This document shows, in pieces, positions 1 through 64,000 of a stretch of 64,000 bases of DNA (position 1 is the stretch's first letter; each line of letters begins with the position of its first letter). Location of the stretch: assembly GCA_900318345.1 (NCBI GenBank), contig ONKD01000003.1, positions 1 to 64,000 on the forward strand, given 5' to 3'. The position numbers and the translations under genes were made by a program. This DNA comes from an uncultured Prevotellaceae bacterium. Lineage in GTDB: Bacteria > Bacteroidota > Bacteroidia > Bacteroidales > Muribaculaceae. Under the pieces are notes generated by a model. It had not been told where the DNA came from and did not search any database. It saw only the letters and a program-made list of their open reading frames with translations.

Positions 1-300
1 AAATTTAGCACGGGACACCCAATTTTCCAAATCATCGTTTGTAATCTGCTGAAATTCAGAACATCAAAAAACGCTCAAAAAAGTGTGACGAAAACAGGAA
101 AAGAACCGTCAGCCAATTCGCCGACAGCCAAGAGCGCGCCAGCCAAAAATTAGTATAATTCGTGTAATTCGTGGACCGTTAAGAGTGCGGATGCCCCTCT
201 AACCTCTTCGCGGCTTTGCGTCTTAGCGTGGGGCTACAAGAGTGCGGATGCCCCTCTAACCTCTAACCTCTAAACCCTAAACTGCGGGCGTTAGCCCGCA
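1..300. repeat. Gene-free edge region with mosaic repeat modules
   Basis: No credible gene is seen in this stretch. From about 139 on it consists of modules that recur in other spacers of the window: a TAATTCGTGG...TTAAGAG piece, a GCGGATGCC piece, a piece of the CTTAGCGTGGGGC type and a CTCTAACC run. A 27-bp unit is present twice as a direct repeat at 181-207 and 238-264. The stretch ends in a perfect 7-bp hairpin (283-300) next to the pyrH stop codon. Confidence 0.75.
283..300 (-). terminator. Hairpin just after pyrH
   Basis: Perfect inverted repeat TGCGGGC / GCCCGCA with a 4-nt loop, directly downstream of the pyrH stop on the minus strand. No strong T run follows it, so termination is a guess. 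Confidence 0.4.
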
Positions 301-1014
301 TCACAGTGTGACCACGGTGCCGATGGGCTCGCCGCTCATCACCTTCTTGAGGTTGCCGACCACGTCCATGTTGAACACGTGGATGGGCAGCTTGTTGTCG
401 CGGGCCATCACGGTGGCGGTCATGTCCATGACCTTGAGGCCGCGGTTGTAGATCTCGTCATAGGTGATGCGGTCAAACTTGGTAGCCGTGGGATCCTTCT
501 CGGGATCAGCGGTATAGATGCCGTCCACACGGGTGCCCTTGAGCATGACGTCGGCCTCGACCTCGATAGCACGCAGCGTGCTGCCCGTGTCGGTGGTGAA
601 GAAGGGGCTGCCCGTGCCGCAAGAGCAGATGGCAACCTTGCCGGCCTGCATAGCCTCGATGGCGCGCCACTTGCTGTAAGGCTCGCCGATGGGGAACATG
701 CCGATGGCGGTGAATACCTGTGCAGGCTGTCCGATGCCCTCGAGGGCCGATGAGAGCGCCAATGCGTTAATCACCGTGGCGAGCATACCCATCTGGTCGC
801 CCTTCACGCGGTCAAATCCCTGGGCGGCACCCTTGAGGCCGCGGAAGATGTTGCCGCCGCCCACGACGATGGCTACCTGTACGCCAGCGTCCACGATTTC
901 CTTGATCTGGGTGGCATAGTCGGCCACGCGCTGCGGATCGATGCCGCTACTCTGTTCTGCTGCCAGCGACTCGCCGCTGAGCTTGAGCAATATGCGATGA
1001 TAAATCGGTTTCAT
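301..1014 (-). CDS. pyrH: UMP kinase
   Basis: Cytoplasmic kinase of the amino-acid-kinase fold that turns UMP plus ATP into UDP in pyrimidine nucleotide synthesis. At 237 residues it has the usual length of the family. Visible motifs are KLSGES (11-16), the glycine-rich GGGN loop (52-55), GDQMGM (72-77), GTGSPFFTTDT (133-143) and VDGIYTADP (163-171), all typical of bacterial PyrH. It lies downstream of a TPR protein gene on the same strand, but a hairpin with a T run sits between them (1034-1075), so it probably has its own transcript. Nothing in the sequence is unusual. Confidence 0.97.
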   Translation of the reverse strand: MKPIYHRILLKLSGESLAAEQSSGIDPQRVADYATQIKEIVDAGVQVAIVVGGGNIFRGLKGAAQGFDRVKGDQMGMLATVINALALSSALEGIGQPAQVFTAIGMFPIGEPYSKWRAIEAMQAGKVAICSCGTGSPFFTTDTGSTLRAIEVEADVMLKGTRVDGIYTADPEKDPTATKFDRITYDEIYNRGLKVMDMTATVMARDNKLPIHVFNMDVVGNLKKVMSGEPIGTVVTL

Positions 1015-1033
1015 GTCTTGTGATATGTGGTTT

Positions 1034-1075
1034 TAAAAAAAGGGTTGGTGCAAAACCATGTTTTGACCAACCCCT
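1034..1075 (-). terminator. Intrinsic terminator after the TPR protein gene
   Basis: On the minus strand GGGTTGGT pairs with ACCAACCC, extended by an AAAAC/GTTTT stretch, and is followed by seven T. It lies between the TPR gene and pyrH. Confidence 0.75.
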
Positions 1076-1101
1076 TGATACATTAAATCATTTATTGCCA
1101 A

Positions 1102-1779
1102 TTATTTGCCTGCAAGCGCATTGGCACGCTCTAAGTACTTGTCAACATTGAAGCCGCTCTGCTGACCAAAAACGGGATACTTGTCCTTGATGGTCTGATA
1201 GATGGCAGCCTCCTCGGCATACTTCTTCTGCTCGTGAAGCACGGTTGCCTTCTTGAGCATGAATGCGGGAGTGTACATCTCATTGTCGCCCGACATGCTG
1301 ATGGCCTTCTCATAGGCAGCCATTGCCTTGTCATACTTCTTGAGGTTCACATAGCAGTCGCCCAGCAGCGAACGCGATGCGGGACCGATGAGCTTGCTGT
1401 CGGGAGTGAAATCCTCGAGGTGCTTAGCAGCCTTCTCATACTCACCCTTCTGATACAGAATGATAGCAGCGTTCAAGTGAGCGCGCTCGCCCGGCTTGTT
1501 GCCGTATTCAGCAGCCACTTTCTCATAAGCCTTGAGCGCCTCATCTTCCTGACCTTGCAGGAGTTCAATGTCGGCATCGCCGATCTCCTTCTTGGCGTCC
1601 TCAATGCCACTGTTGCGCAAGTGGAGGTAACCTCCTGCCAACAATGCGAGCACTGCGATAGCAATAAGTGCCCAGTTGATGTACTTCTTGTTGTCTTCGA
1701 TACGTTGTGCTGCACTAGTCAGTGATTCATTCACCTCTTCGAGGGTTGTGCGAGCACCTTGGTCTTGTTTTTTTGCCAT
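1102..1779 (-). CDS. Membrane-anchored tetratricopeptide repeat protein
   Basis: A 225-residue protein with a short polar N terminus, one membrane segment at about 33-53 and a C-terminal region (about 73-205) built of tetratricopeptide-like helical pairs rich in Ala, Tyr, Glu and Lys. The layout, an N-terminal anchor followed by periplasm-facing TPRs, resembles YfgM-type helpers of the Sec translocon and chaperone network, but that link is inference and no specific motif proves it. A -7 box (CAAAAGTA as read on the plus strand, 1822-1829) lies about 45 bp upstream of the start. It ends at its own terminator, so it looks monocistronic. Confidence 0.85.
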   Translation of the reverse strand: MAKKQDQGARTTLEEVNESLTSAAQRIEDNKKYINWALIAIAVLALLAGGYLHLRNSGIEDAKKEIGDADIELLQGQEDEALKAYEKVAAEYGNKPGERAHLNAAIILYQKGEYEKAAKHLEDFTPDSKLIGPASRSLLGDCYVNLKKYDKAMAAYEKAISMSGDNEMYTPAFMLKKATVLHEQKKYAEEAAIYQTIKDKYPVFGQQSGFNVDKYLERANALAGK

Positions 1780-1931
1780 TTCTATTGCGTTATTTTAATG
1801 TTTTCGACAATTTTGCGGGTGCAAAAGTAATAGATATTCTTAACATTAAAAAGCAAAAAGGCAACAATTTTTGATTTTTGACCTTTTTACTACACCTTTT
1901 CATGGATATCTGCGGGTCTAGGGGCCATTTT

Positions 1932-1963
1932 TTTGCATTTTTGAGAGCAATGCATTATCTTTG
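1932..1963 (+). promoter_or_regulatory. Bacteroidetes-type promoter for the zinc-ribbon gene
   Basis: -33 TTTG (1932-1935) and -7 TATCTTTG (1956-1963) are 20 nt apart, which matches the housekeeping promoter of this phylum. The expected start of transcription is near 1970. Confidence 0.65.
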
Positions 1964-1987
1964 CAGCCATTTCAAGACAATAGAATT

Positions 1988-2581
1988 ATGGAACTCAAGT
2001 GCCCGCAATGCGGTAAATTATTGACGATATCACAAGAAGAGGTGGTGATACACGACAGCCAGGTCGTGTGTCCTCAGTGTTTGGCCGTGTGCCGGTACGA
2101 GGGCGGCAAACTTGTCGTTCGTGACGACTCCGACGCCCCCTATCGCCACACCACCAGCGTCAACACCGTTGACAACGAGAGTTCCAGATTTTGCCACCAC
2201 TGCGGCAAGCATTTGCCCAGCGGCATCAGCTTCTGCCCCTACTGTGGCGCTAACTTGGGCGCACCTTTTGAGAAGCCCCAAGCCAAGCCCGAGCAGCCAA
2301 AACCCAAGCAGCCCGAGCCTCAAGTCCAAAAGGCAGAGCCCGTCAAGGAAAAACAACAACCCAAACCCGCCCAGGCAGCTAGAAAACACAACGAGGTTGA
2401 GGACAAGCTGCGCACCATGTCACGCCACTACAATGGCGTTCACCCTAGGCTCAGGCAACATGGCACCATGCCCAGCAGGACATTCAAGATTGTGGCCTAT
2501 GCCATCATCCTCTTGCTGGTCATTTTGCTAGTCTACATCATCATCGCCGGCCTGAGCATCGACATCACCGCAATGGATTAA
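1988..2581 (+). CDS. Double zinc-ribbon protein with C-terminal membrane anchor
   Basis: The ATG at 1988 is chosen because an earlier in-frame ATG at 1961 overlaps the predicted promoter. The 197-residue product has four CxxC knuckles, Cys5/Cys8, Cys28/Cys31, Cys69/Cys72 and Cys83/Cys86, which form two zinc ribbons. A linker rich in Pro, Lys, Gln and Glu follows (about 95-135), and a single hydrophobic segment near the C terminus would anchor the protein with its ribbons in the cytoplasm. Such tail-anchored zinc-ribbon proteins are common in Bacteroidales and have no assigned role. The function is unknown. Confidence 0.85.
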   Translation: MELKCPQCGKLLTISQEEVVIHDSQVVCPQCLAVCRYEGGKLVVRDDSDAPYRHTTSVNTVDNESSRFCHHCGKHLPSGISFCPYCGANLGAPFEKPQAKPEQPKPKQPEPQVQKAEPVKEKQQPKPAQAARKHNEVEDKLRTMSRHYNGVHPRLRQHGTMPSRTFKIVAYAIILLLVILLVYIIIAGLSIDITAMD

Positions 2582-2589
2582 CCACCCCT

Positions 2590-2896
2590 GCACCGCTATT
2601 AGTCTTATTGGCCCAATTAGTCTTATTGGTCTAATGGGTCTAATTCACCGACAGCTAAGTGCGTGGATGCCTTCGATATATTAGTGTAATTCGTGGACAA
2701 TTAAGTGCGCGCCAGCCCTCAGCATAATTAAAAAATATTTTCACGTGAATTATCGTGAATTATTCATATAATTAATGTTTAATTCATGGTAATTACATGT
2801 GAAAAAATAAAACCTTAGCGCCTTAGCGCGGGGCTCCCGAACGCGGATGCCCCTCTAACCTTTAACCTTTAACCTCTAACCTTTAACCTCTAACCT
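2590..2896 (+). repeat. Mosaic intergenic repeat cluster with composite element
   Basis: In order it holds a run of ATTAGTCTTATTGG-like units, a TAATTCGTGGACAATTAAG piece (about 2690), a 62-bp imperfect palindrome (2741-2802), a CCTTAGCGCCTTAGCGCGGGG piece (2813-2833), GCGGATGCC (2843-2851) and an array of CTCTAACC/CTTTAACC units (2852-2896). The order palindrome, then CCTTAGCG..GGGG, then GCGGATGCC recurs near 21.1 and 29.6 kb. The array runs into the 3' end of the neighbouring LOG-family gene. Confidence 0.8.
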
Positions 2897-3844
2897 GCCC
2901 GAGCAGTGAGCCTTCAGCGTTGAGATAATCTCGCCGATATCATCGGTGAGGGTGAGCAGCAGGTTCTTGTACTTGCCCGTTTCCATCAAGTGCTCGACAA
3001 GCGGATAGACCGGGATCTCCTCGGTCCAGAACTGCCTGCCCAGGAAAATCATCGGGCTAGCAAAACCAAAGGACAGATAATGGTTCTGGACCGCCTCCTG
3101 GAAGATTTCCTGCAGGGTTCCAGCGCTGCCTGGCGCATAAATCGTGCCGCCAAAGGCGAGCGTGAGGATATTGTCCTCGCGCAGGCTGTTCTCAAAGAAC
3201 TTGGCGATGTGTGTAGCAAACGGGGTTGACGGCTCGTGGCCGTAGAGCCAAGTGGGAATGCCCAGACTCACATATTCCCCACGGGGATACTTAGCGATGA
3301 CGCGAAAGGCCGAGCACAGCCAGCCCAAGTCCCTGAACGAGGGCGAGGGCATCATCATCGACAACGCATCATCGAGCTCACTGTCGTCCCTGCCTGCCAT
3401 CCACGCTCCCAGGTGGGTCGCCTCCATCGCCCCAGGGCCGCCCCCACTCAGCATGATGAAACCCTCCTGGGTCAGTCGCTTGCTCAACAAGGCGATCTTG
3501 CGGTAAGCATCGTCAGTCCTGAGCAAGGCATGTCCGCCCATGATGCCCACGCAACGACGGTGGTCATGCTCCTTGAAGAATCGGGCAAGAGCGGTGTGGA
3601 TGCAGTGGTCGTGCAGGGTACGCGCCAGCAGTTCTTTCACGCTGCTGGTGTGATGCCCCATCGACGCATAGCGCTGATAAACCATGTTGTCAAAACAACA
3701 CTCGTAACTACTCTCATCATCAGGGCAAAAGCCCTCATAAAGTTCTTCGGCGCTATATAGCGACTTGCGACTCACGTCAAAGGGCACCTGCTCCAGAAAG
3801 GCCATGGTGTCCTTCAACTCATCATATCCTGCTGATGTAATCAT
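2876..3844 (-). CDS. LOG/PpnN-family nucleotide nucleosidase
   Basis: A 322-residue Rossmann-fold protein of the LOG superfamily. It shows SGGGPGAMEATHLGAW in the middle and PGSAGTLQEIFQEA near the C terminus, the two phosphoribohydrolase signatures. The second fits the PpnN (YgdH) branch, which cleaves nucleoside 5'-monophosphates into base and ribose 5-phosphate, better than the plant-cytokinin LOG branch. It is longer than LOG enzymes (about 180-250) and shorter than PpnN of Escherichia coli (454). The last seven codons and the stop codon fall in an array of CTAACCT units that is part of the intergenic repeat family, so the end of the protein seems to be built from repeat DNA. The substrate is inferred only from family membership. 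Confidence 0.85.
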   Translation of the reverse strand: MITSAGYDELKDTMAFLEQVPFDVSRKSLYSAEELYEGFCPDDESSYECCFDNMVYQRYASMGHHTSSVKELLARTLHDHCIHTALARFFKEHDHRRCVGIMGGHALLRTDDAYRKIALLSKRLTQEGFIMLSGGGPGAMEATHLGAWMAGRDDSELDDALSMMMPSPSFRDLGWLCSAFRVIAKYPRGEYVSLGIPTWLYGHEPSTPFATHIAKFFENSLREDNILTLAFGGTIYAPGSAGTLQEIFQEAVQNHYLSFGFASPMIFLGRQFWTEEIPVYPLVEHLMETGKYKNLLLTLTDDIGEIISTLKAHCSGRLEVKG

Positions 3845-3886
3845 CTCTTGGTCTTTAGGGTATTAACACAACGTGGGAAAAACATC

Positions 3887-3918
3887 CAAAATTAGTGCAA
3901 CTTGCGCTAAGCGCCAAA
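3887..3918 (-). promoter_or_regulatory. Promoter of the LOG-family gene
   Basis: Read on the minus strand: -33 TTTG (3915-3918) and -7 TAATTTTG (3887-3894), 20 nt apart, about 43 bp upstream of the start codon. Confidence 0.6.
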
Positions 3919-3982
3919 TATATTTGAGCATTTTAGAGACACGGCCCGCCGTTGTATGAACATTTGGCCACTTTTCCTGCGA

Positions 3983-4007
3983 TTTTAACAGTTTGGGACT
4001 GTTAAAA
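3983..4007. repeat. Perfect 10-bp palindrome with TTGGG loop
   Basis: TTTTAACAGT and ACTGTTAAAA flank a 5-nt loop in the spacer between two divergent genes. It could be an operator for a dimeric regulator or a hairpin. No regulator in the window points to either. Confidence 0.5.
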
Positions 4008-4083
4008 AGTGTTACAATGTGGCGAATTGTGGCAAAAATGCCATTTTTTGTGACTTTTAGTCCACCGATTCATGCTGCTGTAG

Positions 4084-4091
4084 TAATTTTG
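4084..4091 (+). promoter_or_regulatory. -7 box for the FadL-like porin gene
   Basis: TAATTTTG fits the -7 consensus TAnnTTTG and lies 53 bp before the chosen start. A clear -33 TTTG is not seen at the right distance. Confidence 0.45.
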
Positions 4092-4144
4092 TAGTCCCAA
4101 AATCTCCACTTTCAGGTTTGTTTATATTTAAAAATGTGATAGCA

Positions 4145-5608
4145 ATGAAAAGATTTACAATTTTAGCCCTTTTACTGGCAAGCGTCAGCATGACCTCATT
4201 GGCAGGTGGCCTGCTCCATAACACTAACCAGCACATCGCTTTCATGCGCATGATGGCCCGTGGTGCTAGCCACGAGATCGATGGTGTTTACACTAACCCC
4301 GCCGGCCTGGCCTTTATGGACCATGAGGGCTGGACCCTGTCACTGAACATCCAGAGTGCTTCGCAGAAGCGCGACGCATTGACCACGTTCGCATTATTCC
4401 CCGAGGCTGATCACACGCGCCTGTACAAAGGCAAGGCCGAGGCTCCCGTGATCCCGTCACTCTACGGTGCCTACAAGCGCGATCGCTGGACGTTCTCTGG
4501 CTTCTTCGGGTTCACCGGTGGCGGTGGCAAGTGCAACTTTGACAGCGGTCTGCCCGTGTTTGACGCGAGCATCATGGCCGGCATCTATGGCCAGACGGCA
4601 CAATTGGCCCAGGCCCTGGCCTCCAACCCTGCCACGGCTCCCATCATGGCCGATCCCCGCATCGCTGGCATGTTGCCCTTGACGGCCGACAAGTATGACA
4701 TCAATTCGGCCATGAAGGGCCGCCAGTACATCTACGGCTTGCAGCTGGGTGCCACCTACAAGGCCCTGGATTGGCTCAGTGTTTACGCCGGTGGCCGCAT
4801 GAACTACTTTGACGGCAACTACAGCGGCTTTGTCAAGGTGATGCCTAAGCCCGAGTTGGCTGCAACCGTTCAGCAGATCGGCATCGCTTATCCCGCCCTT
4901 GCTCCCACCCTGAGCGGTCTGGTGAACCAGAACGGCGAGATGGCCAACATCGAGCTTGACTGCTCGCAGACCGGTTGGGGCATTACGCCCATCATTGGTG
5001 TGGACCTGGTGTGGAAAGGCTTTACGCTGGCTGCCAAGTATGAGTTCAAGACCAACCTCAACATCGAGAACGACACCAAGACGGCAACTGCCGAGCCCGC
5101 CGCCTTTGAGGCTGCTCTCAACGACTACAAGCATGGTGTGAACACGCCCAACGACTTGCCAGCTGTGTTCTATACTGCCCTGGGTTACGAGTTCATCCCC
5201 AACAAGTTGCGCGCCACCGTCGAGTATCACTACTATGACGACAAGCACGCCGAGATGGCCCATGACAAGCAGAAACACTTGCGCCACGGCACCCACGAGG
5301 TGCTCGCCGGTGTCGAGTGGGACATCAACAAGATGTTCACCGTGAGCGCTGGTGCCCAGAACACCGACTACGGCCTGAGCGATGATTACCAGACCCACAC
5401 CTCATTCTCCTGTGACAGCTACTCGATTGGCTTTGGTGGCGCCGTCAACGTGACCGATAAAATTAAGGTCAACGTGGGCTACTTCTGGACCACCTACAAG
5501 GACTATGACCGCAGCGAGACCGACTACTTCGGCACCACGCTGCCCGGCAAGGACACCTACAGCCGCACCAACAAGGTCTTCGGTGCCGGTATCGATTTCA
5601 AGTTCTAA
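4145..5608 (+). CDS. Outer membrane protein of the OmpP1/FadL family
   Basis: The start at 4145 gives a clean signal peptide (MKRFTILALLLASVSMTSLAGG), while an in-frame ATG at 4118 would put nine extra residues before it. The mature 465-residue region begins with a segment holding NPAGLAFM, the NPA motif typical of the FadL/TodX family. It continues as alternating aromatic and polar strands and ends in FGAGIDFKF with a terminal Phe, as expected for an outer membrane barrel. The family carries hydrophobic compounds such as fatty acids across the outer membrane. Which ligand is used here cannot be told. The gene has its own promoter region and a strong terminator (5639-5676), so it is monocistronic. 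Confidence 0.88.
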   Translation: MKRFTILALLLASVSMTSLAGGLLHNTNQHIAFMRMMARGASHEIDGVYTNPAGLAFMDHEGWTLSLNIQSASQKRDALTTFALFPEADHTRLYKGKAEAPVIPSLYGAYKRDRWTFSGFFGFTGGGGKCNFDSGLPVFDASIMAGIYGQTAQLAQALASNPATAPIMADPRIAGMLPLTADKYDINSAMKGRQYIYGLQLGATYKALDWLSVYAGGRMNYFDGNYSGFVKVMPKPELAATVQQIGIAYPALAPTLSGLVNQNGEMANIELDCSQTGWGITPIIGVDLVWKGFTLAAKYEFKTNLNIENDTKTATAEPAAFEAALNDYKHGVNTPNDLPAVFYTALGYEFIPNKLRATVEYHYYDDKHAEMAHDKQKHLRHGTHEVLAGVEWDINKMFTVSAGAQNTDYGLSDDYQTHTSFSCDSYSIGFGGAVNVTDKIKVNVGYFWTTYKDYDRSETDYFGTTLPGKDTYSRTNKVFGAGIDFKF

Positions 5609-5638
5609 AGATGAAATAAAGAATCTACTCCTATGGCA

Positions 5639-5676
5639 TAACGCCGCCCGATTTCTTCGAGCGGCGTTATTGTTTT
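5639..5676 (+). terminator. Intrinsic terminator of the FadL-like gene
   Basis: TAACGCCGC pairs with GCGGCGTTA over a 13-nt loop and is followed by TTGTTTT. Confidence 0.85.
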
Positions 5677-5800
5677 ATAGTTCACTAATAGTTAGTTCTT
5701 TACCTAATATCTATCATTTAATGCTAATCACGCGAATGAAACTAATTCTCGCTAGTTATTATTAAATTTGTGACAATCAGCGTTTTATTTATAAAAAATT

Positions 5801-5886
5801 GTCCTTTTTGTCTTTCTTGTCTTCTAACCCAAGACCTTAGCGGCTTCGCGCCTTCGCGTGGGGCTCCAGGGCGCGGATGCCCCAAA
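5801..5886 (+). repeat. Intergenic repeat modules (TCTTGTCTTC, CTTAGCG..GTGGGG, GCGGATGCC)
   Basis: About 60 bp here closely match 9803-9870: TTGTCTTTCTTGTCTTC, AACCCAAGACCTTAGCG and CCTTCGCGTGGGG in the same order, followed here by GCGCGGATGCC. The unit lies just after the end of the minus-strand gene that follows. Confidence 0.75.
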
Positions 5887-5889
5887 AAC

Positions 5890-6432
5890 CTAGCGCAGCA
5901 GGTTGCTCATCATCGTGTTCCAGTCCTGGGCATCCTCGATGCTGCTCAACATGCCGCTGTGTGGCGGGAAAGCCACGCTGTCGTTGAGCGTGTAGGTCAC
6001 TTGCGGCAACTTGACATACAGGCTCAGCGTGTTCAACATCTGGCCCGTCTGGTACTGCTCGCCCAGTTGCTTGAAGTCCTCTGCGCTGATATAGTACAGG
6101 CGGTCGCCCTTGTTGCACAGGTAGATGCGACTAAAGTCATGCTCGCCTAGCTCTTGGGCGCACTGCAGCAGGCAGCGCGTAACATCAAAGCGGTCAAAGC
6201 TGCGTTCATCGGCCTCTTCCACGTTAAAGGACAGCTCCTTCTTCGGGTTATACCACGGTTGAACCACCTCGATATTGATGCCGTTGTTAGCGGGGTCAAG
6301 GTTCTTGAGTTCCACGCGCGAGATGACCGTCCGGCCACCTTTCACAAGGTCCATCGACAGGAAGACATGAACACCCACCAATGCAAGCACAGCAATTATG
6401 GCAAGCAACAGAAATTTGTCTTTTCTGGTCAT
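5890..6432 (-). CDS. Single-pass membrane protein of unknown function
   Basis: I do not recognise this 180-residue protein. It has a basic N terminus and one membrane segment at about 7-27, with the remaining 150 residues predicted outside the cytoplasm. No cysteine pair, metal-binding cluster or repeat stands out. It is the last gene of a minus-strand group with an LD-carboxypeptidase and a GH3 enzyme, so a cell-envelope role is possible. The 52-bp gap to the upstream gene contains the CTAAGGACTAAAAA spacer motif also seen before queA and before a glycosyltransferase gene. Confidence 0.75.
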   Translation of the reverse strand: MTRKDKFLLLAIIAVLALVGVHVFLSMDLVKGGRTVISRVELKNLDPANNGINIEVVQPWYNPKKELSFNVEEADERSFDRFDVTRCLLQCAQELGEHDFSRIYLCNKGDRLYYISAEDFKQLGEQYQTGQMLNTLSLYVKLPQVTYTLNDSVAFPPHSGMLSSIEDAQDWNTMMSNLLR

Positions 6433-6484
6433 GGGTTTTATGGTTTTTAGTCCTTAGTTGTTAGTTGGGGAGGGTAGAGAACGT

Positions 6485-7522
6485 CTATTTTGAGAACGTC
6501 AATGTGACGCCCTCGGGGGCAACAGTCAAAGTTGCAGGACACCCCTCGACTATCGGGTAATTCCAGTCCTCGTCATGGCTGGCGGGGAAGTCATAGCACA
6601 CCGGGATGTTGTAGCCATTGAGGGTCTCGCTCAGCATCTCGTTCATGTCAGCCCAGCCGTTACTTGGCTCATACTCGGTGAACCGACCCACGATAATGCC
6701 CTTCACCTGATTGAGCACTCCCTTCAGGCGCAGCTGCTGCAACATGCTGTTAACGCGCGGCATGCTCTCGCTCACGTCCTCAAAGAACAGGATGATGTCC
6801 TTGCCCCTGATGTTGTCGCGGTCCAGGAAGTCCCACTCGCGGCTACCGCCGATGTTGGTGAACACTGACATGTTGCCGCCAATGACAATACCCCGCGCCG
6901 TGCCCATCTTGTTGAGCCGATGGCCAGGAACCGTGTAGCTGGGCAAATTGCCCATCAGCACGTCGCGCAGCATGAGATTGATGCTGTCATTGGCGCCACG
7001 GCTGCCCAGCGCGCCACCCATGTTGGCATGCAGGCTCATCACGCCGCTGCACACCATCGCGCTATGCAGGGCGGTAATGTCGCTGTAGCCCACAATCCAC
7101 TTGGGATTGCGGTTGAAATCGCTCTTTGTCATCGGGTCGAGCAGCATCGCCGAGCCATAACCACCGCGGGTACACACAATCGCCTTGATTTCAGGGTCGT
7201 TGAGTGCCCAACGAAGGTCGGCACAACGTTCGTCAATGGTGCCGGCATAGGCATGGCACTTGGTCAGCACATGAGGTGCGATAACGGGCTCAAAACCCCA
7301 GGCGCGCAGCGTTGCCGCAGCCTTCTCGGGGTTCTGGTCGCCAGGCGTGCTAGCCGGCGAGATGATAGCGATTTTGTCACCCGCCTTGAGCGCTTCGGGC
7401 ATCTTGAGGGTGACAGGCCTGCGCTGCCTGGGCATCTTGTGCCGACGTGGTGCCCTGTCGCTTGCGTTTACAGCCATCGATGTGAGTAATGCGATTACAG
7501 CAATAATAAAAATACGTTTCAT
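6485..7522 (-). CDS. S66-family LD-carboxypeptidase
   Basis: Serine peptidase family S66, which cleaves the bond before the terminal D-alanine of tetrapeptides in peptidoglycan recycling; MccF-type relatives cleave a peptide antibiotic instead. A signal peptide (about 1-20) sends this 345-residue copy to the periplasm, unlike the cytoplasmic LdcA. Family landmarks are CTRGGYGSAMLLD (117-129), GYSDIT with the likely nucleophile Ser147, GGNMS, FFEDVSE with the likely catalytic Glu, and ASHDEDW carrying the probable catalytic His. The GH3 gene lies 13 bp upstream on the same strand, so the two are probably co-transcribed for cell-wall turnover. Confidence 0.88.
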   Translation of the reverse strand: MKRIFIIAVIALLTSMAVNASDRAPRRHKMPRQRRPVTLKMPEALKAGDKIAIISPASTPGDQNPEKAAATLRAWGFEPVIAPHVLTKCHAYAGTIDERCADLRWALNDPEIKAIVCTRGGYGSAMLLDPMTKSDFNRNPKWIVGYSDITALHSAMVCSGVMSLHANMGGALGSRGANDSINLMLRDVLMGNLPSYTVPGHRLNKMGTARGIVIGGNMSVFTNIGGSREWDFLDRDNIRGKDIILFFEDVSESMPRVNSMLQQLRLKGVLNQVKGIIVGRFTEYEPSNGWADMNEMLSETLNGYNIPVCYDFPASHDEDWNYPIVEGCPATLTVAPEGVTLTFSK

Positions 7523-7535
7523 ATCTTGTTCTTTT

Positions 7536-8654
7536 TTAATGGTTCAGTTTACTGGCGAGCCGCAGCACACGGTCATGTGATTCTTGCAGGCGTTGCCAGG
7601 GAATGCGCCCCTGCTTGACCGAGTTAACAATCATGTCAACAAGGATGAACGGGCGCTCGGGCTCATAGCCCGTGTTGATGTTGTTGCCCACGCAGATGAG
7701 GTCGGCACCCGCGTTGATGGCCAGTTCCAGCGCCGTGGCGATGCTGTACTGGTCGATGATGGCCTGCATGTACAGGTCGTCGGTCACGACCACGCCGTCA
7801 TAGCCCATCTGCCCGCGCAGCAAGCCGTTGATGGTCTTGCTCGACAAGGTTGCCGGATACTCGTCATCGATGTTGCGGTTAAACAGGTGAGCAGTCATGA
7901 TCAGGTCGGCCTTGCCTGCATCGATGAGGAGTTTGAAAGGCTCCAATTCCTCAGGGTGCCAACCATTGGTCACGTCAACAAAGCCGTAGTGGGAATCATC
8001 GATGGCGTTGCCGTGGCCCGGAAAGTGCTTGAGCGTGCACAACACACCCTCGCGGTGACACTCGTCGATAAACCAGCCGGCATGCCGCGCGATGGCCCGC
8101 GTGTCGGTCGAGAAACTGCGCAGGAAGTGCCCCACAGCGGCACAGTCGTGATTGAGTACATCAACCACGGGCGCAAGATTGACATTCACCCCAGCCTCGG
8201 CCATCTCACGGGCGAGCCTCGACGCATAGTAACGCGTGGTGTCCTCCTTATCCACAGTGCCCAGATACTCGGCCGTCACTGTGGGCAAGAAGCCATATTG
8301 CGGCTTGAGACGCGCCACCTTGCCGCCCTCCTGGTCGGTGGCGATAAGCAAGGGATAGTCGGCCCACGCCTTGAGTTGGGCCGTCATGGCAGTGAGGCGC
8401 TCCTTGCTGGTGATATTGCGTGAGCCGATGGTCGCGCTGCCTGTCAAGTCGATGTCAAACAGCACGATAGCGCCCACCTTCAGGTCGCGCACATATCGTG
8501 CCGCATCACAATCCTCAGTCACGCTATCGCCCTTGAAGCCCACCATGAGCATCCCAGCCGCATAGCGTCGCAGCAACGAGTCAGACGGCACTTGTGCAAA
8601 AAGGCTATTGGCTGCCAGCAGCACAATAGCCAATGTCAACAATATCCTCTTCAT
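7536..8654 (-). CDS. Glycoside hydrolase family 3, NagZ-like hexosaminidase
   Basis: A 372-residue secreted enzyme with signal peptide (about 1-20) and a single GH3 catalytic barrel, the length typical of NagZ-type beta-N-acetylhexosaminidases. Landmarks are ATDQEGGKVARL (105-116), KHFPGHG (209-215) followed by DSH (220-222), where the His acts as acid/base in this subfamily, and VVTDDLYM (289-296), which carries the nucleophile Asp. NagZ removes GlcNAc from muropeptides. The export signal suggests work on peptidoglycan fragments in the periplasm. It is the first gene of a group with the S66 carboxypeptidase. Confidence 0.88.
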   Translation of the reverse strand: MKRILLTLAIVLLAANSLFAQVPSDSLLRRYAAGMLMVGFKGDSVTEDCDAARYVRDLKVGAIVLFDIDLTGSATIGSRNITSKERLTAMTAQLKAWADYPLLIATDQEGGKVARLKPQYGFLPTVTAEYLGTVDKEDTTRYYASRLAREMAEAGVNVNLAPVVDVLNHDCAAVGHFLRSFSTDTRAIARHAGWFIDECHREGVLCTLKHFPGHGNAIDDSHYGFVDVTNGWHPEELEPFKLLIDAGKADLIMTAHLFNRNIDDEYPATLSSKTINGLLRGQMGYDGVVVTDDLYMQAIIDQYSIATALELAINAGADLICVGNNINTGYEPERPFILVDMIVNSVKQGRIPWQRLQESHDRVLRLASKLNH

Positions 8655-8769
8655 ATTATTTTAATAACTACGAATTTCGCTAATTAACCTAATCAAGCAT
8701 CCGCCAGCTTTTTGTATTATATCACGTTAGGCTAATTACTAATTAGTATAATCCGCGTAATTTGTAGTT

Positions 8770-9204
8770 TTAATTCTTCTTGAAGAAGTTGAAGAAATAG
8801 TAGCAAGCGATCCAATCCACCCTCACACCTCGCGCAAAGCCGATGGTCTTTTTCTCGGCATCGCTCACCTTGCCGTCGTTGATGCTGATGTACCCCAGCA
8901 CGTTGCTCTCACCGTCATTCACCGTGCCGTCAGTGCTGATAAAACCGATGCGGGTACCTGCCGGATCAAAGATTTCTAACTGCTTGATGACGCCCAATTC
9001 AGTGCCGGCACTGTTGCGCACCGTGCCATCGGCATCAAATGTGCCTATCGAACGGCCCTTGTCGTCACGCACCACGCCATTGCCGTTAATGCGTCCAATG
9101 CTGTTGAAATCGGCATCGCGCAGCACCTGTGCGCTTGCCCCGGTTGCCATGATGCCCGACAGGGTCAGGACGATGGCTGCGATGTATAATCTTAACGTTT
9201 TCAT
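8770..9204 (-). CDS. Small secreted beta-repeat protein
   Basis: The start at 9204 is preferred over 9225 because it gives a standard signal peptide (MKTLRLYIAAIVLTLSG...ASA) and is preceded by GAGAAGG. The mature part of this 144-residue protein is built of about five short repeats of the pattern G-x-V/I-x-D/N-x-x-G-x-x-hydrophobic-G, in which DGTV and LG.I recur. This suggests a row of beta hairpins similar to other glycine/aspartate repeat folds. I cannot name a family. The C terminus ends in FFNFFKKN. It has its own promoter upstream. Confidence 0.78.
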   Translation of the reverse strand: MKTLRLYIAAIVLTLSGIMATGASAQVLRDADFNSIGRINGNGVVRDDKGRSIGTFDADGTVRNSAGTELGVIKQLEIFDPAGTRIGFISTDGTVNDGESNVLGYISINDGKVSDAEKKTIGFARGVRVDWIACYYFFNFFKKN

Positions 9205-9262
9205 TGCCTTCTCAATTTTATTCAACTAACGATAGTTTGTCCATTAGACTACGAACAAGCCA

Positions 9263-9293
9263 CAAAGTTAAATTCTTTTTTCAAATTATCAAA
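9263..9293 (-). promoter_or_regulatory. Promoter of the beta-repeat protein gene
   Basis: Minus strand: -33 TTTG (9290-9293) and -7 TAACTTTG (9263-9270), 19 nt apart, about 58 bp before the start at 9204. Confidence 0.6.
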
Positions 9294-9481
9294 ATTTTGC
9301 GCCTAAACTGCACGACAACCGTCCCAAAAACAAAGTTGTTGATGTTGTCCTCTCGTGTTGCCCCTGTTGTTTGAAAACTTCGTGCAATTCGTAGTTAATA
9401 ATGAACGCGGATGCCCACGTTGCTGCAATATTTTGAAGACAAGAAGGACAAATAATTGATTAACAAAAAAAATATTTTCAA

Positions 9482-9800
9482 TTGTCTTTTTAGTCTTCTA
9501 ACACACAATCGCGGATGCCACTCTAAACTCTAAAACCCGCTCTCCCTACGAGCAATCCCTTTTTTCACATATAATTACCACGAATTTTCCATTAATTATA
9601 TGATCAATTCACGGCAATTCACGTGAAAATTTTTTAAACTTTGTCCTTCTTGTCTTCCAACACACAATCGCGGATGCCCCTCTAAACACTAAAACCCGTC
9701 CTCCCTGCGGGCAATCCCCTTTTTTCACATATAATTACCACGAATTTTCCATTAATTATATGATCAATTCACGGCAATTCACGTGAAAAATTTTTTTTAC
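9482..9800 (+). repeat. Tandem duplication with a 160-bp period
   Basis: Two copies (about 9482-9640 and 9641-9800). A 72-bp block is identical at 9558-9629 and 9718-9789. Each copy holds a TCTTC..AACACACAATCGCGGATGCC piece, a CTCTAAAC run, a GC-rich variable hairpin and the 62-bp imperfect palindrome in reverse orientation (9565-9626 and 9725-9786). No gene is present between 9226 and 10140. Confidence 0.85.
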
Positions 9801-9802
9801 TC

Positions 9803-9960
9803 TTTGTCCTTCTTGTCTTTCTTGTCTTCCAACCCAAGACCTTAGCGCCTTCGCGCCCTTGCGTGGGGCCAGCAAGCATCAGCCTAATTCGTAAAATTCG
9901 TGTAATTCGTGGATAGCTAAGAGCGCCTTCGCGTGGGACCAGCAAGCGGATGCCACCCAA
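9803..9960 (+). repeat. Further mosaic repeat modules
   Basis: The start of a third tandem copy (TTGTCCTTCTTGTCTT) is followed by AACCCAAGACCTTAGCG...GTGGGGC, TAATTCGTGGATAGCTAAGAG and GCGGATGCC. The first 65 bp match 5805-5869. Confidence 0.7.
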
Positions 9961-10042
9961 ATCCCAAAGCCCAAAAAACATCTAATTTTTGATAAAATGG
10001 GCGGGCTAGACGGCAAAAAAAGTAAAAATTACAGGTTTTCAT

Positions 10043-10073
10043 TTTGTATAATGTACTAGTTGCAGTAATTTTG
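10043..10073 (+). promoter_or_regulatory. Promoter of the DUF2723 operon
   Basis: -33 TTTG (10043-10046) and -7 TAATTTTG (10066-10073) are 19 nt apart, 67 bp upstream of the chosen start. Confidence 0.65.
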
Positions 10074-10140
10074 CCGTTTGCAAAATAGAAACTATCAACA
10101 AAAACTAAAAAATAGAACCCTAATTTTACTGAAAAAGACG

Positions 10141-13100
10141 ATGAAGAAGTACAAACTCATCAACAACACGCTGGGTTGGCTGGTGTTTGTGATCGCTGCG
10201 GTGACCTACCTGTGCACGATCGAGCCGACGGCCAGTTTCTGGGACTGTCCAGAATTTATCGCACAAGGTTTCAAAACTGAAATTGGCCACCCGCCTGGCA
10301 ACCCCATCTTCATCCTTGCCGCCAACTTTGCGAGCAAGTTTGCCGGCGGTGACGTCATGGCCGTCGCCAAGTGCATCAATGCCATGTCGGCCATCTTCAG
10401 CGCCCTGACCATCCTGTTGTTGTTCTGGTCCATCACCCACCTGGTGAGGAAACTCATCATCAAGGATGAGAACGTGGACAAGATGACCCTCGCCCAGTAC
10501 TTGGTGGTAATGGGCAGCGGCATCTGCGGAGCCCTGGCCTACACGTGGAGCGACACGTTCTGGTACAGCGCCGTCGAGGCCGAGGTGTATGCCTTCTCGT
10601 CGTTCTGCACCGCCCTGGTGTTCTGGCTCATTCTCAAGTGGGAAGACCAAGCAGAGCGCCCTGGCAGTGACCGCTGGATTATTTTAATTGCCTATGTCTT
10701 AGGCGTCTCGCTGGGTGTGCACCTGCTTAACTTGCTGTGCATCCCCGCCATCGCGCTGATATTCTACTACCGCCAGTGCCGCTTCAAGGGCAAAGACTCG
10801 ACGTTAGTGGGATCGCTGCTCACGCTGCTTGTTTCGTTTGTCATCGTGGGTCTGATTCTCTACGGTCTGGAGCCCGGTTTCGTCGAGATGGGTCAGAAGT
10901 TTGACCTGTTCTTCGTCAACACGTTGGGCATGTCGTTCAACTCGGGTGTGCTGGTTTATGCCATCGTGCTCATCGCCGCTCTGGTATGGGCCCTGTGGGA
11001 GCTCTACCGCAACAAGAGCGACCTGCTCATCAAGGTTTCCTTCGCCCTGGCCATCCTGCTGTCAGGCATGTTGCTGCTGGGCGACAGCATGCTCATACCG
11101 CTGGTGCTGCTCATCGGCCTGTGCGTCTATCTGTTCAAGTTCTGCAAGCGCGTGCCCGTTCGCGTGTTCACCAACATCATCTCATGCATCCTGGTGATCT
11201 TCATCGGTTTCAGCAGCTATGCGATGATTCTCATCCGTAGCTCGCAGAACACTCCGCTCGACGAGAACTCGCCTAACAACACCTTCTCGCTGGCCAAGTA
11301 CCTGAGCCGTGAGCAGTATGGCGAGACCCCGCTGCTCTATGGCCGCACACTCTATAGCGACATCATGTACCAGGAGAGCAGCAACGGCACCATGGCTCCC
11401 GCGACCAAGGACGGCCCCATGCAGTATGCTCCCGAGGTGAAGACCGACCCCACCCAGCCCGACCGTTACAAGGAACTGGGCAATAAGAAGATCTATCGCT
11501 ATAGCCCCGAGCAGAACATGCTCTTCCCGCGCATCCACGACGATAAGCACGAGCGTGAGTATGTCGAGTGGTTGGGTATGGAGGGCACCCAGGTCGATGC
11601 GACGACAGTCCTCGACCATGACGGCAACCCCATTCGCAGCGAGGCAAAACTCAAGCCCACCATGATGGAGAACCTGCGTTTCTTCGTCGATTACCAGTTG
11701 AACTACATGTACTGGCGCTACTTCATGTGGAACTTCGCCGGTCGTCAGAACGACTTACAGGGCATGGGTGAGATTACCCACGGCAACTGGATCTCGGGCT
11801 ACTCGTTTATCGACAACCCGCGCCTGGGCGACCAGAGCCTGCTGCCCAATGACCTGGGCAAGGGCAACAAGGGACACAACGTGTTCTACATGCTGCCGCT
11901 CATCATGGGTATCATCGGCCTGCTGTGGCAGGCTTACCGCGGACGCCGCGGCATCGAGCAGTTCTGGGTGATTTTCTTCCTGTTCTTCATGACGGGTATC
12001 GCCATCGTGCTCTACCTGAACCAGACGCCTAACCAGCCCCGTGAGCGTGACTATGCCTACGCTGGCTCGTTCTATGCTTACTGCATCTGGGTCGGCATGG
12101 GTGTTGCTGGCTTGTGGAGCCTCGTGATGTGGTTCTTCAAGGACAAGAAGAAAAAAGCAGCCAAGGACGGCGAGCAAATCATCGCCGAGCCTAAGAACAC
12201 TGGCGTGGCTACCGCCGTTGCCGCTGTTGCCGCCATCATCGGTATTCTCATTCCCCTGCAGATGGTAAGTCAGACCTGGGACGACCACGACCGCAGCGGC
12301 AGGACCGCGGCGCGCGACTTCGGCCGCAACTACCTGTCGAGCGTGGCGCCCAACGGCATCATCTTCTGCAACGGTGACAACGACACCTTCCCCTTGTGGT
12401 ATCTGCAGGAGGTAGAGGGCTACCGCACCGACGTGCGTGCCGTTAACCTGAGCTACCTGTCCACCGACTGGTACATCAGCCAGATGCAGCGTGCCGCCTA
12501 TGAGTCGGCTCCGCTGCCCATGCAGGCCGGTAAGGACACTTACGCCTACGACAACCGACAGTTCTGCTATTTCGTGCAGCCCGACGTCACTCCCACCGAG
12601 GCATCCAAGTCGATTGCCCACGTCTATAGCAATGAGAGCCAGAACAATCCCTATGGCATCACCGAGATCCACTATCCCAAGGTGTACATCCCCATCGATG
12701 CCGATCAGGCCATCAAGGCTGGTGTCGTGCGTGAGGAACAGCGCGACATGATCGAGCCCACCATCAACCTCGACCTGCAACGCATGGGTTCAGGCATGAC
12801 CTCCAGCCAGTTCATGTCGTTTGACATGATTGTCAACAGCATCGCCCAGGGATGGAAGCGTCCGTGCTACTTTGCCATGACGGTGCCCGACAGCTATTAT
12901 CTGGGCCTGGATCCCTACCTGCGCTTGACCGGTCTGGTTTATCAGGTGACGCCCATTGCCAGCCCCGACATCAGGGTTTCGACCGACATCATGTATGACA
13001 ACGTGGTGAACAAGTTCCTGTGGGGCGGCCTCGACACCGCCAAGCCCGGCAAACTCTACCTCGACGAGACCGTGAGCCGCATGGTCACCACCATGCGCAG

Positions 13101-13683
13101 CGCCCTGATCGACCTGGCCAGCAACCTGAGCAATGAGGGCACGATGGCCAAGGCCGGTAACCTGGCCATTCCCGCCGGCATGACCCAGGAGGCCTATGTG
13201 GCCGACCGTTACAAGAAGGCACGCCACATCCTCGACCTGATGCTGGAGAAAATGCCCACCTCGGTTTGCCCGTTCACCGTGCAGATGGGTGAGCAGATTG
13301 CTGATATCTATTACAACTTGGGTAAGGCCAGTGGCGACAACGAGAGTGTGAAGAAGGCCAAGGAGGTCCTCGATAGCGAGATCCTGCGCTATGCCGACTA
13401 CCTGCGCTTCTACCAGTCACTCGACGCATCACAATATGACCGCCTCACCAACCTTGACAAGTTCATCGACCAGCAGTACATGCTGTACATGCTCAACGGT
13501 TATGGCGAGCGTTACGGTAACGACGCTTACCAGAAGATCATGGGTGAGCTGCAGGCTAAGGGCGTGAACATGGAACGCTTGAAATCCTATCAGCAGATGT
13601 ACCAGCGCGCTCACGCCTACCGTGAGGCCCCTCAAGAGGAAGAATCCTCAATCAACCTTGAAGAGGCCCTGGGCAACGACTGA
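10141..13683 (+). CDS. DUF2723 multi-pass membrane protein, putative glycosyltransferase
   Basis: The start at 10141 (MKKYKLINNTLGWL) begins directly at the first membrane segment; an upstream ATG at 10078 lies only 4 bp after the -7 box and is too close. The 1,180-residue product has about a dozen membrane segments in its first half, the segment TIEPTASFWDCPEF followed by GHPPGNP that marks DUF2723, a second motif QTPNQPRERDYAYAGSF, and a long soluble C-terminal half. DUF2723 proteins are distant relatives of GT-C protein O-mannosyltransferases and are usual in Bacteroidetes, which make O-glycosylated secreted proteins. The exact sugar donor and acceptor are unknown. A deacetylase gene follows 31 bp downstream. 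Confidence 0.88.
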   Translation: MKKYKLINNTLGWLVFVIAAVTYLCTIEPTASFWDCPEFIAQGFKTEIGHPPGNPIFILAANFASKFAGGDVMAVAKCINAMSAIFSALTILLLFWSITHLVRKLIIKDENVDKMTLAQYLVVMGSGICGALAYTWSDTFWYSAVEAEVYAFSSFCTALVFWLILKWEDQAERPGSDRWIILIAYVLGVSLGVHLLNLLCIPAIALIFYYRQCRFKGKDSTLVGSLLTLLVSFVIVGLILYGLEPGFVEMGQKFDLFFVNTLGMSFNSGVLVYAIVLIAALVWALWELYRNKSDLLIKVSFALAILLSGMLLLGDSMLIPLVLLIGLCVYLFKFCKRVPVRVFTNIISCILVIFIGFSSYAMILIRSSQNTPLDENSPNNTFSLAKYLSREQYGETPLLYGRTLYSDIMYQESSNGTMAPATKDGPMQYAPEVKTDPTQPDRYKELGNKKIYRYSPEQNMLFPRIHDDKHEREYVEWLGMEGTQVDATTVLDHDGNPIRSEAKLKPTMMENLRFFVDYQLNYMYWRYFMWNFAGRQNDLQGMGEITHGNWISGYSFIDNPRLGDQSLLPNDLGKGNKGHNVFYMLPLIMGIIGLLWQAYRGRRGIEQFWVIFFLFFMTGIAIVLYLNQTPNQPRERDYAYAGSFYAYCIWVGMGVAGLWSLVMWFFKDKKKKAAKDGEQIIAEPKNTGVATAVAAVAAIIGILIPLQMVSQTWDDHDRSGRTAARDFGRNYLSSVAPNGIIFCNGDNDTFPLWYLQEVEGYRTDVRAVNLSYLSTDWYISQMQRAAYESAPLPMQAGKDTYAYDNRQFCYFVQPDVTPTEASKSIAHVYSNESQNNPYGITEIHYPKVYIPIDADQAIKAGVVREEQRDMIEPTINLDLQRMGSGMTSSQFMSFDMIVNSIAQGWKRPCYFAMTVPDSYYLGLDPYLRLTGLVYQVTPIASPDIRVSTDIMYDNVVNKFLWGGLDTAKPGKLYLDETVSRMVTTMRSALIDLASNLSNEGTMAKAGNLAIPAGMTQEAYVADRYKKARHILDLMLEKMPTSVCPFTVQMGEQIADIYYNLGKASGDNESVKKAKEVLDSEILRYADYLRFYQSLDASQYDRLTNLDKFIDQQYMLYMLNGYGERYGNDAYQKIMGELQAKGVNMERLKSYQQMYQRAHAYREAPQEEESSINLEEALGND

Positions 13684-13714
13684 TGTCTAACCACCACTTT
13701 CAACGATAGGCATC

Positions 13715-14332
13715 GTGTTAGTCGAGCGTCCGCCGCTGATATACAGAATGATATTTCCCGAGACCGTGTGGCGCATCCACAAGCGCGACCACACGGTCTA
13801 CTTGACGTTTGACGACGGTCCTATCCCCGAGGTCACCCCATGGGTGCTCGACACACTCGACCGCTATGGCGTCAAGGCGACTTTCTTCATGGTGGGTGAG
13901 AACGTGGAGCGACACCCCGAGTTGCTCCAGGAGGTGCGCCGCCGTGGACACTCGGTGGGCAACCACACGATGAGCCACCTGCAGGGCGCACATGTCGGCA
14001 CCAAGCACTACCTGCACAATGTGTTCCGCGCCAACGAGCTGATTGGCAGCACATTGTTCCGCCCGCCTCACGGCTTGCTGCGGTGGGGACAGTCCAAGGT
14101 GCTGCGCTCGCGCTTCGCCATCATCATGTATGATCTGGTCACTCGCGACTACAGCCGCAAACTCACCGGCGAGCAGGTGCTGGACAACGTCAAGCGCTAT
14201 GCCCGCAACGGGTCAATTATTGTTTTCCACGACTCGCTCAAGGCCGAGAAAAATATGAAATATGCCTTGCCGCGCGCCATCGAGTGGCTGCAACAGCAGG
14301 GCTACAAGTTTGATGCCATCCCCGAAATGTGA
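13715..14332 (+). CDS. Polysaccharide deacetylase (NodB domain)
   Basis: A 205-residue metal-dependent deacetylase. It shows LTFDDGP (30-36) with catalytic and metal-binding Asp33/Asp34, the zinc ligands His84 and His88 in NHTMSH, and FRPPHGLLRW as the third motif. The family removes N- or O-acetyl groups from peptidoglycan, chitin-like or exopolysaccharide chains. No signal peptide is clear, although the N terminus is mildly hydrophobic. It lies between the DUF2723 gene and queG in one transcription unit, so its substrate may be a glycan built by the preceding membrane protein; this is inference from position only. Confidence 0.9.
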   Translation: MLVERPPLIYRMIFPETVWRIHKRDHTVYLTFDDGPIPEVTPWVLDTLDRYGVKATFFMVGENVERHPELLQEVRRRGHSVGNHTMSHLQGAHVGTKHYLHNVFRANELIGSTLFRPPHGLLRWGQSKVLRSRFAIIMYDLVTRDYSRKLTGEQVLDNVKRYARNGSIIVFHDSLKAEKNMKYALPRAIEWLQQQGYKFDAIPEM

Positions 14333-15269
14333 CATAGCATTGCAAATCAAATCCCAGGCGGCGAGTCTGGGATTTGACGCTTGTGGCTTCGCCGCCGCTA
14401 CTGCGGTCGGTGATGAGGCCGTGGCGCGTTATGACCACTGGATCGAACAGGGTCACCACGGTTGCATGCAGTGGGCAACAGGACACCGCGACCTGCGCCG
14501 CGACCCCTCGCTGCTGCTCGATGGCGCCCAAACGGTCATTTCGCTGGCCCTCAACTACTATCCCGCCCGCTTCCAGCCCCCTGGGGCGCTGCGGGTCGCC
14601 TATTATGCCTATGGCCGCGACTACCACGAGGTGTTGAGAGAGAAGTTGACCCAGTTGGCCCAATACATCGAGCAACTCACCGGTTGCGCCACCCGCCCGT
14701 GCGTCGATTCGGCGCCCATCCGTGAACGCTACTGGGCCCAGCAGGCGGGCCTCGGCTTCGTGGGCCGCAACGACTGCCTGATCCTTCCCGGCAAGGGATC
14801 GTTCTTTTTCCTTGGCGAGATTGTCACCACGGCGCAACTGCCGCCCGACGAGCCCTGCCTAATGACGTGTGGCGACTGTGGCCAGTGCATCGCGTCGTGC
14901 CCCACGGGAGCATTGAGCGATGACGGCGCGGCCGATGCATCGCGATGCCTCTCGTGCCTGCTCATCGAGAACCATGACGATGACTTGCCCGCATGGGTGG
15001 GCGAGGTAATCGGCAACAGGGTCGTGGGCTGCGACGACTGCCAGCTGTGCTGCCCCCACAATGCTCATGCCGCGGCGACCACCATCGAGGATTTCTCCCC
15101 CACCCCCGCGGTGATGTCGCTCACCCGCGAGCGCATCGAGCAGATGACCGGTGGCGACTTCAAGCGCACCTTTGCCCACAGCGCCATCTCCCGCCTGCGC
15201 TACAAGACCCTGCGGCGCAACGCGGCCCTCACTAGAGACAATAACCACAATAAAATAGAGCTACAATGA
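14313..15269 (+). CDS. queG: Epoxyqueuosine reductase
   Basis: Last step of queuosine synthesis: cobalamin-dependent removal of the epoxide from epoxyqueuosine in the wobble position of tRNAs for Asn, Asp, His and Tyr. At 318 residues from the ATG at 14313 it fits QueG length; this start overlaps the deacetylase gene by 20 bp, which suggests coupled translation. Two [4Fe-4S] clusters are visible, CGDCGQCIASCPTGAL and the set CLSCLLIEN...GCDDCQLCCP. The upstream enzyme QueA is encoded about 31 kb away in this window. The stop codon overlaps the start of the next gene (ATGATGA). Confidence 0.95.
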   Translation: MPSPKCDIALQIKSQAASLGFDACGFAAATAVGDEAVARYDHWIEQGHHGCMQWATGHRDLRRDPSLLLDGAQTVISLALNYYPARFQPPGALRVAYYAYGRDYHEVLREKLTQLAQYIEQLTGCATRPCVDSAPIRERYWAQQAGLGFVGRNDCLILPGKGSFFFLGEIVTTAQLPPDEPCLMTCGDCGQCIASCPTGALSDDGAADASRCLSCLLIENHDDDLPAWVGEVIGNRVVGCDDCQLCCPHNAHAAATTIEDFSPTPAVMSLTRERIEQMTGGDFKRTFAHSAISRLRYKTLRRNAALTRDNNHNKIELQ

Positions 15270-16168
15270 TGAAAAGTGTTTTCAGCACAATCGTGCTTTT
15301 CGCAATGATGTTTATGGCCGTGGGCTTCACGGCATGCAGTAATGGCAATCAGGCAGCCGACGAGACTGCCGCCTCGACGGCCGAGCAGTTTGAGCCCGAC
15401 AGCCGCTTTGCCTCCATCGACTCACTGGCCGACTACATGTTGGCCCGCACAAGTGAGGTGAACGCGACCCAGGGCCTCATCGACTACTATGAGTCGGTGG
15501 CAACGGCCATGAAGTCCTACTGGCACCTCAACCACATCACCGAGGACATCAACAACATGACCCAGACCGCATGCAGCGACCTGACGGCACTGGCCGACAG
15601 CCTGTCCGGCGGCAGCACGGCCGACATGATGCTCAGCGGTGAACTCAAGGGCGCCATCGCCCGCTATCTCACTGGAGAGAAGTTTTTCAAGAACCACCAG
15701 AAGAATCCGCTCTACCAGGAGGAAATGGACGCATGGCTCCAGCTGGAGAACAAGCTGCTCGATTTCTATGGCAACCTGACCCAGGTGGCCAACTGGGGCG
15801 GCTCGATTGTCAACGTCATCCAGGGCGCAAACATCGCCAACGTGGCCAATGCCCGCTGGCAGGACTATAGCCAGCTGGCCAAGGGTGGACAGTTCGCCTC
15901 CAGCGAGATGCCCATCAACGAGGCACGCACCGAATTGGTCCAGGAGATCAACGATGCCAAGAGCCTTGAAGATGGCGCCGTCGATGACCCTGACTTCAAC
16001 AAGACGCTCAACAACATGCGCCAGGCGGGTGATGAACTCATCCCGCTGCTTGACAAGTGGCTGGCCACCAGAGCCAAACTCGCCGAGGCAGAGGGCATCC
16101 CCGAGGCCCACACGGCCCACGTCATCCAATCGATGGCCCAACATATCCAAGAACTGATTGAGGGTTAA
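15266..16168 (+). CDS. Lipoprotein of unknown function
   Basis: A 300-residue protein with a lipoprotein signal peptide (MMKSVFSTIVLFAMMFMAV..) and a lipobox ending at the Cys in GFTACSN. The mature part is almost entirely helical in character, with acidic and Ala-rich stretches, and is probably tethered in the periplasm. I do not recognise a named family. Translation starts inside the queG stop codon, with a second ATG three bases later, so it is coupled to queG. This probably reflects operon packing and not a shared pathway. Confidence 0.8.
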   Translation: MMKSVFSTIVLFAMMFMAVGFTACSNGNQAADETAASTAEQFEPDSRFASIDSLADYMLARTSEVNATQGLIDYYESVATAMKSYWHLNHITEDINNMTQTACSDLTALADSLSGGSTADMMLSGELKGAIARYLTGEKFFKNHQKNPLYQEEMDAWLQLENKLLDFYGNLTQVANWGGSIVNVIQGANIANVANARWQDYSQLAKGGQFASSEMPINEARTELVQEINDAKSLEDGAVDDPDFNKTLNNMRQAGDELIPLLDKWLATRAKLAEAEGIPEAHTAHVIQSMAQHIQELIEG

Positions 16169-16218
16169 TCAATTGGTGATAATCATCTAGAGTCAATAAC
16201 ATAAATCTTAAAAATGAT

Positions 16219-17775
16219 ATGATAACATTTATTATTAGTCTAGTTGCCCTTGTGCTGGGCTATCTGGTGTATGGAGCCATTGTGGAGCGCGTGATGCGTC
16301 CCGATGGCCGTGAGACACCCGCCGTGCGTCTCGCCGACGGTGTGGACTATGTGGTATTGCCCACATGGAAGGTGTTCATGATCCAGTTCCTGAACATTGC
16401 GGGAACGGGACCCATCTTCGGTGCCATCATGGGCATGTGGTTCGGACCCGCGGCCTATCTGTGGATCGTGCTGGGATGCATCTTTGCTGGCGCGGTGCAC
16501 GACTTCATGAGCGGCATGCTCTCCTTGAGGCACGATGGCGCCAACCTGCCCACGATGATTGGCAAGTACCTGGGTAACGGCACCAGGGTCGTGATGCTCA
16601 TCTTCACCGTCCTGTTGCTCATGATGGTGGGCGCCGTGTTTGTTTACAGTCCCGCGCTCATCCTCAAGGACATGTGGGGCGGCGACGCGGCCACCATCTG
16701 GTGGATCGTGGCCATCTTTGCCTACTATGTGATTGCCACCCTGTTGCCCATCGACAAGATCATCGGACGCATCTATCCCCTGTTCGCCATCGCCCTGCTC
16801 GTGATGGCCGCCGGTCTGCTAGTGGGCTTGTTCGTGAAGATGCCCCACCTGCCCGAGTTGTGGGATATAGGAAGCATGGACGCTTGGCGCCAGTCCCAGC
16901 TGGTTGATGGCAAGGACATGTTGGGCGTGAGTGCCTATCTGTTGAAGAACCCCTGGTTCCCCTGCCTGTTCATCACCATCGCCTGTGGTGCCATCAGCGG
17001 TTTCCACGCCACCCAGAGCCCCCTCATGGCGCGCTGCCTCAAGAGCGAGCGCCTCGCACGCCCCGTCTTCTACGGCGCAATGATTACCGAGGGCCTTGTG
17101 GCGCTCATCTGGGCCTCCGTCTCGTCCTACTTCTTCTACTATGGAGGCTGGAAAGAGGTTGTCAGCCCTGATGTGGTGAACGAATTCATGGCTCAGGTGC
17201 AGACGGCTGACGGCAAAACTCTGATTCAGTACTTCACCGCGCCTCAAGTCGTGAAGCTTGTGTGCAGCAGTTGGCTGGGCATCGTGGGCGGTACACTGGC
17301 CGTCCTCGGTGTGGTGGCTGCCCCCATCACCAGTGGCGACACGGCCTTCCGCAGCGCACGCCTCATCATTGCCGAGGCGTTGCACTTTGAGCAAAAGAGC
17401 ATGGTGCGCCGCTTGATGATCAGCGTTCCCTTGTTTGTAGCCTCCCTGCTCCTGCTCATTTGGCAAATGGAGAATCCTGACGGCTTCAACGTGCTGTGGC
17501 AATACTTCGGCTGGTCCAATCAGGCCCTGTCGGTATTCACCCTGTGGATGATCACCGTCTATCTGGCCCGCGAGCACAAGCCCTACATCATCATGCTCAT
17601 CCCCGCCGTGTTCATGACCGTGGTCTGCACATCGTTTATGGTTTCCTCTCCCCAGGCGTTGGGCCATGCAGAGCTCACGCCATGGGTCGCTGTCGCTGTG
17701 GTGGCCATCTCCTTGGCATGGTTCGCCTTCTGGCTCAACAAAGAACGCGCCTCCTCGCGCCTCCCCCGCGACTAA
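16219..17775 (+). CDS. CstA-family peptide/pyruvate transporter
   Basis: A 518-residue polytopic inner-membrane protein of the carbon-starvation family with about 13 hydrophobic segments. Typical motifs are GAVHDFMSGMLSLRHDGANLP near residue 100 and GFHATQSPLMARC near 270. In enterobacteria CstA and its paralogue BtsT import pyruvate, and older work linked CstA to peptide uptake. This copy is shorter than the 701-residue E. coli CstA, as is usual in Bacteroidetes. The substrate here is therefore uncertain. It closes the plus-strand run that begins with the DUF2723 gene. Confidence 0.9.
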   Translation: MITFIISLVALVLGYLVYGAIVERVMRPDGRETPAVRLADGVDYVVLPTWKVFMIQFLNIAGTGPIFGAIMGMWFGPAAYLWIVLGCIFAGAVHDFMSGMLSLRHDGANLPTMIGKYLGNGTRVVMLIFTVLLLMMVGAVFVYSPALILKDMWGGDAATIWWIVAIFAYYVIATLLPIDKIIGRIYPLFAIALLVMAAGLLVGLFVKMPHLPELWDIGSMDAWRQSQLVDGKDMLGVSAYLLKNPWFPCLFITIACGAISGFHATQSPLMARCLKSERLARPVFYGAMITEGLVALIWASVSSYFFYYGGWKEVVSPDVVNEFMAQVQTADGKTLIQYFTAPQVVKLVCSSWLGIVGGTLAVLGVVAAPITSGDTAFRSARLIIAEALHFEQKSMVRRLMISVPLFVASLLLLIWQMENPDGFNVLWQYFGWSNQALSVFTLWMITVYLAREHKPYIIMLIPAVFMTVVCTSFMVSSPQALGHAELTPWVAVAVVAISLAWFAFWLNKERASSRLPRD

Positions 17776-17786
17776 ACTTTATTATA

Positions 17787-17945
17787 CTCGCTACGCTCGT
17801 AGTTTAGAGTTTAGAGGTTAGTGGTTAAAGGTTAGAGAAGCATCCTCATTGTAGAGACGCAAAATTTTGCGTCTCTACCGAGTCGCGCCGCGTGATAAAT
17901 CATCCGCCCTCTTAACTGTCCACGAATTAGACCAATTAGACTAAT
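17787..17945 (-). repeat. Mosaic intergenic repeat modules between convergent genes
   Basis: Contains a CTACG/CGTAG mini-hairpin next to TAGTTTAGAGTTTAGAGG, the 28-bp GAGACGC palindrome (17851-17878), an inverted CATCCGCCCTCTTAACTG..CACGAATTA piece (17901-17929) and a run of GACCAATTAGACTAATTAG units. All except the palindrome are reverse complements of modules seen elsewhere. Confidence 0.7.
17851..17878. repeat. Perfect 28-bp palindrome with GAGACGCAAAAT core
   Basis: The two 14-nt arms (GTAGAGACGCAAAA and complement) are exact. A second copy of the core lies at 33171-33194. It is placed after the end of the CstA gene and may act as a terminator or a protein-binding site. Confidence 0.8.
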
Positions 17946-17979
17946 TAGACTAATTGGACCAACTCGACCAACTCGACCA

Positions 17980-18018
17980 AATAAAGACATCCGCGTCCCG
18001 ATTGGAACGCGGATGTCT
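17980..18018 (-). terminator. Terminator of LRR-dockerin gene 1
   Basis: A 12-bp perfect stem, AGACATCCGCGT / ACGCGGATGTCT, with a 10-nt loop, followed on the minus strand by TTTATTTGG. Its arms contain the GCGGATG word that is scattered through the spacers. Confidence 0.75.
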
Positions 18019-18040
18019 AACTATTAACTGTTAACTGTTA

Positions 18041-20047
18041 TTAGTTGCCGCTGAGGAGTCGGTCGATGAGGGCGGTTACATCGGCGATGTTCACGTTGCC
18101 GTCGCCATTCACGTCGGAACCAGCGGGAGGTGTGGTGCCTGCCAGCAGGATGTCAATCAGGGCGGTCACATCGGCGATGTTCACGTTGCCGTCGCCGTTC
18201 ACGTCACCAGGTTGAATAGTAACCTCGGTGAGTTTCACATTATCCACTGCGAAGTAGTCGCCCGTGGGATTCACGCTGCCGTCCTTCTGATAGGACCAGG
18301 TCAGCGTGTGGCTTCCAGCGGGAATGGCAGCAGAGTAGGACTCCCAATCGTTCTGACGGGCACCATACTTGAATTGCTCCACGCCGTCGATCGAGAAGAT
18401 GCAAACGTCGTAGCTTGTGCCTTCGCCCCAGGCCTTGAAGTCAAAAGTCACAGTGTGGGGCTTGCTCAGGCTGACGGTGGCCGACAACGTCGAAGTGGAA
18501 CTGGCCACACCAGCGTTGCTCGACTGGGCATATACACGGGTAGCGTCGCCCTTTACCGTCCATGGGTAGTCACCGGTGGAGGTGAAGTTGATGTTGCCGC
18601 CGCTGACGTTGAGCGCATAGTTCAGCTCGCCGCCGTTGGGAACAATCAGATAGAAGTTCTTCCAGTAGGTCGCTGCCTTGTAGCTGTTCACTGCGCTGGT
18701 TGAGGGCACCTTGAGCGTGACGGTGCTGTAGTGGCTGTTGTCGAACGTTGTACTCTGGATGGTGGCTGGCGTGCTGCGCTGGCACGTCACCGTTGTCAAT
18801 GCCGTGCAGCCGTTAAAGGCATACGAGCCGATGCTCGTCACGCCTGAGCCTATGGTCACATTTGTCAGTCCTGTACACTTGTAGAAAGCATAGTCCTCAA
18901 TGGTTTGAATACTGGAGCCCATGGTCACCGATTTCAGATCGCCCTGGTCGCGCAACGACGGGGCTTCGCCCGTGCTGTTCTTGTTCATTTGTCTATCCTC
19001 ATTGAAGGCGCCATAACCGATGGCCGTCACGTTATAAGTTTTGCTAGTGCCGCTATAGTAAGCTGTTGTGGGGATGGTGACACTGCCAGTGTAAGAGTAG
19101 TCATTGGTAGATGCGATGCCTGGAACTCTGCCTCCATATTTGTTCGTTACCTTGACGGTGTTGGTGCCTGAAATCAGGTAATAGATGCCACCCGTGTAGA
19201 AGTCGTATCTATGATTCGTTACTAAGTGAGAATAGGTGTAGAAATTGCTCCAATAGGTCGCGTTCTTATAGAGATTTTGCGCGTATGGCCCTTCCACATA
19301 CACCGTGTGCCTTATGTAGGGGTTATAGTGCCAGTCCTCGGCAGCAGGGTCTGACTTGCCGGAGAAGGTGTGCTTCTGGATTGTGGGCGGATTGATGGAC
19401 TTCATGTGGAACGTCACGGGTCTTATGCAGTCCTCTCCATATTCTTGATAATCCGACCAACGATAATCAAAGCTGAACGCATAATCACCAATCGAGGTCA
19501 CCGAGCTGCCGACGGTCATATTTGTAATATTGTAGCATGAAGAGAAGGCATCTTCACCGATGCTGGTCACGCCATCACCAATAACCACTGTTTGTAAGCT
19601 ATAGGATCTAGAGAAAGCACCCTCACCAATGGTTATTACCGAATTGGGAATTGTGACTGAAGTCAGTCTGTTGGGCTCACTGTCCGATTCGAACGCGGAG
19701 AAAGCATAATCGCCAATGGAAGTTACAGTATTGGGAATTGTGATTGACGTTAGTCTTCCCGCTTGACAAAAGGCATAACGACCGATAGCCGTTACCGTAT
19801 AATACGACCCGTTATAATACACGGTACTGGGAATGGTCACAGCGCCTTCGTAGGCGTAGGTACCATGATAGTTGTAATACCCGTCTTCCTTGTAGGTCAC
19901 CTCGACGGTTTTGTTGGTGGAACTCGTGATGTTGAAGTACATTAACACGCCGTTGCAAACCGCTGAGAAGTCGTAGGCGGTGGCGCTTAGGGTACTCGAC
20001 AGGCACGTCACGAGGACGAGCAGTTTTAGGAATAAAAATTTTTTCAT
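18041..20047 (-). CDS. Secreted BspA-like leucine-rich-repeat protein with C-terminal dockerin
   Basis: A 668-residue secreted protein. The order is a signal peptide (about 1-24), LRR_5-type repeats with the pattern LTSITIPNTVTSIGDYAF, a second block of the same repeats, a beta-sandwich domain (about 480-610) that resembles carbohydrate-binding or MAM-like modules and ends in FAVDNVKL, and two dockerin repeats (GDVNGDGNVNIADVTALID and a near copy) at the very end. BspA-like proteins bind host or bacterial surfaces. Dockerins bind cohesins, and calcium-ligand Asp/Asn residues are intact, but no cohesin gene is in the window. The gene has a Bacteroidetes promoter at 20385-20415 and an unusually long, structured leader of about 330 nt. 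Confidence 0.9.
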   Translation of the reverse strand: MKKFLFLKLLVLVTCLSSTLSATAYDFSAVCNGVLMYFNITSSTNKTVEVTYKEDGYYNYHGTYAYEGAVTIPSTVYYNGSYYTVTAIGRYAFCQAGRLTSITIPNTVTSIGDYAFSAFESDSEPNRLTSVTIPNSVITIGEGAFSRSYSLQTVVIGDGVTSIGEDAFSSCYNITNMTVGSSVTSIGDYAFSFDYRWSDYQEYGEDCIRPVTFHMKSINPPTIQKHTFSGKSDPAAEDWHYNPYIRHTVYVEGPYAQNLYKNATYWSNFYTYSHLVTNHRYDFYTGGIYYLISGTNTVKVTNKYGGRVPGIASTNDYSYTGSVTIPTTAYYSGTSKTYNVTAIGYGAFNEDRQMNKNSTGEAPSLRDQGDLKSVTMGSSIQTIEDYAFYKCTGLTNVTIGSGVTSIGSYAFNGCTALTTVTCQRSTPATIQSTTFDNSHYSTVTLKVPSTSAVNSYKAATYWKNFYLIVPNGGELNYALNVSGGNINFTSTGDYPWTVKGDATRVYAQSSNAGVASSTSTLSATVSLSKPHTVTFDFKAWGEGTSYDVCIFSIDGVEQFKYGARQNDWESYSAAIPAGSHTLTWSYQKDGSVNPTGDYFAVDNVKLTEVTIQPGDVNGDGNVNIADVTALIDILLAGTTPPAGSDVNGDGNVNIADVTALIDRLLSGN

Positions 20048-20120
20048 AATGCAAAGTTGATGCCTCCTGAGTCCCCCGAATTCGGCATTTAGTATTAGTA
20101 TAATGAAAGCGCAGGGACTT
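20048..20120 (-). promoter_or_regulatory. Conserved leader tail with helix and distant AGGAGG
   Basis: AGTCCC (20114-20119) can pair with GGGACT (20070-20075), enclosing a 38-nt loop with CCGAATTCGG. An AGGAGG (20063-20068) follows at once, 15 nt before the ATG. The same arrangement, with most bases conserved, precedes LRR-dockerin gene 2 (40162-40233). A perfect Shine-Dalgarno is unusual in this phylum, and 15 nt is a long spacing. Confidence 0.7.
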
Positions 20121-20134
20121 TGCTTGTCTGTTCA

Positions 20135-20307
20135 CTCATCTAGAGGCATCGCCAAACGCCCTTCCACTGCGAACAGTCATCCCCCACGCTCGGCTTTATG
20201 GTCGAGCCCTCTCCCGTGGTTAGGGGGATGGCGTACCACGCAACCTGCGACGGAGCGTCGTGACTGTCTTTGACCAGTGGATAATTTTGGCGAAATTTCT
20301 AGATGAG
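20135..20307 (-). ncRNA. Putative 173-nt structured leader RNA
   Basis: Four nested complementary pairs enclose the element: CTCATCTAGA (20135-20144 / 20298-20307), TCGCCAAA (20149-20156 / 20286-20293), TCCACTG (20163-20169 / 20275-20281) and ACAGTC (20173-20178 / 20262-20267). Inside lie CATCCCCC/GGGGGATG (20178-20185 / 20223-20230) capped by GCTCG/CGAGC (20188-20192 / 20203-20207), and two local hairpins GCGT-ACC-ACGC (20231-20241) and CGACG-GAG-CGTCG (20248-20260). It lies between the promoter and the start codon of LRR-dockerin gene 1. I do not recognise it as a known riboswitch or RNA family. Confidence 0.6.
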
Positions 20308-20384
20308 GTCAAAAACAAAACGCTTTCGTCTTGTTTACAAGTATGTCTTGCTCGGCAATGGGACATGCCCACCACTTTGCACCG

Positions 20385-20415
20385 CAAAGATAGCATAAAA
20401 AAGCAATATTCCAAA
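20385..20415 (-). promoter_or_regulatory. Promoter of LRR-dockerin gene 1
   Basis: Minus strand: -33 TTTG (20412-20415), 19-nt spacer ending in TGCTTTTTTATGC, -7 TATCTTTG (20385-20392). Thirteen bases of the spacer are identical to those in the promoter of LRR-dockerin gene 2. Confidence 0.7.
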
Positions 20416-20431
20416 AAAATGAGGTGATTAT

Positions 20432-20640
20432 TATGCTCGCTGCGCTCGCAGTTTAGAGTTTAGAAGTTAAAGAGTCATCCGCGCCCTTAACCGGCCACAA
20501 ATTTGACCTATTAGCCCTATAAGACCTATAAGACCAATTTGACCAATTTGGCATCCGCCAACAGGCCCCACGCTAAGGCGCTAAGGCGAGGCGCGAAGGT
20601 TTTATTTTTTCATCCGCGTAACGGGTCTGGAAGACAAGAA
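20432..20640 (-). repeat. Mosaic repeat modules in reverse orientation
   Basis: Read on the minus strand it carries a TCTTGTCTTCC piece, GCGGATG, CCTTCGCGCCTCG, CCTTAGCGTGGGGCC, an AATTTGTGGCCGGTTAAGG..GCGGATG piece (20476-20503) and a TTTAGAGTTTAG run next to a CTGCG/CGCAG mini-hairpin. These are the same words as in the plus-oriented clusters. No gene is present from 20048 to 21517. Confidence 0.7.
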
Positions 20641-20670
20641 CGACAAAGACAATGAATAATTTTAATTTAT

Positions 20671-20784
20671 AATTTGTTTTAATTTTCCGCCCATTAGGGC
20701 GGTTAAACAGTTCCAGGCGTTTCCCAACGTCAATAGATCATATAATTAATGAATAATTCAAGGTAATTACATGTAAAAAAAGCC
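20671..20784 (+). repeat. Dispersed repeat, copy 1
   Basis: Matches 21001-21113 along its length: AATTTGTTTTAATTT, then a hairpin, GTTCCA.GCGTTTCCCAACG, then GATCATATAATTAATG and TAATTACATGTAAAAAAAGCC. The hairpin here is CCGCCC-ATTA-GGGCGG (20687-20702). Confidence 0.8.
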
Positions 20785-21000
20785 TTTCATCATTGACGTG
20801 CTTAGGGTGTCGGTCATACCTTTGTGCTGCGAGTGCATCTCGGCGCTTTTAACAATTCGTTAACAGTCCCGCACGCCACTCTTATCAAACCACGCAAAAC
20901 AAGTCCACCTGAAAATGAGCCAATTAAGAAATCGACCACCAAATATCCAACCTGCTTTTTAACCTAATCCATCAAAAGCGGATGCCCATTTTAAAATGAA

Positions 21001-21156
21001 AATTTGTTTTAATTTCCCGTGCGCAGCACGGTTATAGTTCCACGCGTTTCCCAACGTCAATTGATCATATAATTAATGAATAATTCACGGTAATTACATG
21101 TAAAAAAAGCCTTAGCGCCTTAGCGTCTTCGCGTGGGGTCCCAGAGCGCGGATGCC
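21001..21156 (+). repeat. Dispersed repeat, copy 2, followed by composite modules
   Basis: Copy 2 of the 20671-20784 repeat with hairpin CCGTGC-GCA-GCACGG (21017-21031), then CCTTAGCGCCTTAGCG..GCGTGGGG and GCGCGGATGCC. The order AT-rich element, CCTTAGCG..GGGG, GCGGATGCC is the same as at 2741-2851 and 29598-29713. Confidence 0.8.
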
Positions 21157-21164
21157 AATTAGCT

Positions 21165-21371
21165 TAATTCGTTTAATTCGTGGACAGCTAAGAGCGCGGC
21201 AGCTTTCAATTAATGGATAATTCACGATAATTACATGTAAAAAAGGATTGCTCGCAGCGCGAGCAGTTTAGATCGCGGATGCCACTTCGAATAATTCGTT
21301 TAATTTGTGGACAGTTAAGAGCGCGGCAGCTTTCAATTAATGGATAATTCACGGTAATTACATGTAAAAAA
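21165..21371 (+). repeat. Pair of 80-bp direct repeats
   Basis: 21165-21244 and 21292-21371 differ at three positions by my count. Each holds TAATTCGTTTAATT.GTGGA, a TTAAGAGCGCGGCAGC-like piece and the right half of the AT-rich palindrome (TAATGGATAATTCACG, TAATTACATGTAAAAAA). Between them lies a hairpin TGCTCGC-AGC-GCGAGCA followed by AGTTTAGATCGCGGATGCC. Confidence 0.85.
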
Positions 21372-21442
21372 AGCCAGGATTTCTACCCAGCGATTCATTT
21401 CATACATTAATCCCACCCTTTCGTTCAGTATGCCTCAAAACA

Positions 21443-21475
21443 TTTGGTTTGGGGCTTTTCACGCCTCTAATTTTG
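21443..21475 (+). promoter_or_regulatory. Promoter of the peptidase lipoprotein gene
   Basis: -33 TTTG (21443-21446) and -7 TAATTTTG (21468-21475), 21 nt apart, 42 bp upstream of the start codon. Confidence 0.55.
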
Positions 21476-21517
21476 CATCGACAAAACAATTATCAACTTT
21501 TTTAAAACTCAAAAATT

Positions 21518-23836
21518 ATGAAAACCCGTTTACATTTCTTCAGCGATGCAAAAACAGCAGTTATTGCAATCATGTTAACCCTATTAGTCCCCTGCTTCCA
21601 GTCCTGCCTCGATGAGTTTGCCGAGACCTCACAGGAGCATGACACCGAAGTCCCCAGCATCCAAATCCTCAACCCCACCAGCGAGGAAGTTTATGTCACC
21701 ATCGACAACAACGTCGTCATCTCGGGTACCGCTCGCGACAATGGCGTCCTCAAGTCGATCAGCTACACCTCGAGCAGCGGTGCCAGCGGCACGGCGACTG
21801 GCCTTGAGAACTGGTCCATCAACGACCTGGAGCTGGCCCAGGGCGACAACACCATCCAGGTGACCGCCACCGACGAGGGCGACAACCGCGGCACGGCCAG
21901 CATCATCATCACCAAGAACAAGTACCTCACCTTCCTGGGAACGCCCACGGTGGACAACGACGTGCTCTACACCAACACCCCCAGCGAACTGTGGATTACC
22001 GTGAGCATCGCGCCCAACGACCACCTCATCCCCTCGAGCGTCAAGATCATCGAACTTGACGCCAGCAACAAGCCCGTTGACGACGTGTGCATGATGTATG
22101 ACGACGGCAACCTCGACCATGGCGACGAGATTAAGGGCGATAATGTGTTCTCGACCAAGCACACCTTCAGCTTCACGAGCGAGGGCACCAAGCGCTTCCG
22201 CGTGTCGGCCAAGACCAACGAGGACGAGGGCGAGGTCGAGGGCCTCTCGGCAGTGTTCACCCTCACCGTGGTCAACCAGCAGAACGCCTCGGCTCAGGTA
22301 AAGAACCTGATTGACGTGCACAAGGGCGTCGAGGAAAAACTCGCCGAACTCAGCGGCATGAGCGCACAGGAAAAGGCCGAAGCCGTCACCCAGTGGCTGC
22401 AAACCCTTCCTGCCGTCAAGAGCGTCCTCAACGAGGATGGCATGATCACCATCAAGCACCTTTCGGGCCTCGAGTCCTATGTCATGCTCAATGACGAGAG
22501 CAGCGAGATTAAGGGCAGCACACCCGCCACCGACCGCCGGAGCACACCGTGCCTCCCCCTGAGCCAGCAAACGCGCGGCACCAATGCCAAGCCCGGTGCC
22601 AAGCATGCGCCCGCCCAAGCCCCGGCCACCAACCTCAACCTTAATATCATCCAAAACAAGAATGTGCTCATCTGGGGTGCCTATGAGGACGTCTTCGGCA
22701 TCGACATGGAGCCTAGCCTGACCGAGATCTTCAACGACAGCCAGGTCAACCTGGATGTGGACCACCTTGCCAACGCCCAGTGCAACAGGGCCTCGCTGCA
22801 GAGCCTGAACAACTACGGCATCATCGTCTTTGACACCCATGGTTCAGGTGGCAACCTGCTCCTCACCAGGGAAGAAGTGGGCGACTACGACAACCTGAGC
22901 ACCGATGACATCTATGACCTGTATGCCAGCATCTATCAAGTGGCAACCATGGGCGACAACAAGAGCTACTATGCCGTCACCGCCAAGTTCTTCAGGAACA
23001 AGATGAACACCATGCTGCCCAATAGCGTGATCTTCAACGGCTCCTGCCAGAGCCTCATGACCGACCGCCTGGCCAACGCGCTGATCAGCAAGGGCGCCAA
23101 GACCTATCTGGGCTTCAGGGCCAACGTGTTGACCTCTACCTGCCGCGACAAGGCTGACCAATTCTTCACCGGACTGGTGGGCGACGACCTCAAGACCACG
23201 GGGCAATCCTATATCGCTGACCTCGATTTTGTTGAGCGTGAAGGCATCAAGTCATGGAGCAACTCCTACCTGATGAGCGGCAGCCAGGACATGCGCTTCT
23301 ACCTGGGATTGATTAACGGTGACTTTGAGTATGGCAACCTCAACGGATGGAACACCAACGGTGACGGTCGCGTCATCACCCAGCTGGGCACCCAGAAACC
23401 CTCGCAGGGCTACTACATGGGCATCGTCTCGACCGGCTTGGGATATACCGAGAAATATGGACGCATTTCCCAGTCGTTCAAGGTGACCAACGAGAACAGC
23501 CTGAAAATCAAGTGGAACTTCCTGTCCGAAGAGTTCCTTGAGTATGTGGGCAGCATCTACCAGGACTACCTCAAGATCACCATCACCGATGGCCAGAACT
23601 CCACAGTGCTCATGTCGATGGCTATTGACCAGTTTGCAAGCAATTACTCCCTCAGCAGGGTATCGCCCACCATCGTGTTTGACCGCGGCGACGTTTACAT
23701 GACCGGCTGGCAGACCACCACCTTTGACATCAGCCAGTACAAGGGCAAGACCGTCACGCTCACGATCGAGACCGGCGACATCGGCGACAGCATCTTTGAC
23801 AGCGCGACATTGTTAGACGAAATCAGCATCTACTAA
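21518..23836 (+). CDS. Lipoprotein with Ig-like domain and caspase-like (clan CD) peptidase domain
   Basis: A 772-residue lipoprotein with lipobox LVPCFQSC and the acylated Cys near residue 30. In order: an Ig-like domain (about 45-130), a second beta domain (about 140-255), a helical linker with a Pro/Ala-rich stretch (about 270-375), a peptidase-like domain, and a C-terminal beta-sandwich (about 595-772) with GDFEYGNLNGW, typical of carbohydrate-binding-like modules. The peptidase domain has FDTHGSGG with His441 and NGSCQS with Cys510, each after a hydrophobic strand, the His-Cys dyad pattern of clan CD (gingipain, clostripain and caspase relatives). Activity and substrate are inferred. The stop codon overlaps the start of the next gene by one base (TAATG), so the two proteins are made together. 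Confidence 0.78.
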   Translation: MKTRLHFFSDAKTAVIAIMLTLLVPCFQSCLDEFAETSQEHDTEVPSIQILNPTSEEVYVTIDNNVVISGTARDNGVLKSISYTSSSGASGTATGLENWSINDLELAQGDNTIQVTATDEGDNRGTASIIITKNKYLTFLGTPTVDNDVLYTNTPSELWITVSIAPNDHLIPSSVKIIELDASNKPVDDVCMMYDDGNLDHGDEIKGDNVFSTKHTFSFTSEGTKRFRVSAKTNEDEGEVEGLSAVFTLTVVNQQNASAQVKNLIDVHKGVEEKLAELSGMSAQEKAEAVTQWLQTLPAVKSVLNEDGMITIKHLSGLESYVMLNDESSEIKGSTPATDRRSTPCLPLSQQTRGTNAKPGAKHAPAQAPATNLNLNIIQNKNVLIWGAYEDVFGIDMEPSLTEIFNDSQVNLDVDHLANAQCNRASLQSLNNYGIIVFDTHGSGGNLLLTREEVGDYDNLSTDDIYDLYASIYQVATMGDNKSYYAVTAKFFRNKMNTMLPNSVIFNGSCQSLMTDRLANALISKGAKTYLGFRANVLTSTCRDKADQFFTGLVGDDLKTTGQSYIADLDFVEREGIKSWSNSYLMSGSQDMRFYLGLINGDFEYGNLNGWNTNGDGRVITQLGTQKPSQGYYMGIVSTGLGYTEKYGRISQSFKVTNENSLKIKWNFLSEEFLEYVGSIYQDYLKITITDGQNSTVLMSMAIDQFASNYSLSRVSPTIVFDRGDVYMTGWQTTTFDISQYKGKTVTLTIETGDIGDSIFDSATLLDEISIY

Positions 23837-24294
23837 TGAAGAAGCTCGTTTCACTCCTGATGGCAGCGGCCATGTGGCTCATGGGGTGCTCGGCAACAGG
23901 CAATGCCCTGGACAACGCTTGCAAGGTGCGACTGTACAAGAACAGGCAGTCCAGCGAAACACACCAGCAAAACGTGCAGGAACTCGAAGCCATGGTCAAG
24001 GAACTGGTCGAAGGAACCGACGACGCTTACAAGCAGATCGTTACCGCCCTGGACATCAAGGAGCTCAAGCAGCAGCTCTGCTTGGAAATCATCTTCCCTG
24101 GCGAGTTGACCATCGCCCTCAACGGCGGCACCTGCATCACGATGAGCAAAATTCTCATCCCGCTCGACGAGCACCACGACAATAGCATCGTGTTCTACTG
24201 TGGCCATGATAGATACTTCTCACCACCCTATGTTAACAGCCACGGTGCCCGAACGTTGGAAAAAATATTGCAATGTGTGACGACAATGCCATGA
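23836..24294 (+). CDS. Small lipoprotein coupled to the peptidase lipoprotein
   Basis: A 152-residue protein with lipoprotein signal MKKLVSLLMAAAMWLMGC and acylated Cys18. The mature part has one helical stretch with many Glu and Lys (about 45-85) and then a beta-rich end. No family is recognised. Its start codon overlaps the stop of the clan CD peptidase gene, and a strong terminator follows at 24312. A function with the peptidase, for example as inhibitor, chaperone or partner, is plausible but rests only on this coupling. Confidence 0.75.
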   Translation: MKKLVSLLMAAAMWLMGCSATGNALDNACKVRLYKNRQSSETHQQNVQELEAMVKELVEGTDDAYKQIVTALDIKELKQQLCLEIIFPGELTIALNGGTCITMSKILIPLDEHHDNSIVFYCGHDRYFSPPYVNSHGARTLEKILQCVTTMP

Positions 24295-24311
24295 GGCACA
24301 CCAGTCTTGAT

Positions 24312-24350
24312 AAGAGTAGGGGCATCCCATAGTGCCTCTACTCTTTTTTA
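24312..24350 (+). terminator. Terminator of the peptidase-lipoprotein operon
   Basis: A 13-bp stem (AAGAGTAGGGGCA / TGCCTCTACTCTT, one G-T pair) with an 8-nt loop, followed by TTTTT. Confidence 0.85.
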
Positions 24351-24416
24351 GATTTTTCTGGCCCACCAAATGAGGAAAAACTTCACCCCATGCAGCGATA
24401 ACTGAAAACTTTGTTG

Positions 24417-24424
24417 TAATTTTG
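24417..24424 (+). promoter_or_regulatory. -7 box for rpoN
   Basis: TAATTTTG, 29 bp before the start codon. A clear -33 box is not seen. Confidence 0.4.
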
Positions 24425-24453
24425 TAAGTTAAACACAAAACCTCTACACGACA

Positions 24454-25908
24454 ATGGCAAAACAAGGACTCACACTGGAACAGAAGCAGACCCAACGCCT
24501 GGCGCTCGAGCAGCAACGATTGCTGGGCATGGTGCTGGAGAAGAACGATGCTGAGATGGCCGAGTTCATTGACAACAAAGTGAATGAAATTCAGGCCCTT
24601 GAAAAGAAAAGCGACGAGAACGACGAGTATGACAACAGTCAAGACCACGACAGGGGCAACGAACACCCCTCAGAGGCCGAGGTGAGCGCCGAGACCAGCG
24701 GCGATGACGACACGCTCGCTTGGTATCGCTATTTTGCCAACAACCGCAGCCGTGACGATGAGTACTACACCCCAACGGCGGTCAACGAGAAATCACTGCA
24801 GGAATTCCTGGCCGACCAGCTGGGTGAACTGGAACTCGACGAGACCCAGCAGATGATTGCCCGAGCCATTGTGGGCAACATTGAGGATAACGGCTACCTG
24901 CGCCGCAGCGCTGCCGAGATTGCCGACGACGTGACGTTTAATGACGGATATGTGGTTGACGCACAGCAGGTGGAGCAGATGCTGGAGGTCGTGCAGTCAC
25001 TGGATCCGCCAGGCATCGCGGCGCGCAACCTGCGCGAGTGCATGATGCTGCAGCTGCAGCGCAAGCCACGCAACGCCGAGGTCGAGATGGCACTCACCAT
25101 GGTCGATAAGCACTTTGACGAGATGGGAGCCATGCGATTTGACTCCATCGGACGCAAGATGGGCGTGACCAAGGAGCAGTTGGAGGAAGTGTTCAGGCGC
25201 CAAATCAGGCGCGGGTTGAACCCATTCCCCGGCAACGCCTTTGAATCGCGCATGGACAGCAGCCAGCAAGTGACGCCCGACTTTGATGTCGAGATTGACG
25301 AGGATAACGACCGATTGACGGTGACCTTGCGCAACAACATCCCCACCCTGCAAATTAGCGAGAGCTATGCCCTGATGAACGAGCGCTACAAGAAAACCGA
25401 CTCGCTGAGCGTCAAGGAAACCAAAGAGAAAAAGCAAATCCAGGACGCCTTCCAGCGTGCAAGCATGTTCATCGAGGTGCTCAAGCAGCGCCAGGAGACC
25501 CTCTTCAACACCATGAGCGCCATCGTCAAGTGCCAGCGCGACTACTTCATGAGCGGCGATGAACGGGACCTTAAACCGCTGGGCCAGCAACAGATTGCCG
25601 ACATGATTGGCAAGGATGTGTCGGTGGTATCACGCGCCGTGAGCAACAAGTATGTGCAACTGCCATGGGGCATCAAGAGCCTAAAGTCATTTTTCTCCGA
25701 GGATATCAATGGCGCGTCCAGGCACGAGGTGTATGATGATCTCAAGAAACTGATTGATGCCGAGGATAAGGCCCACCCATTGAGCGATGACGCCCTGTGT
25801 GACCGCCTCAAGGAGATGGGATACAAGCTAGAGCGCCGCACGGTAGCCAAGTACCGCGAGGCCCTGAAGATTCCCAGCAGTAGCGTGCGCCGCAAGATGG
25901 CAAAATAA
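24454..25908 (+). CDS. rpoN: RNA polymerase sigma-54 factor
   Basis: A 484-residue alternative sigma factor. Region I at the N terminus is rich in Gln and Leu (EQKQTQRLALEQQRL), then comes an acidic linker (about 50-90), the core-binding region (about 110-300), the helix-turn-helix region with GKDVSVVSRAVSNKYVQ, and the RpoN box near the C terminus in the form RRTVAKYREALKIPSSSVR. It directs transcription from -24/-12 promoters with the help of enhancer-binding ATPases, none of which is in the window. The next gene starts 48 bp downstream on the same strand. Confidence 0.97.
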   Translation: MAKQGLTLEQKQTQRLALEQQRLLGMVLEKNDAEMAEFIDNKVNEIQALEKKSDENDEYDNSQDHDRGNEHPSEAEVSAETSGDDDTLAWYRYFANNRSRDDEYYTPTAVNEKSLQEFLADQLGELELDETQQMIARAIVGNIEDNGYLRRSAAEIADDVTFNDGYVVDAQQVEQMLEVVQSLDPPGIAARNLRECMMLQLQRKPRNAEVEMALTMVDKHFDEMGAMRFDSIGRKMGVTKEQLEEVFRRQIRRGLNPFPGNAFESRMDSSQQVTPDFDVEIDEDNDRLTVTLRNNIPTLQISESYALMNERYKKTDSLSVKETKEKKQIQDAFQRASMFIEVLKQRQETLFNTMSAIVKCQRDYFMSGDERDLKPLGQQQIADMIGKDVSVVSRAVSNKYVQLPWGIKSLKSFFSEDINGASRHEVYDDLKKLIDAEDKAHPLSDDALCDRLKEMGYKLERRTVAKYREALKIPSSSVRRKMAK

Positions 25909-25956
25909 CAACGAGTCAACGATGATATTTTTATTGGTCAGCTAACAGTCCTTACA

Positions 25957-26601
25957 ATGCCAATCAGTAAATTCACAATCAATAAATTTATCGCGGGCGT
26001 GGCCAACTTCTTGTCCACGGTCCTGAGCCCGTTGCTCATGCCCACCTTTGGCGTTTTCCTGGTGTTCTGGTTGTCTGTACTGTGCCTGTTGCCTTATGGT
26101 CGGCGAGTATCCATGTTGCTCGTCAGCATGGGCATCACCTGCATCCTGCCGCTCATCTTCCTGAGCGTGCTGCGGCACTTCAAACTGGTCACCGACCTGC
26201 ATGTCGAGGTGAGGGAACAACGCATGGTGCCCTACCTGTTTGCCGCCGTATGCAATGCGGCAGCAGCCTATTACCTGTACTATTCCCACATGCCACGATG
26301 GTTCATCATGTTCATGGTCGGCTCGATGTTGACCATCATCGTGATGGTGATCATCAACCTGAGGTGGAAAATCAGTGCCCACATGGCGGGCATCGGTGGC
26401 ATTGTGGCATTGATCAACCAGATTCATGTCCAGGGCTTGGGCGCCTTAGACCTGCTGTGGCCCCTGTGCATCTCGATCATCATCGCTGGTGCTTTGGGCT
26501 CGGCACGACTGATCCTCAAGCGGCATGACTCGTGGCAAGTGCTGGCCGGAGCTGTTGTCGGCTTCTTGTGTGTGACCATAACCATGAAATTTTTTGGATA
26601 A
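25957..26601 (+). CDS. PAP2-like integral membrane protein
   Basis: A 214-residue protein with about six membrane segments. The C-terminal half shows WKISAHMAG and GSARLILKRHDSWQVLAG, which match the second and third phosphatase motifs of the PAP2 lipid phosphatase family in degraded form: the His of each motif is present, but the first motif (KxxxxxxRP) is not obvious. It may be an inactive or divergent PAP2 member, perhaps acting on a lipid phosphate. It lies between rpoN and ispG on the same strand with short gaps, probably in one transcript. Confidence 0.7.
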   Translation: MPISKFTINKFIAGVANFLSTVLSPLLMPTFGVFLVFWLSVLCLLPYGRRVSMLLVSMGITCILPLIFLSVLRHFKLVTDLHVEVREQRMVPYLFAAVCNAAAAYYLYYSHMPRWFIMFMVGSMLTIIVMVIINLRWKISAHMAGIGGIVALINQIHVQGLGALDLLWPLCISIIIAGALGSARLILKRHDSWQVLAGAVVGFLCVTITMKFFG

Positions 26602-26634
26602 AAACAAGTACTACTTTAACCTTAAACAACGTCA

Positions 26635-28461
26635 ATGAATACGACCTTCAATTATAACCGCCGCCACACCTTGAGTGTAAATGTGGGACAGATTCCCATG
26701 GGCAGCGAGTGGCCCATCAGGGTCCAGTCGATGACCAACACCGCCACCGATGATGTGGAATCGAGCGCCGCTCAGTGCCAACGCATTGCCTATGCGGGAG
26801 CCGAGTATGTGCGACTCACGGCCCAAGGCGTGAAACAGGCCAACAGTATTGGTGAGATTTCTAGGGTGTTGCGCACACAAGACTGCAACATCCCGTTGAT
26901 TGCCGATATCCACTTCAATCCACAGGCTGCCCTTGCGGCGGCAGCGGTGTGCGAGGGCGTGCGCATCAACCCAGGAAACTTTGTGGACCCGGCGCGCACT
27001 TTCAAGCAGTTGGAATACAGCGATGAGGAGTATCAAGCCGAGTTGGGACGCATCCGTGAGGCCCTGTTGCCTTTTATCGCCGTGTGCCGCGAGCACCACA
27101 CCGCCGTCAGGCTGGGTGTGAACCACGGCTCGCTCAGCGACCGCATCATGAGCCGCTATGGCAACACTGCTGCCGGCATGGTCGAGAGTGTGATGGAATT
27201 TCTCAGGGTATTTGTTGATGAGGGATTCATGGATGTTGTCATCTCGATGAAGGCCTCTAACGTGGCCGTCATGGTCGAAGCCGTGCGACGCCTGGTCGAT
27301 GCCATGGATCGCGAGGACATGCATTTCCCGCTCCACTTGGGCGTTACCGAGGCGGGATTTGGCGAGGACGGACGCATCAAGAGCGCTGTGGGCATCGGCA
27401 CACTCATGGCCGAAGGCTTGGGCGACACCATCAGGGTGTCCCTCAGCGAGGATCCCGAACTCGAGGTGCCCGTCGCCCGCAAGTTGGTGGACTATATAAC
27501 GGCTCGCGCCGGCCATGACTTGATCGAGGGCGAGTATTGTGAGGGTTATGACCCGTTGTGCCCCGCACGGCGCAAGTCAGTGACTGTCGACGGACTCATC
27601 GGCGGAACGATGCAGCCTGTGGTCATCGCCAGCTACCGCCCCGACGAGATTGACGGAACAACCGTGCTGCCCGATTTCTACTACAGCGGCGACGGAATGA
27701 TTGACGGTATGCACCGCTTCCTGGTGCCCTTAGCCAGGTGGAGCGGTGAGCGCAACGCCTATCCACTGCTCACACTGGGCGAGTGGGAGCGCTGCCCCGC
27801 AACCTCGTTGCGCTTCTTGCAAGTGCCCGCCAGCACTCCTGTCCAGCGATTGGAGTTCCTGCGTGACCGCAACGACACGGTTCTGGTGATCACGCCAGTG
27901 GGCATCAATATCCCTGGCAGCCAGCAGGCTTTGACCCACGCCCTGAGCGCTCATGGCATCCATTGCCCTATTGTGATGCGCAACACCTATGCCGACAGCT
28001 CCAATGACTGGTTGCAGGTGAAGGCTGGGGCCGACCTTGGTGCCGTGCTGATGAACCGCCGCGCCGATGGCATCTGGCTTGAGGCACCCAACATTCACAG
28101 CGGGATCGAAGTCGTGAAATATGCCTTTGCCGTGTTGCAGGCAGCCCGCCAACGCATCACCAAGACGGAGTTCATCTCATGCCCCGGCTGCGGCAGGACA
28201 ATGTTTGACCTGCAGTCCACCGTCAAGCGTGTACAGCAGGCCACGTCCCACCTGCGCCACCTCAAGATCGGGGTCATGGGCTGTATCGTCAACGGTCCCG
28301 GCGAGATGGCCGATGCCGACTACGGCTACGTGGGCGCTGCCGCGGGACGCATCAGCCTGTACAAGGGCAAGCAATGCATCGAGATGAATATCCCCGAGCA
28401 GGACGCCATCGACAGGCTGCTGGACCTCATCAAGCAAAATGGAGACTGGGTCGATCCTTAA
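26635..28461 (+). CDS. ispG: 4-hydroxy-3-methylbut-2-enyl diphosphate synthase, long form
   Basis: Iron-sulphur enzyme of the MEP pathway that converts methylerythritol cyclodiphosphate into hydroxymethylbutenyl diphosphate. At 608 residues this is the long form with an extra central domain, as in plants, Chlamydia and Bacteroidetes; the usual bacterial form has about 370. The N-terminal TIM barrel begins with GQIPMGSEWPIRVQSMTNT. The C-terminal domain has the cluster ligands Cys516 and Cys519 in SCPGCGRTMFDL and Cys550 in MGCIVNGPGEM. A lipoprotein gene follows 29 bp downstream. Confidence 0.97.
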   Translation: MNTTFNYNRRHTLSVNVGQIPMGSEWPIRVQSMTNTATDDVESSAAQCQRIAYAGAEYVRLTAQGVKQANSIGEISRVLRTQDCNIPLIADIHFNPQAALAAAAVCEGVRINPGNFVDPARTFKQLEYSDEEYQAELGRIREALLPFIAVCREHHTAVRLGVNHGSLSDRIMSRYGNTAAGMVESVMEFLRVFVDEGFMDVVISMKASNVAVMVEAVRRLVDAMDREDMHFPLHLGVTEAGFGEDGRIKSAVGIGTLMAEGLGDTIRVSLSEDPELEVPVARKLVDYITARAGHDLIEGEYCEGYDPLCPARRKSVTVDGLIGGTMQPVVIASYRPDEIDGTTVLPDFYYSGDGMIDGMHRFLVPLARWSGERNAYPLLTLGEWERCPATSLRFLQVPASTPVQRLEFLRDRNDTVLVITPVGINIPGSQQALTHALSAHGIHCPIVMRNTYADSSNDWLQVKAGADLGAVLMNRRADGIWLEAPNIHSGIEVVKYAFAVLQAARQRITKTEFISCPGCGRTMFDLQSTVKRVQQATSHLRHLKIGVMGCIVNGPGEMADADYGYVGAAAGRISLYKGKQCIEMNIPEQDAIDRLLDLIKQNGDWVDP

Positions 28462-28490
28462 TGGTCACCCTTAAGCTTTAACGATAGAGA

Positions 28491-29483
28491 ATGAAAAAGA
28501 CAACACTCATGTTGTTGCTCATGATGGCGGTGCTCGCCTCGTGCAACAGCGGCAGTTTCAAGATTGAGGGCAATCTCCCTAACCTTGAGGGCAAGGCCGT
28601 GCGCGTGCTTTTCAAGGCCGACTCATGCATTGTTGATGAACCGATTGAGGCCGACAACAAGGGCGGGTTCACCTTCAAGGGCGAATCCTCCCAACCCGTG
28701 CTGGTGTCATTGCTCAATTACCGTGGCGAAGTCTTGACCATGCTGGTCGCTGTCAACGGCGACCATATCAAGGTGTCGGGCGACGCGAGCAAAGCCATGG
28801 GCATCAAGATCAGTGGCAGCAACCTCAACGAGGAGTGGCAACTGTTCCGCAAGGAGCACACCTCCTTTTATACCGACCCCAACCCCAGCCGCCTGAATGC
28901 CGCCATCGAGAAATATGTGCGCGAGCATCCCGCCGACATGCTCTCTACAGTGCTGCTCATGGCCGACTACACCGACTTCAGCGACCGCGATAAAGTGGAA
29001 AAGATGCTCATGAGCATTGAGGAACAAGCCCGACCCGAGTCTCTCACAGCACCCTTCACAAACCTGTTCGGGCAAGACAAGCATACAAGCCTACCCCGCT
29101 TGATGACCCTCAAGCTAACAAAGAATGGTTCCAGATTTGATGAGATCAAGCTCACGGGGCACCAGACACTCATCAACCTGTGGGCCCAGCCGCAAAATGA
29201 CCGTAGCCCCATCATCAATGCCATCACAGCCATGACCGAGGCAAGAGATGGAGCCATTCAGGTGCTTGACGTGCTCATGGAGAGCGACACCCTCAGGTGG
29301 CATCAGGCCATCGCCAATGACCCAAAAAGCTGGTCTCACTACTGGGCGCCAGGCGGTCCCCTGGAACAGGGCATCCAGCTGCTGGGCATCACTTCGGCCC
29401 CCTGGTATGCCGTTGCTGACAGCACCGGCCTCATCGTTTACTCGGGCCCAAGCCTTGACGCAGCCATCAAGAAAATCAAGTAA
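28491..29483 (+). CDS. DUF4369 lipoprotein with degenerate thioredoxin-like domain
   Basis: A 330-residue lipoprotein (lipobox VLASC, acylated Cys18). The N-terminal region FKIEGNLPNLEGKAVRVLF..DSCIVDEPIEADNKGGFTF.G is typical of DUF4369, which often precedes a thioredoxin domain in Bacteroidales. The C-terminal part keeps the thioredoxin pattern, TLINLWAQPQND where active forms have FWASWCGPC, and the cis-proline region TSAPWYAV, but Trp231 is followed by AQPQN with no cysteine. It therefore cannot act as a dithiol oxidoreductase and is probably a binding or structural relative. It is the last gene of the rpoN-ispG run. Confidence 0.8.
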   Translation: MKKTTLMLLLMMAVLASCNSGSFKIEGNLPNLEGKAVRVLFKADSCIVDEPIEADNKGGFTFKGESSQPVLVSLLNYRGEVLTMLVAVNGDHIKVSGDASKAMGIKISGSNLNEEWQLFRKEHTSFYTDPNPSRLNAAIEKYVREHPADMLSTVLLMADYTDFSDRDKVEKMLMSIEEQARPESLTAPFTNLFGQDKHTSLPRLMTLKLTKNGSRFDEIKLTGHQTLINLWAQPQNDRSPIINAITAMTEARDGAIQVLDVLMESDTLRWHQAIANDPKSWSHYWAPGGPLEQGIQLLGITSAPWYAVADSTGLIVYSGPSLDAAIKKIK

Positions 29484-29552
29484 GTTTTTCTATTTTTCCT
29501 TTGACCCCACGCAAAGCCGCAACGGCTTCAAACAACTTGCACAACATTGAAT

Positions 29553-29599
29553 CAACTAAAACAACTTTTTTAGTTGACATCCGCACGCGGATTTTTTTC
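29553..29599 (+). terminator. Two hairpins ending in a T run after the DUF4369 gene
   Basis: CAACTAAAA/TTTTAGTTG (about 29553-29576) is followed by ATCCG-CACG-CGGAT (29579-29592) and seven T. The second is the likely terminator. Its T run leads straight into the repeat element at 29598. Confidence 0.6.
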
Positions 29600-29713
29600 A
29601 CGTGAATTGTCGTGAATCGATCATATAATTAATGAATAATTCATGGTAATTACATGTAAAAAAAAGCCTTAGCGTCTTTGCGTCTTCGCGTGGGGGTCCA
29701 GAACGCGGATGCC
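29598..29713 (+). repeat. Composite intergenic element
   Basis: A 61-bp imperfect palindrome (29598-29658, arms TCACGTGAATTGTCGTGAAT and AATTCATGGTAATTACATG) is followed by CCTTAGCG...CGCGTGGGGG and ACGCGGATGCC. Same order as near 2.75 and 21.1 kb. From 29714 to 29925 the spacer is AT-rich and I see nothing else in it. Confidence 0.8.
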
Positions 29714-29925
29714 ATCAGAAAAAATCAGATAAATCCGTAGTTTTATAAATGGTGTTGTTTTTTAATAGTTTCATTGTTGTTATTGTTGTTTGAAGTGTTT
29801 GAAAAGTTTGCAAAAAACGTCCAAAACTGCCGATTTCTGGGAGAAAAAAACACCAAATACACCAAAATAAATAGGGTGAAAACTAAAAACTTGATTTTTT
29901 TATGCCCCACGTCAAGAAAATAATG

Positions 29926-29933
29926 TATATTTG
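29926..29933 (+). promoter_or_regulatory. -7 box for secDF
   Basis: TATATTTG fits TAnnTTTG and lies 63 bp upstream of the start; no clear -33 box. Confidence 0.45.
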
Positions 29934-29996
29934 CAGGCTGAAAAAGACGTTTGAAGCGAAATTTAACAAAATTTAATTAAATAATTAACAAAACAA

Positions 29997-32966
29997 ATGC
30001 AAACTAAAGGTTTTATTAGAGTCCTTACTTATGCACTGTTGTTGATTTGCGCGTTCTATCTGTCATTTTCTTTTGTGAGCACTCACTATCAGAACAAGGC
30101 AGAGAAGAAGGCACTCGCTGCTGCCGGCATCAAATCGCCCGACACCAGCAACGAGAAGTACAAAGCAGCGCTGAATCAGTATCTGGACTCCCTCGCCAAA
30201 GAGAAAGTGTACCTCAACTATTACACTTTCCAGCAGGTTCGTGAGAAAGAGCTGGGCTACGGCCTTGACTTGAAGGGTGGTATGAATGTGACACTGCAAA
30301 TCTCAGTGCCCGACATCTTGCGCGCGCTCGCGAACAATAATCCAGATAAGAAGTTTAACCAGGCCATCGACAATGTGGCAAACAGCAGTACCGCTCAGGA
30401 CGACTTCGTGGGCTCCTTCTGCAAGGAGTACAAGAAACTCGCTCCCGAGGGCAACTTGGCTCAGATCTTCCGCGGTATCGACAAGATCGCTGCCAACCCC
30501 ACTGCCAATGACCGTGAGGTGCAGAACATCCTCAACGACGAGGTCAACAGTATGGTCGACAACTCCTACAAGGTGTTGCGCAACCGTATCGACCGCTTTG
30601 GCGTGGTACAACCCAATATCCAGAAGTTGCAGAGCACTGGCCGCATCCTGCTTGAGCTCCCGGGTGTGAAAGAGCCCGAGCGCGTACGCAAACTGTTGCA
30701 GGGTGCCGCTAACCTGGAGTTCTATCTGACCTACACGCTGTCTGACATCGTTGGTTCGCTGCGTCAGCTCAGTGACCAGGCTACCGCCAATGTCACCACC
30801 GCCCAGGCAACCCCCGCCGACACGACCGCTAAGGCCGCTGCCGACACCACCAAGGCTGCCGAGCCCGTCAAGGAAGACAAGAATGCTCCCACCCTGGCCC
30901 AGTTGACCGGTTTTGATGCACTGGCAAGTGCCAACCCCGGATCGCCCGTGATTGGTTACGTTAACGCTAGCGATACCGCTACCGTCAACAAGATCATCAA
31001 CTCGACCGCCGCTAAGACCATCCTGCCCGCTGACTTGAAGCTGGCTTGGACCGTTAAGCCCGAGAGCATGCAGAACGGCCACGAGGCCTTCCAGCTCGTC
31101 GCCCTGCGCACCGTCAACGGACAGCCCGTCCTCAACGGTGACGTCGTTACACGCGCCAGCAGCGAGTATGACAACCTGCAGGGTCAGGTAGTTTCGATGA
31201 ACATGAACGATGAGGGCGCACGTCAGTGGAGCCGCATCACCGGTCAGAACATCGGCAAGGCCATCGCCATCGTGCTCGATGACCAGGTTTACTCATTCCC
31301 CAATGTGAACAGCAAGATCGACGGTGGTCGCTCACAAATCAGTGGCCGCTTCACCGTCGAGGAGGCTAACGACCTTGCTAACGTGCTCGAGTCTGGTAAG
31401 ATGGTAGCACGTGTCAATGTTGCTAGCGAGAGCGTGATTGGCCCGTCGCTGGGTAAGGAATCCATCGAGAAGGGTCTCCGCTCATTCATCATCGCACTCG
31501 TGCTGTTGATGTGCTTCATGTGGTTCGCTTATGGCTGGCAGGCTGGTTCAATCGCCAACCTCGGTCTGGTGCTCAACCTCTTCTTCACCATCGGTATTCT
31601 TGCATCATTCCAGAGTGTGCTCACCCTGCCTGGTATCGCCGGTATCGTGCTCACCCTCGGTATGGCGGTCGACGCCAACGTGCTTATCTTCGAGCGTTGT
31701 AAGGAGGAATTGCGCGCTGGCAAGGGTCTCAAGGCCGCCGTCAGCGACGGTTACAAGAACGCCTTCTCGGCCATCTTCGACTCTAACTTGACCACCATCA
31801 TCACGGGTATCATCCTGATCCTCCTCGGTTCAGGTCCCATCCGCGGTTTTGCCGTTACCCTCGTGATCGGTATCTGCTGCTCATTCTTCACCGCCGTGTT
31901 TGCAACACGCCTCGTGATGGAGCACTTCGTCAACAAGGGCACCTTCGACAAGATGACCTTCAGCACCTCGCTCACCCGCAACCTCATGCAGGACGTCAAG
32001 TTCAACTTCATGGGCGCTGCCAAGAAGACCTCAATCATCGTGCTCGCACTCCTCGCCATCATGGCTATCCTGTTCGCCGTTCGCGGTTTGAGCCGTGGTA
32101 TCGACTTCTCAGGTGGTCGCAACTACGTGGTACAATTTGACCATCCCGTCAAGACCCAGGCCCTGGAGAACCAGCTCACCGAGCTCCTTCCCGGTGCCAA
32201 CACCTCAGTCATCACCATCGATAACGACACCAAGGTGCGCGTTTCGACCAACTACAAGATCGATGACAACAGCGAGGGCGTTGACGACGAGATCATGGGC
32301 AAGCTCTATGAGGGCATGAAGAGCGACCTTGGCTCAATGTCCAAGGAAGACTTCAGCATGTCCAACGAGAACATCGGCGTTGTATCGAGCGAAACCGTCG
32401 GCCCGAGCATCGCAAGCGACATGACCCGCCAGGCCGTTTGGGCAGTGCTCTTCTCACTGCTCGCCATGGCACTCTACATCCTGTTCCGTTTCCGCAACAT
32501 CGCGTTCTCTATCGGCGCTCTGGCTGCCGTAGCGTTCACCTCGTTTGTGGTAATCGGCTTCTACAACCTGCACGGCCTGCTGCCCTTCTCCATGGAGATT
32601 GACCAGACCTTCATCGCCGCCATCCTGACCGTTATCGGTTATCAGGTGAACGATACCGTGGTTGTATTTGACCGTGTGCGTGAGTACCGCAAGCTCTATC
32701 CCAAGCAGGACCTCTACACCACCTTCAACAAGGCGTTGTGCAGCACCCTGTCACGTACCATGATGACCTCTATCACGACACTGCTCGTGCTGTTCATCAT
32801 GCTGTTCTTCGGCGGTGAGAGCATCCGCAGCTTCATCTTCGCGATGATCCTCGGTGTCATCATCGGTACTTGCTCCTCACTGTTCATCGCTTCGCCCGTG
32901 GCCTACTGGATTGCCCGCCGCAGCGATAAGAAAGAGGCAGCTCTTGCCACTAAAGTGAACAGGTAA
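29997..32966 (+). CDS. secDF: Fused protein translocase subunit SecDF
   Basis: A 989-residue fusion of SecD and SecF, the proton-driven part of the Sec machine that pulls proteins out on the periplasmic side. The SecD half has the first membrane segment (about 10-27), a large periplasmic region with YGLDLKGGMNVTLQI near the start, an Ala/Thr/Lys-rich insert (about 260-300), and a five-helix bundle with AGIVLTLGMAVDANVLIFER. The SecF half starts with RGIDFSGGRNYVVQFD and carries ILTVIGYQVNDTVVVFDRVRE. Fusions of this kind are usual in Bacteroidetes. A hairpin and a tRNA gene follow. Confidence 0.97.
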   Translation: MQTKGFIRVLTYALLLICAFYLSFSFVSTHYQNKAEKKALAAAGIKSPDTSNEKYKAALNQYLDSLAKEKVYLNYYTFQQVREKELGYGLDLKGGMNVTLQISVPDILRALANNNPDKKFNQAIDNVANSSTAQDDFVGSFCKEYKKLAPEGNLAQIFRGIDKIAANPTANDREVQNILNDEVNSMVDNSYKVLRNRIDRFGVVQPNIQKLQSTGRILLELPGVKEPERVRKLLQGAANLEFYLTYTLSDIVGSLRQLSDQATANVTTAQATPADTTAKAAADTTKAAEPVKEDKNAPTLAQLTGFDALASANPGSPVIGYVNASDTATVNKIINSTAAKTILPADLKLAWTVKPESMQNGHEAFQLVALRTVNGQPVLNGDVVTRASSEYDNLQGQVVSMNMNDEGARQWSRITGQNIGKAIAIVLDDQVYSFPNVNSKIDGGRSQISGRFTVEEANDLANVLESGKMVARVNVASESVIGPSLGKESIEKGLRSFIIALVLLMCFMWFAYGWQAGSIANLGLVLNLFFTIGILASFQSVLTLPGIAGIVLTLGMAVDANVLIFERCKEELRAGKGLKAAVSDGYKNAFSAIFDSNLTTIITGIILILLGSGPIRGFAVTLVIGICCSFFTAVFATRLVMEHFVNKGTFDKMTFSTSLTRNLMQDVKFNFMGAAKKTSIIVLALLAIMAILFAVRGLSRGIDFSGGRNYVVQFDHPVKTQALENQLTELLPGANTSVITIDNDTKVRVSTNYKIDDNSEGVDDEIMGKLYEGMKSDLGSMSKEDFSMSNENIGVVSSETVGPSIASDMTRQAVWAVLFSLLAMALYILFRFRNIAFSIGALAAVAFTSFVVIGFYNLHGLLPFSMEIDQTFIAAILTVIGYQVNDTVVVFDRVREYRKLYPKQDLYTTFNKALCSTLSRTMMTSITTLLVLFIMLFFGGESIRSFIFAMILGVIIGTCSSLFIASPVAYWIARRSDKKEAALATKVNR

Positions 32967-32984
32967 TTCCTGAAACTCAACATT

Positions 32985-33022
32985 ACCGGCTGGCCTCAGC
33001 GCCAAGCCAAGTGCCAGCCGGT
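32985..33022 (+). terminator. Hairpin after secDF
   Basis: ACCGGCTGGC pairs with GCCAGCCGGT over an 18-nt loop just before tRNA-Arg. No T run follows, so it could instead be a processing site for a secDF-tRNA transcript; no separate tRNA promoter is visible. Confidence 0.5.
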
Positions 33023-33030
33023 TTGGTATT

Positions 33031-33102
33031 GCTCCTGTAGTTCAATGGATAGAATGGAGGTTTCCTAAACCTTAGATTTGGGTTCGATTCCCAGCGGGAG
33101 TA
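33031..33102 (+). tRNA. tRNA-Arg (anticodon CCT)
   Basis: A complete cloverleaf of 72 nt. The acceptor GCTCCTG pairs with CGGGAGT with wobble pairs, the anticodon stem is GAGGT/ACCTT with loop TTCCTAA, and the T arm is TTGGG-TTCGATT-CCCAG, with discriminator A. It reads AGG codons. CCA is not encoded. Confidence 0.93.
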
Positions 33103-33110
33103 CAAATAAA

Positions 33111-33149
33111 GAATGAGCACTGACAATGTTGTCGGTGCTCATTCTTTTA
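33111..33149 (+). terminator. Terminator after tRNA-Arg
   Basis: A 15-bp stem (GAATGAGCACTGACA with one G-T pair) and a 4-nt loop, followed by TTTTAT. Confidence 0.85.
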
Positions 33150-33170
33150 TGCGGTTGAATTCCCCATTTT

Positions 33171-33194
33171 TGAGACGCAAAATCTTGCGTCTCA
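33171..33194. repeat. GAGACGC palindrome, second copy
   Basis: TGAGACGCAA-AATC-TTGCGTCTCA, sharing its core with the 28-bp palindrome at 17851-17878. It lies after the stop of the glycosyltransferase gene on the minus strand. Confidence 0.75.
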
Positions 33195-33211
33195 TCAGGA
33201 ACCCAAAAGCA

Positions 33212-34339
33212 TCAAGACCCCTTGGCGTGGGCGATGATGTCGTCATAGACGGCAATCACCTTCTTGATGTCGAAGCGGCTCTCGGCCAGCTTGCGGCTCT
33301 CGATCGACATCTGCCGGCGCTGCTCCCGGCTGAGCTCGATGTAACGCTTGATGGCGTCAACGAGCGCAGGCACGCTCTTGGGCTCGATAAGGTAGCCGTT
33401 AACGCCGTCCACAACGGTCTCCTTGCAGCCATAGATGCTCGTGGTGATGATGGGCTTGCCACAGGAGCAGGCCTCCATGAGCGAGCGGTTCAGGCCCTCG
33501 CTGTAATAGGAGGGAATGGTGATGACACTGCCTGGGCGGCTGTACACCTCGAGCATGTTGCTGAAGGTGCCCAGGTACTCTATATAGCCTTGCTTGACGT
33601 CGTTCTCGACTTCCTCCTTGGTGATGTTGGACGACGCGTCGGGCGACCCGTCGGCAAAGGTGCCGATGGCTTGGAACTTGACTTGGCTGTACTGCTTTTT
33701 CACCTCCTTGGCCGCTTCGACAAAGATGCGGTAGCCTTTCTCGGCAATCATGCGGGCAATGAACACGAAAGTGATCTCCTGGGCATCGTTATCATAGAAC
33801 GGGTAGTTGCTGATGTTCACGCCCTCGCCGCCCTTGAGCCACAGGATTTTTTCCTTCTTGCACAAGCGCTTCTCTTGCAGGGTATTGTAATTACTCTCGT
33901 TGAGCACCATGATGTGCTGTGTACACTTCATGCTCAAGCGATACAGCGCCCTGGCGATGCGGGAACTCATGTCGTTGTGCGAGAAGGCATAGCCCAGGCC
34001 CGCCATCATGCACGAATTGGGTATTCCTAACAACTTGGCGGCAAATGCGCCATAGATATTGGGCTTGATGGTGTAATTGAACACATAGTCGGGCCGCTCT
34101 TTCTTGAAAATCTTGTACAGCTGCTTCAGGTAGCTCAGGTTGTCGATGATGCCTGTTGATGCCCTGTTGGCATAGATGGGAATCATCTTGGCGCCAGGGG
34201 GCATCTTCTTGAGGTCATCCACCATCCTCACGGGGCACACCAGGATCACTTCATGACCGCACTCCAAGAAGTGGCGGATGATGTCAATCCTGAAAACAGT
34301 GAGCCCAAAGGTGTTATTGTTATTGAATAAAATCTTCAT
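33212..34339 (-). CDS. Glycosyltransferase family 4
   Basis: A 375-residue GT-B enzyme that moves a sugar from a nucleotide donor to a lipid-linked or cell-surface glycan. The N-terminal acceptor domain starts with MKILFNNNNTFGLTVFRIDI, the donor domain holds FIARMIAEKGYRIFVEAAK, and the motif EGLNRSLMEACSCGKPII is the ExxxxxxxE region that holds the nucleotide sugar. No signal peptide or membrane segment, so it works at the cytoplasmic face. It starts 9 bp after a family 2 glycosyltransferase gene and forms an operon with it. Confidence 0.92.
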   Translation of the reverse strand: MKILFNNNNTFGLTVFRIDIIRHFLECGHEVILVCPVRMVDDLKKMPPGAKMIPIYANRASTGIIDNLSYLKQLYKIFKKERPDYVFNYTIKPNIYGAFAAKLLGIPNSCMMAGLGYAFSHNDMSSRIARALYRLSMKCTQHIMVLNESNYNTLQEKRLCKKEKILWLKGGEGVNISNYPFYDNDAQEITFVFIARMIAEKGYRIFVEAAKEVKKQYSQVKFQAIGTFADGSPDASSNITKEEVENDVKQGYIEYLGTFSNMLEVYSRPGSVITIPSYYSEGLNRSLMEACSCGKPIITTSIYGCKETVVDGVNGYLIEPKSVPALVDAIKRYIELSREQRRQMSIESRKLAESRFDIKKVIAVYDDIIAHAKGS

Positions 34340-34348
34340 GGGGCAGCA

Positions 34349-35152
34349 TTATTTACGGTTTTTAGCCTTGCGGTGGTAATGGTCATACATATTGGTGGGC
34401 ATCGCCCATTTAGCCATGGGCACAATCACGCTCTCGGGATAGTGCCACCACGGCAGATGGAACGCGCGGCAGATGCGCAGGCGCATCAACACCTCGTTGC
34501 GGCGGGCCTTGAAATTGCGCCGCCTGGTGGCATTGCGGTCGTCGCGCATCATGTAGAGCGGCTCCTCAAGGCAGTAGCCCTTGTACCCCTTGGTGTACAG
34601 TTTGAGCCACAGGTGCTGGTCCTCAAGCCTGAGCAGGTAGTCCGACACGGTATAGCCGCCAACGGCGCGATAGGCCTCGAGACGCATCAGCACCGGGGCG
34701 TGGCAGAAGGTCACTCCGTGCAGGAAATCAAGCCCCGTGGGGTTATTGTGTTGCTTGCCGCGCTTGAACTCGCCCTGCTCGTCAAAATAGATCATCGGGC
34801 AACTCACAAAGGCATACTCTGGATGCTCATCCAGGAAGTTGATTTCCTTCTCAAAGCGGTCGGGCAGCGAGATGTCATCACCGTCCATGCGGGCGACATA
34901 CTCGGTATCGGCCAGCTCCAGGCAGCGGTTCAGCGTGTGGTTCAAGCCCATGTTCTTCTCGTTCCTGATGAGGATGATGTTATCGTGTTGGGCAGCATAC
35001 TGGGCCGCCACCTCATAGGTGTTGTCGCTGGAGCCGTCCTCACACAGGATAATCTTGAAGTCCTGGTAGGTCTGAGCATATAGTGAATCCAGCGCCTCGA
35101 CCAGTGTGGGAGCGCAGTTGTAAATGCCTATAATTACCGAGATGCGTGCCAT
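34349..35152 (-). CDS. Glycosyltransferase family 2
   Basis: A 267-residue GT-A enzyme of family 2. The nucleotide-binding start is VIIGIYNCAPTLVEALDSL with CEDGSSDNT, and the metal-binding DxD is in RMDGDD near residue 90. It is soluble and probably adds one sugar during synthesis of a surface polysaccharide or O-antigen-like chain together with the downstream family 4 enzyme. These two genes stand alone, without the flippase or polymerase genes of a full capsule locus. Confidence 0.92.
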   Translation of the reverse strand: MARISVIIGIYNCAPTLVEALDSLYAQTYQDFKIILCEDGSSDNTYEVAAQYAAQHDNIILIRNEKNMGLNHTLNRCLELADTEYVARMDGDDISLPDRFEKEINFLDEHPEYAFVSCPMIYFDEQGEFKRGKQHNNPTGLDFLHGVTFCHAPVLMRLEAYRAVGGYTVSDYLLRLEDQHLWLKLYTKGYKGYCLEEPLYMMRDDRNATRRRNFKARRNEVLMRLRICRAFHLPWWHYPESVIVPMAKWAMPTNMYDHYHRKAKNRK

Positions 35153-35247
35153 TTTTTCAATCTTTTATTGGAGGTCTCGGGGCTGCCTGCTAGCCTGTTG
35201 TTGTGGGGTAACAATGGGCTGGGCGGATAGCCCACATTTCCAATTTA

Positions 35248-35255
35248 CAAAAGTA
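35248..35255 (-). promoter_or_regulatory. -7 box for the glycosyltransferase pair
   Basis: CAAAAGTA on the plus strand reads TACTTTTG on the minus strand. It lies 95 bp before the start; no clear -33 box. Confidence 0.35.
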
Positions 35256-35353
35256 GAAAAAAAAACACACATATTGGCCAGTTTGGTCAAAAAAGTGCCT
35301 GCGGCGGTATCCCGTGGGCCATGGCTTTGCTATGATTCCCGTGCGGTGTGATT

Positions 35354-35388
35354 GCAAAACAAGCATTGGACTTAGCGCCCAATGCTTG
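35354..35388 (-). terminator. Terminator of the rubredoxin-rubrerythrin operon
   Basis: Minus strand CAAGCATTGG / CCAATGCTTG with a 9-nt loop, followed by TTTTG. Confidence 0.8.
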
Positions 35389-35414
35389 TCGTCGGTTGAT
35401 GTGTACCGTGTGCT

Positions 35415-35966
35415 TTATTTCTTAAAGAAGCGGTTGTACAGGCCGGTGAAGCCCTGTCCGTGGCGAGCCTCGTCACGTGCCATCTCGTGAACAGTGTCGT
35501 GGATGGCATCGAGGTTCTGGGCCTTGGCCAGCTTAGCGATGCGGAACTTGTCCTCACAGGCGCCAGCCTCGGCTGCCATGCGTTTCTCAAGGTTGGTCTT
35601 GGTGTCCCAAACCACCTCGCCCAGCAGCTCGGCAAACTTGGCAGCATGCTCAGCCTCCTCAAAGGCATAGCGCTTAAAGGCCTCGGCCACCTCGGGATAG
35701 CCCTCGCGGTCGGCCTGGCGCGACATCGCCAGATACATGCCCACCTCAGAGCACTCGCCCTCAAAGTGTGCCTTCAAGCCAGCCAGGATTTCGGGGTCAA
35801 CACCCTTGGCAACACCGATGACATGCTCGGCGGCATAGGTTACCTCCTCGTCTTCCTTGAGTTCCTTGAACTTCTCGGCGGGTTGTTTACACTGCGGACA
35901 TTTCTCGGGCGGCGTGTCACCCTCATGAACATAACCACAAACGGTACAAATCCATTTTTTAGCCAT
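35415..35966 (-). CDS. Reverse rubrerythrin
   Basis: A 183-residue peroxide-reducing protein of anaerobes. The domain order is reversed compared with classical rubrerythrin: the rubredoxin domain comes first (about 1-36, iron ligands in [20 protein letters not shown]) and the di-iron four-helix bundle follows, with ligand sets [30 protein letters not shown] and [11 protein letters not shown]. It reduces hydrogen peroxide in the cytoplasm with electrons passed through rubredoxin. A stand-alone 37-residue rubredoxin gene lies 73 bp upstream on the same strand and is its likely electron donor. Confidence 0.93.
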
Positions 35967-36039
35967 AATTTCTCTAGTTATTAAGTTGTAAGTTTTAAGT
36001 TAAACAGATGTTTTCTTGAATGAATTAAGATTGAGCGCG

Positions 36040-36153
36040 TTACTCGGTCACCTCCTCAAAATCCTCGGGACCAACGCCGCACAGCGGGCACTCTTCGGGC
36101 GGTGTGTCACCCTCATGGATGTAACCGCACACTACACATTTCCATTTCTTCAT
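36040..36153 (-). CDS. Minimal stand-alone rubredoxin, 37 residues
   Basis: A short gene that begins [20 protein letters not shown] and continues [17 protein letters not shown] before TAA. It carries the two CxxC knuckles of a rubredoxin iron site (Cys6/Cys9 and Cys22/Cys25) and closely copies the first 36 residues of the neighbouring rubrerythrin. Ordinary rubredoxins have about 52 residues, so this one is trimmed to the metal-binding core. The gene has a good promoter upstream (36201-36233) and shares the terminator after the rubrerythrin gene, so the two form an operon. It probably arose by duplication of the rubrerythrin domain and could carry electrons to it. Confidence 0.85.
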
Positions 36154-36200
36154 TGTCGCGAATTGTTTTAGATGGTTAATAAAAAGATTTTTACTGGTTA

Positions 36201-36233
36201 CAAAGTTAAACCAATGAAACCCTATTTTCCAAA
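36201..36233 (-). promoter_or_regulatory. Promoter of the rubredoxin-rubrerythrin operon
   Basis: Minus strand: -33 TTTG (36230-36233) and -7 TAACTTTG (36201-36208), 21 nt apart, 47 bp upstream of the rubredoxin start. Confidence 0.6.
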
Positions 36234-36290
36234 TTTTTTATTGTTTTTTATGAAAATTTCCCACCGCTCCCTCCCTTCCCTCCGCCCAAT

Positions 36291-36450
36291 CCGTCCCATC
36301 CGCCCCGTCCGTCCCATCCGCCCCGTCCGTCCCATCCGCCCCGTCCTGTGTGCGGTGGCACCGCCACCGCCGCCCCATTCTCTCCGTCCCTTCCGTTTTT
36401 TCCGTCCCATCCGCTCCGTCCCGTATGCGGTGGCGCTGCCACCGCCGCAT
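36291..36450. repeat. GC-rich 18-bp tandem repeat with two matching hairpins
   Basis: CCGTCCCATCCGCCCCGT is repeated about three times at 36291-36342, with a partial copy near 36401. Each block is followed by a hairpin with the same 8-bp stem, GCGGTGGC/GCCACCGC, but a different loop, ACC at 36352-36370 and GCT at 36427-36445. No believable protein is encoded; the spacer from 36154 to 36567 holds only this, the promoter and the hairpin at 36502. Confidence 0.75.
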
Positions 36451-36501
36451 GCAGGACAAGAAGTGAAGAAACTTTGGGCAGGAATCCTTTTCCAGAGAAT
36501 C

Positions 36502-36541
36502 GAGTAGTGGCAACCCCAGCACAAGGGGGCTGCCACTACTC
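36502..36541 (-). terminator. Hairpin after LRR-dockerin gene 2
   Basis: Arms GAGTAGTGGCA and TGCCACTACTC, extended inside by a CCCC/GGGG pair. It lies 27 bp past the stop codon on the minus strand. No T run is present. Confidence 0.5.
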
Positions 36542-36567
36542 CAAATATCTTAAACAAATAATGCTAA

Positions 36568-39500
36568 TCAGAAGCTTCTAAGCTGCTTCTTGCTTGACTC
36601 GGTTGGCACGATTGACTTAGACAAATCTTTCAATTTATTCAAGTCATCTTGGGTCAACTCAATGCCATTGGCGTTACCATTCAAGAGCAGGTCGATGAGG
36701 TCGGTCACGTCGTCAATCGATACCCTCCCGTCGGTGTTCACATCGGCTCCAGCATTTCCACTGCCAGTGCCGTTCAGCAAAATATCAATCAAGTCGGTCA
36801 CATCGTCAATCGAGACCCTGCCGTCACCATTCACATCACCGCGCACAGTTGTCGCATAGTAGTCAACCCAACTGCTGCCGTTATACTGCTTGGGCTTCCA
36901 GTACTTGTTGCTGGCGGTAGTGATCTGGGCAGCAGTCATCGAGTTGTTCTCACCCGTGTTGTAAATGACGCGGAAGGTGCCTGGGTTGCTGGCAGTGCGA
37001 GTGGGCAGGCTGTTCACGAGGGTCGTCATGCCATTACCACTGATCTTGTTCTTGTAGCAGTAGAGCGTAGTCAATGCGCTGCATCCCGACACGTTCAATG
37101 AGGTCAACTGATTGTTGTAGCAAAATAACTCTTCCAGATTTGATCTACCAGTCAAATTAAGCGAAGTGAGCTTATTGTTATGGCAATCAATATGTCGTAT
37201 TGATGATTGATTGGCTAGAATGAGTGATGTTAATTGATTATCTGTACAACCTAAAGACCATAGATCCTTACAGTTTTGAAGATTGAGTGATGTGAGTTTG
37301 TTACCACTACATTGTAAAAATTGAAGGTCAGTATTGCTCGACAAGTTAAGTGATGTTAGTTGATTATCACTGCAGCTTAATGTGTTTAATGAGAGGTTTG
37401 ATACATTAAGTGTTGCTAATTTGTTCTCACAACAATCGAGATCAAAAAGTTCGGTGCAACCAGTAAGATTGAGTGTAGTCAATTCATTATTACTGCAATA
37501 GAGTAAAACAAGGTTAGTGCAGCCTGTGGCATTTAGAGTGGTCAAAGCATTTCTAGTGCAATCAAGGCTACTCAACACAGTGCAGCTTGAAACATCGAGT
37601 GTTGTCAATGCATTATTATAGCAATACAATGTACCCAGTTGGGAGCACCTCTCAACATTGAGTGTTGTCAGAGCATTGAAGGTGCAGTCTAGTGATGTTA
37701 ACTGCGTGCAGTCGTGAAGATTGAGGGTGGTTAACCTGCTGTTGCCCATGATGGTTGCATCGTTCAATTGCGGGTTGTTGTAGCACAAGAGTTCAGTCAA
37801 CTTGTTCTTGTCGGTTACCGTAAGCGAGGTTAGTTTAGTACCACTGCAGTACAGCTTTTCCAGGTTGCTCATGTTGCTTACGTTGAGGCTGGCAATGGAT
37901 GTGTTGTAACAATAGAACGTCTTTAACGCGGTCAAATTAGCTTGGTTTGTGATGTTGGTCAGGTTGGGGTTTGGCGCACAGTCCAGGTAGGTCAATGCGG
38001 TGGTGCCTGACAGATCAAGCGTGGTGAAGGTGTTGTTGTTTCCATAGCACCGCAAATCTTGCAGCGCTGGGCAATCCGTCACGTTTAACGTCCCCAGCTT
38101 ATTAGAGTAGCAGTAGAGCGTTGTCAGTGCTGGGCAGTTGTTGCTGGCGAGGTACTTCAGGGCCGTGTTGTTGGTGACTGTGAGCGTCGTCATTTGAGGG
38201 TTGCTGTAGCAATAGAGTTCAGTCAACTTGCTCTTGTTGGTTATCGTGAGCGAGGTCAACTTAGTATTATTGCAGTACAGCTTTTCCAGGTTGCTCATGT
38301 TGCTTACGTTGAGACTGGCAATGGATGTGTCAAAACAATAGAACGTCTTTAACGCGGTCAAATCGGCTTGGTTGGTGATGCTGGTCAGGTTGGGGCTAGG
38401 TGCACAGTCCAGGTAGGTCAATGCGGTGGTACCTGACAGATTAAGCGTGGTGAAGGTGTTGTTGCTTCCATAGCACCGCAAATCTTGCAGTGCTGGGCAA
38501 TTCGTCACGTTTAATGTCCCCAGCTTATTAGAGTAGCAGCTGAGCGTCGTCAGTGACGTGCAGTTGTTGCACAACAAGGTCGTTAAAGCCGAGTTGCCGT
38601 AAACTTTGATTGTTGTCACCTGTGGGTTGTCGTAAGCATAGATAGTAGTCAGCTCGCTCTTGTTGGTCACCGTGAGCGAGGTCAGTTGGTTGGCATGGCA
38701 GAACAGACTTTTCAGGTTGGGCATGCTATTGACGGCACTTAGGCTGGTCAGTGCACAATAGTGGCAATATAAATATTGAAGAGCCGTGCAGTTTGCTAGA
38801 CCCGTAATTGCGCCTAGGTTAGTATTATACGAGCAGTTTAGGCTCTTCAACGCTGTGCAGCCAGTGACGTTGAACGAAGTGAGATTGTTATCGTTGCATA
38901 CCAAATCCGTCAAGTTAGTCTTGTAGTTGACATCTAGACTGCTGAAATTACAGTTTTCACAGATCAGTCTAGTGATGGCGCTGCAATCGGCCAGGCCAGT
39001 GATTTGGGTTAGGTTTGCATTATTTTGGCACCGCAGTTCTTGCAATCCAGTACAGCCTGTCACGTTGAGCGATGTCAGAGCGTTTCCATAGCAGTCCAAA
39101 TTTGTCAAATTAGTATTGCCCAGGACACGTATATCCTTCAGCTGGGTCTTGTTTGTAACCAAGAGTGAGGTCAGTTGGTTGTTGCGTGCCCATAGCGTGC
39201 CCAGGTTAGTCATATTGTTGACACCACTCAGGGTGGTGATGGCGCAGTCCTCGCAGTCGAGATAGGTAATGGCGGTGCAATCAGCCAAGCCAGTGATCCT
39301 GGATAGGTTTGGATTCTCGTAACACCGCAAATCGGTCAATGCAGTGCAGTTCGTAACACCTAGTCCAGTCAGGGCATTTCTATAGCATTTAAGTGTTGTC
39401 AATCTAGTGTTGCCTTCGACGATCAAGGAGGACAACTTGCTTTTGTTGGTGATTGTGAGCGAGGTCAATCTGTTGTTATTGGCATACACTGTCTCGATGT

Positions 39501-40161
39501 TGCTCAGGCTGTTCAAGGCACTCAAGTCTGAGATCTTGCAGTCACAGCAGTCGAGATAGGTCAGGGCGGAGCAATCAGCCAGGCCGGTGATGCTGGAAAG
39601 GTAGGGAGTTTCGTAGCATTTGATTGTCTTTAAAGCTGTACAACCAGTGACATTAAGTGAAGAATTAATAGGACCGTTTGCGCCAGTCCGATAGCAGTTA
39701 AGTGTGTGTAGTGATTTACAGTTCGATACATCGATTTGACAAAGTCGCTTAAGATCGTCAATATTGAGCGTGGTATATGAATTATTAGCGCAATATAGAT
39801 AAACAAGATTTGAACAATTACTTATATCAAGTGAAGTCATTCCATTCCCTGAACAGTCCAAATCTTCTAATTGAGTATTAGAGTTGAGATTTAGCCAGCT
39901 GAGATTATTGTCAGAACAATCCAGGGATGTCAAGGCTGTAAAGTATTTGATTCCTTGTAACGATGATATGTATTGCCGGGACACGTCAAGCCTTGTCCTA
40001 GAGTTGAGCTGGGCGGTTGTGATGTAGCCACTTGGATACAATGAGAGCAGGAAACTGCGGAAGTTCGCATCAGGGAAGTTGGTGGAATTGATGGTGACAT
40101 CCGCCTGTGCTGCAAGGCCTGACAGCAGCACAATCAATAGAGGTAATAATAATTTTTTCAT
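36568..40161 (-). CDS. Large secreted leucine-rich-repeat protein with dockerin repeats
   Basis: A 1,197-residue secreted protein: signal peptide (about 1-20), an N-terminal cap with DANFRSFLLS, then some forty short LRRs of the form LTSLNVTGCTAL..LYCYNN (about 50-1060) with regular Cys positions, and two dockerin repeats (GDVNGDGRVSIDDVTDLID and a close copy) near 1090-1160. Unlike the other two dockerin proteins of the window it has about 34 extra residues after the dockerin, ending KKQLRSF. Inside the LRR array about 142 residues are duplicated nearly exactly. LRRs of this type mediate binding to other cells or proteins. Promoter and leader tail match those of LRR-dockerin gene 1. Confidence 0.88.
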   Translation of the reverse strand: MKKLLLPLLIVLLSGLAAQADVTINSTNFPDANFRSFLLSLYPSGYITTAQLNSRTRLDVSRQYISSLQGIKYFTALTSLDCSDNNLSWLNLNSNTQLEDLDCSGNGMTSLDISNCSNLVYLYCANNSYTTLNIDDLKRLCQIDVSNCKSLHTLNCYRTGANGPINSSLNVTGCTALKTIKCYETPYLSSITGLADCSALTYLDCCDCKISDLSALNSLSNIETVYANNNRLTSLTITNKSKLSSLIVEGNTRLTTLKCYRNALTGLGVTNCTALTDLRCYENPNLSRITGLADCTAITYLDCEDCAITTLSGVNNMTNLGTLWARNNQLTSLLVTNKTQLKDIRVLGNTNLTNLDCYGNALTSLNVTGCTGLQELRCQNNANLTQITGLADCSAITRLICENCNFSSLDVNYKTNLTDLVCNDNNLTSFNVTGCTALKSLNCSYNTNLGAITGLANCTALQYLYCHYCALTSLSAVNSMPNLKSLFCHANQLTSLTVTNKSELTTIYAYDNPQVTTIKVYGNSALTTLLCNNCTSLTTLSCYSNKLGTLNVTNCPALQDLRCYGSNNTFTTLNLSGTTALTYLDCAPSPNLTSITNQADLTALKTFYCFDTSIASLNVSNMSNLEKLYCNNTKLTSLTITNKSKLTELYCYSNPQMTTLTVTNNTALKYLASNNCPALTTLYCYSNKLGTLNVTDCPALQDLRCYGNNNTFTTLDLSGTTALTYLDCAPNPNLTNITNQANLTALKTFYCYNTSIASLNVSNMSNLEKLYCSGTKLTSLTVTDKNKLTELLCYNNPQLNDATIMGNSRLTTLNLHDCTQLTSLDCTFNALTTLNVERCSQLGTLYCYNNALTTLDVSSCTVLSSLDCTRNALTTLNATGCTNLVLLYCSNNELTTLNLTGCTELFDLDCCENKLATLNVSNLSLNTLSCSDNQLTSLNLSSNTDLQFLQCSGNKLTSLNLQNCKDLWSLGCTDNQLTSLILANQSSIRHIDCHNNKLTSLNLTGRSNLEELFCYNNQLTSLNVSGCSALTTLYCYKNKISGNGMTTLVNSLPTRTASNPGTFRVIYNTGENNSMTAAQITTASNKYWKPKQYNGSSWVDYYATTVRGDVNGDGRVSIDDVTDLIDILLNGTGSGNAGADVNTDGRVSIDDVTDLIDLLLNGNANGIELTQDDLNKLKDLSKSIVPTESSKKQLRSF

Positions 40162-40233
40162 AAGCTCAAAGTGTTGCCTCCTTAGTCCCTCGAATTTGGC
40201 ATTTTAAGTATCAGTAGAAAAGCGCAGGGACTT
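40162..40233 (-). promoter_or_regulatory. Conserved leader tail with helix and distant AGGAGG
   Basis: AGTCCC (40227-40232) can pair with GGGACT (40184-40189); AGGAGG (40177-40182) follows, 15 nt before the ATG. The words AAGTCCCTGCGCTTT, AATGCC and CTTTG are at the same places as in the leader of LRR-dockerin gene 1. Confidence 0.7.
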
Positions 40234-40323
40234 AGTTTGCCAATGCAATGACAACGCGCCTTCGTTTAGTTATTAGTAATTTCATCGAGATGCTGGGTGG
40301 TTTTTCCATCACAACGCCCGCCA

Positions 40324-40354
40324 CAAAGTTAGCATAAAAAAGCAGAAAAACAAA
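40324..40354 (-). promoter_or_regulatory. Promoter of LRR-dockerin gene 2
   Basis: Minus strand: -33 TTTG (40351-40354), 19-nt spacer ending in TGCTTTTTTATGC, -7 TAACTTTG (40324-40331). The predicted leader is about 155 nt long. Confidence 0.7.
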
Positions 40355-40491
40355 AGTAAGGCCCCAAATCTTTAAAAAAATAGCAATTGACGGTATTTTC
40401 ATTCCATCAATGCTTTAAAAAGGCAGGTAATAAGATAAGTCTTGTTGATGGGCGGGTGGCCGCGAGAAACGCAAAACAACACGGACTGAAG

Positions 40492-40529
40492 AAAAAAGGA
40501 GGGCAGGTGCCCTTGTGGTGCCCGCCCTC
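40492..40529 (-). terminator. Terminator of the aminopeptidase gene
   Basis: On the minus strand a 13-position stem (GAGGGC and GGTGCC arms, one mismatch) with a 5-nt loop is followed by six T (complement of 40492-40497). Confidence 0.75.
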
Positions 40530-40582
40530 GTGAAGTTTTTCATTGTTTACCTATCCCCTTTAAGTCATATAGAGGGGACTTT

Positions 40583-41986
40583 TTATCTGTTGGCAGCCAT
40601 GAAGTCCTCGACATCCTGGGGATGGTAGGGGATGCGCTTCTCGCCCAGGAAGCGGCAGCCGTCGGCGGTGATGAGGATGTCATCCTCGATGCGGATGCCA
40701 CCAAAGTCCTTATAGGTCTCGAGCTTGTCAAAGTTGAGGAACTCGGCGCAGTGGCCGCTGGCACGCCAGTCGTCGATGAGGGCGGGGATGAAATAGATGC
40801 CAGGCTCGTCGGTCACGACAAAGCCTTCTTGCAGGCGGCGGCCCATGCGCAGGGCATTGGTGCCGAACTGCTCCAGGTTGGGACGGGTTTCCTCGTCAAA
40901 GCCGACATAGATCTGTCCCAAGCCTTCCATGTCGTGAACGTCCATACCCATCATGTGTCCCAGACCGTGAGGCAAGAACATAGCGTGAGCACCGGCGGCA
41001 ACAGCCTCGTCAACGTCGCCCTTCATCAGGCCCAGCTCCTTGAGGCGCTCGGTCATCAGGCGGCACACGGCCATGTGAACGTCCATATATTTCATGCTAG
41101 GCTTGGAAATACCCAATGCCAAGTCATGGCTCTCCTCGACAATGCTGTAGATCTCGAGTTGGCGCTGGTCATACTTGCCCGTAACGGGCATGGTACGGGT
41201 GTTGTCGCTGCAATAGAACTCCATCGTCTCGGCACCGCAGTCACACAGTGCCAACCTGCCGGCCTCGAGGGGAGCCATCGAGGGGTTGCCGTGCATGATC
41301 TCGCCATGCTGCGAGAAGATGGTGGCGAAGCTCACCTTGGCGCCATAGCTCTCGGCAATGCCGTCCACCTGGCCACCGATGTATTTCTCGGTGACGCCCG
41401 GCTTGATGAGGCGCATGGCGGTGGTGTGCATCATGTAGCCCACCTCGGCAGCGCGCTCGAGTTCGGCAATCTCCTCGGCGGTCTTGACCGAACGCATGTT
41501 GATGACCGCCATGCGCAGGTCGTGGGACACGGCCTCGGCCTGTTTGTCAGGGTGGATGCCCAGCAAGTCCATGATCTGTATCTTGGTGTCGTGGCGGTAG
41601 GGTGGCAGGAAATGGATGCGGCGGCCCTTGGCACGCGCCTCGTCACAGATGACCTGCAACTGTTTCATGGGCGCTGAGTGGGCCACGCCCACCTGAGCAG
41701 CCATGTCGGCCACGCTATCGACCGAACCATACCACACGATATCCTCGATGTCGATGTCATCGCCCACGAGGGTCTCGATGTTGTTATCAATGTCAATGAC
41801 ACCCACCAGGCCGTCGCGCTGCTGACCAAAGTAGTACAGGAACGAGGAATCCTGGCGGAATGGATAATAAGCGTTGTTAGGATAGTTGCACGGTGACTCA
41901 TTGTTGCCAAAAAGCAGGATCACGCCGTCGCCCACCCGCTTTTTTAACTCGTCACGTCTCTCTTGATAGGTTTCTTTCTTGAACAT
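40583..41986 (-). CDS. Xaa-Pro aminopeptidase (aminopeptidase P, M24B)
   Basis: The start at 41986 (MFKKETYQERRDELKKRV) matches the usual beginning of the family; an in-frame ATG at 42001 would add only five residues. The 467-residue cytoplasmic enzyme removes an N-terminal residue before proline. It has the N-terminal creatinase-like domain (about 1-140) and the pita-bread catalytic domain. The two metal ions are held by the Asp in CDCGAETMEF, the Asp in CSDNTRTMPV, the His in HGLGHMMGMDVHD, the Glu in TDEPGIYF and the Glu in GIRIEDDILIT. It is transcribed alone. Confidence 0.93.
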   Translation of the reverse strand: MFKKETYQERRDELKKRVGDGVILLFGNNESPCNYPNNAYYPFRQDSSFLYYFGQQRDGLVGVIDIDNNIETLVGDDIDIEDIVWYGSVDSVADMAAQVGVAHSAPMKQLQVICDEARAKGRRIHFLPPYRHDTKIQIMDLLGIHPDKQAEAVSHDLRMAVINMRSVKTAEEIAELERAAEVGYMMHTTAMRLIKPGVTEKYIGGQVDGIAESYGAKVSFATIFSQHGEIMHGNPSMAPLEAGRLALCDCGAETMEFYCSDNTRTMPVTGKYDQRQLEIYSIVEESHDLALGISKPSMKYMDVHMAVCRLMTERLKELGLMKGDVDEAVAAGAHAMFLPHGLGHMMGMDVHDMEGLGQIYVGFDEETRPNLEQFGTNALRMGRRLQEGFVVTDEPGIYFIPALIDDWRASGHCAEFLNFDKLETYKDFGGIRIEDDILITADGCRFLGEKRIPYHPQDVEDFMAANR

Positions 41987-42027
41987 AAGTGATAAATGCA
42001 TTTAAAAGGTTGATGTTTCGATAGGGG

Positions 42028-42035
42028 CAAAGATA
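42028..42035 (-). promoter_or_regulatory. -7 box for the aminopeptidase gene
   Basis: Reads TATCTTTG on the minus strand, 41 bp upstream of the chosen start. No good -33 box. Confidence 0.45.
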
Positions 42036-42151
42036 ATTAAAAGATTTTATTCAATGGCGGTCGGCAACGAGTTTTTGCCGATTTCAAGTGGTGTTTCCAC
42101 CGCGGAATCACCACCAAGAGAAAAAAATGGGAACTTTTTTTGCCAAAACGC

Positions 42152-42180
42152 TTGTGTATTAAAAAAAAGTATTACCTTTG
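42152..42180 (+). promoter_or_regulatory. Promoter of tRNA-Leu
   Basis: TTG at 42152-42154 and -7 TACCTTTG at 42173-42180, 18 nt apart, 18 bp before the tRNA. Confidence 0.5.
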
Positions 42181-42198
42181 CAGTCGCAAAACCAAAAT

Positions 42199-42280
42199 GC
42201 CCAGGTGGCGGAATTGGTAGACGCGCACGTTTCAGGTGCGTGTGCCGCGAGGTGTGCGGGTTCGAGTCCCGCCCTGGGCA
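42199..42280 (+). tRNA. tRNA-Leu (anticodon CAG)
   Basis: An 82-nt cloverleaf with a long variable arm, as expected for leucine. The acceptor GCCCAGG pairs with CCTGGGC, discriminator A, the anticodon stem is CACGT/GCGTG with loop TTCAGGT, and the T arm has GCGGG-TTCGAGT-CCCGC. It reads CTG codons. CCA is not encoded. Confidence 0.95.
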
Positions 42281-42288
42281 CTACCAAG

Positions 42289-42325
42289 AATCCTTGACAA
42301 TCAGCTGATTGTCAAGGATTTGCTT
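42289..42325 (+). terminator. Terminator after tRNA-Leu
   Basis: A perfect 16-bp palindrome (arms AATCCTTGACAATCAG and complement), followed by TGCTTT. Confidence 0.75.
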
Positions 42326-42451
42326 TATCTACCCCACTATTACAAAAAATCATGCCGCAGGGTCATCCACGACCTTGCGGCATGATGTATGTTGGTCAAA
42401 GGCCTCTTTCCTTTCAGCTATAGCCTAATAGCCTAAGTCCTAAAACCTGTC

Positions 42452-43207
42452 TTAGTCAGCGCACTTGGCGCAGATAAACTCGCGGTTCAAGCGGGCAATG
42501 TTGCTCAGCTTGATGTTCTTGGGGCACTCGGCGGCACAAGCACCAGTGTTGGTGCAGTTACCGAAACCGAGCTCGTCCATCTTGGCCAGCATGGCCTTGA
42601 CGCGGCGCTTAGCCTCGGCACGGCCCTGAGGCAGCAATGCGAACTGGCTCACCTTGGCACTGAGGAACAGCATGGCCGAGCCGTTCTTGCAGGCAGCCAC
42701 ACAAGCACCGCAACCGATGCAGGTAGCGCTGTCCATGGCCTCGTCGGCGGCTTCCTTGCTGATGGGGATAGCGTTAGCATCCTGTGCACCGCCAGTCTGG
42801 AAGCTCACATAGCCACCAGCCTGCTGGATCTGGTCAAAGGCATTGCGGTTAACCATCAAGTCCTTGATCACGGGGAAAGCGGCGCTGCGCCAGGGCTCAA
42901 CAGTGATGGTGTCGCCATCATGGAAGCGGCGCATGTAGAGCTGGCATGTTGTTGCACCAGTAGCGGGACCGTGAGGGTGACCGTTAACATAGAGCGAGCA
43001 CATGCCGCAGATGCCCTCGCGGCAGTCGTGGTCAAAGGCAATGGGCTCCTGACCCTGCTCGATGAGCTGCTCGTTGAGGATGTCCATCATCTCGAGGAAC
43101 GAGGTGTCGGTGGGAATGTCGTGCATCTCGTAGGTCTCGAAACGTCCTTCAGCATGGGCGTTGGCTTGACGCCAAACCTTAATTTTGAAGCTTATATTGG
43201 TCTCCAT
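42452..43207 (-). CDS. frdB: Fumarate reductase/succinate dehydrogenase iron-sulphur subunit
   Basis: A 251-residue iron-sulphur subunit that passes electrons between the cytochrome b quinone site and the flavoprotein. Ligands for [2Fe-2S] are in [15 protein letters not shown], for the other clusters in [14 protein letters not shown] and in [12 protein letters not shown]. In Bacteroidales this complex runs as fumarate reductase in anaerobic respiration and supplies succinate and propionate formation; the sequence alone does not tell direction. It is the last gene of the frdCAB operon. Confidence 0.95.
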
Positions 43208-43237
43208 TTTATTCGATGAATTTAATTGTGTGGTTGA

Positions 43238-45238
43238 TTATGACTTATAGTTACGTGTCTGGACCTTGATGGCCTCATAGTGCAGCGGCTCCTTGATGAG
43301 CGTGGGAGCGGTCTCGTCGTTGCCGTTGTACTTCCAGCAGGCGACATAGAAGAAGTTCTCGTCGTCGCGCTTGGCCTCGCCTTCCTCGGTCTGATGTTCC
43401 TCGCGGAAGTGGCCACCGCAGCTCTCGTGACGGTTCAGTGCATCATAGGCGATGAGCTCACCCATGGTGATGAAGTCGCGCAGGCGGAACGCCTTGTCCA
43501 ACTCGATGTTCATGCCCTCTTGAGTGCCGGGGATGAACAGGTTGTTCTCAAACTCCTTGCGCAGGTCTTTGAGTTTCTTCAATGCGGTCTCGAGGCTCTC
43601 CTTTGTGCGAGCCATGCCCACATAGTCCCACATCACGTTACCCAGCTCCTTGTGGATGCTGTCAACCGAGCGCTTGCCCTGAATGCTCATCAGGTGGTCG
43701 AGGTCGGCCTGAACCTTTTTCTCGGCAGCGTCAAACTCGGGTGAGTCAGTCGAGAAGTGAGGCACGGTGATCTGATCGCTCAAGTAGTTCTGGATGGTGT
43801 AGGGCAGCACGAAGTAACCGTCAGCCAGACCCTGCATCAGCGCCGAAGCACCGAGGCGGTTAGCACCGTGGTCACTGAAGTTGCACTCACCGATAGCGAA
43901 CAGACCCTTGATGCTGGTCTGCAGCTCATAATCAACCCAGATGCCGCCCATGGTATAGTGGATGGCGGGATAGATCATCATGGGATTGTAGTATTTCACA
44001 CCGTTGATCTCGTTGGCGAGCTCGCCAGGATTGACGTCGGTGATCTCCTCATACATGTCGAACAGGTTGCCATAGCGCTGGCGAATCACATCGATGCCCA
44101 AGCGGTTGATGGCCTCGCTAAAGTCGAGGAACACGGCCTTGCCGGTGTTGTTCACGCCGAAGCCCTTGTCGCAGCGCTCCTTAGCGGCGCGGCTAGCAAC
44201 GTCACGAGGCACGAGGTTACCGAAGGCGGGATAGCGGCGCTCCAGGTAGTAGTCACGGTTCTCCTCGGGGATGTCACTGCCCTTGATTTGACCTGCCTGC
44301 AGTTTCTTGGCGTCCTCAATGTTCTTGGGCACCCAAATGCGGCCGTCGTTACGCAACGACTCACTCATCAGCGTCAGCTTGGACTGCTTGTCACCATGCA
44401 CGGGGATGCAGGTGGGGTGAATCTGCACGTAAGCGGGGTTAGCAAAGTAAGCACCATGGCGATAGCAAGCCATAGCAGCCGAGCAGTTGCAGCCCATAGC
44501 GTTGGTGCTCAAGAAATAGGTGTTACCATAACCACCAGTGGCGATAACCACAGCGTGGGCGGCAAAGCGCTCGAGCTTGCCAGTCACCAGGTTCTTAGCG
44601 ATGATACCGCGGGCACGGCCGTCGATGATGACCACGTCGTGCATCTCATAGCGGTTGTAGCTCTTTACCTTGCCGGCGTGGATCATGCGGTTCAGGCTCG
44701 AGTAGGCACCGAGCAGCAGCTGCTGACCGGTCTGGCCCTTGGCGTAGAACGTACGGCTCACCTGAGCACCACCGAACGAACGGTTGGCCAACAGGCCGCC
44801 ATACTCGCGGGCGAAGGGAACACCCTGTGCCACGCACTGGTCAATGATATTGTTGGACACCTCGGCCAGGCGGTAAACGTTGGCCTCGCGGGCACGATAG
44901 TCGCCACCCTTAACTGTGTCGTAGAACAAGCGGTAAACCGAGTCACCGTCGTTCTGATAGTTCTTGGCTGCGTTGATACCACCCTGAGCGGCAATCGAGT
45001 GAGCGCGGCGGGGTGAATCCTGGATGCAGAAGTTCAGCACGTTGAAGCCCATCTCGCCCAGCGTGGCAGCTGCCGAAGCACCAGCCAGACCAGTACCCAC
45101 GACGATGATGTCGAGTTTACGCTTGTTGGCGGGATTGACGAGTTTCTGGTGTGCCTTATAGTTGGTCCACTTCTCAGCGATGGGTCCCTCGGGAATCTTG
45201 GAATCGATGGGCTGAGCGTTCATTTTGTTTTCTTCCAT
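43238..45238 (-). CDS. frdA: Fumarate reductase/succinate dehydrogenase flavoprotein subunit
   Basis: A 666-residue catalytic subunit with covalently bound FAD that interconverts fumarate and succinate on the cytoplasmic side. The dinucleotide site is [18 protein letters not shown] near residue 45, the flavin-linked His lies in [15 protein letters not shown], and the substrate region has HPTCIPV. It is the longer type found with single-subunit cytochrome b partners (class B complex), in agreement with the neighbouring frdC. The gap to frdB is 30 bp. Confidence 0.96.
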
Positions 45239-45273
45239 TTGTCTAAGAAATTTAATAGGTTAATACTCAGCAA

Positions 45274-45930
45274 TTAGAGGGCAAAGAACCAGGTGAAGTA
45301 GCAAGCCTCTACAGCAAACAGGATAAACACGATGCTAGCCCACCACTTGGAGATGCACTGCCAGCGGGGAATCCAATTGTCGTTGGCGGTACCCAGGGTT
45401 TGGAAAGCGCTCCAGAAACCGTGGCTGATGTGGAACCACAGGGCGGCAAAGCCGATGAGGTAAACGGGCAGTACCCACAAGTGGCTGAAGGTAGCCTGCA
45501 GGTAGTGAGTGCCGTTCATCACATGGTCACCCATCATCTCGGGCAACTGCATCTTGGCCCAGAACTGCACGAGGTGCAGAATCAGGAAGCAGCAAACGAT
45601 AAGACCCAGAACGAGCATGTTCTGAGAAGCCCACTCGACATCCTTGGGCTTGGAGGTCACAGCATAGCGGTTATTGCCACGTGCCTTGCGGTTCTGGAAC
45701 GTGAGAATGAACGCAAAGATGATGTGAATTGCAAAGCCGCCTGCCAGGATCAACGTACCCAACAGAGCATACCAGTTGGCACCGAGGAATTCGCAGATGG
45801 CATCATAAGCCTCAAAGGAAATGAGGGCCACCGCGTTCATCAGCGCATGAAATGTTACAAATAGGACAAGGAAAAGACCAGTGACTGACATCACAATCTT
45901 TCGCCCTACAGATGAATTAGTTAACCACAT
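45274..45930 (-). CDS. frdC: Fumarate reductase/succinate dehydrogenase cytochrome b subunit
   Basis: The start at 45930 (MWLTNSSVGRKIVMSVTG) is the usual family beginning; an in-frame ATG at 45996 lies within the -7 box and is rejected. The 218-residue product has five membrane segments with conserved His residues that hold two haems (FHALMNAV, AIHIIFA, LHLVQFW, FHISHGFW). It anchors the flavoprotein and iron-sulphur subunits and reacts with menaquinone. It is the first gene of the operon. Confidence 0.94.
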   Translation of the reverse strand: MWLTNSSVGRKIVMSVTGLFLVLFVTFHALMNAVALISFEAYDAICEFLGANWYALLGTLILAGGFAIHIIFAFILTFQNRKARGNNRYAVTSKPKDVEWASQNMLVLGLIVCCFLILHLVQFWAKMQLPEMMGDHVMNGTHYLQATFSHLWVLPVYLIGFAALWFHISHGFWSAFQTLGTANDNWIPRWQCISKWWASIVFILFAVEACYFTWFFAL

Positions 45931-45993
45931 AGTAGTTGAAGATTTTTGAGTTATTAAATTGATTGTTAATATTAATTCAAAACTAATAATCTG

Positions 45994-46001
45994 CAAAGAT
46001 A
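45994..46001 (-). promoter_or_regulatory. -7 box for frdCAB
   Basis: Reads TATCTTTG on the minus strand, 63 bp before the frdC start. No -33 TTTG at the right distance. Confidence 0.45.
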
Positions 46002-46223
46002 GTGATTTTTTTTGATATTTCCCCTATTATTCGGTCAGAATGGGAATCCAAAGCCGCAAAAAATGTTTTTAAATGATGTTTAATCGTGTGCATCTTCTAC
46101 TTGAGACTGGCACACGTATGGACAAAAAGGAGAGTGACCATCGATTCACATCGAAAGCCACCCAATAACATATGAAACACATTTCTTCTACTCTCGGGGA
46201 CGCTCCCCCAATTTCAAAAACGA

Positions 46224-47279
46224 TTAGTCGTTGAGGATGAGCATGGCGTCACCGTAGGCGCCAAAGCGGTATTTCTCCTCGATGGCCACCTTGTAGGCGC
46301 CCATCGTCTGGTCATATCCGCCAAATGCGGCCTGTGCCATGAGCATGATGGAGTAAGGCATGTGGAAATTGGTCACCAATGCATCACATGTGGTGCACTC
46401 ATAGGGCGGGAAGAGGAACTTGTTGGACCATCCGCCATAGGGCTTGATGTGTCCGTTCATGCCCACGCAGGTCTCGAAGGCGCGCAGCACCGAGGTGCCG
46501 ATGGCACAGACCTTGTTGCCGCCGTCGCGCAGGGTGTTGACCTTCTCGGCGAGCTCGACGCTCACGTCCATCTCCTCGCTATCCATGCGGTGCTTGGTGA
46601 GGTCCTCGACATCGATGTCGCGGTAAGTGCCCAGGCTGATGTGCATCGTGAGGAACTCCTTGTCAATGTCACGGATCTCCATGCGTCGCATGAGCTCGCG
46701 TGAGAAATGCAGGCCTGCTGCTGGAGCCACCACGGCGCCCTCCTTGCTGGCGAAGATGGTTTGGTAACGCTCGGCATCTTCGGGCTCGGCATCACGCTGG
46801 ATATAGTAGGGCAAGGGTGTGTTACCCAGGTTGTACAGGTCTCTCTTGAACGTGTCGTGGTCGCCGTCGTAGAGGAAGCGCAACGTGCGTCCGCGTGAGG
46901 TGGTGTTGTCGATGACCTCGGCCACCATCGAGTCGTCCAGCCCAAAGTAGAGCTTGTTGCCGATGCGTATCTTGCGGGCGGGCTCGACAAGCACATCCCA
47001 CAGTTTGTTGTTGGGGTTGAGTTCACGCAGGAGGAAGACCTCAATGCGCGCACCGGTCTTTTCCTTGTTGCCAAAAAGCTTGGCGGGGAAGACCTGGGTA
47101 TCATTGAACACAAACAGGTCATGAGGGTTGAAATACTCAAGGATATCCTTGAACACACGGTGCTCGATTTGGTTGCTGCGCTTATGCAAGACCATGAGGC
47201 GGGACTCGTCGCGCACGGGAGAGGGATAGGAAGCGATGAGCTCCTCGGGCATCTGGGTATTGAATTCTGAAAGTTTCAT
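46224..47279 (-). CDS. queA: S-adenosylmethionine:tRNA ribosyltransferase-isomerase
   Basis: A 351-residue enzyme that builds the epoxycyclopentane ring of queuosine by moving the ribosyl group of SAM to preQ1 on tRNA. Typical segments are LIASYPSPVRDESRLMVL near the start, NDTQVFPAKLFG, and GLHFSRELMRR and HISLGTYRDIDVEDLTKHRM in the core. The product is the substrate of QueG, encoded far upstream in the window. It is the last gene of a block with truB, uppP and a DUF3098 gene. The spacer before it consists of repeats of the unit CTAAAAACTAAGGACT. Confidence 0.96.
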   Translation of the reverse strand: MKLSEFNTQMPEELIASYPSPVRDESRLMVLHKRSNQIEHRVFKDILEYFNPHDLFVFNDTQVFPAKLFGNKEKTGARIEVFLLRELNPNNKLWDVLVEPARKIRIGNKLYFGLDDSMVAEVIDNTTSRGRTLRFLYDGDHDTFKRDLYNLGNTPLPYYIQRDAEPEDAERYQTIFASKEGAVVAPAAGLHFSRELMRRMEIRDIDKEFLTMHISLGTYRDIDVEDLTKHRMDSEEMDVSVELAEKVNTLRDGGNKVCAIGTSVLRAFETCVGMNGHIKPYGGWSNKFLFPPYECTTCDALVTNFHMPYSIMLMAQAAFGGYDQTMGAYKVAIEEKYRFGAYGDAMLILND

Positions 47280-47358
47280 ATTTTTTAGTCCTTAGTTTTT
47301 AGTCCATAGTCCTTAGTTTTTATACTTAAGACTAATGGAACGATTCTATCATAACAGA

Positions 47359-48222
47359 TTATTTTATTTGTGATGTGCGCTTGGGCTGTGCAGCGCACTT
47401 TTTAGCGGCTTGGCGTGCGACGCGCTCGGCCTTTTGCCTAGCGGCACGCTCGCGGTTTTCCTGACGCTCACGCTCCAGGCGCTCGGCAGCTGCCTGTTCG
47501 GGCGAGACATACTCCTCGTTGTCGAGTTTCTCGACCAGTTGGTCGAGCGTGAGGCAGTCGGCAATGGTGAGGTCTCCCACGCGGGTGCGCCTCAGGCCCG
47601 TGAGATGGGCTCCGCTGCCCAATGCCTCGCCGATGTCCCGCGCAAGGGCGCGGATATAGGTACCCTTACTGCACACTACCCTGATTTGCAGCGTGGGCTC
47701 ATCGGGCAGCCCACATTGCAGGGTCTCAATCTCGTCGATGACGAGCGTTTTGGGACGGATTTCCACATCCTGTCCCTTGCGGGCAAGCTTGTAGGCGGGC
47801 TTGCCATCAACCTTGCATGCCGAGAAAGCGGGGGGTACCTGCTCGATGCTTCCCGTGAACTGCTCTTGCAGCACGCGTTCAATCATCGGTCGGTCGATGT
47901 GCTTCCACTCAAAGGTGGCATCGACCTGGGTCTCGAGGTCATAGCTGGGTGTCGTTGCTCCTAACCTCAAGTCGGCGATGTACTCCTTGACTCCTGCCTG
48001 CAACTCCTCGATGCGCTTGGTGGCATGGCCAGTGCACAGGATGAGTACACCGGTGGCAAGCGGGTCGAGCGTCCCGGCATGGCCCACCTTGACCTGACGG
48101 GTCTTCAAGTGGGTGCGCAAGACGGCACGCACTTTCTTGACCGCGGCAAACGAGGTCATGCGCAGCGGCTTGTCGATGCAGAATATTTCTCCTTCTATCG
48201 GGTTTAGCATTCTATTAGTCAT
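47359..48222 (-). CDS. truB: tRNA pseudouridine-55 synthase
   Basis: A 287-residue enzyme that converts U55 in the T loop of tRNAs to pseudouridine. The catalytic Asp53 lies in GHAGTLDPLATGVL, preceded by FCIDKPLRMTSFAAV. Codon 5 (ATG at 48210) is a second possible start. After the catalytic core the last 40 residues are very basic (RLERERQENRERAARQKAERVARQ..), a tail that could bind RNA. It lies 6 bp downstream of uppP and 79 bp before queA, a gene order known from other Bacteroidetes. Confidence 0.95.
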   Translation of the reverse strand: MTNRMLNPIEGEIFCIDKPLRMTSFAAVKKVRAVLRTHLKTRQVKVGHAGTLDPLATGVLILCTGHATKRIEELQAGVKEYIADLRLGATTPSYDLETQVDATFEWKHIDRPMIERVLQEQFTGSIEQVPPAFSACKVDGKPAYKLARKGQDVEIRPKTLVIDEIETLQCGLPDEPTLQIRVVCSKGTYIRALARDIGEALGSGAHLTGLRRTRVGDLTIADCLTLDQLVEKLDNEEYVSPEQAAAERLERERQENRERAARQKAERVARQAAKKCAAQPKRTSQIK

Positions 48223-48228
48223 TAGCCA

Positions 48229-49086
48229 CTAGTCCACCATCTGCAGCGATTGACCGCTTAACAGCAGGACCAAAATGAGTACACCCACAACGATGCGGTA
48301 CCAGCCAAAGGCTTTAAAGCCATACTTGGTCAGGAAATTCACAAACCACTTCATGGCGAGCAGCGCAACGATAAAAGCGACAACACAACCCACAATTAAG
48401 ACCATGATATTGTGGGAAGTTGCCCAATCGGCATTGTCCTTGAACAAATCCACAAGGTCCAGCAGAGTGGCGCCAGCCATTGTAGGCACAGCCAGGAAGA
48501 ACGAGAATTCGGCGGCCTTGCGGCGGCTGAGTTTCTGTGCCATGCCGCCCACGATGGTTGCCATGCTGCGGCTCACGCCAGGAATAACTGATATACACTG
48601 GTAGAGACCTATCTTGAAAGCCTTGCGCTCATCCAGCTTCACGTCCTCACTACCCTTGTTGAAGATGCGGTCACAAAAGAGCATAAACACACCTCCGGCC
48701 ACCAGCATGATGGCGACGACCATGACGCTGTCGAGTAGCCAGTCGAGCAAGCCCGACTTTTTAGCAGCCAAGCCGATGATGACAGCGGGCAGCACGCCCA
48801 CCAGCAGCAGCCAGTAGAAATACCACTTGTGCTTGAACCGTTGCCATGACGAGGCCCCAACGGGTGCTGGCGTGCGGTCAAGACGGAAAAACCGCTTCCA
48901 GTAGAGCACCACTACCGACAGGATGGCACCAAACTGAATGATGAAAGTGAACGCATGCACAAAAGCATCACCCTGAGGAACGCCCAGCAGATTCTGGGCG
49001 ATAATCATGTGGCCTGTTGACGAAACGGGAAGAAACTCGGTGAGTCCTTCCACAATAGCTATAATGATTGCTTGCAGCAGATCCAT
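48229..49086 (-). CDS. uppP: Undecaprenyl-diphosphate phosphatase
   Basis: A 285-residue inner-membrane enzyme (BacA family) with about eight membrane segments that recycles undecaprenyl pyrophosphate into the lipid carrier for peptidoglycan and surface glycans. Signatures are EGLTEFLPVSSTGHMI near the N terminus and PGVSRSMATIVGG in the centre, which together form the active site. It is 12 bp downstream of the DUF3098 gene and 6 bp upstream of truB. Confidence 0.96.
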   Translation of the reverse strand: MDLLQAIIIAIVEGLTEFLPVSSTGHMIIAQNLLGVPQGDAFVHAFTFIIQFGAILSVVVLYWKRFFRLDRTPAPVGASSWQRFKHKWYFYWLLLVGVLPAVIIGLAAKKSGLLDWLLDSVMVVAIMLVAGGVFMLFCDRIFNKGSEDVKLDERKAFKIGLYQCISVIPGVSRSMATIVGGMAQKLSRRKAAEFSFFLAVPTMAGATLLDLVDLFKDNADWATSHNIMVLIVGCVVAFIVALLAMKWFVNFLTKYGFKAFGWYRIVVGVLILVLLLSGQSLQMVD

Positions 49087-49098
49087 GCTGATGAGGGC

Positions 49099-49401
49099 TT
49101 ATTCTTTGGTGTCGGTGTTGTCGTCCAGTCCCTTGTTATCCTTCTTGCGGTAGATGATGGCAAATGCCATGAGCACAAAACCCAGGAAAGCGATGATGGG
49201 GCCAGTGGTAACGCGACTGCTCTCGAACACGTCAGCATTAAACGTGTCGCCCACATTGGCGCTACCCGTCATGAGCCAAAAGCCGATGATGATCAACAGC
49301 AGGCAGATGCCCATGAGAATGAAATTGATTTTGCCCAGTGGATAGGAAACTTTGCCCTTGGGCTGGTTCTCGACTTGAGTTTTCTTTTCTTCTTTAGCCA
49401 T
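49099..49401 (-). CDS. DUF3098 small membrane protein
   Basis: The start at 49401 (MAKEEKKTQVENQPKG) is taken over 49467 because the upstream extension is polar and atypical. The 100-residue protein has two membrane segments (about 27-47 and 65-85) joined by a short loop with MTGSANVGDTFNADVFESSR. DUF3098 genes are regularly found next to uppP in Bacteroidetes, often after ftsX; ftsX is not present here. Function unknown, possibly linked to envelope assembly. Confidence 0.85.
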   Translation of the reverse strand: MAKEEKKTQVENQPKGKVSYPLGKINFILMGICLLLIIIGFWLMTGSANVGDTFNADVFESSRVTTGPIIAFLGFVLMAFAIIYRKKDNKGLDDNTDTKE

Positions 49402-49666
49402 ATACAATTGTCTGTTTTCCGTTTTCGGTTTCTCGGCTTGAATTGCTCTCTGAGTGTTAGTTGCCAAAGCCTAAAAACCCAATTTGGCGCAAAATTACAA
49501 CATCAGGGAGGGTTTGTCAAGACTTTTAACCCATTTTTAGATTTACAGAGGTTATATGCCCTATAGGTCAATTCAGGCCAATAGGGCCAGTTTTAACCGA
49601 CAAATCGTTCCAGAATTTATAATATTGAACCACTTAACAATCCGCTGGATTACTTGAGAGTTTAGG

Positions 49667-50782
49667 TCAGTCTTCCTCGAAGGATTGGGCGACGAGCTTG
49701 AGGCTGTCGATGATGTCGATGTGTTGTGGGCACTGGGCCTCGCACTGTCCGCATTCCACACATTCGCTGGCCTTGCCATGGTTCTTGGCGAGCAAGCCGT
49801 AGTAAAGCTTGCAGTTACCACGCTGATCGGGGAACTGTTGCAGGTTGTTGTAAAGGTTAAAGTACTCTGGAATGGCAATCTGCTGGGGACAGCCCTCACT
49901 GCAGTAGTGGCAGGCAGTGCAAGGGATGGCGATGGAGTCGCGGATGACTTGGGTCGCCTGGGCGATGATGCTCTGCTCCTCGTTGTTGAGGGGCACAAAG
50001 TCCTGCATGTAGCTCGTGTTGTCCTCGAGCTGCTCCATGTCGCTCATGCCGCTCAAGACCATGTAAACATTGGGTAATGAGGCGCAGTAGCGGATGGCCC
50101 ACGAGGCAGCACTGGCATCGGGGGCGTAGTCCTTAAACAATTTTTCAACAGCTTGGGGCACACGAGCCAATGAGCCTCCCTTGACGGGTTCCATGACGAG
50201 AACGGGCTTGCCATGCTTCACACACAGTTCATAACAGGTCCTCGACTCGATGGCGGGGCTTTCCCAATCAAGGTAATTGATTTGGAGTTGGACAAAGTCA
50301 ACCTCAGGGTGTTTCTCGAGAATTTCGGCCAACAGTTGCGAATCATCATGGAACGAGAAGCCGATGTTGCGGATGCGGCCTTCGGCCTTCTTGCGGGCGA
50401 GGAAGCCCCAACCGTCCATGCGGTCAATGACCTCGACACGCTCATGGTTAAGGGCATGCAGCCAGTAGTAGTCAAAATACTCGATACCACAACGCTCCAA
50501 CTGCTCGTTGAAAACGCGATCCAAATCGGCCACCTCATTGATGGCCCACACGGGCATCTTGCTGGTGATGGTGAACGCCTCACGCGGATAGCGTTTCACG
50601 ACAACCTCCCTGAAGGCTTCCTCACTCTTGCCTCCATGATAGGGATAGGCGGTGTCAAAATAGGTGAAACCGCGCTCGATGAACCTGTCGGCCATCTCCT
50701 TAAACTTCTCGATGTCGATGCTCGTCTGGTCATCGGGGTTGACCAACGGCAAACGCATGAGTCCAAATCCAAGCTTTTTCAT
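49667..50782 (-). CDS. Aldo/keto reductase with C-terminal ferredoxin domain
   Basis: A 371-residue fusion of an aldo/keto reductase barrel and a two-cluster ferredoxin. The barrel shows the tetrad residues in YFDTAYPYH (Asp, Tyr), TSKMP (Lys) and YWLHALN (His). The C-terminal part binds two [4Fe-4S] clusters through CTACHYCSEGCPQQIAIP and CVECGQCEAQCPQHIDI. Such enzymes are common in anaerobes and may use ferredoxin electrons in place of, or besides, NADPH; the substrate is unknown. A second member of the family is encoded at 58954-60408. Confidence 0.9.
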   Translation of the reverse strand: MKKLGFGLMRLPLVNPDDQTSIDIEKFKEMADRFIERGFTYFDTAYPYHGGKSEEAFREVVVKRYPREAFTITSKMPVWAINEVADLDRVFNEQLERCGIEYFDYYWLHALNHERVEVIDRMDGWGFLARKKAEGRIRNIGFSFHDDSQLLAEILEKHPEVDFVQLQINYLDWESPAIESRTCYELCVKHGKPVLVMEPVKGGSLARVPQAVEKLFKDYAPDASAASWAIRYCASLPNVYMVLSGMSDMEQLEDNTSYMQDFVPLNNEEQSIIAQATQVIRDSIAIPCTACHYCSEGCPQQIAIPEYFNLYNNLQQFPDQRGNCKLYYGLLAKNHGKASECVECGQCEAQCPQHIDIIDSLKLVAQSFEED

Positions 50783-50853
50783 AACTATTTTTATTTTTAG
50801 GGGCTCTAAGGGCCTTAAGGACTATAGGGAAATTAAGGGCCTTTAAGACATGT

Positions 50854-51873
50854 CTAGTTCATCTTGAGTTGAGAATAAAGCTTCACACCACGCAGGTAAT
50901 GGGCGGTAATGATGTTGACGTGCTCCTCGGGCAACGCGCGAAGCAGGTTAACCGAGGGCTGAGAGGTATAATGCGAGCGCATCTGGCGGAAGTCGCGATG
51001 GGCGCGGATAATCGCCCAGGCATCCTTGAAGTGGAACTTAGCGAGAGCCATGCCAAAGGCGAGCGTATCCATCAAGCGCCGGGTGAACAACAGACGCTTG
51101 CCCTCGCTGGTGGGCAAATTCTTGTGCAACAGCAAGAGGTTGTTGCGGAAGTTCAGATAGGTCTTGCGGGGGTTGCCCTTGGGCAGGCTACCGCCTCCCA
51201 AGTGGTAGACACTGCTGGTGGGCACCATCATCAAGTCATTACCCGCCAAGCGGATGCGCCAACAGAGGTCGATTTCCTCCATGTGAGCAAAAAAGTCTTT
51301 GTCCAGTCCGCCCACGTCCTGATAAAGCTGGCTGCGCACCATCAGACAAGCACCCGTCGCCCAAAAGACGCTCTTAGGACCGTCGTCATACTGCCCCTTG
51401 TCCTCCTCGAGGTACTCAAAGATGCGCCCACGGCAGTAGGGATAGCCGTGACAATCGATATAGCCGCCAGCCGCGCCGGCATACTCAAACATCTGCTTGC
51501 CATCATCGCGGTCATGAAGCAGCTTGGGCATCACGGCACCCACGCCTGGATGGGTCTCCATGTAGTCCAGCAGGGGGTTGAGCCAACCTTGGGGCGTACG
51601 CACATCATTGTTAAGCAGCACCGAGTAGGGGTACATTGTTTGCTCAATAGCGACGTTATAGCCCTGGGCGAAACCAAGGTTATTGTCAAATCTCAACACC
51701 TTGACCTGGGGAAACTCCCGCTGGAGCACGTTGAGGCTGTCATCGGTGCTGCCGTTGTCGGCGACAATGACGTCGGCAATAGCGTCATCGGTGCCCGCCA
51801 AAACGGTGGGCAGGTAACGGCGCAACAGGGCTGTTCCATTCCAGTTCAATATGATGACGGCAACTTGTTTCAT
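50854..51873 (-). CDS. Glycosyltransferase family 2 (rhamnosyltransferase-like)
   Basis: A 339-residue GT-A enzyme. The N-terminal half carries VIILNWNGTALLRRYLPTVL, VADNGSTDDS and the metal-binding region LLNNDVRTPQGWL; HMEEIDLCWRIRLAG is the acid motif typical of WbbL-like rhamnosyltransferases. The C-terminal part has a hydrophobic amphipathic stretch that may touch the membrane. It starts 16 bp after mtaB on the same strand, with the motif CTAAGGACTTCCT between the genes. The role in a specific glycan is unknown. Confidence 0.9.
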   Translation of the reverse strand: MKQVAVIILNWNGTALLRRYLPTVLAGTDDAIADVIVADNGSTDDSLNVLQREFPQVKVLRFDNNLGFAQGYNVAIEQTMYPYSVLLNNDVRTPQGWLNPLLDYMETHPGVGAVMPKLLHDRDDGKQMFEYAGAAGGYIDCHGYPYCRGRIFEYLEEDKGQYDDGPKSVFWATGACLMVRSQLYQDVGGLDKDFFAHMEEIDLCWRIRLAGNDLMMVPTSSVYHLGGGSLPKGNPRKTYLNFRNNLLLLHKNLPTSEGKRLLFTRRLMDTLAFGMALAKFHFKDAWAIIRAHRDFRQMRSHYTSQPSVNLLRALPEEHVNIITAHYLRGVKLYSQLKMN

Positions 51874-51889
51874 AGGAAGTCCTTAGTTT

Positions 51890-53191
51890 TTAGATTACTT
51901 GAGCGTCGACGCTCAGGTCGTCGTTGAGTTTGAGGAGTTTGACATTCACTATGCGGTTGGCGAGAGACATATCGGGTTGCACATTCACACGGATGTAGTT
52001 GTCAGTAAAACCGTGCATCAGACCCTTACCGCGGCCATGCTCAAGCAGGACAGGGCGCACGGTATCCAAATAACGGCGGGTGAAAGCGGCCTGTTTCTTG
52101 TCGCTCAAGGCAATCATGCGGGCGGCACGCTCTTGCTTGTCGGGCTGGGAAACAATATAAGGGATGCTCAACGCCTTGGTGCCAGGACGCTCGCTATAGG
52201 GGAAGACATGCAGGTGCTGCACGTCAAGTCCTGCGATGAAGTTATAGCTATCTTCAAATAAACCAGGGGTTTCACCGCGAGTGCCCACCATCACATCCAC
52301 ACCAATGAAGCAGTCGGGCATGAGCTCACGGCAGCGCCCTACCCTGTCGGCAAACAGTTGGCGGTCATAGTGACGGTGCATCAACTGCAACACAGGGTCG
52401 CTACCGCTCTGCAACGGGATGTGGAAATGGGGCATGAAGGCGCGCGAGCGGGCACAAAAGTCGATGATGTCCTCGGTGAGCAGGTCGGGCTCAATCGATG
52501 AGATGCGATAGCGCTCAATTCCCTCGACATCGTCGAGAGATTTGAGCAAGTCCAAGAATGTCTCGCCCGTGTTTTTACCGAAATCGCCGATGTTCACACC
52601 CGTGATGACAATTTCCTTGCCACCCTCAGCAGCCACGTCGCGCGCCTGAGCAGTAAGTTCAGCGATGGTGCCGCTACGGCTGCGCCCACGCGCGGCAGGG
52701 ATGGTGCAATAGGTGCACCAGTAATCACATCCATCCTGCACCTTGAGCCAATAGCGGGTGCGGTCACCACGGTCACATGACGGCGAGAAACGGCGAATAT
52801 CCTTAGTAGGCGTCACAGCCAACTGGCGTTGACGGTCCTCAAACCACTGCAACACATAGCGGGCGATGTCGGGCTTCTGCTCGCTGCCCAACACGATGTC
52901 CACGCCCTCGATTTGGGCGATTTCCTCGCCCTTGAGCTGGGCATAACAGCCAGTGACCACCATGAGCGTGCCAGGATACTGGCGGATGAGATGGCGGATG
53001 TGCTGCCGGCACTTGCTGTCGGCGAGGGCGGTCACGCTGCACGTGTTGACCACGCACACATCGGGCGCCTCATCCTTGCCAACAGGCATGATGCCATGCT
53101 CGGCAAGCAACGACTGCATGGTTGCGGTCTCAGAGAAATTGAGCTTGCAGCCCAGAGTCTCGAGTTTTACTGTATGTCGTGTGGTGCTCAT
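51890..53191 (-). CDS. mtaB: tRNA t6A37 methylthiotransferase
   Basis: A 433-residue radical-SAM enzyme that adds a methylthio group to N6-threonylcarbamoyladenosine at position 37 of tRNAs that read ANN codons. The N-terminal domain begins with KLETLGCKLNFSETATMQ and holds cluster ligands in NTCSVTALADSKCRQ and GCYAQ; the radical-SAM motif is CDYWCTYCTIPAARGRSRS; a TRAM domain is at the C terminus. Length and the first domain fit MtaB and not MiaB or RimO. Confidence 0.94.
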   Translation of the reverse strand: MSTTRHTVKLETLGCKLNFSETATMQSLLAEHGIMPVGKDEAPDVCVVNTCSVTALADSKCRQHIRHLIRQYPGTLMVVTGCYAQLKGEEIAQIEGVDIVLGSEQKPDIARYVLQWFEDRQRQLAVTPTKDIRRFSPSCDRGDRTRYWLKVQDGCDYWCTYCTIPAARGRSRSGTIAELTAQARDVAAEGGKEIVITGVNIGDFGKNTGETFLDLLKSLDDVEGIERYRISSIEPDLLTEDIIDFCARSRAFMPHFHIPLQSGSDPVLQLMHRHYDRQLFADRVGRCRELMPDCFIGVDVMVGTRGETPGLFEDSYNFIAGLDVQHLHVFPYSERPGTKALSIPYIVSQPDKQERAARMIALSDKKQAAFTRRYLDTVRPVLLEHGRGKGLMHGFTDNYIRVNVQPDMSLANRIVNVKLLKLNDDLSVDAQVI

Positions 53192-53269
53192 TATCTCGAG
53201 TGGAAGAGGGAGGGATAGAACGGAATTAACTGATAAAACGGATAATCACTTAAACCTAATACCTAAAGC

Positions 53270-55678
53270 CTATTTCTTACGGCCCCGGGGTTTGCCCGAG
53301 CGGCCCGTCCTGCGGGGACGACCGGGTTTATCGGGGTTGGCTCCGCGAGCCTCACGAGCCTGGCGGCGGGCGCTGTTGCCACGGGCACCGCGCTGCTGGC
53401 GGCGTGACGCACTACCACCCTCGTAATTCATGCGCTGGCGCTCGTCACGCGAGAGCTTGCCACCCATGCTGCGGCTGTTCTGCTCGGTGATGGGCTCCTT
53501 GTCGATGCGGTGGCTGCCAGCAGGATTCTCCTCATTCACAAGCACAAAGTCGAGCTGTTTTTTAATCAAGTCGGCACGTGCCACCTGGATGGTGATGGGA
53601 TCGCCCAAGCGATAAACACGGCCACGGCGGCGTCCACGGATGCAGTAGTTCTTCTCGTCAAACTCATAGAAATCGTCATCCAAGCCACGGATGCCCACCA
53701 AACCCTCGCAATGGGTCTCATCAAGCTCGACATACAGGCCCCACTCGGTCACACCCGAGATGTGACCCGTGAACACACCACCCAAGCGCTGGCCCATGAA
53801 CTCGACCTCCTTATACTTGATGGAGGCGCGCTCGGCATTGGCAGCCAACTGCTCCTGAGAACTCATGTGCTTGCACTGGTCCTCGAGTTTGGTGGGGTCA
53901 ACGCTCTTGCCACCGGCGGCATACTGGTCGAGCAAGCGGTGAACCGTCAAGTCGGGATAACGGCGAATGGGTGAAGTGAAATGAGTATAGTAGTCAAACG
54001 CCAAGCCATAATGGCCGATGTTGGTCGCGCTATAGATGGCCTTGGCCATCGAGCGGATGGCCAGGATGGAGAGCATCTCCTCCTCGGGCTTGCCCTTGGC
54101 CTGCTCCAGCATCTTGTTGATTGACTTGTTGATGTCCTTGCCCGAGCCCTTGGTGCGCACCTTGTAGCCAAAGTGGGCGGCAATGTCAGCAAAATTCTGC
54201 AATTTATCCAGGTCGGGTTGGTCATGCACACGATAGACAAAGGCCTTGGCTGTCCTGTTTTTGGGCACTTTACCGATGTGCTCAGCCACCTTGCAGTTGG
54301 CCAGCAGCATGAACTCCTCGATGAGCTTATTGGCATCCTGAGCCTCATGGACATGCACAGCGGTGGGCTTGCCCTGCTCGTCGATGTCAAACTTGATTTC
54401 CTCGCGGTTGAACGAGACCGATCCGCCCTCCTCAAAACGACGACGGCGCAACTGCTTGGCCATCTCGTTGAGCACAGCCAGTTCCTCGGCCAGGTCGCCC
54501 TTACCCGTTTCCAGGATGTGCTGGGCCTCCTCATAGGAGAAGCGCCTGTTGCTGCGGGTGACAGTATGGCAAATCTTGTATTTCTTCACCTTGGCCTCGG
54601 CATCCATCTCCATGACAACCGAGTGGGTGAGTTTGTCCTCATCGGGGCGTAGTGAGCAGATGAAGTTGCACAGTTTCTCGGGGAGCATGGGCACCGTGCG
54701 ATCCACCAGATAGACCGACGTGGCGCGCTCATAGGCCTCCTTGTCGATGATGGAACCAGGGGTGACATAGTGGCTCACGTCGGCGATGTGAACGCCAATC
54801 TCCCAGTTGCCGTTCTTGAGTTTCTCTATCGATAGAGCGTCGTCAAAGTCCTTGGCATCGGCGGGGTCAATCGTGAATGTGGTCACGTCGCGCATGTCGC
54901 GACGACGGGCGATCTCCTCGGGTGTAATTCCCGGCTCAAGGAGTTCGGCGGCCTGGGTCACATTTTCGGGATACTTGTATGGCAGACCAAACTCGGCGAG
55001 AATGGCATGAATCTCGGCATTGTTCTCACCCGCCATGCCCAGCACGTCAACAACCTCACCGATGGGGCTGTTGGCTTCCTCGGGCCACTCCACGATTTTC
55101 ACCACCGCCTTGTCGCCGGTTTTGCCACCAGCGAGTTTATCCAGCGGGATAAAAATGTCGGTAGCGAGGAACTTGCTGTCGGTGGCCAGTTGAGCGAAAT
55201 ATTTCATCACCTGCAGGGTGCCGACAAACACCTGTTCCTTGCGCTCCAGGATTTTAACTACCTCGGCCTCGGGCTCCATGCCGTGTCGAGCAGCACTGAT
55301 GTGCACCAGAACCCTGTCACCATTGAGGGCGTGCATCGAGTTGCGCTCGGCGACCATGATGGGGTCTCCGTCGTCGCTAGCCGTGTCGACGCTGTTCTTG
55401 CCATTACTGCGACGGATAAAGATGCCCTCGGCCACCGACGAGCGGTTGACCGCCTTGAAGCTGCCAGTACCCACCTCGGAGAGGAAGCCGTCGACCGACA
55501 ACTGCTCCAAGATCTCGACGATGAGAGCGCGCCGCTTGGGTGTATTGGCACCCACGGCAGCCGACACCTGCTTGTAATTGAATGACCCCTCGCCCTGCTG
55601 GTTAAAGAAATTGATGACCCTGTCATGGAACTCGCGCCGTTCCATTTTCAACGATTGTAGTCCGCTCTTTTTTGCCAT
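53270..55678 (-). CDS. rnr: Ribonuclease R
   Basis: An 802-residue 3'-5' exoribonuclease of the RNB family that degrades structured RNA. An N-terminal winged-helix region (about 1-70) and cold-shock domains precede the RNB catalytic domain, where DPADAKDFDDALSIEKL holds the magnesium-binding Asp residues, and an S1 domain follows (FTGHISGVTEWGLYVEL). The last 50 residues form a strongly basic tail rich in Arg and Gly (RRQQRGARGNSARRQAREAR). It is transcribed alone or with the following mtaB gene, 78 bp away. Confidence 0.95.
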   Translation of the reverse strand: MAKKSGLQSLKMERREFHDRVINFFNQQGEGSFNYKQVSAAVGANTPKRRALIVEILEQLSVDGFLSEVGTGSFKAVNRSSVAEGIFIRRSNGKNSVDTASDDGDPIMVAERNSMHALNGDRVLVHISAARHGMEPEAEVVKILERKEQVFVGTLQVMKYFAQLATDSKFLATDIFIPLDKLAGGKTGDKAVVKIVEWPEEANSPIGEVVDVLGMAGENNAEIHAILAEFGLPYKYPENVTQAAELLEPGITPEEIARRRDMRDVTTFTIDPADAKDFDDALSIEKLKNGNWEIGVHIADVSHYVTPGSIIDKEAYERATSVYLVDRTVPMLPEKLCNFICSLRPDEDKLTHSVVMEMDAEAKVKKYKICHTVTRSNRRFSYEEAQHILETGKGDLAEELAVLNEMAKQLRRRRFEEGGSVSFNREEIKFDIDEQGKPTAVHVHEAQDANKLIEEFMLLANCKVAEHIGKVPKNRTAKAFVYRVHDQPDLDKLQNFADIAAHFGYKVRTKGSGKDINKSINKMLEQAKGKPEEEMLSILAIRSMAKAIYSATNIGHYGLAFDYYTHFTSPIRRYPDLTVHRLLDQYAAGGKSVDPTKLEDQCKHMSSQEQLAANAERASIKYKEVEFMGQRLGGVFTGHISGVTEWGLYVELDETHCEGLVGIRGLDDDFYEFDEKNYCIRGRRRGRVYRLGDPITIQVARADLIKKQLDFVLVNEENPAGSHRIDKEPITEQNSRSMGGKLSRDERQRMNYEGGSASRRQQRGARGNSARRQAREARGANPDKPGRPRRTGRSGKPRGRKK

Positions 55679-55719
55679 ATTACGTAAAGTTTAACCCTTA
55701 TTGAATTTTGATAATCCTA

Positions 55720-55727
55720 CAAAGTTA
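55720..55727 (-). promoter_or_regulatory. -7 box for rnr
   Basis: Reads TAACTTTG on the minus strand, 41 bp upstream of the start; no clear -33 box. Confidence 0.45.
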
Positions 55728-55907
55728 AGAATTTTTGTTCATCCATCATCTAAAAAAGCGGATTTTCGCATTTTTTTCAACTAAAAAAATGATTCATCAG
55801 GTTGATTGCCCATTTTTTAACACTAGTGCCGACCGCCAAGCCAACACCCGACACAAGAAAAAAGACCCAGTGCTAATGAGAATGGCAAGAAAGTCAAACT
55901 TTTTTAC

Positions 55908-55915
55908 TATCTTTG
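55908..55915 (+). promoter_or_regulatory. -7 box for the GH25 pair
   Basis: TATCTTTG, 44 bp before the first GH25 start codon. Confidence 0.45.
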
Positions 55916-55959
55916 CAGCCAAATTTCATCTAAGGAACACTCAAGATAGCAATTAGGTC

Positions 55960-57453
55960 ATGTGCAAAACTAGGATATATCACATATTTTTAACGGTCAT
56001 GCTCTTGCTGCTGCCCATCTCGACAGCGGCTCAGCAGGCTAATGACATCAAAAAACCTACCCGTAGCCGAGTTGCGGAAAAGGACAAGAAGAATACTGAG
56101 CAGAAAACCGCCAAGAGCAAAGACACAAATAACGACAATAAAAACGACAATAAGGCGGCTGACAAGAAAGATAACAAGGCACCTGAAAAGAAGGACAATA
56201 AGGTGCCCGAAAAACCCATTCCCGTCAAGGAAGAGAAGGCGCCTGTGAAGCAAGAGCCCACAAAGCCCGTGACCGACACCACGGCTAAGCCCGCCACACC
56301 GCCCAAGCCCAAGAAAGCGCCTGTTGATCCCAGCAAGGTGCAATATGACGGCATTGATATCTCAAAGCATCAGGGTTCCATCAATTGGGAAGAACTGAGA
56401 AAGAACACCAAAATAAAATTTGTCTATATCAAGGCCTCGGAAGGTAGCAACCACGTGGATTCCAAGTACAAGGAAAACATCAGGAATGCCCGCAAGCACG
56501 GCTTTAAGGTGGGTAGCTACCATTTCTTCAGGACGACATCCAGCGCGAGGACCCAGGCCATCAACTTCCTGCAGACGGCCAACCGCGATGAGCAGGATCT
56601 GATTCCCGTAATTGACGTCGAGGAAAACAAGAACTGGAGCAGAGACCGGTTGCGCGACAGTGTCAAGGTGTTTGTGGACATCGTCGAGGATTACTATGGC
56701 TGCAAACCCATGATTTATGCCAGCGAGACATTCTTTAACAGGCATTTGGGCTTGGCATTCAAGGAGTATCCCCTGTTCATTGCCAAGTACAGCGATGTTA
56801 GTCCCAACGTCAACATCAAGTGGATCCTGTGGCAGTTCTCGGAGAGCGGCAAATTCAGGGCTGTCAGGGAGAACCTGGTGGACATGAGCCGCTTTAACAA
56901 GGGCTTCACTATCGAGAACATCCTGTACAAGCCCGGCAAGGCAAGGCCCAAGAGCAGCATCAAGGACATCGTTGACCACAAGGATGCGCCCAAGAGCGTG
57001 AATATGACGACTGAGCAAAAGCCCGCTCCCGCTAAGAGCAAACGCGAGCTCGAAGAAGAAAAGCGCAAAGCCGAAAGAGAGAAAAAGGTGAATGAGCGCA
57101 ACAAGAGAATAGCCGAGGAAGAGGCTAAAAAGAAAGCTGAAGCCGACAAAAAAGCCAAAGAAAAGGCTAAAGAAAAAGCCGAACAGGTAAAGAAAGAAAA
57201 GGCGCGCCAAGCAGCCCGTGAAGAGGCAGCAAAAAAAGAAGCCGAGGCTAAAGCCAAGCGCAAAGCCGAGGCAGCTAAAGCCCGTGAGCAAAAAGCCAAG
57301 CAGCAACAAACGGCCAAGAAAGACAATAACAAATCGGCCAACTTGCTGAACACCACATCCTCAAAGTTATCGCAGTCACAACGCAACGACAGCATACGCA
57401 ATGCAAAACTAAAGGGCCGCAAAACCAATAAGAGTTCGGCCGATAATGATTGA
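55960..57453 (+). CDS. GH25 muramidase with long Lys-rich flanks
   Basis: A 497-residue secreted protein. A signal peptide (about 1-25) is followed by a low-complexity Lys/Asn/Asp/Pro region (about 30-125), then the GH25 lysozyme barrel (about 128-325) with DGIDISKHQG, FVYIKASEG, GSYHFF and IDVEENKNW, which contain the acidic active-site residues of the family. The C-terminal 150 residues are a charged Ala/Glu/Lys helix of coiled-coil type (about 350-470), reminiscent of TolA stalks. GH25 enzymes cut between MurNAc and GlcNAc. The tails may hold the enzyme at the wall. Its last codons overlap the next GH25 gene. Confidence 0.88.
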   Translation: MCKTRIYHIFLTVMLLLLPISTAAQQANDIKKPTRSRVAEKDKKNTEQKTAKSKDTNNDNKNDNKAADKKDNKAPEKKDNKVPEKPIPVKEEKAPVKQEPTKPVTDTTAKPATPPKPKKAPVDPSKVQYDGIDISKHQGSINWEELRKNTKIKFVYIKASEGSNHVDSKYKENIRNARKHGFKVGSYHFFRTTSSARTQAINFLQTANRDEQDLIPVIDVEENKNWSRDRLRDSVKVFVDIVEDYYGCKPMIYASETFFNRHLGLAFKEYPLFIAKYSDVSPNVNIKWILWQFSESGKFRAVRENLVDMSRFNKGFTIENILYKPGKARPKSSIKDIVDHKDAPKSVNMTTEQKPAPAKSKRELEEEKRKAEREKKVNERNKRIAEEEAKKKAEADKKAKEKAKEKAEQVKKEKARQAAREEAAKKEAEAKAKRKAEAAKAREQKAKQQQTAKKDNNKSANLLNTTSSKLSQSQRNDSIRNAKLKGRKTNKSSADND

Positions 57454-58189
57454 ACATGCACATACCAGGCTCATGAGGGCGCTGCCACCAGTTTTAGTGG
57501 CAGTGGCCGCATTGTGCTCATGCCACAACTCGACCGACAAGGCATCAACCACCAAAAGTGTGCCCCCGCGCAACACCGAGGCCCGTTATGACGGCATCGA
57601 CATCTCGAGCCATCAGGGCATCATCGATTGGGCCAAGGTGAGCAGCGACAAGGACATCCGCTTCGTCTACATCAAGGCTACCGAGGGGGCTACCTACCGC
57701 TCGCCGCACTACTCCACCAACATCACCGAGGCCAGGCACTATGGCCTGCTAGTGGGAAGTTATCACTATATCACCTCGACATCGTCTATCGATGCCCAGT
57801 TTAAGAACTTCTCCAAGTATGCCCTCAAATCCATCCAGGACCTGATTCCGATGCTTGACGTTGAGGTACGCGGTCACTGGTCGCGCAGCCAGCTCATCGA
57901 CAGCGTGAGCAAGTTTTGCAACCTCATCGAGCGGCACTATGGTGTGCAACCCATGATTTACAGCACCATGGGATTTTACAATAAGAACCTGACCCCCCAT
58001 TTCAACAAGCACCACCTCTACATCGGGCGCTACTCAAGCAGCGAACCCGAAATCAACTGGGAGGGCGAGTACACCATCTGGCAATACAGCGAGACGGGCA
58101 TTATTCCTGGAATAGACGCCTACGTGGACCTGTGCCGATACCGCGAAGACGGCTGGCTCGACGAGATCCTCCTCCCCAAGGAAAAATAA
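57446..58189 (+). CDS. GH25 muramidase lipoprotein
   Basis: A 247-residue paralogue of the preceding enzyme, without the charged tails. The start at 57446 overlaps the upstream stop (ATGATTGA), but ATG 57473 is an equally good start that gives a compact lipoprotein signal, MRALPPVLVAVAALCSC. The GH25 domain has YDGIDISSHQG, FVYIKATEG, GSYHYI, MLDVEVRGHW and TIWQYSETG with the same active-site acids as its neighbour. As a lipoprotein it would be held in the membrane, while the first enzyme is free or wall-bound. The operon ends at the shared terminator at 58338-58381. Confidence 0.88.
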   Translation: MIEHAHTRLMRALPPVLVAVAALCSCHNSTDKASTTKSVPPRNTEARYDGIDISSHQGIIDWAKVSSDKDIRFVYIKATEGATYRSPHYSTNITEARHYGLLVGSYHYITSTSSIDAQFKNFSKYALKSIQDLIPMLDVEVRGHWSRSQLIDSVSKFCNLIERHYGVQPMIYSTMGFYNKNLTPHFNKHHLYIGRYSSSEPEINWEGEYTIWQYSETGIIPGIDAYVDLCRYREDGWLDEILLPKEK

Positions 58190-58337
58190 ACCAGGCATAG
58201 CGGACGGGAAATCATAAATGACGGCGTTGTCAACGCCGCATACCAAACGGAGATAACGGAGGAAACGGAGATAACGGAGACTGCTGCGCACCGCCTCCAG
58301 ACAACTTGGAAACAATAAGAAACTGAAATAACAATTA

Positions 58338-58381
58338 TTAAAAACAAGAGGAGACGCATATTGATCTCCTCTTGTTTTTAA
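58338..58381. terminator. Bidirectional terminator between GH25 and CvpA genes
   Basis: A perfect 17-bp stem, TTAAAAACAAGAGGAGA and its complement, with a 10-nt loop and A and T runs on both sides, so it works for the converging genes. The cvpA stop codon lies inside its right arm. Confidence 0.88.
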
Positions 58382-58941
58382 TTGGTTATGGTGTCGACGG
58401 GGACGGGCTCGATGAGGTCGCGGTAGAGCTTGAGCGAGTCGCTGGGCATCTTGTCGCTGCCCAAGACGATGGGCATGAGGTCGAGTGTCATCTCGTAGGG
58501 CTTGTTCTTGAGCATGTGCTCGGTGCCAAAGGTGTCCATGTCGGGGTTAATGGCATAGAGCAGGTTCAAGACGATACTCAGGATGAAGGCATGCTTGAAC
58601 ATGAACAGCAATGAGCCGCCCAATTTATCGACAAAGCCCAAGTTCACTGTATTCAAGGCCCCCTTGAACAAGCGCATGACAAGCCTGATGACCAGCATGA
58701 CAATAAGGAACGCGAATGCCAGCGAAACGGTCTTGACCGTGATGCTCGACAACGGCCACTGGGCAGCGCTGGGCACGATGGAAAGGAAAATGTCCTGAGC
58801 CAGGTCACCGCACTTGTAACACAGCACAATAGCAACCACCCACGAGATGAGTGACGACAACTGCCCAATGAACCCCTTGCGGTAGCCCAGGACCACGCCA
58901 CCCAACACAATCAGGATCAATAGGATATCAACCAGTGTCAT
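58378..58941 (-). CDS. CvpA-family membrane protein
   Basis: A 187-residue inner-membrane protein with four hydrophobic segments and the family start VDILLILIVLGGVVLGYRKG. E. coli CvpA is needed for colicin V production, and later work ties the family to envelope stress and bile resistance; the molecular role is unclear. Its stop codon is part of the terminator stem shared with the GH25 genes. The aldo/keto reductase gene lies 12 bp upstream on the same strand, so it may be the last gene of that operon. Confidence 0.87.
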   Translation of the reverse strand: MTLVDILLILIVLGGVVLGYRKGFIGQLSSLISWVVAIVLCYKCGDLAQDIFLSIVPSAAQWPLSSITVKTVSLAFAFLIVMLVIRLVMRLFKGALNTVNLGFVDKLGGSLLFMFKHAFILSIVLNLLYAINPDMDTFGTEHMLKNKPYEMTLDLMPIVLGSDKMPSDSLKLYRDLIEPVPVDTITN

Positions 58942-58953
58942 GAATCGTGATGT

Positions 58954-60408
58954 TTATCCTTTCAGACCACGGTCAATGTTACGCTTGAGGGCCTCGACAT
59001 AGTTGTTGATGCGCTCCATCTCGCGGGGAATCTGGATGCGCTGGGGACAGTGCTCGACGCACTTGCCGCAGCCGATGCAATGGTCGGCCTGACGCAATTT
59101 GGGAACGCTGCGGTCATATCCAATGAGGAACGCGCGTCGCGCGCGGGCGTAATCGGGATCGTTGCGGTCACGAGTGAGGTTGCCCTCGGCAATGCACTTG
59201 TTATAGTGGGTGAGCACGGCGGGAATGTCGATGCCATAGGGGCACGGCATGCAGTACTTGCAGTCGTTACAGGGGATGGTGTTGTAACCCACGATTTCAT
59301 CAGCGATGCCGTAGAGGAATTCTTTTTCCTCATCGGTCAGTTCCTCCAGTGGGCTGTAAGTACACAGGTTCTCCTTGAGGTGCTCCATATAGGTCATGCC
59401 GCTCAACACGGTCAACACGCCAGGGAAAGAGCCGGCATAACGGAAGGCCCAAGAGGCGAGACTGCGTTCGGGGTCCCTTTCCAGAATCTTTCTGGCCACT
59501 GGTTTAGGCATCGCTGCAAGGCGTCCGCCCAGCAGCGGCTCCATGATGACAGCGGGAATATCACGCTTGGCCAACTCGGCATACAGGTACTCTGCATTGG
59601 TGTTCTCCTCGCTGAAGTCCTTGGCATGCTTCCAGTCAAGATAATTCAACTCAATCTGAACGAAATCCCAGTGGTACTTGTCGTGGTTGGCCAGCAGATA
59701 GTCAAACACGGCAATCTCGCCATGATAGGAGAAGCCCAGGTTGCGGATGACGCCTTTCTCGCGCTGCTCAAGCAGGTAGTCGAGGATACCATTATAAACG
59801 TATCGCTGCCTGTAAAGCTCCATGGCCTCCTCACCCGTGCCACCACCGATGGCATGCAGCAACAGGTAGTCGATGTAATCGACCTGGAGCTCCTTGAGTG
59901 AGTTCTGGAACATCTCGATGCTGGCAGCACGGGTCTGTGTCGCAGGATCGAAATTGGAGAGCTTTGTGGCGATGAAGTACTTGTCGCGGGCGTGGCGGCT
60001 CAGGGCGATACCTGTGGCACGCTCGCTCAGGCCCTTGCAATAGGCGGGAGACGTATCAAAGTAGTTCACGCCATGCTCGATGGCATAGTCCACCTGCTTG
60101 TTGATCATCTCCTGGTCAATCTTGGCGTCATTGCCCTGGCCAAAGGGCTTGCCGTCGGTGCCAGGCAAGCGCATCATGCCGTATCCCAAGATAGAGACTT
60201 TCTCCTTGGTTTTGGGGTTGACGCGGTAGGTCATCTTGCCCACGGGCGGTTCCTGAACCGGTGCCTTGTGGTCATCGCCAGTGGCACAGCTCACGATGGC
60301 AGGAGCGGCGGCAGTGGCCGTGCCCAGGCCGAGAGCCTTGAGAAACGTGCGGCGGCTCAGTGTCTTGCCGCTCTCTTTATTGTTGTCGATATGCTTGTTG
60401 TCGTTCAT
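58954..60408 (-). CDS. Tat-exported aldo/keto reductase with ferredoxin domain
   Basis: A 484-residue protein with a twin-arginine signal (SRRTFLKALGLGTATAAAPA, about residues 18-37), followed by CATG that could also be a lipobox. The aldo/keto reductase barrel has YFDTSPAYC, ATKLSNF and LLLHAIG with the Asp/Tyr/Lys/His set. Two [4Fe-4S] sites follow: CNDCKYCMPCPYGIDIP and CIGCGKCVEHCPQRIQIP. Export of the folded enzyme suggests that it works in the periplasm with electrons from the adjacent membrane polyferredoxin, encoded 24 bp upstream. Substrate unknown. Confidence 0.9.
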   Translation of the reverse strand: MNDNKHIDNNKESGKTLSRRTFLKALGLGTATAAAPAIVSCATGDDHKAPVQEPPVGKMTYRVNPKTKEKVSILGYGMMRLPGTDGKPFGQGNDAKIDQEMINKQVDYAIEHGVNYFDTSPAYCKGLSERATGIALSRHARDKYFIATKLSNFDPATQTRAASIEMFQNSLKELQVDYIDYLLLHAIGGGTGEEAMELYRQRYVYNGILDYLLEQREKGVIRNLGFSYHGEIAVFDYLLANHDKYHWDFVQIELNYLDWKHAKDFSEENTNAEYLYAELAKRDIPAVIMEPLLGGRLAAMPKPVARKILERDPERSLASWAFRYAGSFPGVLTVLSGMTYMEHLKENLCTYSPLEELTDEEKEFLYGIADEIVGYNTIPCNDCKYCMPCPYGIDIPAVLTHYNKCIAEGNLTRDRNDPDYARARRAFLIGYDRSVPKLRQADHCIGCGKCVEHCPQRIQIPREMERINNYVEALKRNIDRGLKG

Positions 60409-60432
60409 AATTCTTGCTTGAAAAGGTGGTGG

Positions 60433-61917
60433 TTAAATCTCCTTGTGGACCTCGTGTCCCTCGACATAGATGGCGCTGAATGGCCGCGCCGGGCAAACAT
60501 ATTCACAAGTGCCGCAACCGATGCACATGGCGATGTTCACAGCAGGCACCATGGGCGATGTATCATCCTGGGGATCGCTGGGTACCATCATGATGGCCCC
60601 TACAGGGCAATGGCGCGCGCAGTTGCCGCAGCTCACACCATCGGTCAGCACCAGACAGTTGTCCTTGACCCAAACGGCATGTCCCACCATGGTCGAGGAT
60701 TTCTGGGCCACGGTGATGGGCTTGATGGCCCCCGTGGGGCACACGGTGGAGCAGGTAACGCACTCGGGGCGGCAGGCTCCGCGCTCAAAGCTCATCTCGG
60801 GTTGCATCAGCCTCATGGGATCAGTCGAGGGGCGTAGCACGCCGTTGGGGCACTTGGCGACACACAACTGGCACGCTGTGCAGTGCTGGGCAAAGTGCTT
60901 AGCGCTCACTGAGCCTGGAGGCGTGATGGGTGTCGCGCGCTTGGCTTGGACCTTATCCTGAATGACAGCGAGACCACCATCCACTTTCTTGGCCGCCTGA
61001 GCCAGGGCCACATCGGCTCCCACAACAGCTGTTCCCACGAGGAAAGCGCGACGGGCTTGGTCGGTATTCTTCTCATCGGTCTTGACGGGTTGGGCGACCG
61101 CCTTGGGATGGCCATAACGCAACGCACCAAAGTTGCACTTCTCGATGCAGTTGCCACAAGTGACGCAACGCGTGTAGTCCACCTTGTGAGTATTGAAGTC
61201 GATGCACGATGCCTTGCAATTCTTGGTGCACAGGCTGCACGACTTGCACTTGTCGGCATCAAAATAGACCTTGAACCACGAGAAACGTGCCAGCTGGGCC
61301 AGAATGGTGCCCACGGGGCAGATGGTGTTACAATAGGTGCGTCCGCCACGCCATGCCAGCACGGCGATGATGATAAATGTGGCTATAGCGATCAGGAAGG
61401 TGGGCAGGCTCTTGATCCACACGTCAACGCCGTAGAAGGCGTAGCTATCGGCCCGTTCGGCGATGGCAGCCAGCAGGTTGTTGCCCCATTGATAGACGGG
61501 GAGCAACAGGTTGGTCACCATGCGGCCATAGCTACTGTAAGGCGCTAGCAGAGCCACCAGCGAGTGGACACCGGCAATAAAAGCCACAACGAACAGCGCC
61601 AACACGCCGTAGCGCAACCAGCGTTTCTCTGGGCTAGCGGTGAAGCGGTTCTTCTTGTGTTTGCTGGCAAACCACGAGACAATGTCCTGGAAAATGCCCA
61701 ACGGGCAGATGACCGAGCAATAGATGCGGCCAAAGATGAGTGTGAGTAATACCAGTGCAACGATAACCACTACGTTGAGGGCCAAAATCGCGGGCAGGAA
61801 CTGGATGCGGGCCGTCCATCCCAAAAAGTGATGCAACGTGCCACTCACGTCAAGAAACAGCAGCGTCACCATGATCATCATGAGTGTCGCGAGCGTGATG
61901 CGGATTTTCCTTAGCAT
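60433..61917 (-). CDS. Membrane polyferredoxin (NapH-like and NapG-like parts fused)
   Basis: A 494-residue protein in two parts. The N-terminal part has about five membrane segments with CSVICPLGIFQD and CNTICPVGTILAQ, as in NapH, followed by CKSCSLCTKNCKASC and CVTCGNCIEKC. In the middle lies QARRAFLVGTAVVGADVALA, a twin-arginine-like segment, as if a NapG-type secreted ferredoxin had been joined on. The C-terminal part holds four more cysteine groups (CTACQLCVAKC, CRPECVTCSTVC, CGNCARHC, CIGCGTCEYVC). It probably moves electrons from quinol through the membrane to the neighbouring exported reductase. Confidence 0.87.
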   Translation of the reverse strand: MLRKIRITLATLMMIMVTLLFLDVSGTLHHFLGWTARIQFLPAILALNVVVIVALVLLTLIFGRIYCSVICPLGIFQDIVSWFASKHKKNRFTASPEKRWLRYGVLALFVVAFIAGVHSLVALLAPYSSYGRMVTNLLLPVYQWGNNLLAAIAERADSYAFYGVDVWIKSLPTFLIAIATFIIIAVLAWRGGRTYCNTICPVGTILAQLARFSWFKVYFDADKCKSCSLCTKNCKASCIDFNTHKVDYTRCVTCGNCIEKCNFGALRYGHPKAVAQPVKTDEKNTDQARRAFLVGTAVVGADVALAQAAKKVDGGLAVIQDKVQAKRATPITPPGSVSAKHFAQHCTACQLCVAKCPNGVLRPSTDPMRLMQPEMSFERGACRPECVTCSTVCPTGAIKPITVAQKSSTMVGHAVWVKDNCLVLTDGVSCGNCARHCPVGAIMMVPSDPQDDTSPMVPAVNIAMCIGCGTCEYVCPARPFSAIYVEGHEVHKEI

Positions 61918-61961
61918 AACAGTTTATTAGTCAAAGAGTGAATGAATAATCGTGGAAAGTG

Positions 61962-61991
61962 CAAAGATACTGATTAATCTTGAGATTTCAA
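61962..61991 (-). promoter_or_regulatory. Promoter of the polyferredoxin operon
   Basis: Minus strand: TTG at 61989-61991 as -33 and TATCTTTG (61962-61969) as -7, 19 nt apart, 45 bp before the start. From here to 62202 the spacer is AT-rich and I see nothing else. Confidence 0.5.
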
Positions 61992-62202
61992 GCTCCCATA
62001 GCGTCATTTTTTCAATTTTGCCCCATTATTACCAATAAAAAATAAACACCACGTTTCACAACGCGATGTTCATTTAGGATGAATAGTATTAATATTTCCA
62101 ACTTTGATGCAAAAGTACTGCCTTTATGGTAATTACCCAAATATTTTTAGATAAATAATGTTATAAAAAGTTAACCGATTTTGGTAGGGAAAATCAAACA
62201 CG

Positions 62203-62232
62203 AAAAAAGGGATGCCCGCATTTAGGCATCCC
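62203..62232 (-). terminator. Terminator of the M6 protease gene
   Basis: On the minus strand GGGATGCC pairs with GGCATCCC over an 8-nt loop, followed by TTTTTT. Confidence 0.85.
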
Positions 62233-62297
62233 CATGATTCTGGTGATTAGTGATTAGTGAAAAGAAATCGAATAATCACTAGGATAATCCCTTACCA

Positions 62298-64000
62298 TTA
62301 ATTTGACGACAGGATGATCTCGATGATGGCGCTGATGTCGGCGATGTTGACCTCGCCATCATCGTTTACATCGGCGTTAAATCCCTTGTCGGCGGCATCG
62401 CCAGTCAAGATCACATCAATAATCGCGTTCACGTCTACGATATTGACCTCGCCGTCACCATTCACGTCACCCTTGACCACGGGATCGGGCCAAGTTTCGC
62501 TGTAGTAAAGCTTGACGTCGTCGAGGAAGATATTGGCCTTATCACTGCCCGACGTTTGGTTAAAGCGCAGCATGATGGGCTTGTCATAAGGCAAAATCAG
62601 CGAAGTGGTAGTACGATTTTTAGGCTGAGCGACGAGTACACCCTCGGGCAGGGCAATCCAGTTCTCACCGTTATCGACTGAATAGGACAGTCTGACATTG
62701 GCTTCGGTCGAGGTGGGATTGTAGACCGAGAAGCTCGCCATATAAGGGATAATCTTCAGGGGAGCAGTTGTCGTCAGCGAGCTGGGTTTCTTCATTGCCA
62801 CACCTTGGTTGAGCGTGCCATTGGCCTCATATTCCTTGATAGTACTCTTAGAGAAATCCCAGTTGCAGAAAACTCCAGGCACATTCTTGTTGGAGAGGTT
62901 GGAGCTAACGGGCATCGCCTCAAAGTCCTCGACAACCGATAAGATAGAGGTGTCGGGCATGATGTCAAAGGTGATGAGCCTATCCTGCTCGGCGATATTG
63001 TCAATGAAGTACTCGTTGAAGGTGCCGTCCCAAGCCTTCAGGCTAGGATTGGTGAAATTGGCGATGCGGGTAACACCCATAGTGCCGGGGAACGGGTCAG
63101 AGTCACTGTCGTGTCCTGAATAGTTGGCACGCAACAGGTGATAGTACATGTGGCTGGGGTTACAGTTCACCTCATTCATCCACCAGATGCGCTCATCGGT
63201 TGAATCGACGCGAACAACGAGCATGCCGTGGCCGGGCAGATAACGGTCCCACTTGCCGGCCTGGCGGTTCTCGATGAGGAAGAACTCCTTATCGATGGGG
63301 GTATTCAATCGGTAGCCCACATTGCTCTCGTCAAGGGGCTGCATCTCATAGGATCCACTCTCCTCGATCAATACGGGCTTGGTAAATCCCAGGGCATAGC
63401 GCTCATAGAGGCTATAGCCCACGGGGTTGCGCCCGTAGTTATTACCGCTGCCACCCGCCATGATCGACCAGCTGCCCGGGTTGAGGCTCTCGCCACCAGT
63501 TCCTTCATAGTCGGTATCATAGAGGTCGGGCAATCCCAGCACATGGCTAAACTCATGGCAGAAGGTGCCGATACCGTTCACGTCAAAGTAATATCCCTCC
63601 CAACCGGCAATCTCGGTGGAGCTGGCATACAGGCCAAATCCCACGCCATCGCGCGGAGGCTCGTTGAAGAGGTAATACATGTGAGGCCACAAGTAGCCCT
63701 CGTTATTACCGCCATAGTTAGCCGAGAAGCCAGCGACCAGGAAGAATACCATATCGACATAGCCGTCGCCATCGCTGTCATAGTCGCTGTAGTTGATCAG
63801 CGAGTCGGCAGCCACGATTGCCGCATGGAACACGGCGTCGGCCCGAGAGGTACTCTGAGGATAGGTGGCTGAATAAGGCACATCCACAGGACCTACCACG
63901 TCAAACGAGGGGTCGAACTGATGATTGGAGTTATCATAATAATAGTCCCTCACACTACCTGTCATGTTCACACGGCGGTTATTGAGCACATAACCCGTGT
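62298..64000 (-). CDS. M6-family metalloprotease with dockerin repeats (5' end beyond the window)
   Basis: The gene runs off the window, so signal peptide and start are not seen; about 567 codons are present. The zinc site HEFSHVLGLPDLYD matches the HExxHxxGxxD pattern of the M6 (immune inhibitor A) family, preceded by GDGYVDMVFFLVAGF and the conserved SLNPGSWSIMAGG region after it. Then come a beta-rich domain (about 320-500 of the visible part) and two dockerin repeats at the C terminus (GDVNGDGEVNIVDVNAIID and a second copy). M6 enzymes are secreted and degrade host or other extracellular proteins. The dockerin resembles that of the two LRR proteins. Confidence 0.9.
   Translation of the reverse strand, partial: TGYVLNNRRVNMTGSVRDYYYDNSNHQFDPSFDVVGPVDVPYSATYPQSTSRADAVFHAAIVAADSLINYSDYDSDGDGYVDMVFFLVAGFSANYGGNNEGYLWPHMYYLFNEPPRDGVGFGLYASSTEIAGWEGYYFDVNGIGTFCHEFSHVLGLPDLYDTDYEGTGGESLNPGSWSIMAGGSGNNYGRNPVGYSLYERYALGFTKPVLIEESGSYEMQPLDESNVGYRLNTPIDKEFFLIENRQAGKWDRYLPGHGMLVVRVDSTDERIWWMNEVNCNPSHMYYHLLRANYSGHDSDSDPFPGTMGVTRIANFTNPSLKAWDGTFNEYFIDNIAEQDRLITFDIMPDTSILSVVEDFEAMPVSSNLSNKNVPGVFCNWDFSKSTIKEYEANGTLNQGVAMKKPSSLTTTAPLKIIPYMASFSVYNPTSTEANVRLSYSVDNGENWIALPEGVLVAQPKNRTTTSLILPYDKPIMLRFNQTSGSDKANIFLDDVKLYYSETWPDPVVKGDVNGDGEVNIVDVNAIIDVILTGDAADKGFNADVNDDGEVNIADISAIIEIILSSN

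Follow-up and report, generated by a model that had tools for sequence, protein, structure and literature searches.

A candidate transcription attenuator with a predicted interlocked twin-hairpin fold in the leaders of diverse Bacteroidota genes

Riboswitches that use a terminator as their expression platform include TPP, SAM-I and others, and the trp leader is the classical attenuator, in which segments of the transcript pair in alternative ways. The leader RNA considered here resembles the former in its position in a 5' leader, its conserved folded core and its predicted mutually exclusive stems, one of them GC-rich with a U-tract, whereas its arm belongs to no Rfam family, the first genes that follow it have no common pathway, its ligand is hypothetical, and crossing loop-loop helices run between two of its hairpins. 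With trp-type attenuators it shares a chain of segments (F5, s3, s4 and G3, described below) whose neighbours would pair in exclusive sets; unlike them, its conserved part is a large RNA core. Closest in phylogenetic terms are the Bacteroidetes candidate RNAs, for example Bacteroidales-1 (RF01693) and Bacteroides-1 (RF01694), given in an earlier survey (Weinberg 2010; PMC2864571). As described there, these too are structured RNAs from that phylum, put forward on comparative grounds, but RF01693 and RF01694 are matched neither by the leader studied here (E up to 10) nor by 24 homologous loci (E up to 1), a comparison that covers the candidates with Rfam numbers; Bacteroides-2 and the GUCCY-hairpin are listed there without one. 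The structure and position that we propose rest on sequence comparison, from which we read the family as new, riboswitch-like candidate attenuators before very diverse genes; that our copy belongs to a conserved leader-RNA family, likely a transcription attenuator with two alternative folds, we hold with a probability of about 0.65.

The copy lies in a window of 64,000 nucleotides, the whole stretch of DNA analysed (contig ONKD01000003.1 of an uncultured Prevotellaceae bacterium), to which all coordinates without a contig or locus name refer. The original prediction placed a 173-nt element of nested hairpins (20135..20307, minus strand) between a promoter (20385-20415) and a start codon (20047), and the sequence does contain an ATG at 20047 and, upstream, TTTG and TATCTTTG boxes, which we take to be promoter-like by their consensus. 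The main features of the locus are as follows.

20060..20381, minus strand: whole conserved leader RNA, from own-genome and relatives' copies; 5' end presumed from the promoter
20385..20415, minus strand: promoter-like box, TTTG (20415-20412) plus TATCTTTG (20392-20385), from the sequence
18041..20047, minus strand: downstream gene, ATG at 20047, encoding a 668-aa LRR_5 and Dockerin_1 protein (Pfam)
40167..40239, minus strand: 3' end of an arm-less leader before a second LRR-dockerin gene (36568-40161; Pfam), 82% identity, E 2.3e-12
20307-20298 with 20144-20135, minus strand: nested helix A, 10 bp, minimum-energy fold
20293-20286 with 20156-20149, minus strand: nested helix B, 8 bp, minimum-energy fold
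20281-20275 with 20169-20163, minus strand: nested helix C, 7 bp, minimum-energy fold
20268-20261 with 20179-20172, minus strand: nested helix D, 8 bp, minimum-energy fold

Set against shuffled controls, as had been proposed, the 173-nt element folds at -78.9 kcal/mol compared with -53.3 +/- 4.2 for 200 shuffles (z -6.06; 0/200 as good), and a 335-nt fold of the leader also stands apart (z -5.09; 0/100 shuffles as good). Nested pairs of 10, 8, 7 and 6 bp had been described, and all four are present on the minus strand, save that D has 8 bp and not 6; the 8-bp GC-rich pair CAUCCCCC/GGGGGAUG (20230-20223 with 20185-20178) is there as well. The proposed ends at 20135 and 20307 have to be abandoned, with conserved pairing partners extending beyond both, at 20327-20308 and 20134-20060, and homologous copies indicate that the element is one domain, here called the arm, of a larger leader RNA spanning approximately 20381-20060 on the minus strand. 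The predicted 5' end of this leader, UGCAAAGU (20374-20381), is fully complementary to ACUUUGCA (20050-20057), which adjoins the start codon, and the minimum-energy fold of the leader contains this pairing. Upstream of the promoter, 20500-20560 holds near-tandem short repeats, CAAATTGGT and CTTATAGG.

That the element matches no described RNA family, as first stated, agrees with a scan of the window against Rfam 15, in which no family lay over the element at gathering score and none overlapped the arm at E up to 10; the only contact with the leader was a chance-level match to ROSE_3 touching its start-codon end (20042-20094; 13.9 bits against a cut-off of 43, E 5.7). In the 24 homologous loci, searched at E up to 1, no match fell over the RNA. 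Matches elsewhere on loci (L036:1986-2212; L053:1244-1278) were to Acido-Lenti-1, twice, once above and once just below the cut-off, and to DUF805b. Literature searches, with supplementary files and preprints outside their reach, returned no description of the leader RNA, a text search for the motif GTTTGGCGATGCC returned no paper, and no such description was found in passages of PMC8040213, PMC7366714 and PMC2864571; in the main text of PMC11109978 and PMC8632094, Bacteroides, Prevotella and "Bacteroid" do not occur.

Six versions of the leader occur in the 3.17-Mb assembly. Three carry the full arm (the window copy, C79:49194-49546 and C38:175458-175799), the same three that a covariance model of the arm finds, and three are arm-less (C19, window 40167-40239 and C73), each with the 3' part retained and, in C19, the 5' part as well. 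Between the window and C79 the outer stem has changed on both sides, from CUCAUCUAGA/UCUAGAUGAG to CUGAUUCAGA/UCUGAAUCAG. Dockerin-domain genes follow five of the six leaders, the sixth gene being cut by a contig end; a dockerin-specific regulon was nevertheless rejected, since at least 149 Dockerin_1 matches (150 candidates scored) stand against six leaders and relatives' copies precede unrelated genes. Beside these dockerins the assembly, 90.6% complete, has a single cohesin match (PF00963), barely above cut-off; recognised partners are almost lacking in this dockerin-rich genome of the Bacteroidota. The existence of arm-less leaders implies that the arm is dispensable for some genes; a degenerate copy, L032, looks like a decaying arm.

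Beyond this genome, a DNA search matched 42 of 150 genomes, and the arm covariance model R1 (built from 21 sequences including the window's, threshold E <= 0.001) matched 86 of 393 genomes of the order in 54 of 207 genera, the search of Bacteroidales genomes that had been suggested, as well as 65 of 101 genomes of the genus, with up to eight copies each, and 8 in a sample of 395 genomes from the phylum, with five of these 8 lying beyond the order; the window's genome is included in every one of these counts. A weak own-genome R1 match (C45:88006-88117, E 0.0235) lies inside an open reading frame and was excluded. A strict sequence pattern found at least 118 stretches in named genomes, and among the 80 titled matches listed are Bacteroides fragilis Q1F2, B. 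timonensis, Coprobacter secundus, Muribaculaceae and Prevotellaceae. Two copies (L099, L103) sit in metagenome-assembled genomes titled Lachnoclostridium and Paenibacillus, probably mislabelled, and Bacteroides caecigallinarum An496 has a tandem pair (L116:4179-4329 and 4692-4847). The 404-nt leader had no blastn match among plasmids or phages, and viral contigs held three stretches with the strict pattern; as far as these searches see, the RNA is not mainly phage-borne. A distribution that is multi-copy and patchy among close relatives (65/101 genomes), an arm missing as a block from paralogous leaders and many matches near contig ends would suit a DNA-level element, a recombination site or mobile repeat whose pairing is a DNA palindrome. 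We regard this as highly improbable in view of the frequent G.U pairs, the crossing helices, the constant orientation to promoter and start codon, the strand-specific U-tract and the lack of matches among plasmids or phages.

An RNA-level reading draws its main support from comparison of homologues. Of the instances kept, 159 in number after skipping those too near a locus end, 133 remained once similar ones were removed; loci fetched later (L202 on) lie outside this set and outside the sets of 125, 129 and 123 sequences used below. An alignment-free swap test matched each 5' segment against its native 3' segment as well as those taken from other sequences, and scored the mean rank of the native partner, 0.5 meaning no preference. 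Alignment A4, in turn, holds 59 diverse sequences (60 chosen, L153 left out) and a modelled structure of 51 pairs; 86.0% of its cells are paired, against 41.8-46.5% with partners slid, it contains 354 double-change cells against 142.5 +/- 9.6 in shuffles (0/500), and 34 of the 51 modelled pairs change on both sides. The helices and segments of the window copy, with their support in the family, are these.

20307-20298 with 20144-20135, minus strand: helix A, outer helix of the arm; 93.4% of cells paired, 5/5 pairs double-changed, swap rank 0.973
20254..20325, minus strand: s1 (20325-20317) and s2 (20258-20254), AGCGU/ACGCU closing hairpin I; 97.5-98.3% of cells
20269..20313, minus strand: helix X, UUUGACC (20313-20307) with GGUCAAA (20275-20269); 82.4% of cells, 6/7 double-changed
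20283..20297, minus strand: HP1, AAUUU-CGCCA-AAAUU region, loop kissing HP2; weak, 49.2% of cells, swap rank 0.586
20145..20160, minus strand: HP2, GGC-GUUUGGCGAU-GCC, loop UUGGCG kissing CGCCAA of HP1; 98.9% of cells
20281-20275 with 20169-20163, minus strand: helix C; swap rank 0.954, 53-80% of cells in a poorly aligned stretch
20174..20266, minus strand: helix D, CAGUCA (20266-20261) with UGACUG (20179-20174); swap rank 0.717
20258-20253 with 20191-20186, minus strand: E, local partner of s3, ACGCUC with GAGCGU; nearly invariant
20230-20223 with 20185-20178, minus strand: F, local partner of s3, CAUCCCCC with GGGGGAUG; 81.4% of cells, 5/7 double-changed
20108..20190, minus strand: s3 (20190-20182) with s4 (20116-20108), AGCGUGGGG/CCCUGCGCU, 9 bp, tandem G.U
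20128..20176, minus strand: helix Y, CUGUUC (20176-20171) with GAACAG (20133-20128); 92.2% of cells, 5/5 double-changed, swap rank 0.683
20100..20108, minus strand: U-rich tract after s4, UUUCAUUAU, 6 U of 9, broken (sequence)
20070..20119, minus strand: helix G, AGUCCC (20119-20114) with GGGACU (20075-20070); swap rank 0.750, window copy read by eye
20060..20088, minus strand: helix H, AUGCC (20088-20084) with GGCAU (20064-20060), around G3; swap rank 0.637 (123 sequences)
20313..20336, minus strand: hairpin AAACAAGACG-AAAG-CGUUUUGUUU, which would hold s1 (minimum-energy fold)

A first run of the swap test gave A 0.973, C 0.954, G 0.744, F 0.699, X only 0.644, s1:s4 0.581 and E 0.536, the last two gaining little, and a second gave G 0.750, the local partner of s3 0.726, D 0.717, Y 0.683, s3:s4 0.618 and HP1 0.586; ranks are lowered where strands are conserved and hence fit others' partners too. 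Helix D is paired in 91.2% of cells for four pairs and 69.2% for a fifth, the last pair of HP2 varies (C-G 36, U-A 19), and s1:s2 reads AGCAUU/AAUGCU in 7 of 125 sequences. The kissing pair between HP1 and HP2 is present in 99.4% of cells but nearly invariant in A4; in distant homologues, read by eye, it is compensated, as CGGGAA/UUCCCG in L204, CGGCAA/UUGCCG in L205, CGCAAA/UUUGCG in L207 and CGACCAA/UUGGUCG in L209. Homologues keep the pairing by compensatory change and keep the position as well, with TAnnTTTG no more than 110 nt upstream of a conserved TCGCC in 119 of 129 homologues and a start codon downstream; all three observations that could have undone the original prediction (pairing or position lost, a folding energy like that of shuffled sequence, a match to a known element) came out the other way.

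Taken together, the helices suggest two interlocked hairpins. Hairpin I would be s1-X5-(A5-HP1-C5)-X3-s2 and hairpin II s3-Y5-(C3-HP2-A3)-Y3-s4, their loops tied by helices A and C and by the CGCCAA/UUGGCG kissing pair; two four-way junctions would result, the first joining X, A, C and Y and the second joining A, HP1, C and HP2, provided that, as we infer, all core helices form at once. The nested stem proposed earlier corresponds in topology to A-B-C-D, with B as the kissing pair. Nested pairs exist, then, but the purely nested picture is incomplete, as several helices cross and some compete: a nested-only fold was rejected on the grounds that X, Y, s1:s2, s3:s4 and G cross or compete with the nested stem. 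A fold with s1:s4 as sole closing stem was likewise set aside, this pairing being broken (A.C) in 7 of 125 sequences while s1:s2 stays paired. In the window copy X and A share one base, as do C and X, the 8-bp helix B overlaps the HP1 stem, and D overlaps Y and F; the hairpin AAACAAGACG-AAAG-CGUUUUGUUU is seen in the window's branch, with identical sequence in copies L002 and L003.

Four strands of the leader are alternately complementary, s1 AAGCGUUUU, s2 AAACGCU, s3 GGCGUGGGG and s4 GUCCCACGCUUU; all four were recognised in 125 of the 133 sequences, and s3 and s4 in 129. Two partners are available to s3 (GCGUGGG), one of them F5, which is local and lies upstream, the other s4 (CCCACGC). The s3:s4 pairing, terminator-like base of hairpin II, is present in 97.6% of cells with 4 of 7 pairs double-changed, and at each of its seven positions in 123-125 of 125 sequences, a share inflated by the fuzzy matching to a consensus through which s1-s4 were found; L047 has the double change GUGUGGG/CCCACAC. 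In the 129 sequences the tract behind s4 averages 6.76 T of 9, and windows taken further downstream average 2.48; s3:s4 followed by this U-rich tract has the form of an intrinsic terminator. The family shows a GC-rich stem directly before a U-tract, the window a stem with a broken tract, and the conserved structure lies, as that of a riboswitch does, in the 5' leader between promoter and start codon. Averaging 83 nt, the s3-s4 segment has a loop long for a terminator; in isolation it folds as s3:s4 plus Y and HP2 in both the window copy and L168, modestly better than shuffled in the former (-32.3 kcal/mol, z -2.02, 5/200 shuffles) and at -29.5 kcal/mol in the latter (z -3.54, 1/200). For the GGGG of s3, F5 is a rival partner (81.4% of cells, 5/7 pairs double-changed), and in L158, L174 and L181, for example, a long local hairpin holds s3 instead. 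The competing set as a whole (E, F, s1:s4) has 30 double-change cells against 13.0 in shuffles (0/500), without an excess of double-change pairs (6 against 5.2, reached by 186/500 shuffles), and s1:s4 has no double change. Estimated duplex energies, loops excluded, are close (means over 129 sequences of -15.2 kcal/mol for the local partner and -13.9 for s3:s4), and this near-equality together with the adjacent U-rich tract gives the leader the look of an attenuator. Distant homologues read by eye appear to keep the scheme with other letters: L202 has s3/s4 as GCGCGG/CCGCGC, and L205, of the other-class family, has s3 GGGUGUUCC, s4 GGAACACCC plus UUUUU and a local hairpin ACACUCCGU/ACGGGGUGU, the fold of its whole segment not showing s3:s4.

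Past the U-tract and immediately ahead of the start codon lies G3, a pairing partner for the 5' part of s4. The best G stem reaches at least 6 bp in 106 of 123 sequences, the 123 being those with at least 5 bp, and stems differ widely, as AAAGUUCCC/GGGGACUUU, CAAACCCA/UGGGUUUG and ACAAGUCUCU/GGAGACUUGU; some picks of the script, including the window's, are plainly other stems, the script having no control of its own and the swap test (0.750) serving as one. The chain F5 - s3 - s4 - G3 would in this way offer two exclusive pairing sets. In a stop state, s3:s4 and the U-rich tract would halt RNA polymerase before the gene; in a read-through state, F5 would hold s3, s4 would pair with G3 and the polymerase would continue, whereupon s4:G3 and hairpin H would together make a pseudoknot, immediately upstream of the start codon, that may also tune translation. 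On this view the RNA would be transcribed and would stop at s3:s4, its core presumably sensing a signal, be it a small molecule, an ion or a protein; as a guess at the direction, a stabilised core would align Y and favour the stop. The window copy is a divergent member whose s3:s4 stem contains a tandem G.U and whose U-tract, UUUCAUUAU, is broken, and for these reasons the G/H pseudoknot may be where control has shifted in its branch. Arm-less leaders elsewhere (L004, L006, L007, L027, L029, L030, L033, L034 and L035) keep s1, s4, G3 and H.

These same elements raise the alternative of translational control instead of termination, in which a protein or small molecule would stabilise an s1:s4/G/H pseudoknot before the start codon and block or help the ribosome. 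G and H do lie just before the start codon and covary between sequences, arm-less leaders retain only this part of the RNA and the window's U-tract is broken, yet such control would not need the U-rich tract after s4 or the conserved s3:s4, and s1:s4 is without double change; we think it unlikely as the principal mode.

Genes downstream were surveyed from 122 pattern instances, 99 of which have an ORF start 60-170 nt after HP2. The distance from HP2 to the start codon has a median of 95 nt and is 80-115 nt in 82 of the 99, the choice of ORF being limited to 60-170 nt. This narrow spacing and the G/H pairing beyond the U-tract, which points to action in cis, stand against an independent small RNA that would act in trans, carry both a promoter and a terminator (s3:s4 and the U-tract) and leave the gene to be reached by read-through. 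A promoter-like box and a terminator-like end on one transcript, before mutually unrelated genes, would fit such an RNA, to which we give a lower chance still than to translational control. What the comparison reveals is a folded, probably cis-acting RNA outside known families, its role in cis being argued from pairing that adjoins the start codon. A candidate cis-regulatory RNA, as first proposed, is supported, whereas "for a surface adhesin" proves too narrow, LRR_5 proteins making up 14 of 98 first genes. Across the 98 first proteins scanned (L141, with ambiguous letters, left out), 51 Pfam families occur, among them Poly_export and PEGA with three each. A hydrophobic N-terminus marks 64 of the 99 first proteins. 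Among those of at least 300 aa the share is 84% of 44, while other ORFs on the loci, a rough background that contains spurious frames, reach 43% of 291; the downstream genes likely encode mostly exported proteins. About 14 of the 99 first proteins are small and helix-turn-helix-like (the motif gives 15, of which L121 is false, and reading by eye 14). The gene after them often encodes a lipoprotein or has an export signal, and Pfam HTH_3 matches just 2 of 98. The small HTH-like first genes, often beginning MHIG, are at L082, L091, L092, L100, L104, L107, L109, L110, L118, L129, L143, L178, L190 and L201.

We return, then, to a candidate attenuator or riboswitch, in which the predicted interlocked twin-hairpin fold and the spread through Bacteroidota before unrelated genes appear to be what is new. 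A bolder proposal, to which we give somewhat less than even odds, is that of a new and exceptionally knotted Bacteroidota riboswitch class, two hairpins interlocked via two four-way junctions and a kissing loop, in which one common signal, perhaps a second messenger, would act through a shared terminator to coordinate a scattered envelope regulon of adhesins, lipoproteins, polysaccharide exporters and small regulators. What has emerged is an apparently widespread regulatory RNA, absent from Rfam 15, in common animal-gut bacteria, whose predicted fold, two hairpins tied by loop-loop helices, would reward study by RNA structural methods. Should a single signal act through this RNA, many unrelated genes, most of them likely encoding exported proteins, would be joined in one regulon, and its identification would uncover a new level of regulation in the Bacteroidota.
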